A stretch of 31,533 bases of DNA from a virus, in the IMG/VR virus record IMGVR_UViG_3300020034_000054, positions 1 to 31,533 of that record. One strand, written 5' to 3'. Shown here in pieces: positions 1 through 31,533 of the stretch (positions are counted from its first letter, which is position 1; every line of letters begins with the position of its first letter). Under the pieces are notes generated by a model. That model made no database searches and was not told the origin of the DNA. It saw only the letters and a program-made list of their open reading frames with translations. The position numbers and the translations under genes were made by a program.

Positions 1-999
1 CATCTGGGAAACATCGATGGCGTGATGGGCGAGAAGGACACCGAGCTGTTGTGGTTCGCCATGGGCAACCCCACCCGGAACACGGGGCGCTTCCGCGAGT
101 GCTTCGACACTGAGGGCCAGGGCCAGTTCTGGAAGACCTTTAAGGTGGACTCGCGCGAGGTCAGCTTCACCAACAAGGACTACATCGAGAAGCAGATCGC
201 CCTGTGGGGCGTTGACTCCGACCACATCAAAAAGCGGTGGCTCGGCGAGTTTCCCTCATCGAGCGCCGCTCAGCTCATCTCCTCCGAAGACATCCGCGCG
301 GCGATGAACCGCGACCCCCAATCCTTCTACGGCGAGCCCCTGATCATGGGTGTGGACGTGGCGCGTCAGGGCGACGATGAGTCCGTCATCTTCTTCCGCC
401 GGGGGAAGGACGCCCGCACGATCCCCCTCCTCCGCTATCGGGGCCTCAACAACGTTGAACTCGGCCAACAAGTCGCCGCGCTCAAGGGCCTCCACAACCC
501 GGACGCCATCTTCATCGACGGTGGCGGTGTCGGCACGGGTGTCATTGACTTCCTCCGCCACTTGGGGCACAGCCCCATCGAAGTCCAATTCGGGGGCGCG
601 GCCTCTGTCCCCCTCGGTGGCGACCTCGCGGCCAACAAGCGCGCCGAGATGTACCTCTCCCTCCGCACTTGGCTGCGCGAGGGCGGATGCCTCCCCAACG
701 ACCGCGACCTTCTCGACCAACTCATCGCCGTTGAGTACGGCCACTCCAAGGTGAAGGGGAAGCAGGACGCCATCGTGCTCACCCCGAAGGATGAGATGGA
801 GGACTCCCCCGATATCGCGGACGCCATCGCCCTCACTTTCGCGTTCCCGGTCGCCACCACCGCATGGCGCGGTCGCACGCAAATGAAGTCCGAATACGAT
901 CCGCTGGCGTATGGGGAGCAAGTTAACGGGTGGGCCAAACGCGAAGCGCCGATCCCCGAGCACTTCTTCTCCCGCCCCCCGTCACAGGGAGTTCACTGA
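1..999 (+). CDS. terL: Terminase large subunit, C-terminal part (5' end outside window)
   Basis: The large terminase subunit drives DNA packaging and cuts the concatemer at the portal. The reading frame is open from base 1, so the N-terminal ATPase half lies upstream; the GTG/ATG at 22-27 are internal codons, not the true start. What is visible is the end of the ATPase region (MGNPTRNTGRF) and the RNase H-like nuclease domain. Its acidic motifs are MGVDVARQGDDES (catalytic Asp near visible codon 119), DAIFIDGGGVGTG, and DSPDIADAIALTF near the C-terminus. These three spaced Asp-containing motifs are standard for the phage large-terminase nuclease. The gene sits first in the rightward virion operon, one base before the next start. 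Identification is firm; the subfamily is not. Confidence 0.93.
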   Translation, partial: HLGNIDGVMGEKDTELLWFAMGNPTRNTGRFRECFDTEGQGQFWKTFKVDSREVSFTNKDYIEKQIALWGVDSDHIKKRWLGEFPSSSAAQLISSEDIRAAMNRDPQSFYGEPLIMGVDVARQGDDESVIFFRRGKDARTIPLLRYRGLNNVELGQQVAALKGLHNPDAIFIDGGGVGTGVIDFLRHLGHSPIEVQFGGAASVPLGGDLAANKRAEMYLSLRTWLREGGCLPNDRDLLDQLIAVEYGHSKVKGKQDAIVLTPKDEMEDSPDIADAIALTFAFPVATTAWRGRTQMKSEYDPLAYGEQVNGWAKREAPIPEHFFSRPPSQGVH

Positions 1000-1000
1000 C

Positions 1001-1501
1001 ATGGGCTTCGACCCGATCTCCCTCGCCATTGAAGGCGCGACGGCGCTGAGTGGGGCGGGGGCCACCGCAGGAACCGCCGCCGCCGCCACTGCCGCGACCG
1101 CAGGAGTTGGCGCAACCGCCGCAGCGGGCCTTGGTACTGCCGCAACAGCGGGCCTTGCTGCCGCCGACACACTCGGCACGGCGGCAGTTGGCGGGTTGAC
1201 TGCGGCTGATGCTGCGGCGGGATTGGGTGCGGCTGCAACAGCCGGAGGGGCGACCGCTGCCACGAGCGGGATCACGGCTCTCCAAGGCGCGACCCTCGCC
1301 GCCAGCGTCCTCGGCCCTCTGGCCTCCAAAGCCCTCGGCCCCAAGCCGCCCAAACCCCCACAGGCCCCGCAAGCGCCCTCGTTCCTCGGGAGCAGCGGCA
1401 CGTCACTGTTCGGCCCGGCTGAGGGGGATGCGAACGGGACGCTCATCACGGGCAACAACCGCGCGCCGCAGATCAGTGGGGGCAAGAAAACCCTTGGTTA
1501 A
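1001..1501 (+). CDS. Ala/Gly-rich small virion-associated protein
   Basis: A 166-residue protein starting with MGFDPISLAIEGATAL directly after the terminase stop. The frame continues further upstream inside the terminase gene, but the ATG at 1001 is the start that fits the gene spacing. Residues 10-115 are an Ala/Gly/Thr-rich low-complexity stretch that could form hydrophobic helices. A Pro-rich linker follows (PKPPKPPQAPQAP), then a C-terminal tail ending GGKKTLG. Small proteins of this composition commonly lie beside the terminase or portal in podoviruses and are often minor virion proteins. No enzymatic motif is visible. Function is unknown; a virion or DNA-injection role is an inference from position and composition. 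Confidence 0.7.
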   Translation: MGFDPISLAIEGATALSGAGATAGTAAAATAATAGVGATAAAGLGTAATAGLAAADTLGTAAVGGLTAADAAAGLGAAATAGGATAATSGITALQGATLAASVLGPLASKALGPKPPKPPQAPQAPSFLGSSGTSLFGPAEGDANGTLITGNNRAPQISGGKKTLG

Positions 1502-1514
1502 CTCCTCCACCCTT

Positions 1515-1535
1515 GAGCGCCCCGGGACGGCGCTC
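1515..1535 (+). other. Perfect 7-bp hairpin after the Ala-rich gene
   Basis: GAGCGCC (1515-1521) and GGCGCTC (1529-1535) are perfect reverse complements separated by CCGGGAC. The hairpin begins 14 bases after the stop codon of the preceding gene. GTTAACG follows instead of a T-tract, so it is not a canonical intrinsic terminator. It could act as a transcript-end stabiliser or processing site. Confidence 0.5.
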
Positions 1536-1610
1536 GTTAACGTCCCCAACTCGAATGCGGAGCAGCCGGTTCGCACCCCCATGTCTACCACTCATGTGTG
1601 TCCCCCCAAT

Positions 1611-1655
1611 CCGTCCAACATTGCCCCCGCGATTTCCCAAGGGAGTGTTGGACGG
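1611..1655 (+). other. Perfect 10-bp inverted repeat in the intergenic region
   Basis: CCGTCCAACA (1611-1620) and TGTTGGACGG (1646-1655) are perfect reverse complements around a 25-base loop. The loop holds a small CCC-AA-GGG element. A palindromic GGACGTCC follows at 1657-1664. No coding sequence is supported here. The element could be a protein-binding site or part of a structured RNA; no known family is recognised. Confidence 0.55.
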
Positions 1656-1711
1656 TGGACGTCCCGAGAGGCGCCCCAAAACAGGCCCAGTAGGTGCCGA
1701 TTGCCGCTGCA

Positions 1712-1785
1712 CGATTTACGGTGTTCCCTCTACGCGAGGGAAAAACAGAACGATAAAACGCAAAGCAAACGGAACACCAAAATCG
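1712..1785 (+). promoter_or_regulatory. Long imperfect stem-loop directly upstream of the portal ribosome-binding site
   Basis: CGATTT (1712-1717) plus GGTGTTCC (1720-1727) pair with GGAACACC (1771-1778) plus AAATCG (1780-1785). This gives a 14-bp stem with a small AC/A internal loop. A nested hairpin, CCCTC-TACGC-GAGGG, lies inside, followed by an A-rich strand. The stem ends three bases before the portal Shine-Dalgarno GAGG (1788-1791). It is well placed to influence portal translation or to punctuate the transcript. Regulation is inferred; only the pairing is seen. Confidence 0.5.
1721..1748 (+). other. Solitary hairpin resembling a type I-E CRISPR repeat
   Basis: The segments run GTGTTCCCTC, loop TACGC, GAGGG, then AAAAACAG, 28 bases in all. 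Type I-E repeats have the same layout: GxGTTCCCC, a short loop, GGGG, and a 3' handle ATAAACCG, 29 bases in E. coli. The 5' block and six of eight handle bases agree. There is only one copy and no spacer array. It may be a virus-borne solitary repeat or a chance resemblance within the larger stem-loop. Confidence 0.25.
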
Positions 1786-1797
1786 TTGAGGTCGCCC

Positions 1798-3525
1798 ATG
1801 TCCATTGACCTCACCAAAGTCAACAAAGACGTTGTGGACGCCACCGCGCGGTGGTGTGGCGACCGCATGGAGACTATGCGGGGCTACCGCATCCCGTGGT
1901 GGTCCCATTGGAGCTCACTCGCGGAGATGTTCCTCCCGCGTAAGTATCAGTTCTTCGCCACCCCCAACAACTACTCCAAAGGCTCGCCCATCAACGGCGC
2001 AATCGTAGACGAGACCGGGTTGGTCGCCGCGCGCACGCTCGCCACGGGGCTCCTCGCCGGTCTCACCTCCCCCACCAAACCCTGGTTCCGCCTCGGCATC
2101 CAAGGCCAGGACGACCTTCCTGAAGGCCCCGTGAAGGAGTGGCTTTCCGAGTGCACCACCCGGATGCTCGCCGTCTACGCCAAGTCCAACCTCTATCAAT
2201 CCCTCGGAGACGCGTACCATGGCCTCGTCGTCTTCGGTTCCGCCCTCCAAATCCAATACGAAGACCCCCAAACCGTTATCCGCTTCCTCAACTCCCCCGT
2301 TGGTGAGTTCTTCTTCGGCCTCGACAACACCCTTCGCGTGGATACCGCGTATAGGGAGTACACATATACTATCGCCGAGGCGGTTAAGGAGTTTGGGCTG
2401 GATGCGTTGAGCTCGGGGACGCAGAACCTCGCGAAGTCCGCGTCCTCGCAGGACACCGAAATCGTCATCGGCCACGCTATCGAGCCGAATCTCCCCGTGT
2501 ACCTGGGCGGCGTCGAGCAACCCTACCTCGTCCCCAAGACCTTCCCCTACCGCGAGGTGTTTTGGGAAAGCACGACGAATGCCGGTACGCAGTCCCAAAA
2601 CCGAGGGTTCGTCCTCCGCGCGTCCGGCTTCCGCGAAATCCCCTTCGTCGGCCTTCGGTGGGACGTGACCTCCAATGACGCTTACGGCCGCTCCCCCGGC
2701 ATGGACGCCCTGCCCGCCGTCCGCCAAATTCAAACCGAGCAGCGCCGTAAGGCTGAGGCCATTGACAAGATGGTGCGCCCCCCGATGGTGGCCCCCGCGT
2801 CAATGAAGAACGAGCCGATGAGCATCCTCCCCGGCGATGTGACCTACTCCATCGACCCCAACATCGGCTTCAAGCCCGCCTTCCAATTCGAGCCCCGCAT
2901 CGCAGAGATGATGGAGGACATTCGGGAGGTCCAATCCCGCATCGAGGAGGTCATGTTCACCCCCCTCTTCCGCATGATTTCCGCGGAAGACAAAGTCCAA
3001 ACCGCCACTTGGGTTGACGCTGCGCGGGAGGAGAAGCTGATCCTCCTCGGCCCCGTGATTGAACGCACCGAGAACGAGGGCCTTGACCAAATCATCGAGC
3101 GCACCTTCGCGATCATGCAACGGCGGAAGCTGTTCCCGCCCGCGCCCGCCGAAATCTCTGGCGCGCCAATCGAAATCCAATACATCTCCATCCTCGCGGA
3201 CGCCCAACGCGCGGCGAGCACCTCCGCCATTGAGCGCTGGCTCCAACTCGCGGGCGGCCTCGTGGCCGTGAAGCCCGATGCCATGGACAATGTGAACTCG
3301 GATGAGACCATCGAGACCTACGGCGACCTCCTCAACATCCCGCCCCACCTCCAGAACACCCCCGAGGCCATAGCCGCCATCCGCGCTGCGCGAGGCAAAC
3401 AACTTCAACAGCAACAGGCGTTGCAAACCGGCTCCGCCATGGCGCAGGGGGCGGAGACGCTGAGTAACACGGACGTTGGTGGGGGGCAAAGTGCGTTGCA
3501 GGCCATGCTTGGTCGTGCCGCATGA
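1798..3525 (+). CDS. Portal (head-to-tail connecting) protein
   Basis: A 575-residue protein of the podovirus head-tail connector family (Pfam Head-tail_con), which forms the dodecameric portal through which DNA is packaged and ejected. Family features seen are the N-terminal PWWSHWSSLAEMFLPRK, the DETGLVAARTLATGLLAGLTSPTKPWF segment (quoted in parts: DETGLVAARTLATG, LLAGLTSPTKPWF), the central RWDVTSNDAYGRSPGMDALP region, and a Gln-rich C-terminus. The frame is open back to 1513, but ATG 1798 is preceded by GAGG at 1788-1791 with ideal spacing, and the upstream codons do not look like the family. The stop overlaps the start of the next gene (ATGA), suggesting translational coupling. The start lies just downstream of a strong stem-loop. 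Confidence 0.93.
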   Translation: MSIDLTKVNKDVVDATARWCGDRMETMRGYRIPWWSHWSSLAEMFLPRKYQFFATPNNYSKGSPINGAIVDETGLVAARTLATGLLAGLTSPTKPWFRLGIQGQDDLPEGPVKEWLSECTTRMLAVYAKSNLYQSLGDAYHGLVVFGSALQIQYEDPQTVIRFLNSPVGEFFFGLDNTLRVDTAYREYTYTIAEAVKEFGLDALSSGTQNLAKSASSQDTEIVIGHAIEPNLPVYLGGVEQPYLVPKTFPYREVFWESTTNAGTQSQNRGFVLRASGFREIPFVGLRWDVTSNDAYGRSPGMDALPAVRQIQTEQRRKAEAIDKMVRPPMVAPASMKNEPMSILPGDVTYSIDPNIGFKPAFQFEPRIAEMMEDIREVQSRIEEVMFTPLFRMISAEDKVQTATWVDAAREEKLILLGPVIERTENEGLDQIIERTFAIMQRRKLFPPAPAEISGAPIEIQYISILADAQRAASTSAIERWLQLAGGLVAVKPDAMDNVNSDETIETYGDLLNIPPHLQNTPEAIAAIRAARGKQLQQQQALQTGSAMAQGAETLSNTDVGGGQSALQAMLGRAA

Positions 3526-3878
3526 CCTCCACCACCAACGAACGCCAAATCGCCTCCCGCGCTGCGCAGTCCAAGCGCGACCGCGTGACGGACAAAATCG
3601 TCATCACCTCCCTAATGTCCCAACCCGACGGCCGCCGCTGGGTGTGGCTCCGCCTAACCGAGGCCCAAATCTTCCAACAATCCGAGGACCTTGACCACGC
3701 GCAGCTCTGCATGAAGGTCGGCCTTCGCAACGCGGGACTCCGCCTCCTCCGCGATGTGACCTCCTTCACGCCCAACGAATACATCCTGATGACCAACGAG
3801 GCCATGGCCGTTGAGGCCTCCCTAACCAAGAAGGACGCGAATTATGTCGGAAGCCCCGACGCCTACTCCGACGACTGA
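3522..3878 (+). CDS. Bbp19-like phage protein
   Basis: A 118-residue protein that overlaps the portal stop by four bases. Its core reads GRRWVWLRLTEAQIFQQS, then CMKVGLRNAGLRLLRDV and PNEYILMTNEA. This matches the pattern of the Bbp19-like family from BPP-1-type podoviruses: a GRRxxWxLL helix, a GxRNxGLxLL helix and a C-terminal MxxEA. The family sits between the portal and scaffold genes, exactly as here. Its molecular role is unsettled; a minor head or assembly factor is plausible. The C-terminal 12 codons overlap the scaffold gene start in another frame, so the two are probably translated together. Confidence 0.75.
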   Translation: MTSTTNERQIASRAAQSKRDRVTDKIVITSLMSQPDGRRWVWLRLTEAQIFQQSEDLDHAQLCMKVGLRNAGLRLLRDVTSFTPNEYILMTNEAMAVEASLTKKDANYVGSPDAYSDD

Positions 3879-4566
3879 GGCCCCCGCAGCAGCAACCCCC
3901 ACCGTTGCTGCCGAGGCTCCGGCCACTTCCACCGCCGCTGCGCTGTTCCCTGAGGGCGGCGTGGCGCAACCGTCGGCTGCGGCTGGGGTGGAAGTGGCCG
4001 TCGAGCCTGCCGCGTCGGAAGCGTCCGCTGAAGCCGCTACGGAGACGCCTGCTGAAGGTGAACCTCCCGCTGAGGCCCTGGCCCCCATCGAGTACGACCT
4101 CAAGCTCCCAGAGTCCTTCACCGTCGATGAGGGCCTGCTCACCAAGGCCAAGTCCACCTTCGCCGAAGCGGGCGTCCCCGCCGACAAGGCCCAAGGCCTG
4201 CTCGACCTCTTCGTGGAGGCCCAATCCGCCGCCTCTGCCGCCCAACTCGCTGTCCACTCCGCCCAACAAGCCGAGTGGATCGCGCAACTCAACTCCATGC
4301 CCGAGTTCTCAGGACCGACGCGAGAGAAGTCCTCCGAAGCCATCGGGAAGTTGTGGGACGTGTACGGGTCCCCCGAAGCCAAGGCCGCACTTGACGCCTA
4401 CGGCGCAGGGAACAACCCCGCACTCGCCAAGATGATGCTCTCCATCGCGAACGCGCTTAACGAAGGTGCTCCGGCGGTCCCAGGTCGCCCGGCTCCCAAC
4501 GGCAAAGACGGTCGCGCCCTCCCGAAAACCTTGGGGCAACAACTGTTCCCCAACATGAACGCTTAG
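3844..4566 (+). CDS. Scaffold-type head assembly protein
   Basis: A 240-residue acidic protein starting MSEAPTPTPTTEAP. The first 75 residues are Ala/Pro/Glu-rich and probably disordered. From about residue 80 (PIEYDLKLPESFTVDEGLL) it becomes helical, with GVPADKAQGLLDLFVEAQSAA and then a region typical of phage scaffolds that direct capsid assembly and are later removed. It lies immediately before the major capsid gene, as scaffolds do. AAGGA upstream at good spacing supports ATG 3844, which overlaps the previous gene by 35 bases. No protease motif is seen. The call rests on composition, the LPESFTVDEGLL-type segment and position. Confidence 0.82.
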   Translation: MSEAPTPTPTTEAPAAATPTVAAEAPATSTAAALFPEGGVAQPSAAAGVEVAVEPAASEASAEAATETPAEGEPPAEALAPIEYDLKLPESFTVDEGLLTKAKSTFAEAGVPADKAQGLLDLFVEAQSAASAAQLAVHSAQQAEWIAQLNSMPEFSGPTREKSSEAIGKLWDVYGSPEAKAALDAYGAGNNPALAKMMLSIANALNEGAPAVPGRPAPNGKDGRALPKTLGQQLFPNMNA

Positions 4567-4576
4567 GAACCTCCTA

Positions 4577-5614
4577 ATGGCTACGCTAACTCCCGGAGTC
4601 TTCACCTACTCCGAATGGGGCCTCCGCCACAATCTCGACGGCAAGATCGCCCCCCTCGTTAATCTGTTGTCGCAGGACAACGGCATCCTCGTTGACATGA
4701 TGGCGCGCGAGTGCCAATCGGGCAACGCGTACGAGTTCACGCAAGTGGTCAAGCTCCCGACCATCTCCACCCGCTCGTACAACCAAGGCGTCAGCGCCAC
4801 CCTCGCCGGGGTCGCCAAGCAGGTCCAAACCTGCGTGGAGTACCCCGACCTGATCGTGATCGATGACTCCCTCATGCAACTAGGCGGCCAAGCCGCCGAG
4901 ATGCGGGCGCAGGAAACTCGCCTCCACACCCAAGCGATGACCCAAAAGGTCGCGTCGGACATCTTCTACTCCAACAACACCACCTCCCCGACCACTTTCA
5001 CCGGCTTCGCCAACATCTACAACACGGTTACGACCTCCACCTCCCAAATCGCCAACAACGTGATCGACTGCGGCGGGACGCAATCGACCAACACCTCCCT
5101 CTGGCTGATCACCTGGGGCGAGAAGCAAATCCACACGATCTTCCCCGAAGGCATGCCCGCCGGCCTCCAAATGATCGACATGGGCCGCCAGAACACCTAC
5201 GACGCTAGCGCCCGCCCGTTCCTGTCCTGGCAACATTGGCTGCGCTGGAACATCGGCCTCGCGATTGAGGACTGGCGTTACGCTGTCCGCGCGTGCAACA
5301 TCGATGTGACACTGTTGGCCCCCAAGACCGGCCTCGACCTCATCTCGGTGATGAACGCGATGGTGTACAAGCCTCCGGTGATGCCGGCTGGTGTCGCGCC
5401 GGTGCAGACCTCCGATGACCCCACCGTGACGATTGGCCGCTCGTGCTTCTACGCCAACCGCACGCTCATGGGGATGCTCGACCTCCAAGCCCAAAACAAG
5501 ACCAACATGCTGCTCACCATCGAGCAGTGGGCGGGCAAGCCGACGTTGACCTATCGCGGCATCCCGATTCGGTGCAGCGACTCCCTGGTCAACACAGAGA
5601 CGCGGGTGGTGTGA
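4577..5614 (+). CDS. Major capsid protein (epsilon15 gp7 / BPP-1 Bbp17-like)
   Basis: A 345-residue major capsid protein, expected to have the HK97 fold and form the icosahedral shell. The N-terminus (MATLTPGVFTYSEWGLRHN, DNGILVDMMARE) matches the opening of epsilon15 gp7 and related podovirus coats, where an LxPxVFxYxxWxxxH segment is followed by a DDMxxxE helix. Internal segments ASDIFYSNNTTSPTTFTGF and the C-terminal TLTYRGIPIRCSDSLVNTE are typical of the family. It lies between the scaffold and cement genes. Start ATG 4577 follows AGGAA (4565-4569). Codon use is strongly biased to C-ending codons, as expected for an abundant virion protein. Confidence 0.93.
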   Translation: MATLTPGVFTYSEWGLRHNLDGKIAPLVNLLSQDNGILVDMMARECQSGNAYEFTQVVKLPTISTRSYNQGVSATLAGVAKQVQTCVEYPDLIVIDDSLMQLGGQAAEMRAQETRLHTQAMTQKVASDIFYSNNTTSPTTFTGFANIYNTVTTSTSQIANNVIDCGGTQSTNTSLWLITWGEKQIHTIFPEGMPAGLQMIDMGRQNTYDASARPFLSWQHWLRWNIGLAIEDWRYAVRACNIDVTLLAPKTGLDLISVMNAMVYKPPVMPAGVAPVQTSDDPTVTIGRSCFYANRTLMGMLDLQAQNKTNMLLTIEQWAGKPTLTYRGIPIRCSDSLVNTETRVV

Positions 5615-5676
5615 TGAGCACAACCTCCGCTCCCCTCTCTTCCAACCCTCACATGAAGGAGCACACCTGTGCTTGA
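5614..5676 (+). CDS. Possible 20-codon coupling ORF between capsid and cement genes
   Basis: An ATG at 5614 overlaps the capsid stop (TGATG) and opens a 20-codon frame (MSTTSAPLSSNPHMKEHTCA). It ends at 5676, seven bases inside the cement gene. It has no recognisable domain. It may only keep ribosomes moving between two highly expressed genes, or it may be untranslated. Confidence 0.2.
   Translation: MSTTSAPLSSNPHMKEHTCA
5656..5661 (+). promoter_or_regulatory. Ribosome-binding site deciding a GTG start
   Basis: AAGGAG lies seven bases before GTG 5669 and no other start in that frame is as well placed. It supports the unusual GTG start of the cement gene. Confidence 0.7.
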
Positions 5677-6169
5677 CTCCACCCTCATCTTCGACGGCAC
5701 TCTCCCCTCCACGGGCATTGCCGTCACCGCTACCCGCGTCTCCACCAACGTCATCGACGTGCTCACCGCGCGCGATGAGGGCGCGGGCAACATGCTCCAA
5801 TTCGTGGTGGACGTGACGACCACCTTCACCACCACGAACTCGGCGACGCTTCAGGTGCAGTTCGAAACCTGCGCCACGGCCGGGGGTTCCTATGTCCCCC
5901 TGCTCCTCTCCCCCGTCATCGTCGCCGCCAACCTGATCGCCGGGCAACAAATCGCCTACCTCATCCCGCGCAATCAGCTCAACAACGAAACCGCTGGCGT
6001 CCTCCAACCCCCGGGCCAGTTCCTCCGCCTGACCTACACCGTCGGAACCGGAGTGTTCTCCGCTGGGGCCGTGCTCGCCTATCTCAACGTCGCCCCGGAC
6101 GTTGACACCTTCTACTCCTACCCCAAGAACTACACGGCGACCTACCCCACCGCTGCCCTCAACTTCTAA
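5669..6169 (+). CDS. Bbp16-like capsid cement (decoration) protein
   Basis: A 166-residue beta-rich protein. It resembles the Bbp16 capsid cement family, which clamps the outside of the capsid shell in BPP-1-like podoviruses. Seen are the opening MLDSTLIFDGTLPSTGIAVT, the segment MLQFVVDVTTTFTTTNSATLQVQFET, given here in parts (MLQFVVDVTTTFTT, NSATLQVQFETC), LIPRNQLNNETAG, and QFLRLTYTVGTGVFSAG ahead of a Tyr-rich end. The jelly-roll-like strand pattern and the place right after the major capsid gene support the call. The GTG start is fixed by AAGGAG seven bases upstream. Confidence 0.85.
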   Translation: MLDSTLIFDGTLPSTGIAVTATRVSTNVIDVLTARDEGAGNMLQFVVDVTTTFTTTNSATLQVQFETCATAGGSYVPLLLSPVIVAANLIAGQQIAYLIPRNQLNNETAGVLQPPGQFLRLTYTVGTGVFSAGAVLAYLNVAPDVDTFYSYPKNYTATYPTAALNF

Positions 6170-6181
6170 GGAACACTCCCC

Positions 6182-6628
6182 ATGCCCGCCAACGATCAAA
6201 CCCCCGAGTACCGTGTACTCGTTCCGTCCTTCTTCGAGCCGGACTTGATCCCGGCGGGCGCGCGGATTAAGTGGGAGGGGGCTCCAGGCGACCATCTGGA
6301 GCCCCTGAACTCTGCCGCCCAAGCCCGGATGGCTGAGTGGTACGAGCAAGAAATCGATCAAGTGGAGACCGCTACGGGCAAAGTCCTCGGCCGGGTGAAG
6401 CCCCACCGCGGCATGTCCTTCGTCTCCACCGCGCCGACCGAGGTCCACGCCATCACCATCCTCGCCGTCCCTGACCACGATGATGAGTCCTCCAACATCA
6501 TGACCCTCGCGCAGATAACCACCGCGCGAAAGGCCACTGACCAACGCCCCGGACCCGCGACCCCGCCCAAGTACAAGGAGAAAGTGCTGGTTCAACCCGC
6601 GCCCGCTCCCCCGGCCGAAGGAGTCTAA
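6182..6628 (+). CDS. Small conserved head/tail-region protein, unknown function
   Basis: A 148-residue protein starting MPANDQTPEYRVLVPSFFEP. The first 75 residues, including PAGARIKWEGAPGDHLEPLN and a helix with ARMAEWYEQEI, look like a compact alpha/beta domain of a kind often encoded just after cement genes in podoviruses. The rest is a polar linker with a Pro-rich C-terminus ending APAPPAEGV. No enzyme motif is seen. ATG 6182 is preceded by AAGGA at suitable spacing. It may be a minor virion or assembly protein. Confidence 0.75.
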   Translation: MPANDQTPEYRVLVPSFFEPDLIPAGARIKWEGAPGDHLEPLNSAAQARMAEWYEQEIDQVETATGKVLGRVKPHRGMSFVSTAPTEVHAITILAVPDHDDESSNIMTLAQITTARKATDQRPGPATPPKYKEKVLVQPAPAPPAEGV

Positions 6629-6629
6629 C

Positions 6630-6815
6630 ATGCCCGATCCCGGTCAAATCTCCTCTCAATTCCTCGCCGGCCCGCAACTTGTGGCCGAGCAACTTGACGT
6701 GACCAATGACCTGATCCCTTACTTCTGGTGGAACGCCGCCCTCAACAACGGTGAGGGGGGTTACATTGAAGCCGTTGTCTCTCCCACCGACCTTTTCACC
6801 GCGATGAGTGCGTGA
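6630..6815 (+). CDS. 61-residue protein of unknown function
   Basis: A short protein (MPDPGQISSQFLAGPQLVAE onward) starting one base after the previous stop; AAGGAG lies a few bases upstream. It has a WWNAALNN core and an amphipathic helix at the C-terminus, with no membrane segment. Tight packing in the operon and a good ribosome-binding site support it as a real gene. It may pair with the neighbouring tailspike gene, whose N-terminal 50 residues have a similar style (short helices, LTADLLPML), but no function is recognised. Confidence 0.65.
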   Translation: MPDPGQISSQFLAGPQLVAEQLDVTNDLIPYFWWNAALNNGEGGYIEAVVSPTDLFTAMSA

Positions 6816-6816
6816 G

Positions 6817-8274
6817 ATGGCAAAGGTTGACCCCGGCTCAATCCAGTTCAAGTTCATGGTCAATGGGGTGGTTAGCGCGGGACAGGTGAACCTCACCGCT
6901 GACCTCCTCCCGATGCTAACAGCGATTGGAAATGCGAAAATCACACCCTCGCAGTTCTCCGCCCTTGTCACGCCCGCAGCACCCACCAACACCGTCGCGC
7001 CCTCCATCACGGGCTCGGCTGTTGTGGGAGGCACCCTAACGGGCAATCGGGGAACGTGGACGGGTTCGCCCACTTTCACCGACGCGTGGACCAAAGACAA
7101 TGTGGTCATTATAGGCGCAGTGTCCCCCACCTACACGCCTGTGACGGGTGACGCCACTCACGCTATCCGTTACAAGCCTTCGGCGACCAACGCTGCGGGC
7201 GGCCCGGTGACGGCGACCTCTTCCCCGGTAACTGTGGCCGCTGCCCCAAGCGGCGTTGCCATCGCCAACGCGGCGGCCCTCACCGCCATGTTTGCCGCAG
7301 GTGTTGGTGCGAGCGGGGGTAAAACCTACAATCTAGCAGGCACCTCCTTCGGCACCTTCTTCACTCAGAACATTGATTTCACCTCCAACCCTGTGATAAT
7401 TGTTGGCCAATCCGGCACAGTTTTCGACGCTCTCCAACTCTCTAATGTCAAGGGGGTGACGTGGAGCACCTTCAACATTCTCTCTGCTACCGTTGGTTTG
7501 GATTGCGAGAACGGGTGTGCTCACCTGACATTCAACAATGTGACCTTCCAGTCGGGCACGGCTCTAGGTACTCAGGCTGGGCAGGCGATTAAAGTCCGCG
7601 ACTCTTCTTTCATCACCTTCAACGGCGCGAACGATTCGGCAATCTCAGATATCTCCGGCTGCTCCAATGCCGCGGCCTTGCTCGACTCTTCCAACATCAC
7701 TTTCCAGGGTATGACCATTTCCAACAATGGTGTGGACGGCATTATCTACACCAATATCGCCACACTTACGTTCAACCAGTGCCTGGGGTTCGACTTCTTC
7801 TCCAACATTGCTGCCGGGGATCATCCCGATTTCCTCCAAGGGTTCGGCACAACCTCCAACGTGACAATCTCCAACTGCGGTTTCCTCCAGGGAGCTGGAA
7901 ATCCTTCCCAAGGCTACACTCTCGAAGGTACTTCCTCTAATACAATCTTCCAAAGCAATTACACCTATGGGGGCCTTTTGAATTCCATCCAACAATCGGG
8001 AGGCACTACCACGCTTATTGACAACAATTTTCTCCAAGGCTTTGGGATTAATGGGGGTTCCCGCATCATTGTTCGTGATGGTTCGGTGAATTGTACAGTG
8101 ACCAATAACTCCGCGGGAGCCATTGCCAACTATGCCGGAGGAGGCATCAACCCGGGTTTTGTGCCCGCCGTTCTCCCCGGCAGCAACACCATTATCGCGG
8201 ACACAACTCCTGGGAATTTTACCGCCCTCGATGCTTGGCTCGCAGCTAACCCCTCTGCTCGTGCGCGTCCTTGA
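6817..8274 (+). CDS. Tailspike-type protein with Ig-like domain and beta-helix
   Basis: A 485-residue receptor-interacting or depolymerase-type tail protein. Residues 1-50 form a small anchor-like N-terminus. Residues 54-142 are an Ig-like module (PTNTVAPSITGSAVVGGTLT, GTWTGSPTFTDAWTKD, YTPVTGDA, SATNAAGGPVTA). Residues 145-485 carry repeated short strands with stacked Asn/Ser/Thr ladders (HLTFNNVTFQSG, NITFQGMTISNNGVDGI, NVTISNCGFLQG, GGTTTLIDNNFLQGFG). This pattern is typical of right-handed parallel beta-helix pectate-lyase-like tailspikes. The beta-helix coding region is visibly more A/T rich than its neighbours, consistent with exchange of host-range modules. A GTG at 6808 is an alternative start; ATG 6817 is preferred. 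Catalytic residues cannot be named. Confidence 0.8.
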   Translation: MAKVDPGSIQFKFMVNGVVSAGQVNLTADLLPMLTAIGNAKITPSQFSALVTPAAPTNTVAPSITGSAVVGGTLTGNRGTWTGSPTFTDAWTKDNVVIIGAVSPTYTPVTGDATHAIRYKPSATNAAGGPVTATSSPVTVAAAPSGVAIANAAALTAMFAAGVGASGGKTYNLAGTSFGTFFTQNIDFTSNPVIIVGQSGTVFDALQLSNVKGVTWSTFNILSATVGLDCENGCAHLTFNNVTFQSGTALGTQAGQAIKVRDSSFITFNGANDSAISDISGCSNAAALLDSSNITFQGMTISNNGVDGIIYTNIATLTFNQCLGFDFFSNIAAGDHPDFLQGFGTTSNVTISNCGFLQGAGNPSQGYTLEGTSSNTIFQSNYTYGGLLNSIQQSGGTTTLIDNNFLQGFGINGGSRIIVRDGSVNCTVTNNSAGAIANYAGGGINPGFVPAVLPGSNTIIADTTPGNFTALDAWLAANPSARARP

Positions 8275-8287
8275 GTGTGAATTGTGA

Positions 8288-8620
8288 ATGTCCCCGCCAG
8301 CGTTGCCCGAATTGCCGCCGATTTCCTCTTTTGGCTTAACGGCTGCCCTGCCGTATTGGGTGGCCGCCGCAACGGCGGTGCTTGGCTTCTTCGGCGCGCG
8401 GTTTACAACAATTGCACAGCTTCAGAAGACCCTGCTCGATGCCTCTCGCGAGTGGGTGGAGCAAACGCAAACTCAACGTGCGCTCGATACTGCCCGAATA
8501 TTAGAGCTAGAGGCGGAAATCTTACGGCAACGTGGCGTAATCAACGCCATGATTCAGTTCAAACAGTCCCTCTTCCGCCTGCTTGAGCGGCATAACATCC
8601 CTCTCCCCCCCGACCACTAG
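8288..8620 (+). CDS. Membrane-anchored coiled-coil protein
   Basis: A 110-residue protein. A Pro-rich N-terminus leads into one transmembrane helix at residues 17-39 (LTAALPYWVAAATAVLGFFG), then a long charged helix with heptad character (ARILELEAEILRQRGVINAM). Single N-terminal anchors with a coiled-coil tail occur in i-spanins, some holin partners and superinfection-exclusion proteins, so a membrane role is likely but not specified. The gene lies among tail genes rather than at the lysis end. The upstream ribosome-binding site is weak. A competing frame starts at GTG 8284 but lacks convincing protein character. Confidence 0.6.
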   Translation: MSPPALPELPPISSFGLTAALPYWVAAATAVLGFFGARFTTIAQLQKTLLDASREWVEQTQTQRALDTARILELEAEILRQRGVINAMIQFKQSLFRLLERHNIPLPPDH

Positions 8621-8658
8621 AAGGGCTTTGAGTTGGAAGTGGAAATAGGAATAGTCTG

Positions 8659-9165
8659 ATGCCCCAAGGTTACGGTACGCCCGTTCAGAACACCCGCCCG
8701 ACCCCGTATCGGATGCGGCAGGACCTCGGCTACGTTCCTGCGCGAGCGCCCGTCAGTGGAGGTTCGGATGGTGGGGGCGGAAGCGGTTCCGGCGTTATCA
8801 TCAGCGGCGGCCCTTCCGGCCCTCTCGTCACCTCGGGCCGCGTACAAGTCAAGACGGTAAGCACCACCACCTACACCCTCACCGCGGATGACCTCTACTT
8901 CTTCATCAACTTCACTAACGCGGCGGGCTGCGCGGTGACTGTGCCCACGGACCTTACGGGCGCATGGGACCTCATTGACATTCAACCCGTATTCGCCCTG
9001 CACCAAGCGGCGGCCGGGAAGGTGAGTGTAGTGGGTGCGGTGGGCGTGACAGTAAACACCCTCGCCATTTACCACTCCCGCTCCTATGGCCAGTTCGCCG
9101 TGATGCAGCTCATCGAGACCGCCGCGAACGTGTACACCCTCTTCGGCGCACAGGATCCGATCTAA
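8659..9165 (+). CDS. Fibre/virion protein with Gly-rich linker and beta head
   Basis: A 168-residue protein. Residues 1-35 are a polar N-terminus (MPQGYGTPVQNTRPTPYRM), followed by a Gly/Ser linker (residues 34-47). A beta-rich C-terminal domain contains TTYTLTADDLYFFINFTNAA, TVPTDLTG, AAAGKVSVVGAVGVTVNT and YGQFAVMQLIETAANVYTLFG. This strand pattern recurs at the C-terminus of many phage tail fibres and short virion proteins, where it forms a trimeric knob. A minor tail or fibre-tip role is likely. AGGA upstream supports ATG 8659, and the stop overlaps the next start (TAATG). Confidence 0.7.
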   Translation: MPQGYGTPVQNTRPTPYRMRQDLGYVPARAPVSGGSDGGGGSGSGVIISGGPSGPLVTSGRVQVKTVSTTTYTLTADDLYFFINFTNAAGCAVTVPTDLTGAWDLIDIQPVFALHQAAAGKVSVVGAVGVTVNTLAIYHSRSYGQFAVMQLIETAANVYTLFGAQDPI

Positions 9166-9398
9166 TGCCCGCGCATCCCCGCCTTGGCAACCTCCTAATC
9201 GACCATCGTGCGTATGATGGGAGTGTGTTTGAGGCCGACACCTCAACGTGTTCGCATTGCCAACGCGTGGTGGTGCTGAGGGCCGACCGAACCCGCGCTC
9301 GCGCCTACTGCGCCAAGTGCGACCATTACATCTGCGACGGCTGTGTAGGCCGCCCATGCACCCCCTTCGCCCGCATTCTGGAGAACTTTAATGGCTAA
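9165..9398 (+). CDS. Small zinc-ribbon protein
   Basis: A 77-residue protein with three CxxC pairs: CSHC (29-32), CAKC (49-52) and CDGC (57-60), plus His54 and Cys65. This can bind two zinc ions in a treble-clef or ribbon fold. The segment TCSHCQRVVVLRADRTRARA followed by YCAKCDHYICD is a known style of small phage protein found inside tail-gene clusters. Its role is unknown; binding nucleic acid or acting as an assembly chaperone are both possible. It overlaps both neighbours by a few bases, so it belongs to the same operon. Confidence 0.75.
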   Translation: MPAHPRLGNLLIDHRAYDGSVFEADTSTCSHCQRVVVLRADRTRARAYCAKCDHYICDGCVGRPCTPFARILENFNG

Positions 9399-9894
9399 GC
9401 GTTCCTTCAAAGTCGCCACCTGGACACCCGTCGCTGTGGCCGACACTGTTGCCTTCACCGATCTCGGCTATATGGCTCTGCAGGGCGCGTCCGCTACCCA
9501 GCGAACCGCGATCAGTGAGGTGTACATGGGGGGCCAAGCCGCCACTTCCGCGCCATGCATCATGATCGGCGCGCGGGACTCGACCGTGGGCGTGACGCTG
9601 ACCGCGCTCCCGGCCGGGGCATCCGACGCTGCGCTCGATCCTGCGACCGCTGCCCTTGCCGCGCCTGTGGTTCCCTTCGTGGCCTCCACCACCAAGCCTC
9701 AGCGGGCCGCCACCCTCGGCCTTCTCAACCTCTCGTTCAACGCCTTTGGCGGGATTGTGCGCTGGGTAGCCTATCCCGGCGAGGAACTCTGGATGCTGGG
9801 CAACACCGCCTCGTTCGGCGAGTTCTCGCTGTCCGCCTACACGGGGGGAACACCGGGACTGATGGGCTCCCACATCGTTTACGAAACCCTCTGA
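9391..9894 (+). CDS. Virion-associated protein of unknown function
   Basis: A 167-residue protein starting MAKRSFKVATWTPVAVADTV. It is rich in small and beta-forming residues. It contains VYMGGQAATSAPCIMIGARDS, given in parts (VYMGGQAATSAP, CIMIGARDSTVG), LNLSFNAFGGIVRWVAYPGE and a C-terminal SLSAYTGGTPGLMGSHIVYE. Proteins of this style lie beside fibre and tail genes in related podoviruses and are probably structural. GGAG eight bases upstream supports ATG 9391, which overlaps the zinc-ribbon gene by eight bases. No catalytic motif is seen. Confidence 0.7.
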   Translation: MAKRSFKVATWTPVAVADTVAFTDLGYMALQGASATQRTAISEVYMGGQAATSAPCIMIGARDSTVGVTLTALPAGASDAALDPATAALAAPVVPFVASTTKPQRAATLGLLNLSFNAFGGIVRWVAYPGEELWMLGNTASFGEFSLSAYTGGTPGLMGSHIVYETL

Positions 9895-9903
9895 GGTCTT
9901 CCC

Positions 9904-10938
9904 GTGGTCGCCATCTACGCATTCGGCGGAGAAGATAGCGAACTCTACCAGATTGGCGGAGGGACTATCACCACTACCTCGACGCAGTTTCGCTCGCCAC
10001 AAGCGCGGTGTGCGTTACGGTGTTCAACTGGAGTCGCAAGCAATCCAGTCTATTGGTTGTACGTAAAACCGTTCTCCCAGGCTATTTTTTGGAACCACGC
10101 TAGGCTTGTGACTGGCGTTCTTTTTCCCGCAGTAGGAGGGGTTCCTTGGCGCGCGTTTTCCGCGGACGGTGTGCTGAGGCTTCGCATTCGCGCGACGGTA
10201 GGCGCCTCAGCGACCTATGTACTTGAAAAACTTACTACCGCAGGTGCAGCAACAACACTTATCACTTTCACAATGCCCACCTCCGGACTGCCCTCTGTAT
10301 TCGATCAGTTGGATGTATTCGTCAACTACGCCGTGAGTGGTCAGGTAGCCGTCTACTTCAACCGCATTCTCAAGGGGGACACGGGTGCTGGTGTAGATGT
10401 TACAACAGATGGCATAACAGCTATCGCGAATATTGGCTACGGCACTAACACGGACACAGGAGCATCAGCAACTGGCTGCAACTGGTCCGAGACCGTCGTC
10501 TCCGACACCGACACGCGCTCGTGGAACCTCCAGGTCTTCCCGCCCGTCGCCAACGGCAATACCCACAACTTCGACACGGGCACACCAGCCGCCGCGAACG
10601 TCAACGAGATCACTATCGACTACTCCACGCTGGACGGCTCGACCACGGCCAACCAGATTGATGAGTACACCACGGGAGCAGTGGTCTCGGGGACCTATGG
10701 CGTGGTGGCCTACTGCGTCAGCGCCGTGATGCAGAAGGGCGCGACGGGACCGAGCAAAGCGGACCTTGTTGTCCGAACGGGAGCCGCCGATTGGCTCTCC
10801 GCCGACCAAGTGTTGACCGCCTCTTGGGACACCTACCAGAACGCTTGGCTCACCAACCCGAACACCGGCGTCGCGTGGCTCCCGAGTGACATCGGCGCGG
10901 CCTCCGGCTTCAACATCGGGATGAAGAGCATCACCTGA
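9904..10938 (+). CDS. Tail/virion protein, probable lectin-like beta-sandwich
   Basis: A 344-residue protein starting at GTG 9904 behind GAGGTC. The N-terminal two-thirds (FRSPQARCALRCSTG, LRLRIRATVGASATYVLEKL, FDQLDVFVNYAVSGQVAVYF) has the strand order of a concanavalin/LamG-like sandwich as found in tail proteins. The C-terminal third (DTRSWNLQVFPPVANGNTHN, SGTYGVVAYCVSAVMQKGAT) is a second beta module common to phage surface proteins, ending GFNIGMKSIT. The first 550 bases are more A/T rich than the second half, hinting that the N-terminal module was exchanged. A role in binding the host or decorating the tail is inferred. Confidence 0.7.
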   Translation: MVAIYAFGGEDSELYQIGGGTITTTSTQFRSPQARCALRCSTGVASNPVYWLYVKPFSQAIFWNHARLVTGVLFPAVGGVPWRAFSADGVLRLRIRATVGASATYVLEKLTTAGAATTLITFTMPTSGLPSVFDQLDVFVNYAVSGQVAVYFNRILKGDTGAGVDVTTDGITAIANIGYGTNTDTGASATGCNWSETVVSDTDTRSWNLQVFPPVANGNTHNFDTGTPAAANVNEITIDYSTLDGSTTANQIDEYTTGAVVSGTYGVVAYCVSAVMQKGATGPSKADLVVRTGAADWLSADQVLTASWDTYQNAWLTNPNTGVAWLPSDIGAASGFNIGMKSIT

Positions 10939-12125
10939 TGGTCGTCACTTGGAACACTCTCGACAAGTCGGCCAACATCACGCTCAGTGGTGGGTCGCTG
11001 GTTGCGACGACCACCTCCGCGACGCAAGGAGCGTGCCGAGCAACCCTCAGCATCACCACCGCCAAAACCTACGTCGAGTTCCAGATCAGCAACATTACCG
11101 GCTCGCTCTGGTCGGTGGGTTTCGCTAATGCGCTCGCGGGGCTGGGGACTGCGCCGGGCTCCGATACCAATTCAGCCGTCTTCCAGCCCAATCAGGTCGG
11201 CCGAGCATTCTTCAACAACGCCAGCCTAGGAGCCGACTACGCGGGCGTGGCTTCGCAGACCGTGTGCTGCGCCTTCGATCCGGTCGCCAAGCTGATCTGG
11301 TTCCGCTACGGCTTCGGCTATTGGAACGGGAGTTCGACGGCAGACCCTGCGACAGGGGTTGGAGGCCGCTCGGTCGCTGCGATAGCCGCCGGACCATACT
11401 TCCCGGTCTTCGGTGACAACGGTTCCGGCGGCGCGGTCACCGCCCGCTTCGGCGCGACGGATATGTGGTTCCCGATCCCTACTGGGTTCGCCGCGCCAGA
11501 CACCAATCTCCAGGCCTTCATGGCTACAGCCAAATTCAGCGGGTACGGGCTACTTGCCCCGCCGCTGAATGCCATCAGCGCGTCCAAAGTCAGCGGATAC
11601 GGCCTGTTGGCCCCGCCTCAGAATGCGGTCTCCGTCGCTAAGCTCCTCGGTTACGTGATCACCCAGGATATCCCGTTCGGGCGGAACGCCGAGAAGTGGG
11701 ATGTTCCGCGCGGGGTCAAGAAGGTCGTCTATCAGGACGGCACGGTTGCCAGCCCGCAAATGCTGCTGGCCTCGCCGCCGCCAGTGGTCTCGCGGCCCTT
11801 TAAACCAATTGAGTGGAACACTCCATACCCCATTGCGCGCAGAGACATCAGCTTCGCGGGAACTCTCCTGCCGCAGCAAGTGGCTACAAACGTCCCGTTC
11901 TTTGGGCGCGTGGATGAATTACCTCAACGTCCTCGTGGCCGCCTACTTGAAGCGTACTCTGGCTTCAACCCTGCGAACTTCCCCATAGTCGCCACCCCCT
12001 TCTTTGGACTGGTCCTTGATCTTCCAGCGCGCCGTCCGCGCTTCACACCCGAACGTCAGTATAGTTCATCTCTTCGCCCGCAGAACACCCCCCAATTCGC
12101 TTACCTCCTTTTAGCGAGCATTTGA
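10938..12125 (+). CDS. Fibre-type tail protein with SPRY-like domain and 18-residue repeats
   Basis: A 395-residue protein, coupled to the previous gene by TGATG. Residues 1-190 resemble a SPRY/B30.2-like beta-sandwich (VTWNTLDKSANITLSGG, YVEFQISNITGSLWSVGFAN, CCAFDPVAKLIWFRYGFGYW). Two tandem 18-residue repeats plus a partial third follow (199-216, 217-234, then KLLGYV). The C-terminal 150 residues are polar and Pro/Arg-rich with recurring PFFG motifs (VPFFGRVDELP, TPFFGLVLDLP) and no obvious fold. Such a domain plus repeat arrangement suggests a surface-exposed attachment protein. It precedes the gp11-like adaptor gene. Confidence 0.7.
   Translation: MVVTWNTLDKSANITLSGGSLVATTTSATQGACRATLSITTAKTYVEFQISNITGSLWSVGFANALAGLGTAPGSDTNSAVFQPNQVGRAFFNNASLGADYAGVASQTVCCAFDPVAKLIWFRYGFGYWNGSSTADPATGVGGRSVAAIAAGPYFPVFGDNGSGGAVTARFGATDMWFPIPTGFAAPDTNLQAFMATAKFSGYGLLAPPLNAISASKVSGYGLLAPPQNAVSVAKLLGYVITQDIPFGRNAEKWDVPRGVKKVVYQDGTVASPQMLLASPPPVVSRPFKPIEWNTPYPIARRDISFAGTLLPQQVATNVPFFGRVDELPQRPRGRLLEAYSGFNPANFPIVATPFFGLVLDLPARRPRFTPERQYSSSLRPQNTPQFAYLLLASI
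11532..11657 (+). repeat. 54-bp tandem repeat coding 18-residue units
   Basis: Units KFSGYGLLAPPLNAISAS (11532-11585) and KVSGYGLLAPPQNAVSVA (11586-11639) are followed by a partial third unit beginning KLLGYV (11640-11657). The nucleotides have diverged at third positions more than the amino acids, which suggests the protein sequence is under selection. Confidence 0.75.
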
Positions 12126-12126
12126 C

Positions 12127-12888
12127 ATGACAACCGATGTAGACATCGCCAACCGCGCGCTGAGTGAAATCGGCGCTCGCGCGACCATCACGGCGATTGA
12201 CAACATCACGCCCGCAGGGATGCAGGTAGGGATTTGGATTGACACCATCCGCTTGCAGTTGCTGAGGATGGCTCCGTGGGGGTTCGCCCGGCGGACGCTA
12301 GCACTTACGCTGTTGGGCGAGCTGACCGATAACCCCCCCGCCTCACCCTACCCGTGGCAGTTCAAGTACGAGTACCCGGCGGATTGCATCCGCGTGAACT
12401 ATATCCTCCCCCGTCCGCCGATGAGCACCACCAACACGCCCGTAGTCGGCGTGCCGCTAGTGCCTTACGCAATGCCCTCCCGCAACTGTCGCTACTTGGT
12501 GGCGAACGACCTCGGTGAGATGGACGCGCAAATCAAGGTGCTGTTATCCAACGTTCGGGATGCGGTGGGGGTGTATGTGGCCGATGTCACCGACCCGGAT
12601 TTGATGGACCAAGGGTTCCTTGAGGCGTGGGTGGCGGCGCTGGCGTCCAAACTCGTCCAGCCCCTCACTGGCAACGCCGGGATGAAAGAGGGCTACGAAC
12701 GCCTCGCCCAAATGCACATCAACCAAGCGCGAGTGAGTGACGCTAATGAGGCCGTACCGAGCGCTGACGCTACCCCCGATTGGATCGCCACGCGGGGTGT
12801 ACCCTCTTACAACGCTGGACTCGCGGGCGCGCAGTTCATGGGCGGGAGTTGGTTCACCGGGTACGACACCGGCAATTGGGGCATGTGA
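12127..12888 (+). CDS. Tail tubular protein A-like adaptor (T7 gp11-like)
   Basis: A 253-residue head-to-tail adaptor that would sit between portal and nozzle. The opening IANRALSEIGARATITAID and the early helix WIDTIRLQLLRMAPWGFARR are hallmarks of the gp11/tail tubular A family. Later segments include PYPWQFKYEYPADCIRVNYI and EAWVAALASKLVQPLTGNA, also typical. The C-terminal tail is Gly-rich and aromatic (GGSWFTGYDTGNWGM). It is directly followed, three bases later, by the nozzle gene, the usual T7-like pairing. Confidence 0.85.
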   Translation: MTTDVDIANRALSEIGARATITAIDNITPAGMQVGIWIDTIRLQLLRMAPWGFARRTLALTLLGELTDNPPASPYPWQFKYEYPADCIRVNYILPRPPMSTTNTPVVGVPLVPYAMPSRNCRYLVANDLGEMDAQIKVLLSNVRDAVGVYVADVTDPDLMDQGFLEAWVAALASKLVQPLTGNAGMKEGYERLAQMHINQARVSDANEAVPSADATPDWIATRGVPSYNAGLAGAQFMGGSWFTGYDTGNWGM

Positions 12889-12891
12889 CTG

Positions 12892-15800
12892 ATGGCCACT
12901 GCCTCGATCCAAACAGCCTTCACGGCGGGGGAAATCTCCCCCCAACTCTACTCCCGCGTGGACCTTGAGAAGTTCCAAATCGGGGCGGCGCTCATCCGTA
13001 ATTTCTTCGTGGACTATCGCGGCGGCGTCACCAATCGCCCGGGGACAAAATACATCGACACGGTGTTGGAGGACTCCCGCCTCATCCCGTTCGTGGTGAG
13101 CACCTCGGCGTCCTACGTACTCGTGTTCAGTAATGAACTCATTACAATTTACACGGCGGGGGTGTTCGTCACCACCGTTGCCTCGCCGTATCTGGCCACC
13201 GACCTTCAGCGTCTCAACTACACCCAAAGCGCGGATGTGTTGACATTAGTTCATCCGAGCTATCCGCCCGCGAACCTCTCCCGCACCTCCGATACCACGT
13301 TCAGCTACGATGTTCTAACCACTGCGCCGACCATCAATCCGCCCGTTATCACCACATTTGTCGCGCCGCACTCCGGCCCGTACAACTTCGGCTACCTCGT
13401 CACTGCCGTTGACCTCGATGGGAAGGAGGAGTCCCTCCCCTCGAACCCTGGCGTCAAGCACTCTGAGGCGATGAACGAGACCACGAACCGGGTCATCGGC
13501 CTCTCGTGGACCGCGCCCGCCGAACCAGTGAGCAAGTACAACATCTACAAATGGGGGCCGATTGACGCAGTGACGCTGAACCCGGCGACGGTATGGGGGT
13601 TCATCGGCTCCTCTCAAACCACCACCTTCACCGACAACAACATCGCGCCGGACTTCAGCAAGCAGCCCCCCGGCTGGGGCGACCCATTCAGCGGCGGCCA
13701 GTTCCAATCCATCACGGTCGCGACGGGTGGGAGTGGGTATGATGGAGTGGGCGGGGATTGGCCGAACATCCCTTACGTCCCGCTCACCATAACCGGCGAC
13801 GGCACTGACGCTGCGGGCTACGCTGTAATCGACCACGCCACAGGCGCGATCATCGGCGTGTTCCTCACTAACTCCGGCAAGAACTACACCGCCGCGACGG
13901 TGACGGCGAACGGGGAAGGGGGGACCGGCGCGACGTTCAACTTCACCTTCAGCGACACTGAGCCGTTAAACCCCGCTTGCACTGCGTACCTCCAACAGCG
14001 CCGGTGGTTCGCGGGGGCGGACTTGAAGCCCGAAACCCTCGTAGCCTCAAACGTCGGGCTGTACAACAACTTCAACACCACCCCGGTGAGCCTCGCCACC
14101 GATGCGTTAGTGATCTCCCTCGCGAGCGAGCAAGTGAACACCATTCGCGCGATGGTGCCTGTGTCGTACGGCATGCTGATCTTCACCACCGGCGGATCGT
14201 TTCTCCTTAACGGCGGATCGCCCTATGCGCCCATCACCCCCGCGACAATCAGCGTCCAGGCGCAGGCGAGTGAGGGTGCAAACTTCCTCCGCCCCCTCGC
14301 CATCAACTATGACATCCTGTACGGCCAGGCCAAGGGCAACCGCATCCGCAATCTCGCGTTCGCGTGGCAGCGCCAGTCCTATACCGGCGGGGATGTGACG
14401 CAGCTCGCCCCCCACCTGTTCGATAACTTCCACACGACCGAGTGGGCGTGGGCGGAGGAACCGTTCAAGATCGTGTGGGCGGTGCGGGATGATGGGACGA
14501 TGTTATCCCTGACGTATGTCCCCGATCAGGAGGTCAACGCTTGGGCGCGCCATGACACTCAGGGCCTGTTCAAGTCCGTGTGCTCCGTGCCGGAGGGCGA
14601 CACTGATGCGGTGTATGTGATTGTCAAACGCCACATCCCGAATGAGGACGGCGAGCCGTGTTGGGTGTGGATGCTGGAACGCTTCGCCGAGCGCCAATCA
14701 TGCTGTATCTACGACTCGTGGTTCCTGGATTCCGCGCTCAGCCTGCCGAAAAACTTTCCTGCCGCGTCATTATACGTTGTTGGTGGGACAACGATTGGCG
14801 ATACCGTAGACTTGTACTCCTATGATCCTTGTGGAACGCCTGGGGGAAATTTTGGAATTTCCAGTTTCGTCATGGAGGCGAGGGAAAACTACACCTCCGC
14901 CCTCGCTACGCGCTTCACGGCCGCCGACTTCCCGCAGATCGCCGCCGCGGATGGGGCGACCATGGGCCTCTCCTATGACCACGTACGCCGCAAGATCATG
15001 TACATAGGCCTCCTCAGCGAGACGGCCCGGCCCATCATCAACACGACGGGCTTCACCATCTGGAACGGTCTGCGAAGCATCGCGCCGGGGGACACCATCA
15101 CCGATAGTGGCGACAACACGCCCCTTGTGACCTTCACCTGCGAGAAGGACATCGATACTGGCGCCGTCGTCTTCTACCCTAACTACGACGCGGCGAATCT
15201 GGTCCCGGCAGGGATCGGTGGCGGCGACGGGACATGGCGGCGGTTCACTGACGACTTCTTCTTTTCCGGCGGAAACATGCCGAACGGCGTCAATCCGCGA
15301 ACCGGAGACTTCTGGGTGAGCGCCGGCAGTTGCGAGCTTTATCTTTTCAGGTTCGCGGACAACTTCTCGCTCATCATCTCGCCGATGCGTCCGCAGCTCG
15401 GCAACGTCAACAACCTCGTTCAGCTTGTCGGGATTACCGGAACCTGGGTCTACGCCCAAGAGCAGAACCTTCTCAGCGCGCCCAGCAGTTTCGATCAGTT
15501 CTACCTCACCCCAACCAATATAACCGCCGCCGAAACGGCCGCTGATGAATTGCTGATCTACGCCAAATATGACTATCCGGTGCGCTCCAATCCGACGCTG
15601 CCGTTAAATCCGGCGAGCTATTACCGTAAAGCCGTGGCCAGTGACGGTTCGGTATACGTCTTCTCAATGTTCCAGACCGACACGAGGGATTATCGGCTCT
15701 ATAAATTCACCCCGCCATCATCCTTCGTATATCCGACACCTCCGATAGATGGAGGGTTTTCGGATATTACGCCGTGGGCGTCGGGAACTGGCCCAAATAC

Positions 15801-17214
15801 CGGCGCGGCGGATTTCACAGAAGACAATTACAACGAGTACTTTGGAACCTATAAAAACATTCTCTTCCACCTTCCCGCCATGGACGGGCTGGCTGCAATC
15901 GCCAAATTCATGCCCGAAGATAAGAGCGGCGGGACGCAGGCGGACTTCTCCATGTCGTGCACCTACGTCGATATAGGTGGCGGGACCTTCGATCATCACG
16001 AGGCCTTCGTCGGCGGCTACATGACCGCGGCATGGGCGGTCACCGACGATCCGAGCCTCGCGGCGTTCGCCCCGACTGACTGTCGCGAGGTGAACCCGTA
16101 TCTGGACATCAACGACTTCCCGTTCGATGGCGTCGACTACAGCATCCGCTGGCTATTCTTCATTGTTGGCCGGGTGGCTGATGGTGCTGTGGTCGGAGAC
16201 CCGGCGACGGTGATCATCAAGTACCAGTTCACCTCCGGCGCGGCCCCGGCAGTGCTGCAGGTGATCGCTGAGGACGGTTGGGATGCGGCCTACGCAACCT
16301 ATGCTGCAGCGATATCGGACGACAACGTCATCGAAGCTTCCATGCAGTTGCCGGTCTCTGGCGACGAGTTCGAGCAATTCAGCAATATCCAGGACAGCGG
16401 TATTTACGACTCCGGAGGCAATGCCTTCTGGTGGTCCGGCTCCAACCCCAACATGTACCAGCTCGATGCCGCATTCACGAACAGGGCGGCCACCGGCACG
16501 GAGCAGCAACCGTTCCCGCCCTTTTTACGACTAGGTTTCCAGACTCCAATCGTAGAAAATGATTGCGTTCATGTAGGCTGTGGGGAAATTACAGTTACAG
16601 AAGTTGTGAATTCCCAGCATTTGATTGGAGAGATTACGGCCTCGGTGGCGGAATTGTTAGTGCCCGATGACCCCGACGGGGCGTATGAACCTATCGCGGC
16701 TGGGGATTGGTTTCTCAGCACGCCCACTGACACAATCACCCTCGCGCACTTGAAGGGTAAGGAGGTGTGGGCGTTGGCGGACGGGCATGTGGTGGGGCCG
16801 CTGGTGGCGAATGCGAGCACGGGGATTGTGACGCTGCCCTTTGCGGCTTGTACTGTCGTGGCAGGGCTGAAGTACACCCAACAGGTTAAGACCCTATACC
16901 TTACCATGGAGGGGCTAAACCAGGGGACTGAGCAGGGTAAGCGCAAGCAGATCAGCGGCATCACTACGCGGGTGGATTGCACCCTCGGGCCGGTTATCGG
17001 CTCGGACTTCGAACTCATGTATTCCCCACCCGAGTTCGCCACCACGGTCAACGATCCCGCGTCCAACACAGTGTTGGCGACTGGCGACGTGCGGGCGCTG
17101 AACTTCCCCCAATGGGACACGAAGGGCGAGGTGTGTGTGGAGCAAACGCTTCCCCTCCCCGCGAGCATCCTTGGCATTATTGTGGAGGTCACCCCAGGTG
17201 ATACCGGACGCTAG
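12892..17214 (+). CDS. Tail nozzle protein (T7 gp12 / tail tubular B-like) with large insertion
   Basis: A 1440-residue nozzle-type protein; relatives are usually about 600-900 residues. Nozzle features frame the protein: MATASIQTAFTAGEISPQLY, LIRNFFVDYRGGVTNRPGT and SADVLTLVHPSYPP at the N-terminus. A GGSGYDGVGGDWP beta module lies near residue 280, FAERQ near 597, and LKGKEVWALADGHVVGPLV plus QGKRKQISGITTRV near the C-terminus. Between about residue 620 and 1205 lies a block foreign to the family. It carries repeating motifs such as GDFWVSAGSCELYLFRFAD and GSVYVFSMFQTDTRDYRLYK that resemble propeller blades. Flanks resume the nozzle pattern (ENDCVHVGCGEITVTEV). The insertion is in frame and the gene looks functional. 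Its extra domain may bind the host surface. Confidence 0.87.
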   Translation: MATASIQTAFTAGEISPQLYSRVDLEKFQIGAALIRNFFVDYRGGVTNRPGTKYIDTVLEDSRLIPFVVSTSASYVLVFSNELITIYTAGVFVTTVASPYLATDLQRLNYTQSADVLTLVHPSYPPANLSRTSDTTFSYDVLTTAPTINPPVITTFVAPHSGPYNFGYLVTAVDLDGKEESLPSNPGVKHSEAMNETTNRVIGLSWTAPAEPVSKYNIYKWGPIDAVTLNPATVWGFIGSSQTTTFTDNNIAPDFSKQPPGWGDPFSGGQFQSITVATGGSGYDGVGGDWPNIPYVPLTITGDGTDAAGYAVIDHATGAIIGVFLTNSGKNYTAATVTANGEGGTGATFNFTFSDTEPLNPACTAYLQQRRWFAGADLKPETLVASNVGLYNNFNTTPVSLATDALVISLASEQVNTIRAMVPVSYGMLIFTTGGSFLLNGGSPYAPITPATISVQAQASEGANFLRPLAINYDILYGQAKGNRIRNLAFAWQRQSYTGGDVTQLAPHLFDNFHTTEWAWAEEPFKIVWAVRDDGTMLSLTYVPDQEVNAWARHDTQGLFKSVCSVPEGDTDAVYVIVKRHIPNEDGEPCWVWMLERFAERQSCCIYDSWFLDSALSLPKNFPAASLYVVGGTTIGDTVDLYSYDPCGTPGGNFGISSFVMEARENYTSALATRFTAADFPQIAAADGATMGLSYDHVRRKIMYIGLLSETARPIINTTGFTIWNGLRSIAPGDTITDSGDNTPLVTFTCEKDIDTGAVVFYPNYDAANLVPAGIGGGDGTWRRFTDDFFFSGGNMPNGVNPRTGDFWVSAGSCELYLFRFADNFSLIISPMRPQLGNVNNLVQLVGITGTWVYAQEQNLLSAPSSFDQFYLTPTNITAAETAADELLIYAKYDYPVRSNPTLPLNPASYYRKAVASDGSVYVFSMFQTDTRDYRLYKFTPPSSFVYPTPPIDGGFSDITPWASGTGPNTGAADFTEDNYNEYFGTYKNILFHLPAMDGLAAIAKFMPEDKSGGTQADFSMSCTYVDIGGGTFDHHEAFVGGYMTAAWAVTDDPSLAAFAPTDCREVNPYLDINDFPFDGVDYSIRWLFFIVGRVADGAVVGDPATVIIKYQFTSGAAPAVLQVIAEDGWDAAYATYAAAISDDNVIEASMQLPVSGDEFEQFSNIQDSGIYDSGGNAFWWSGSNPNMYQLDAAFTNRAATGTEQQPFPPFLRLGFQTPIVENDCVHVGCGEITVTEVVNSQHLIGEITASVAELLVPDDPDGAYEPIAAGDWFLSTPTDTITLAHLKGKEVWALADGHVVGPLVANASTGIVTLPFAACTVVAGLKYTQQVKTLYLTMEGLNQGTEQGKRKQISGITTRVDCTLGPVIGSDFELMYSPPEFATTVNDPASNTVLATGDVRALNFPQWDTKGEVCVEQTLPLPASILGIIVEVTPGDTGR

Positions 17215-17626
17215 GCGCATTACACTCGACACCATCCCCCCGTTCACGCTGCGGAGCGCGGACGTGGAGGAGTGTGCTGCGGGGGGCCTCACCCCCCAGC
17301 AAGCCGTTCGCTGCTCCGTGGCGTTCGCGGATCGGGCGTATGCGGAGTGGTTCGGCGATGAGCTGTTGTGCCTCTGGGGCTACCGGGCGGAGGGGCCGAC
17401 CGCGAATATGTGGATGCTGAGCACGCCGAATGTGGACCTCCATCCGCGATTGTTCGCCCGCGAGACCCGTGCGATACTCGGCATGATGCTGCGGGAGTTC
17501 GCCCGCGTGCGCTGCACGGTCCACAACGGCCATACGCAGGCCGTGCGGTGGTTGGAATGGCTGGGGTTCACCCCCGCCTCGGCGCTTAATGAGAACTTCA
17601 CCCTTATGCAAGTGGGACAAATTTGA
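17198..17626 (+). CDS. GNAT-fold protein, T7 gp13 / DUF2833-like
   Basis: A 142-residue protein. GTG 17198 follows GGAGG (17184-17188) at nine bases, and it overlaps the nozzle gene by 17 bases; the longer upstream frame is a nozzle shadow. The fold is that of a GNAT acyltransferase: YAEWFGDELLCLWGYRAEG for the central strands, then an FARVRCTVHNGHTQAVRWLE segment and WLGFTPA, the typical N-terminal-helix/AVRxLExLGF ending. T7 gp13 and its relatives share this fold and are found before gp14-like genes, as here. Whether it acetylates anything is unknown; gp13-type proteins are linked to virion assembly. Confidence 0.8.
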   Translation: MIPDARRITLDTIPPFTLRSADVEECAAGGLTPQQAVRCSVAFADRAYAEWFGDELLCLWGYRAEGPTANMWMLSTPNVDLHPRLFARETRAILGMMLREFARVRCTVHNGHTQAVRWLEWLGFTPASALNENFTLMQVGQI

Positions 17627-18180
17627 TGGGCTTTTTGGCGAATGTTGGCGCGCAGATTGGGGAGGCGTTTGCGCCTGCGGCTACTGCGGGTGGGACTGCG
17701 GGGGCGTCACTCGGTTGGGGGACGCTGGCTACCGGGGCGAATATCGGCGCGAACCTCGCTGAGGGCATCGGTTCCGCCCAGCGGTACGACTACGCCGCGA
17801 AAGTGAGTGGGCAGAACGCGCAAGCCGCGCTACTCGCAGGACAGCAGGCCGAGTCCGCGAGTAAGATGAAGTACGGCGCATTGGAAGCTGAGCAAAAGGC
17901 GACGCAGGCGGCGAATGGTATCCAGGTCACGAGTGGGAGCGCCGAGGCCGTGCGCCACTCGACGGAGGAAATCTCCGCCATGGACGCCGCGCTCATTCAC
18001 TACAACGCGGCGCGGCAAGCTTTCGGGGAGGAGACGCAGGCGAGTTTGTACAAGACCGCTGCGAAGGGTTCGCTCATCAAAGGCGCGCTGAACGCGGGCG
18101 TGTCGTTCCTGAGCGGCGTGGAGTCCCTCAGTGACAAAGCCCTCGCCTACCGCCGCTCTGGCGCGATGGGAGGTGCGTGA
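17626..18180 (+). CDS. Internal virion protein, gp14-like
   Basis: A 184-residue Ala-rich helical protein (GFLANVGAQIGEAFAPAATA). Its core runs QRYDYAAKVSGQNAQAALLA, AESASKMKYGALEAEQKATQ and SGSAEAVRHSTEEISAMDA, matching the style of gp14-type internal proteins that are ejected and form a membrane channel at infection. ATG 17626 overlaps the previous stop (TGATG); a TTG three bases earlier is unlikely. The N-terminal 50 residues are hydrophobic and could insert in the outer membrane. Position between the gp13-like and gp15/16-like genes supports the call. Confidence 0.75.
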   Translation: MGFLANVGAQIGEAFAPAATAGGTAGASLGWGTLATGANIGANLAEGIGSAQRYDYAAKVSGQNAQAALLAGQQAESASKMKYGALEAEQKATQAANGIQVTSGSAEAVRHSTEEISAMDAALIHYNAARQAFGEETQASLYKTAAKGSLIKGALNAGVSFLSGVESLSDKALAYRRSGAMGGA

Positions 18181-20264
18181 TGCCCGTTGTCCCGACCGTT
18201 GACGCGCCGACGCAGAGCCTGAGTGGAGGGCCGCTGAACATCACTCCGCCGCCCGAGGCGTTTGGGGCGAATGTTGCCGCTGACGCACTCGGGAAGCTTG
18301 GCGGCGTCGCTGAGCACACCTCCGATATGCTGGCCCAACACGCCGAGCAGTTCCAGGCCATCAACAACAAGGCCGAGTCCGATAAAGGCTTCACAACCTT
18401 CATCCCCGCAAGTGCCGCGCTGTGGGAAGACTACAAATCCCACAACCAAGGGGACCTTGCGGCGGCGAACCTCCCTGAGTTCTTCAGCAAACTGGACACC
18501 CTGCGTGGGGACATCGGCGGGCAGATGTCCAACCCGATGGCGAAGGCGATGTATGACGCCCAAAGCCGTCAGGAGTTCCGCTCACTCACCAACCAAGGCG
18601 CGACCTACGCAGCGGCCCAGACGCAGAAGTTCGCCATTGACCAACATGTCGCGGTGCAGAAGTCTTACATTGACCTGATCGCGAATGATCCGACTTCCTA
18701 TGGTCGGAATAAAGACGCGTTGGTGTTGAACCAGGCCCTGTGGGACCACACGCACGGAGTTAGCGAGGATGTCGGGCACAGGAATGTGCAGGACATCCTT
18801 GGCAAAGCGGTGGGGGATGTGACGGGCATCTTGGCCAATCAGGGTAAGCCCGAGGAGGCTGCAGCATTCTTCGCTTCGCACCGGGGGGACATGGGCGGGG
18901 ACGCGCAGCGGCAAGTGGAAGCCGCGCTCCGCCCCTTGATGCAGGCAAACACCATCCGTACGGTGGCCGATGAAGCGGTGCAGCGCGCGGCGGGCGACGC
19001 GTCCGTTGGCGGGCCCCGCAATCTCCGCAACAACAACCCCGGGAACATTGAGGACGGAGCGTTTGCGAAGTCGCAGCCGGGGTACACAGGCTCCGATGGT
19101 CGCTTCGCGCAGTTCTCCTCCCCCGACGCCGGGGCCGTCGCGCAAACCACGCTGTTGAAGTCCTACGTCAACCGGGGGTTCAACACGATTGACAAGATCG
19201 TGGGGCGGTGGGCTCCGTCGAGTGACAACAATGACACGAACGCGTATGCGGCGACTGTGGCAAAGGCGACTGGGTTGGCGCGGGACGCGGTCATCGCCCC
19301 CAACGACACAGCTGCACTCGGCGCGGTGCGGGCCGCGATGGAGCATGTGGAGGGGCACGGGTCGACCGGCGCAACTGCCCCGGCCCTCGCGCGAACGGAT
19401 AACATCGAGCGTAACGCGGCGCAGACCTACGCGGACATTGCGAACGACCCGCGCCTCCACGGCGACCCCGACCTCATCCACAAAGCCCAGTCCGCCTTCA
19501 TTGCCAACGTGAACCAAACCCGCGCAGTGACGAACCTTGGCGAGAGTGCGGCGAAGGAGAACCTCGTGGCGCTGGCGCAGGCGAACGGGGCGCGGAGTGT
19601 TGAGGACTTGGTGAAGCTGCCTGGGGCGGCGGATGACCTTCGCCAACTCTCGCCGACCGCGCAACGCACTCTCAGCAACCAACTCACCGCTGCGGGAAAC
19701 CAGTGGGACCCGGCGAAGACTGCGCGGTACAATGAGCTTGTGGGGATGCGGGAGCTGAACCCGCAGGCGTTCTTGGCGACGAACATGGCGCATGAGGATT
19801 TGCCTCAGAGTGCCGTCCGGGGGCTGTCAACGGACCAGTCCAAAATCCTTAAGAAGCAGCAGACGCAAACGGCGACCTCCACTAACCTAAACCGTGCGTT
19901 AGGGAATGAGTTCGTGATGCAGGGCCTTGCCACGGCGGGGCTGAAAAAGGACACCCCCGACTACGATCACTTCACCGGCGCGCTGTACGCGGAATTGGAG
20001 AACTTCGCCGACAACCATCCTGGGAAGAAGCCTTCGGACCTTGAGCTTGGAACGATGGCGGCGGGAGTGTTGGCGAAGCGGAGTGTGCCTGCGGGGAACT
20101 ACTTCCTCGGGATGCGCGTGGGCGATACAACAATGGAGCGGCGAGGGTTTGACGTACCTGACGCGGCGCAGACCGAACTCACTGCGCAGTTCAGGCAACA
20201 CTACAACCGCGAGCCAACGGCGGCTGAGGTCGCGTACTTTTACCATAAGGCGGGCGCGAAGTGA
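18180..20264 (+). CDS. Internal virion protein with a muralytic-type domain
   Basis: A 694-residue protein behind GGGAGGT with ATG overlapping the previous stop. Residues 50-275 are helical (SDMLAQHAEQFQAINNKAES, MAKAMYDAQSRQEFRSLTNQ), as in gp15-type ejection proteins. Residues about 278-370 hold GPRNLRNNNPGNIED, GRFAQFSSPDAGAVAQTTLL and RWAPSSDNNDTNAYAATVAK. This is a domain found in virion-borne peptidoglycan hydrolases and structural proteins (RxxRxNNPGNI, then DGRFAxFxSPExG, then RWAPxxxND). The remainder is again helical, ending EVAYFYHKAGAK. It probably helps DNA cross the cell wall. The catalytic residue cannot be named with confidence. Confidence 0.8.
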   Translation: MPVVPTVDAPTQSLSGGPLNITPPPEAFGANVAADALGKLGGVAEHTSDMLAQHAEQFQAINNKAESDKGFTTFIPASAALWEDYKSHNQGDLAAANLPEFFSKLDTLRGDIGGQMSNPMAKAMYDAQSRQEFRSLTNQGATYAAAQTQKFAIDQHVAVQKSYIDLIANDPTSYGRNKDALVLNQALWDHTHGVSEDVGHRNVQDILGKAVGDVTGILANQGKPEEAAAFFASHRGDMGGDAQRQVEAALRPLMQANTIRTVADEAVQRAAGDASVGGPRNLRNNNPGNIEDGAFAKSQPGYTGSDGRFAQFSSPDAGAVAQTTLLKSYVNRGFNTIDKIVGRWAPSSDNNDTNAYAATVAKATGLARDAVIAPNDTAALGAVRAAMEHVEGHGSTGATAPALARTDNIERNAAQTYADIANDPRLHGDPDLIHKAQSAFIANVNQTRAVTNLGESAAKENLVALAQANGARSVEDLVKLPGAADDLRQLSPTAQRTLSNQLTAAGNQWDPAKTARYNELVGMRELNPQAFLATNMAHEDLPQSAVRGLSTDQSKILKKQQTQTATSTNLNRALGNEFVMQGLATAGLKKDTPDYDHFTGALYAELENFADNHPGKKPSDLELGTMAAGVLAKRSVPAGNYFLGMRVGDTTMERRGFDVPDAAQTELTAQFRQHYNREPTAAEVAYFYHKAGAK

Positions 20265-23200
20265 CCGATTACAGCAAACTCTTTGCAGACCATGACGCTT
20301 CGCAGGCGGGGGCGAACTCCATCGGCGTGACGGGGATCAGCCCACAGGCTGCGGTGGACGCGCACGCGAACGCGCCACTCACGGGCGTGCCCCCGGCGTT
20401 AGGGATGTTGGACCCGACGGGGGGTTCACAGCTCGCCACACAGCGGCGCAACACGGCGACGCTGAATGCGAGTCCACCCCTCACCTCCTTTGTGGCGAGT
20501 GACCCCGCGAAGGCGGCGGCGGTGAGTGACGACTACACCTCCCTCGCCGGGATTGGGCGTACTGTGGCACGGTGGAATGATGTCGCGACGAAGAATTTCT
20601 TCGAGCCCGGGGAGGCTGCGGCCCGCGCGTTGGTGACTAATGTTCAACGGTACTACAACGGCGAGCCGGGGCGCGCTCCGCATGTGCTGGACATGATTCC
20701 AGGCTTTAATCCCCAGGATCAGAAGGTCGGCTCGGTGCTGGCAGATGTTGGGGCGCTGGCGTTCAGTCCGGTGAGTGGAGCGGTGAATGTTGCGGCGGGG
20801 GCCATTAGTCCGCTGACTGCGTTCACCCCACAGGGCGCGAAGATGACACCCGAGCAGCGCCAGTCTAGCCTTGCGGGCGTGTTTGGCACGGCGTTGATGG
20901 GGTTGGGTGGGGTGCGGGGGGCGGAGGCCGTTCGTGCGCCGCCAATGGATGAAGGCACGTTCGGCGCGCCGCTTAGGTTGACCGGGCCAAAAGAGGTTGT
21001 GCTCGATGCAGAGTTCCACGACATTGCTCCTCCCGGCGTCAACCCGCAACACACGGACACCTATACCGCAATCGCAGGACTGGACGCCGAGCACACAATG
21101 CGAATGCAGGAGGCGGTGGCAGAGAGTGCCACGCATTCCCGCAGCCCGCAGTTGATGTTGGATTTTCTTGAGAACCACACGGAAGCGGGCGGGCAAACGG
21201 TTGCCGTGCCGCCGGAGGCGCTCACGAAGTTGTGGGCGGAGGGGCATTCGGTGTTCCCCTCCCGCGCTGGGGATATTGCCGATGCGCTCAGTACCGGGAC
21301 GGATGTGCAGGTGCCCCTGGCAGAGTACCTCACTGAGACGGCGGGCAAGCCGTTCGCGGAGGAGCTAAACGCGGCGACGAGGTTCCGGGAAGGCGGGGTG
21401 AGTGTTGAGGAGGCGAAGGGGTTGCCGAGTGGGGAGACTGAAGCGGTCCCTCCGCGCGAAGTGACGCCGCCAGAGGACATTGAGCCCGAACTCCACCCCG
21501 CAGTGCGCGAGATCGCTGCGCGGGCGGACAACGCCGTGTCGCAAGTGTTCAAGGAAACCGCGCTCGACTCCCTCTTCACCAACGCCAAGGCGGCGGGCAT
21601 GACCGAGGGGCAGTTCGCGCGGTACGCGGAGCGGGTGGATGAGGCGAGGGCCAACACCCACGCGAGGTTGCTCGAACGCACCTATAACCAAATCCGCCGC
21701 GAGCGCACGCCCGAGTTCAAGGCGGCCGTTGACCTCCATACCGAAGCCGCGCGCAATCTCATTGAGAGCCAACCGAATGTCAAAGCCTACCGCGCGCTCC
21801 GCGATCCGTTGTTCAAACTGGACAGTGAAACTGTTGCCGATCAACATCCCGACCTCACGCTCCCCGCAGGGCTCACCAAACGCGGTGGGTTGGCTCCCGA
21901 TGAGGCGGCCGAGCTGACGGGGCACGCCAGCGGCGCTGAGCTTGTCGCGGACCTTCACCACCTCCACAACGCTGTTGAGGCTGGGGGAGGGACGCTGGAT
22001 AAGTACATCGCCAACCGGGCGAAGGAGTACGCGACCACCCAAGCGCGTGCGGACTTGGGGTATGATGTGACGCCTGAGGGGCTGTTGGCCGCCGCGCGAG
22101 AAGCGTTGGCTGAGCCTGGCGTTGAGGCGCTGCTGACGGAGGACTTGAGGGACCTTGCGCAGAGTGCGGGCCTCCCGTTCAGTAAAGAGGACACTCTTGC
22201 GCTGGCGCAGGAGCAGTTCGGTCAACTGCACGTGAGTGATGCCCTGAAGCCGAAGGCGTTCGCCGAGAACATGCGGCGGTTGGGGGCGAAAGCCGAGTCC
22301 GCGTTGATGGACGAGAAGCCTGTTGAGGCGTTTAAGCGTAAGCAGCAGCAGCTCATGCAATACCTCCAAATGAAGGAGGCGTTCAAGTTCCAAAAGGAGT
22401 TTGCGAAGACGGACAAGGCTATGCGGGTTGTGGGGCGGAAGCCGATTAATAAGGGGATGGATCAGATCGCGCGTAATCATCTCCGTGCGCAGGTGGAGCG
22501 GCTCGGGTATCCCGTGCGCAGTGGGAAGTTCGAGAACGTTGAGTCCGCGTTGAAGGGGCAGACGCTTGAGGAGTACGGCAAGAGCCTCAACGCGCGCGGC
22601 CAGCCTGTGTACATTGCCGAACCGTACACTGGCCCCGCGAGTGGAATGCTTGTGGACACTTGGCGGGACCAAGCGAACATGTTCAACTCTATTGCAACCA
22701 TTGGGAGGCAAGAGATGACAGTGGAGGCCGACGGTAAACGCCAACGGTTGGCCGATATCGCCCAACAGATCGCGGACACGGCGACGGTTAAAGTCGGACG
22801 GCGCTTCACGGCGGCGGAGGTGCGGAAGCGTACGGGCCTCACGTTCACGGAGAGTTTGGTCCAAGGCCTCACCACTTCCCCCAGTGCGCGGATGCGGCAG
22901 CTCGGCGCGATGAACACGCGGAACGAGACGGCGTTGTATTGGTTGGATGGGGAGACCTTCGGTCCGCTGATGGAGCATATTGTCACGCCGCTGAACCGGA
23001 GCGCCGGGTGGAAGATTCAGCAAATCCAGGCCATCGGACGGGCGTTTATGGAGTTCGCCAAGGGTCAACCGAAAGGGTGGGAGAAGTCACTGAGCGCACG
23101 GGTTAACGTTCCCGAACTAACGTTCAGCCGCACCAAGGACGGCCGGCCCGTGAGCTGGATGCAGGATCGGGGGAACCTGATTGTGGCCGCGCTGCACTCG

Positions 23201-25039
23201 GGGACCGAGGACAATTGGGCGAAGTTGACTGAAGGGTATGGGTGGGAACCCACGACGGTCAAGGCCGTGTTGGACCGCGAGCTAACCGAGGCCGATTGGA
23301 AGTACGTCCAGTTCCTGTGGGACCAAGCGGCGGCGTTATGGCCCAAGACTCAGGCGCTGTACCGCGACACCGTTGGCCTTGCGCCGAAGGAAATCCCCGG
23401 CCGCTCGGTCCCCACTCCGTTTGGTGAACTTCGGGGCGCGTACTGGCATTTGCGGTATGATTGGGGTGCGGTGGGTGAGAACGCGGGCGCGGCTGGGGAG
23501 GAAATTCCCGTCACTGATCCGATGGCTCTCGGGACCAGTGACCTCTTCGGCGATCAGTTCCAAGTGGCCACGCCCCCGAACGGGAGCAGCAAACAGCGGA
23601 CGCAGTATCGAGGGCCGCTGGACCTCTCACACGACGCGCTTCACCGCGACTTTGAGGCGGTGTTGCATGACCTCGCGTTCCGCAAGGAACTGATTAACGC
23701 GGCGAAGCTGTTGCGGCAAGCGCCGGTGAGGCAGGCGATCCGTGAGGCGCTCGGCCCGGAATGGTTGCGCGGAACCGAACAGTGGCTCAAGGATATCGCC
23801 CAGTCGAGTAACTACGACCGTACGGTAATGGCGGGCTTAACGGGGTGGTTGCGCGGGGCGCGACGGAACTTCACCATCGCGCAAGTTGGGTTCAATATGG
23901 CGACGGTCATCAAGCACGGGGGGATCGCCGCGAGCCACATGATCGCCGAGGGCGGCGCGCAGTTGCCGAGTGCGATCAGTGACCTGTTGTGGAACGGTAA
24001 GCACTGGTCGAAGTTCATTGACGCGAACTCCGTTGAGGTCCCCAACACCCTGTTCAACCTCGACCGCGATGTTCGCGAGGCGATGGAGGAAAGCTTTCGC
24101 CAAACCGGTCATATCTCGAAGATGCAATATTACTCCACCGTGAGCTTCGCGATTGTGAAGCGGATGGAGGCGCAGGCGACGTGGTTGGCGAAGTACCGAC
24201 AGTTGACCAGTCAGGGGACAGATGACACGACCGCGTTCGCACTCGCCGACAAGTCCGTGCGCGATACGCAGGGCAGCGGCACGACTGTGAACCTTTCCGC
24301 GTTCAATCGGGGGGACGGATCGCTGCCCGGCGAAGCATTCAAGTGGCTGAATGTGTTCACCACGTTTATGAACACGCAGACCAATCGGATGTGGACTATG
24401 AGTCGGCGCACGGAGAGGATGATGCGGCCGGTCGGACGCGCACTCGGAGGGCGGCCTATTGCGGGGTATCAGGATGAAGGATGGGCCGGGGCGCGGAGGG
24501 ACTTTGTGCGGAACGTCGCCGATCTTCATGCGTATGTGCTGATCCCGGCGATGTGGACGACGCTAGTGGACATCCTCCCGAAGGCGTTGTTGGCCGGGGC
24601 AACCGGCGCGGTGATTTACGAGGAGTTCAAGAAACACTTCGGCGAACACGCGGCTGAGGGTGCGTTAGGGGGTTCGATCCCCCTCGGGACTACTGTCGCC
24701 CAAATCCCGAAGATGTGGCACAGGAAGAAGTTCGAAGCGCCGGGGGATGCGCTGTCGGAGTCCATGACGGCCATTGGCCAGACCGCGTTTAACGCTTCGG
24801 AGTTCGCGTTGGGCGAGGATGTGAAGGACAACCTCTGGCCGCAACACTTAATGGATACGGCGGGGTATGTCACAGGCTACCCCACCAAACCCGCATCGCG
24901 CCTTGGCCAATTCTGGTGGGATCGGGAGCGGGGGGCGGTGAGCAATGACACCATCGCCGCGCCGCTGACCGCGTTGACGTTTGGCAATAGTGCCGCAAGA
25001 GATGCGCCGACCGGGCGCGGAAGGAGAGGCAGGCGATGA
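20261..25039 (+). CDS. Giant ejection protein (gp16-like) with polyvalent-protein domain
   Basis: A 1592-residue protein, starting at GTG 20261 overlapping the previous stop (GTGA). Position and size match the last and largest internal virion protein of T7-like phages. Residues about 295-375 (LMLDFLENHTEAGGQTVAVP, GTDVQVPLAEYLTETAGKPF) resemble a module of large polyvalent proteins carried by phages and mobile elements. The middle is long helices (VEAFKRKQQQLMQYLQMKEA). Residues about 1420-1455 hold a hydrophobic stretch (YVLIPAMWTTLVDILPKALL, AGATGAVIY) that could insert in the inner membrane. The end is basic (GRGRRGRR). It likely enters the cell ahead of DNA. The next gene overlaps it by four bases. 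Confidence 0.82.
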   Translation: MTDYSKLFADHDASQAGANSIGVTGISPQAAVDAHANAPLTGVPPALGMLDPTGGSQLATQRRNTATLNASPPLTSFVASDPAKAAAVSDDYTSLAGIGRTVARWNDVATKNFFEPGEAAARALVTNVQRYYNGEPGRAPHVLDMIPGFNPQDQKVGSVLADVGALAFSPVSGAVNVAAGAISPLTAFTPQGAKMTPEQRQSSLAGVFGTALMGLGGVRGAEAVRAPPMDEGTFGAPLRLTGPKEVVLDAEFHDIAPPGVNPQHTDTYTAIAGLDAEHTMRMQEAVAESATHSRSPQLMLDFLENHTEAGGQTVAVPPEALTKLWAEGHSVFPSRAGDIADALSTGTDVQVPLAEYLTETAGKPFAEELNAATRFREGGVSVEEAKGLPSGETEAVPPREVTPPEDIEPELHPAVREIAARADNAVSQVFKETALDSLFTNAKAAGMTEGQFARYAERVDEARANTHARLLERTYNQIRRERTPEFKAAVDLHTEAARNLIESQPNVKAYRALRDPLFKLDSETVADQHPDLTLPAGLTKRGGLAPDEAAELTGHASGAELVADLHHLHNAVEAGGGTLDKYIANRAKEYATTQARADLGYDVTPEGLLAAAREALAEPGVEALLTEDLRDLAQSAGLPFSKEDTLALAQEQFGQLHVSDALKPKAFAENMRRLGAKAESALMDEKPVEAFKRKQQQLMQYLQMKEAFKFQKEFAKTDKAMRVVGRKPINKGMDQIARNHLRAQVERLGYPVRSGKFENVESALKGQTLEEYGKSLNARGQPVYIAEPYTGPASGMLVDTWRDQANMFNSIATIGRQEMTVEADGKRQRLADIAQQIADTATVKVGRRFTAAEVRKRTGLTFTESLVQGLTTSPSARMRQLGAMNTRNETALYWLDGETFGPLMEHIVTPLNRSAGWKIQQIQAIGRAFMEFAKGQPKGWEKSLSARVNVPELTFSRTKDGRPVSWMQDRGNLIVAALHSGTEDNWAKLTEGYGWEPTTVKAVLDRELTEADWKYVQFLWDQAAALWPKTQALYRDTVGLAPKEIPGRSVPTPFGELRGAYWHLRYDWGAVGENAGAAGEEIPVTDPMALGTSDLFGDQFQVATPPNGSSKQRTQYRGPLDLSHDALHRDFEAVLHDLAFRKELINAAKLLRQAPVRQAIREALGPEWLRGTEQWLKDIAQSSNYDRTVMAGLTGWLRGARRNFTIAQVGFNMATVIKHGGIAASHMIAEGGAQLPSAISDLLWNGKHWSKFIDANSVEVPNTLFNLDRDVREAMEESFRQTGHISKMQYYSTVSFAIVKRMEAQATWLAKYRQLTSQGTDDTTAFALADKSVRDTQGSGTTVNLSAFNRGDGSLPGEAFKWLNVFTTFMNTQTNRMWTMSRRTERMMRPVGRALGGRPIAGYQDEGWAGARRDFVRNVADLHAYVLIPAMWTTLVDILPKALLAGATGAVIYEEFKKHFGEHAAEGALGGSIPLGTTVAQIPKMWHRKKFEAPGDALSESMTAIGQTAFNASEFALGEDVKDNLWPQHLMDTAGYVTGYPTKPASRLGQFWWDRERGAVSNDTIAAPLTALTFGNSAARDAPTGRGRRGRR

Positions 25040-25347
25040 GTACGAATGCAACCGCGCGATGGAGCGTGGACACGGAGGCGGTGTTGGCCGTGGGGAGTTT
25101 GTTTGCGTTCGGGGCCGCGCTGGCGGTGGTGCTGTTCGCCCTCGTGCCCGCCGCGAACGAGAAGTATGTGATGCTGTTGCTCGGCGCACTGATTGGCGTG
25201 GTGAAGGACACCTTCGGGCGGTACTTCCAAGCGACCAAGGGCGCGCAGACGCAAAGCGCCGTGTTGAATGACATTGCGACGACGGCGGTGGGGGCGGTTA
25301 GTGCTCAGCCAGCGGCGGTCGTTGTCCAACCGGAGGGTCCGCAATGA
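25036..25347 (+). CDS. Holin-like membrane protein
   Basis: A 103-residue protein with two hydrophobic segments, residues 16-38 (VLAVGSLFAFGAALAVVLFA) and about 44-57 (YVMLLLGALIGVVKD). A charged segment DTFGRYFQATKGAQTQSA and a polar tail follow. The MLLLGALIGVVKDTFGRYF pattern is common in two-segment phage holins encoded directly before an endolysin, as here. It would permeabilise the inner membrane so that the lysozyme reaches the cell wall. AAGGAG (25021-25026) supports ATG 25036. Its stop overlaps the lysozyme start. Confidence 0.8.
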   Translation: MSTNATARWSVDTEAVLAVGSLFAFGAALAVVLFALVPAANEKYVMLLLGALIGVVKDTFGRYFQATKGAQTQSAVLNDIATTAVGAVSAQPAAVVVQPEGPQ

Positions 25348-26261
25348 CAACCTCACACCTTGCGCAGGATATTAGTACCGAGGAGGGGTTCAGGGCTGAG
25401 GCGTACCCTGACCCGCTCAGCGGCGGTGCGCCGTGGACAATCGGCTATGGCTCCACGGGGCCAGATGTGGTTAGCGGGGCGAAGTGGACAGAGGACTTCG
25501 CCGCGAGCCGTCGTGACTCCGACATCCTCAACATCACCGAATGGTGTGCGCATAAGTACGCCATTTGGTGGCAGGCGCTTAGTGATCTCCGCCAAGACGT
25601 GCTGGTGAGTATGGCGTACCAGATGGGAACCGGCGGGCTGGACTTGTTCAAGGGTACGCTGGCCGCGATTAGTGTGGGGGATTGGGAGTCCGCCTCCGCC
25701 CACATGCTCGCGTCAAAGTGGGCCACGCAGACGCCCCAACGCGCGCAACGGCTTGCGCTACAGATGCGGACGAATGTTTCGGCTTATGGGCATGTGGATG
25801 TTGCGCCTGTGCCCGCCCCACAACCCCAACCAACGGAGACCCCGGTCATGTCTATTCTGTCCAGTGCCCTGCATTTTATCTTCGATCCTGTGCAAGCGGC
25901 GGTCGCGCGGAGTGCTACATCGGCGAACCCCACCGCGCAGGCGACCGCCGTTGCCGCCCAAGCCGTGCTTGGCAAAGTCGTCACCGACATCAACGCGAGC
26001 CTTAGCTCCAACTCCGCGATGGGGATGGCGAACCCTATCATCAAGGATTTGGAGGATGGGTTGCAGAGTGTGGTGGATGCGTTTGTCACAAGCGCCGTCA
26101 CGTCCGCTGTGCCGGTTGTGGGCGGGATGCTTGCGCCGGAGGCGACCGGGTTGGCCAACGCAGCCCTCACCTTCGCCGAGCAACACGCGCTGACGTATGT
26201 GAGTGCGTTGTTCGGCTTCCATAAGTCCAATGTGGGAGCGCCAAATGCCTCTGCGTCTTGA
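25344..26261 (+). CDS. GH24 lysozyme (endolysin) with C-terminal extension
   Basis: A 305-residue endolysin that hydrolyses peptidoglycan. Residues 1-150 are a T4-lysozyme-type GH24 domain with catalytic candidates Glu14, Asp23 and Thr32 in STEEGFRAEAYPD and GGAPWTIGYGS. The later helices DLRQDVLVSMAYQMGTGG and WATQTPQRAQRLALQMRTNV also fit. No signal peptide is visible, so export depends on the holin. Residues 155-168 are a Pro-rich linker. Residues 169-305 form an Ala-rich helical extension not seen in simple endolysins; it starts with a methionine (ATG 25848) that has its own GGAG. GGAGGGT upstream supports ATG 25344. Confidence 0.88.
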   Translation: MTTSHLAQDISTEEGFRAEAYPDPLSGGAPWTIGYGSTGPDVVSGAKWTEDFAASRRDSDILNITEWCAHKYAIWWQALSDLRQDVLVSMAYQMGTGGLDLFKGTLAAISVGDWESASAHMLASKWATQTPQRAQRLALQMRTNVSAYGHVDVAPVPAPQPQPTETPVMSILSSALHFIFDPVQAAVARSATSANPTAQATAVAAQAVLGKVVTDINASLSSNSAMGMANPIIKDLEDGLQSVVDAFVTSAVTSAVPVVGGMLAPEATGLANAALTFAEQHALTYVSALFGFHKSNVGAPNASAS

Positions 26262-26718
26262 CGTTTACCATCACATTGTTGGCGCGCCCGGCGTCAACGA
26301 GGTGCTCCATGAACTCCGGGCGTTTAGGAGCGAAGCTATGAGTGCGTTTACTGATCTGCTGGCGGATGATGACGAGCTTATCGCCGAGGTGCAGGAGATG
26401 GTCAACAGGCTGGCGCAGGTGCCGGCTGAAATCGCTACGGCGATTCAGGCCGCGCTGGATGCGGCGAACGTGGACCCAAGCATCACGTCGCAGGCTATCG
26501 CGGACGCTGATGCGAAGGTGAAAGCGGCCATTGCGCAGGTGACGGCGGCCCTCGGCGCACAAGCGCCCGACGCGCCAGTTGTGCCGACGACGGTCCCGAC
26601 GACTGCGGACACGGGGCCGGTCCCTATCACGCCCGTCGTGGAGCCTGTCGTGGACCCAGTGCCTGGCGAGGACGGGCCGTCCATCGTCACCGCCACGCCG
26701 GATGAAGGCCCCGCGTAG
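26245..26718 (+). CDS. Coiled-coil protein with Pro/Thr-rich tail
   Basis: A 157-residue protein. ATG 26245 lies after GGGAG and overlaps the lysozyme gene by 17 bases; a start further upstream in the same frame is less likely. Residues 1-30 are a short N-terminal unit (MPLRLDVYHHIVGAPGVNEV). Residues 30-105 are amphipathic helix (DDELIAEVQEMVNRLAQVPA, DADAKVKAAIAQVTAALGAQ). The last 50 are Pro/Thr/Val-rich and acidic. Small proteins with this opening and a coiled coil follow lysozyme genes in several podoviruses; their function is unknown. It may have a lysis-control or virion role. Confidence 0.65.
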   Translation: MPLRLDVYHHIVGAPGVNEVLHELRAFRSEAMSAFTDLLADDDELIAEVQEMVNRLAQVPAEIATAIQAALDAANVDPSITSQAIADADAKVKAAIAQVTAALGAQAPDAPVVPTTVPTTADTGPVPITPVVEPVVDPVPGEDGPSIVTATPDEGPA

Positions 26719-26885
26719 TGGGGTTGCTTCTCCTCCTCATCCTCGTGGTGGTGCTGGTCGGCGCGATGCCGCACTGGGGCTACTCGCGGAGTTGGGGGTA
26801 CGGACCAAGCGGGATCGTTGGGTTGTTGCTGGTGATCCTGGTGGTGTTGTTGATTACTGGTAATCTCGGAAACATATGGCTTTAG
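26718..26885 (+). CDS. DUF3309-like small membrane protein
   Basis: A 55-residue protein from GTG 26718, overlapping the previous stop by one base (TAGTG). Its pattern is two hydrophobic helices, residues 2-16 (GLLLLLILVVVLVGA) and 33-47 (IVGLLLVILVVLLIT), joined by the loop PHWGYSRSWGYGPSG. That loop is the signature of DUF3309, a family of tiny membrane proteins common in alphaproteobacteria and their phages. The function of DUF3309 is not known. At the end of the lysis cluster it could modulate the membrane during lysis or act in superinfection exclusion; this is inference. Its stop overlaps the stop of the convergent gene. Confidence 0.82.
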   Translation: MGLLLLLILVVVLVGAMPHWGYSRSWGYGPSGIVGLLLVILVVLLITGNLGNIWL

Positions 26886-27196
26886 TCGGCTTCCTGCCTG
26901 GGGCCGGTTGAGGTAACTTGGAGGGCGGAAGCTCGCGCCGCCGCCCTCTCTTTTTGTTTGCGCGCTGTGTACTGCGCCCACGGTTCCACAAGCCCGTGGT
27001 GAGTGACGGCGTTGGGTTTGGGAGCGTTGCGCCGCCTAATGGAGTTGCGGTTGTCGTGATTGTGGTGGATGTGGCGGCGGACGGCCCCCGCGATTGCGGA
27101 GCGGGAGACGCCAAACAACACTCCGATCTGCGTGTAGGGGGTGCGTTGGGCGATGAGGGTGCGAAGGCCGAGGATCGCTGCGGCGTTCCATTCCAT
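26882..27196 (-). CDS. GcrA-like helix-turn-helix protein
   Basis: A 104-residue basic protein, ATG at 27196 coupled by TGATG to the upstream ATPase gene. The N-terminal segment NAAAILGLRTLIAQRTPYTQ followed by IGVLFGVSRSAIAGAVRRHI forms a helix-turn-helix like those in GcrA-type regulators and in resolvase-like DNA-binding domains. The remainder is Arg/Lys/His-rich (RRRNAPKPNAVTHHG, RKQKERAAARASALQV). It probably binds DNA and may regulate phage or host transcription. GcrA-like proteins are an alphaproteobacterial theme. Its 3' end contains the rightward terminator on the opposite strand, and its stop overlaps that of the DUF3309 gene. Confidence 0.65.
   Translation of the reverse strand: MEWNAAAILGLRTLIAQRTPYTQIGVLFGVSRSAIAGAVRRHIHHNHDNRNSIRRRNAPKPNAVTHHGLVEPWAQYTARKQKERAAARASALQVTSTGPRQEAD
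26921..26955 (+). terminator. Intrinsic terminator of the rightward virion/lysis operon
   Basis: GAGGGCGG (26921-26928) and CCGCCCTC (26941-26948) form a perfect 8-bp G+C-rich stem with a 12-base loop, followed by TCTTTTT (26949-26955). It lies 36 bases after the last rightward gene. Read leftward there is no T-tract, so it should stop only rightward transcripts. Confidence 0.9.
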
Positions 27197-28494
27197 CAGA
27201 ACACTCCCAGGTTCTTGCCGCCTTTGGGCATTTGGGGCATGTAGAGGTCGTCTTCCCCGGCCACTCGGCGGAACAAATCCGCGGCGAGGCTGATTGCGAT
27301 GATGCGGTCGATGTTGTGGGTGGCGGCGCGAGTGCTGAGCCACTTGTACATTGCGGAGATGTGGATGGGCGCGGCTTGGGAGTTGAAGTGGAGTTGGAAC
27401 ATGGCGCTGCGGAACTCCTCATAGATTTGGCCGTCTTCGTGGGTTTGCATATCTTTGAAGATTTCGGGCATGTCGCGCTCGGCGGCGGAGAGCCAAGTGA
27501 CGGCGGTGTTGAAGTCCTCTAGGCCCACTACCATACGTTCGTCCGCGAGCGCCGCGATCATGCAAAGTTTGGCGAGGTGCAGCCAGCGCCGGGTGACGTA
27601 GTGGGTGAGGCGATTGTGGAGGGGCGCACCGTCCTTTTGGTTGACGCGGAAGGAATGCAATGCCAACCGAGCAGGCTCCTCCCACGCCATCGCACCTTTC
27701 ATCTCGCCGATGCGGCGGAGGGCACATTCCAGTTCCTGCGCCACGCCATCGTCCATTGGGACTTCGGCGAACATGTCGCGGGGGATGATTTCGTCGGCGG
27801 AGTACACCATGATGACGCGGGCCATGAAGCCCGAGCCCCACATTTCGTCGGAGATGGTCGAGCCGAGGTTCTGCGTGGCCGTGCCAACGATCATGCTAAT
27901 GCCTGGGAAGGGGATGAACTTCCCCTTGTCGTGGCCGCGCTTGACTTCCTCGTTGAACGGGGGGCAGTCAAAGAGCTCCGTCAACAGCCCCGCCAGTGCC
28001 GCGTCGTACTGCGACATGAAGTTGGAGAGTTCGGCGATGTGGAGGGCGAGGAAGTGGTAATCGAAGGGGCGACCGTCGATTAGGGCTGCGCGGGCTGCGC
28101 CATAGAGGGTGTCTAGGAGGCCCTGTTTGGTGATGTCGTTCGGGGCGAGCGTGACCGATTGGGCCTTTCGGAGCATCTCTCCGACCGGGTTGAGGGCGAC
28201 CGTTTTTCCTGTGCCGGGCGGGCCAACCAAGAACACGAACAAGTTGGGGTAAAGACGAAGACGACCGAACTGCGTCCAGATTCGTCGCTCACCTGACGCT
28301 CCGATTGCGTGTATCGCCGCCCATAAGCGGAACACTCGCGGGGAAGGAAGGTCGGCGGTGTAATTGAGGAAGAGGTCGACAAGATTCTCACCTCCAACTT
28401 GGGGCGCTGGGCCGACCGAGGAAGTCGGCGGAGCGTGCAACTGCGGGGGAGGTTCGGATGCGCTCGTCACTCCCTCCCCATTTAATAAGGCCAT
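27196..28494 (-). CDS. DUF3987-like P-loop ATPase (replicative helicase type)
   Basis: A 432-residue ATPase. The Walker A motif is GPPGTGKT in LYPNLFVFLVGPPGTGKT (near residue 95). A LIDGRPFDYHFLALHIAELS segment follows with a likely Walker B region, then GISMIVGTATQNLGSTISDE and WGSGFMARVIMVYS, which match the DUF3987 family of phage and plasmid helicase/primase-associated ATPases. It would act with the polymerase encoded just upstream. The chosen ATG 28494 overlaps the polymerase gene by 107 bases; GTG 28509 is another possibility. The first 45 residues are Pro-rich linker. The gene is coupled to the HTH gene downstream. Confidence 0.82.
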   Translation of the reverse strand: MALLNGEGVTSASEPPPQLHAPPTSSVGPAPQVGGENLVDLFLNYTADLPSPRVFRLWAAIHAIGASGERRIWTQFGRLRLYPNLFVFLVGPPGTGKTVALNPVGEMLRKAQSVTLAPNDITKQGLLDTLYGAARAALIDGRPFDYHFLALHIAELSNFMSQYDAALAGLLTELFDCPPFNEEVKRGHDKGKFIPFPGISMIVGTATQNLGSTISDEMWGSGFMARVIMVYSADEIIPRDMFAEVPMDDGVAQELECALRRIGEMKGAMAWEEPARLALHSFRVNQKDGAPLHNRLTHYVTRRWLHLAKLCMIAALADERMVVGLEDFNTAVTWLSAAERDMPEIFKDMQTHEDGQIYEEFRSAMFQLHFNSQAAPIHISAMYKWLSTRAATHNIDRIIAISLAADLFRRVAGEDDLYMPQMPKGGKNLGVF

Positions 28495-30202
28495 CTTTGT
28501 TCCCGTCACTGAAAGTCCACTTGCCTGGATCGGGGTTTGTGTCCGCGTAGGCCCAATTAAACCCGGTTACGAACTCTCCGGGGATGATGAGGTCTCGCCG
28601 TTCGCCGCCCCTGACGAACGTGATGGGCGTGGAGTTGAACTCTCCGTTGACCGCGTTGATTATGGTTGGCAAGTGGGTGGTGAGGGGGACCTGGAAGGCG
28701 AAGGCGTCGTGGTTTTGGAGGAGGAGTTGGAGGGGGAGAAAGGCGGGATCGGATTGAGGGAGTAGTGAGCGGGACCAGACTTTGTACATTATGAGGTTGA
28801 GGAGTTCGCCTACAGTTGACTGAGGTCCAAAAGCGATTGCTTCCCTAAGGGTCGCGTCTTCATTAGGCCGTCCAAAGAACCAACGGCGGCGCCCGAGCGG
28901 TGTGTCCAGATATTGATGATCCAGCAGTTGACGTTTGCACCACGCGTGCCACTGAGGGAGAGCAGGGAACGCTTTAAAATAACGAACCTGAAAGTCTTCG
29001 ACAATGTTTGGAGGTACGCCCACAGCTTGGGCAATGCCGAAGGGGGTGCCTCGATAATTACTTCCATGCCCGAGGCGCTTTGATATGTCACGATAAGTGA
29101 ATTTGGGGAGTTCACGGGAGGGCGTGTTCGCGATCTTGCGGTTCGCTGCTTGGTCATCTGTCCATCCTAGTTCCGGCCACGTCATACGGGCCACGGTTGT
29201 ATGAAGATCACCACTGGCACAGGCGGCCCAATAGGTGTCGTCGCCGGTGGTTTGCCAGACGAGCCCGGCGACTAGTCGGGATTCGGCTTGTTCCAAGTCC
29301 GGGGAAATAAGCCATTGGCCATCATCAGCACAAAACATTCTTCGCATACTGGGAGTAATGTTCTGGAGGTTTGTGCCCCTCCCAAAGGCACTCTTTGAGC
29401 TGGACCATCGACCATTTTCAGTGCCGACCACGTTGTAGCTACAACGCATTCGACCGTCAGGGTCCAATGGAGTTCGGAGCACTGAGAGCATTTTGTCGGC
29501 GTCCCGAATAGTGAGTATGAGGCTGACAAAGGGGGCAGCGAGCCTGACGGCGGGGATTGTTCGGTCACGTGCATCTACCCCCGGTCCTTTGGTCCGCGCT
29601 TGGCCCCACTTGCGAAGGGCTTTGCCGTTGGCCGAGGGCGTGCGGACGCTGCCTTGTGGGGTTTTGCGGATTTCGTACTCGACGGGGAAGTGGAGGGCGA
29701 TGTTGAAGAAGGCGAGGACTTGTTTGTCGGAGTTGGGGTTGAGGCCTCGGGGGCGCTGGGCGTCGGACTCAACACGGACAGTGCGCGTTTGGGGGGTGAG
29801 AGGCTGGCTCCGCTTCCCAATGGGGGTAAACCATTCGACAGTCTTGGTGACAACGGTGTAGTGCTCAGGCCCCCAAACAGCGTTAGCGAGGGTGTCGAGG
29901 AGGGCTTGGGCTTTCGCCCGAATGGCCAGAAATCGCTCAGTTTCATCTTGGCGGACCTTTGTGTTGACGGCGATCCCGCGACGCACCATTGACATCGCGG
30001 GGCCTTGCATGGCGCGGACAAAGCGGTAGGAAATCGCTGCGTGTGGGGTGTTCTGTTGGCGGACCACTTCGCTGAGGGAATCGAACACGCGCAATGTGAT
30101 GGCGGAGTCAAGCGCGTTGTAGGCCGCGCGGGTTGTGGAAGCGTCGAGGTCGCGAGTGCTCAGCGTCGTGTAGAGGTCGGCAGAGTTCAGCTTCAATGCC
30201 AT
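28388..30202 (-). CDS. Family A DNA polymerase, polymerase half (starts at exonuclease motif III)
   Basis: A 604-residue protein. Near its N-terminus AAYNALDSAITLRVFD is exonuclease motif III; motifs I and II are missing here and lie in the upstream gene ending at 30551. The polymerase domain has TENGRWSSSKSAFGRGTNLQ, motif A SPDLEQAESRLVAGL (Asp302), motif B KRLGHGSNYRGTPFG (Lys375, Tyr383) and motif C NHDAFAFQV (Asp499). The usual HDE of motif C is HDA. The C-terminal NKDGLIKW is typical of this phage branch. ATG 30202 overlaps the 72-residue gene by 10 bases; ATG 30223 and TTG 30247 are alternatives. It should replicate the phage genome with the UDG/exonuclease partner. Confidence 0.9.
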   Translation of the reverse strand: MALKLNSADLYTTLSTRDLDASTTRAAYNALDSAITLRVFDSLSEVVRQQNTPHAAISYRFVRAMQGPAMSMVRRGIAVNTKVRQDETERFLAIRAKAQALLDTLANAVWGPEHYTVVTKTVEWFTPIGKRSQPLTPQTRTVRVESDAQRPRGLNPNSDKQVLAFFNIALHFPVEYEIRKTPQGSVRTPSANGKALRKWGQARTKGPGVDARDRTIPAVRLAAPFVSLILTIRDADKMLSVLRTPLDPDGRMRCSYNVVGTENGRWSSSKSAFGRGTNLQNITPSMRRMFCADDGQWLISPDLEQAESRLVAGLVWQTTGDDTYWAACASGDLHTTVARMTWPELGWTDDQAANRKIANTPSRELPKFTYRDISKRLGHGSNYRGTPFGIAQAVGVPPNIVEDFQVRYFKAFPALPQWHAWCKRQLLDHQYLDTPLGRRRWFFGRPNEDATLREAIAFGPQSTVGELLNLIMYKVWSRSLLPQSDPAFLPLQLLLQNHDAFAFQVPLTTHLPTIINAVNGEFNSTPITFVRGGERRDLIIPGEFVTGFNWAYADTNPDPGKWTFSDGNKDGLIKWGGSDERIRTSPAVARSADFLGRPSAPSWR

Positions 30203-30411
30203 GACGCTAGCATCCCGTCCCATGTGTACTCGGAGAGCTTGCGCCAACTGACGGCGCTGTGGGAGCCTACCCGCGTCCAGCCATGGACGGTTATAGGAGT
30301 GAGGAGCGGGACGCGTGCGAGTTCCTTGGCAATCTCCGTCCGTTCAGCGATGGCGGTGGTGAACCCTCGCGCGTCGGTGAGGATGTAGAGGTCAGGGACG
30401 TGAACCCTCAT
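30193..30411 (-). CDS. 72-residue protein between the polymerase halves
   Basis: Starts at ATG 30411, overlapping the stop of the helix-turn-helix peptide (ATGA), and ends 10 bases into the polymerase gene. The sequence begins MRVHVPDLYILTDARGFTTA and has a middle segment AERTEIAKELARVPLLTPIT and an aromatic end. No domain is recognised. The tight overlaps at both ends and absence of spare sequence suggest it is translated. It could be a remnant of an inserted element or an accessory replication protein. Confidence 0.5.
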   Translation of the reverse strand: MRVHVPDLYILTDARGFTTAIAERTEIAKELARVPLLTPITVHGWTRVGSHSAVSWRKLSEYTWDGMLASWH

Positions 30412-30551
30412 CTCCGCCCCCGGATCACGAGGCTGACGTAGGATTGAGTGATGCCGAAGCGTTTGGCGATGTTGGCTTGGGAGAGGCCACCGAGGGCGAG
30501 TTTGAGGATGGAGAGCTTGTCGGCGGGGGTTAGTTTTTCGGGTTTCACCAT
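30408..30551 (-). CDS. 47-residue helix-turn-helix peptide
   Basis: From ATG 30551, which overlaps the stop of the UDG/exonuclease gene (TGATG), behind AAGG. It reads MVKPEKLTPADKLSILKLAL, then GGLSQANIAKRFGITQSYVS, then LVIRGRR. Residues 23-44 form a clear helix-turn-helix. Similar units occur alone as small phage regulators and as the C-terminal DNA-binding part of HNH homing endonucleases. It has no nuclease domain. It lies exactly between the two halves of the DNA polymerase. Real and translated is likely; origin as an endonuclease remnant is a hypothesis. Confidence 0.7.
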   Translation of the reverse strand: MVKPEKLTPADKLSILKLALGGLSQANIAKRFGITQSYVSLVIRGRR

Positions 30552-31533
30552 CAATCGTTTGCCTTCATGAATTCGTCCTTTTTGCGTTTGTGTAACTGGT
30601 TAAGCTGCTTCCAGCTAGGTGCGTTACAATGGATCGAGCCGAGGAAGCCTAAACCTTTTTGCAGCTCGCTGTACAATGAGTGCGCCAGCAGCATCGTGTC
30701 CTCGGAGCAGTTGCGTGGGGTGCAGCCGGTGGGCGGGAGGTACGAGAGGTCGTAGCACCCGTTTTGGAAGACCTTGATGAGGTCCCCGCGTTCGAGCCAG
30801 CGGTGAACCCAACGCCATGCGGCGCACTCTTCGGGGACCGTGGGCCAGTAGTTGGGGTTCGACCCCTCGACCCAAAAAGGGATGGAGATGCTGTAGTCTG
30901 GGGAGGGCGCGAAGGATACGCAGTCGATTTGGCCGCGCTTGGTTTCGATGTCGCAGGCGCATCGGGTGGCGCGCGACATGAAGCGGGCGTCGAACTCGGC
31001 GATGTCGTCCAGTGTGGGGTTCAGCCATAGCTCGGTGTTGTCGAAACGGACCTCGGGGTAGTGCGACTCCCGTTCGGCCTTGGCGAGGTCGGCCAGCGCG
31101 ACCACTCGGAGGTCCCATTGGCGGATCACGACAGAGGGGTGGTAGGTGGGCAACACCTTCACCGGGCGGCCAGTCACCGAGGTTGTATGTACACTGCCGC
31201 GTAGGGCCTTCACTCCGAGGCCGAGGCCGAGCGCCCAGGTCGCGGTGTTGCCAAGAGCAATGATGACGTGTGGATCGCACGCACGTATTTCGGCGTAAAG
31301 CCGCTCAAGTTCCCCTGAATGCGCGCGGTCCATGTAGGTAATAGGGTTAGCCGCGAGGGGGCCATGCTCACGAACTTGGTTGGCTTCCACCGATGTGCCG
31401 TAAAGGTGCAGGTTATTCCCGTCGGGCTGACGCGAGAAGACATTGGCACGATAGCAGTCCTCTATGTTGATGCCCACGGTGTTCAACATCCGCTTGAGTT
31501 CGTACCCGCTGGGGCCGACCAGGGGGCGGAGTT
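30551..31533 (-). CDS. Uracil-DNA glycosylase / DNA polymerase 3'-5' exonuclease fusion (5' end outside window)
   Basis: The frame is open to the window edge (visible start LRPLVGPSGYELKRMLNTVG), so ATG 31489 is internal. The first part is a uracil-DNA glycosylase-type fold: LVGPSGYEL, then DPHVIIALGNTATWALGLG and VLPTYHPSVV with the conserved His of the UDG family. It would excise uracil or shield against its presence. The second part is a proofreading domain with CACDIETKRGQID (exonuclease motif I), VFQNGCYDLSYL (motif II) and CSEDTMLLAHSLYSELQKGL. The gene stops at MKAND* before motif III, which is in the polymerase gene. Together the two genes equal the fused UDG-exonuclease-polymerase of related phages. 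Confidence 0.85.
   Translation of the reverse strand, partial: LRPLVGPSGYELKRMLNTVGINIEDCYRANVFSRQPDGNNLHLYGTSVEANQVREHGPLAANPITYMDRAHSGELERLYAEIRACDPHVIIALGNTATWALGLGLGVKALRGSVHTTSVTGRPVKVLPTYHPSVVIRQWDLRVVALADLAKAERESHYPEVRFDNTELWLNPTLDDIAEFDARFMSRATRCACDIETKRGQIDCVSFAPSPDYSISIPFWVEGSNPNYWPTVPEECAAWRWVHRWLERGDLIKVFQNGCYDLSYLPPTGCTPRNCSEDTMLLAHSLYSELQKGLGFLGSIHCNAPSWKQLNQLHKRKKDEFMKAND

Follow-up and report, generated by a model that had tools for sequence, protein, structure and literature searches.

The tail nozzle gene of a podovirus carries, in frame, a portable domain of ca. 560 residues. Searches of Pfam, PHROGs, the PDB and 50,697 phage genomes gave no convincing match to this domain, which defines a protein family that would otherwise be annotated merely as 'tail protein'. 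The gene lies in a virus record of 31.5 kb, the whole of which is referred to as the window. At the level of sequence this block has discrete borders, several tail-protein carriers, a gene of its own and a history apart from that of its carrier, the one domain existing both free, as a protein by itself, and inserted in nozzles at two positions, while close relatives lack it. It is considered reasonably probable that the block acts as an autonomous module on the virion surface, with host binding as its likely function. An even prospect is given to the wider reading, in which an undescribed family of large, self-contained tail domains is exchanged as a host-range cassette by podoviruses of at least two architectures, either in frame within the nozzle, where more than one slot would serve, or as a tail gene of its own, with the nozzle serving as a swappable receptor-binding platform. 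Tail fibres and spikes are the usual basis for judging the host specificity of podoviruses, and a large module that enters and leaves the nozzle independently of it would, if this is true, be a neglected component of host recognition. In-frame exchange of modules in virion proteins is already known; a domain of ca. 560 residues without a convincing library match, moving between nozzle slots and stand-alone tail genes, appears to our knowledge to be new.

The open reading frame at 12892-17214 (+) encodes 1440 amino acids without an internal stop and is, by homology, a podovirus tail nozzle (PHROG 376 / T7 gp12-like). Residues 1-623 match PHROG 376, 'tail protein' (E 3e-147), the nozzle family profile recovers Carin1 8ck1, 'Tail Nozzle' (E 1.5e-194), and Pfam PF25675 is reached below threshold only (19.3 of 27 bits). 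By tblastn 191 phage records were matched, with homology resuming past the block, and none of the 191 covers 80% of the query. The neighbouring genes are of the BPP-1/epsilon15 type (terminase, head-tail connector, protease, major head protein, adaptor, nozzle, internal virion proteins and lysozyme), and the order adaptor, nozzle, internal virion proteins is the same in BPP-1, Carin1 and others. The features of the region, with the evidence for each, are as follows.

10938..12125, + strand: probable separate tail fibre gene (position comparison with G001 and G002)
12127..12888, + strand: tail adaptor of T7 gp11 type (PHROG 394, E 5e-37)
12892..17214, + strand: tail nozzle gene of T7 gp12 / Carin1 gp36 type, 1440 aa (PHROG 376, tblastn, family profile)
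12892..14730, + strand: nozzle core, residues 1-613, comprising the N-terminal platform part, the beta-propeller and inserted modules, ending ...WFLD (alignments; T7 gp12 domain order, PMC6702177)
13693..13956, + strand: second, smaller insert, a GSGY...NYTxATV...GGTGA module at residues about 268-355 (alignment; by eye)
14731..14856, + strand: upstream stub of the dock region, residues 614-655, common to L001, L002 and L109 (BLASTP)
14746..14868, + strand: AT-rich junction patch, GC3 down to 0.40 (GC3 scan)
14857..16539, + strand: portable domain of ca. 560 residues, residues 656-1216, ISSFVMEARENY...PPFLRLGF (ten-member block alignment A8; starts of L104, L105 and L108; profile matches)
16501..16647, + strand: AT-rich junction patch, GC3 down to 0.33 (GC3 scan)
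16540..16740, + strand: downstream stub of the dock region, residues 1217-1283, VENDCVHVGCGEITVTEV... (homology with L002)
16741..17211, + strand: C-terminal platform domain, residues 1284-1440, LAHLKGKEVWALADG...PGDTGR (tblastn, alignments)

The gene just 5' of the adaptor is mutually unrelated in the window and its close relatives G001 and G002, and two of the three proteins are assigned as tail fibres through PHROG. The tail fibre of the window is probably this separate gene (10938-12125), in which case the block would be an added element and not the sole one, and need not be an adhesin. In most relatives the adaptor is about 200-250 aa long, compared with 652 aa in L075 (541-2499) and 753 aa in L077 (228-2489), both annotated as tail tubular protein A; adaptors, too, may bear large inserts. 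In L111 a single frame of 1045 aa (15294-18431) matches both the portal protein and the terminase large subunit, and represents either a gene fusion or an assembly artefact.

The slot that houses the block, corresponding to window residues 613-1284, varies in length among 35 aligned nozzles. It holds 17-29 residues in nozzles such as that of BPP-1, about 96-117 in most, including Carin1, 165 in L006, 331 in L002, 650 in L001 and 672 in the window. The large in-frame insertion of the original prediction is thereby confirmed, as about 560 extra residues, and alignment with shorter nozzles places the block in some relatives and not in others. The first of the two refuting conditions attached to that prediction, a block common to every nozzle of this length class among close relatives, was not borne out. 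When L002 is compared with the window by BLASTP, homology reaches residue 651 and picks up again at residue 1230; its N-terminal nozzle core is 66% identical to that of the window, and its slot is filled by an unrelated block of ca. 250 residues. Stand-alone copies of the domain begin with MTTYVMEALEPYD, MNYLMEAKENYV or MTTYIMEAKENYD (M-T-TYVMEAKENYD or similar), and because they start there the window domain is placed at residues 656-1216 (14857-16539), close to the borders of 14764-16530 proposed earlier. The suspicion that a foreign domain had been captured likewise holds, since relatives variously have an empty slot, an unrelated block in it (L002), or this domain at another location or encoded by a separate gene. 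The profile of the canonical dock module, of ca. 100 residues, ends at residue 625 of the window nozzle and restarts at 1282, and since it breaks at these points the nesting of the insert in the module is argued from the L002 comparison and by eye.

Comparison with T7 gp12 would put the slot of the window after the core beta-propeller and ahead of the C-terminal platform. The nozzle core is colinear with Carin1 gp36 (PDB 8ck1) and T7 gp12, where the slot is the propeller-platform stretch (PMC6702177), and the closest relative of the family with a solved structure is the nozzle of Carin1, a Cobetia phage, which has a slot of about 100 residues and lacks the 560-residue block. In T7 gp12 an outward-facing fibre dock is located between propeller and platform, the tip being formed from a loop of blade 3 (PMC6702177). 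By colinearity the slot would occupy the position of this outward fibre dock, the alignment of T7 gp12 with the nozzle itself being weak (hhalign probability 35%, E 4e-4), and display of the block at the tail tip, as first proposed, is probably wrong.

The family was assembled stepwise, with the window block and L001 leading through a short sub-alignment to L098, and a profile of these three sequences to the rest. First scans with the window block alone gave no matches, the two-sequence profile found only L001, and the three-sequence profile found ten loci, two of them being the L001 and L098 records again. Matches to the block profile lie in nine virus records (E 1e-115 to 5e-250), and row L103 of alignment A8 is from the same contig as L098.

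L001 and L109 hold the block in the nozzle, in the same slot as the window, and in the L109 nozzle (1637 aa) the block contains a further nested GSGY module. In L098, where the gene is cut by the contig end, the block comes directly after the last propeller strand, at or near the window slot. L100, L101, L106 and L107 form a second nozzle lineage, with a core 22-23% identical to that of the window, in which the block is found further downstream, within the platform by eye and with weak profile support. L104 (584 aa) and L105 (575 aa) are stand-alone block genes, the start codons of which overlap the stop of a preceding gene with tail-fibre-like or related PHROG matches. In L108 a protein of 1049 aa begins with the block and continues with an Ig-like segment that resembles decoration proteins (8zvi, E 0.001) and then, as judged by eye, a right-handed beta-helix-like stretch. 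The phages of L105 and L108 encode the portal phrog_156, the head protein phrog_283 and phrog_578, which we take to be a P22-type set with phrog_578 gp10-like; both copies reside in phages with P22-type heads. The source of L105 may be a prophage, and no copy of its protein was found on plasmids. In the L106 record (G010, 44922 bases) the nozzle gene and block span the record ends, which suggests a circularly permuted complete genome.

Relative to the window, block identity is 38% in L001, 38% in L109, 39% in L098 and 42% in L100; the corresponding values for the nozzle core are 93%, 46%, 37% and 22%. The block therefore stays flat, mostly at 30-45% (38-44% in nozzle carriers against the window), as the core falls from 93% to 22%, and because the one fails to follow the other the block was not inherited with its carrier. 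Judged from these alignments, it has its own history of exchange, apart from the nozzle that carries it. Between the window and L001, where block identity of 38-43% stands against 93% for the core, synonymous change (pS) is near saturation in the block and near 0.5 in the core; with the block near saturation, rapid protein change alone is insufficient and older divergence or exchange is required. In the comparison of the window with G001, matched packaging and assembly proteins are 79-95% identical, whereas the head-decoration-like protein, the fibre, the block, the lysozyme-type internal virion protein and the large ejection protein are diverged or replaced. Since the ejection proteins are as divergent as the block between these two closest phages, divergence alone does not mark the block out.

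According to the proposed role, podoviruses would exchange an autonomous virion domain of ca. 560 residues as a cassette. Lying within the part of the window nozzle that forms the fibre dock, the block would be present in six copies per virion on the flank of the tail, facing outward if the geometry of T7 applies, and would bind a variable host-surface structure, either a surface glycan or an envelope protein. Beside a separate tail fibre it may act as a second receptor-binding element, stabilising attachment before the nozzle opens, and exchange would occur since the block sets the host surface usable by the phage. This outward, host-binding reading is drawn from the position of the slot, the co-diverging proteins in the G001 comparison and published receptor binding by a nozzle. 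The nozzle of a Vibrio podophage has been shown to bind a host receptor, which provides the precedent, and no inserted domain is described in the portion of the source available (PMC7241545).

The sole library match of the block is phrog_13452, of unknown function (E 0.007). AlphaFold prediction of the block with its flanks, from a two-sequence alignment, reached a pLDDT of 27. The L002 nozzle was modelled at a pTM of 0.30 with its insert below pLDDT 50, and this low-confidence model has 8ck1 as its best PDB match (Foldseek E 5.9e-29, TM 0.17-0.22), T7 gp12 also being matched. Propeller blades had been suggested for the block on the basis of two repeating motifs, of which D-x-x-x-G-x-x-W/Y-V has no occurrence in the window block and LYxF is present, twice. 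A looser motif, chosen after the sequence had been viewed, occurs 5 times against 0.85 in shuffles, self-comparison for repeats is non-significant (best P 0.16), and searches of the PDB and Pfam returned no propeller or other fold relative by sequence. A propeller fold for the block is thus unproven. Derivation of the block as a duplicate of the nozzle's own propeller was considered and rejected, as it has no profile similarity to the nozzle core.

An envelope-degrading enzyme on the tail (glycan hydrolase, lyase or esterase), comparable to a tailspike depolymerase, is given a modest, minority chance. Such a function would suit a block that is portable among tail proteins and that is joined in L108 by the Ig-like and beta-helix-like parts, but no catalytic family was matched in Pfam, PHROGs or the PDB, and the residues invariant in A8, mainly Gly, Pro, Asp, Arg and aromatic, contain no catalytic set recognisable by eye. 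Ig-like decoration modules frequently move between virion proteins, and the coupling of the domain to such a segment in L108 would agree with a passive virion decoration, conferring spacing, stability or generic stickiness to particles or mucus-like glycans in place of specific recognition; this is improbable for a block that, at ca. 560 residues, far exceeds the usual decoration modules and has many conserved positions. An enlarged fibre dock, acting as structural adaptor for the phage's own tail fibre, is a slender prospect, as the block sits within the fibre-dock region, yet the window and G001 have it in common while their fibre-position proteins are unrelated, and the domain also occurs as a separate gene and at another nozzle location. 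Scarcely credible is the view that the block belongs to the standard nozzle fold, as an elaborate but ordinary element which shorter relatives have lost: the block is in frame and common to L001, L109 and probably L098, but in the nozzle-core tree short slots (17-18 residues in BPP-1 and others) and slots of ca. 100 residues are intermixed, L002 bears an unrelated block, block identity is decoupled from that of the core, and the separate-gene copies already contradict it.

The host-binding module preferred here can be set beside known systems. Receptor-binding modules of tailspikes and tail fibres exchange, combining a conserved assembly part with a variable outer part; in the window, by contrast, the module is carried by the nozzle, which gates the DNA, and the block matched none of the known adhesin or depolymerase families in Pfam, PHROG or the PDB. 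In SU10 a host-contact element is joined via a dock loop of the nozzle, but is a separate trimeric short tail fibre, unlike the inserted domain of the window (PMC9509320). The small nozzle modules of relatives (E1_FCCH, weak CBM5/12, GSGY) are likewise in-frame plug-ins at defined slots, of about 50-200 residues compared with ca. 560, and no sequence relation between them and the block was found.

The A/T-rich edges noted in the original prediction are borne out by the GC3 of 40-codon windows, which is 0.78 +/- 0.08 in the other virion genes, where 0.5% of such windows are at or below 0.5. The minima of the nozzle gene are the two block junctions, with 0.33 at residue 1209 and 0.40 at residue 619; the same scan revealed no dips at the block junctions of L001 or L109. 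Over residues 601-640 the window and L001 have 85% amino acid identity at a pS of 0.79, and in the 5' patch codons are altered while amino acids are largely kept. The patches may be a scar of recombination, at the junctions, with a relative of higher AT content, which would account for these edges, or may result from codon selection. An inverted repeat at 14581-14599 / 16487-16505 (89% over 19 nt) was treated as chance.

Smaller modules occupy other slots. In the nozzles of some relatives there are FCCH-like modules (E1_FCCH) and a CBM5/12 match that is weak and below threshold, both counted in favour of the host-binding reading of the block, and L059 has an insert of ca. 160 residues (about 830-995) in a loop near the propeller end, which resembles a carbohydrate-binding module and has no Pfam match. 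The GSGY...GGTGA module, of about 90 residues, is found in three slots, at 13693-13956 of the window, in the dock slot of L006 and within the L109 block, its likeness among the three being judged by eye.
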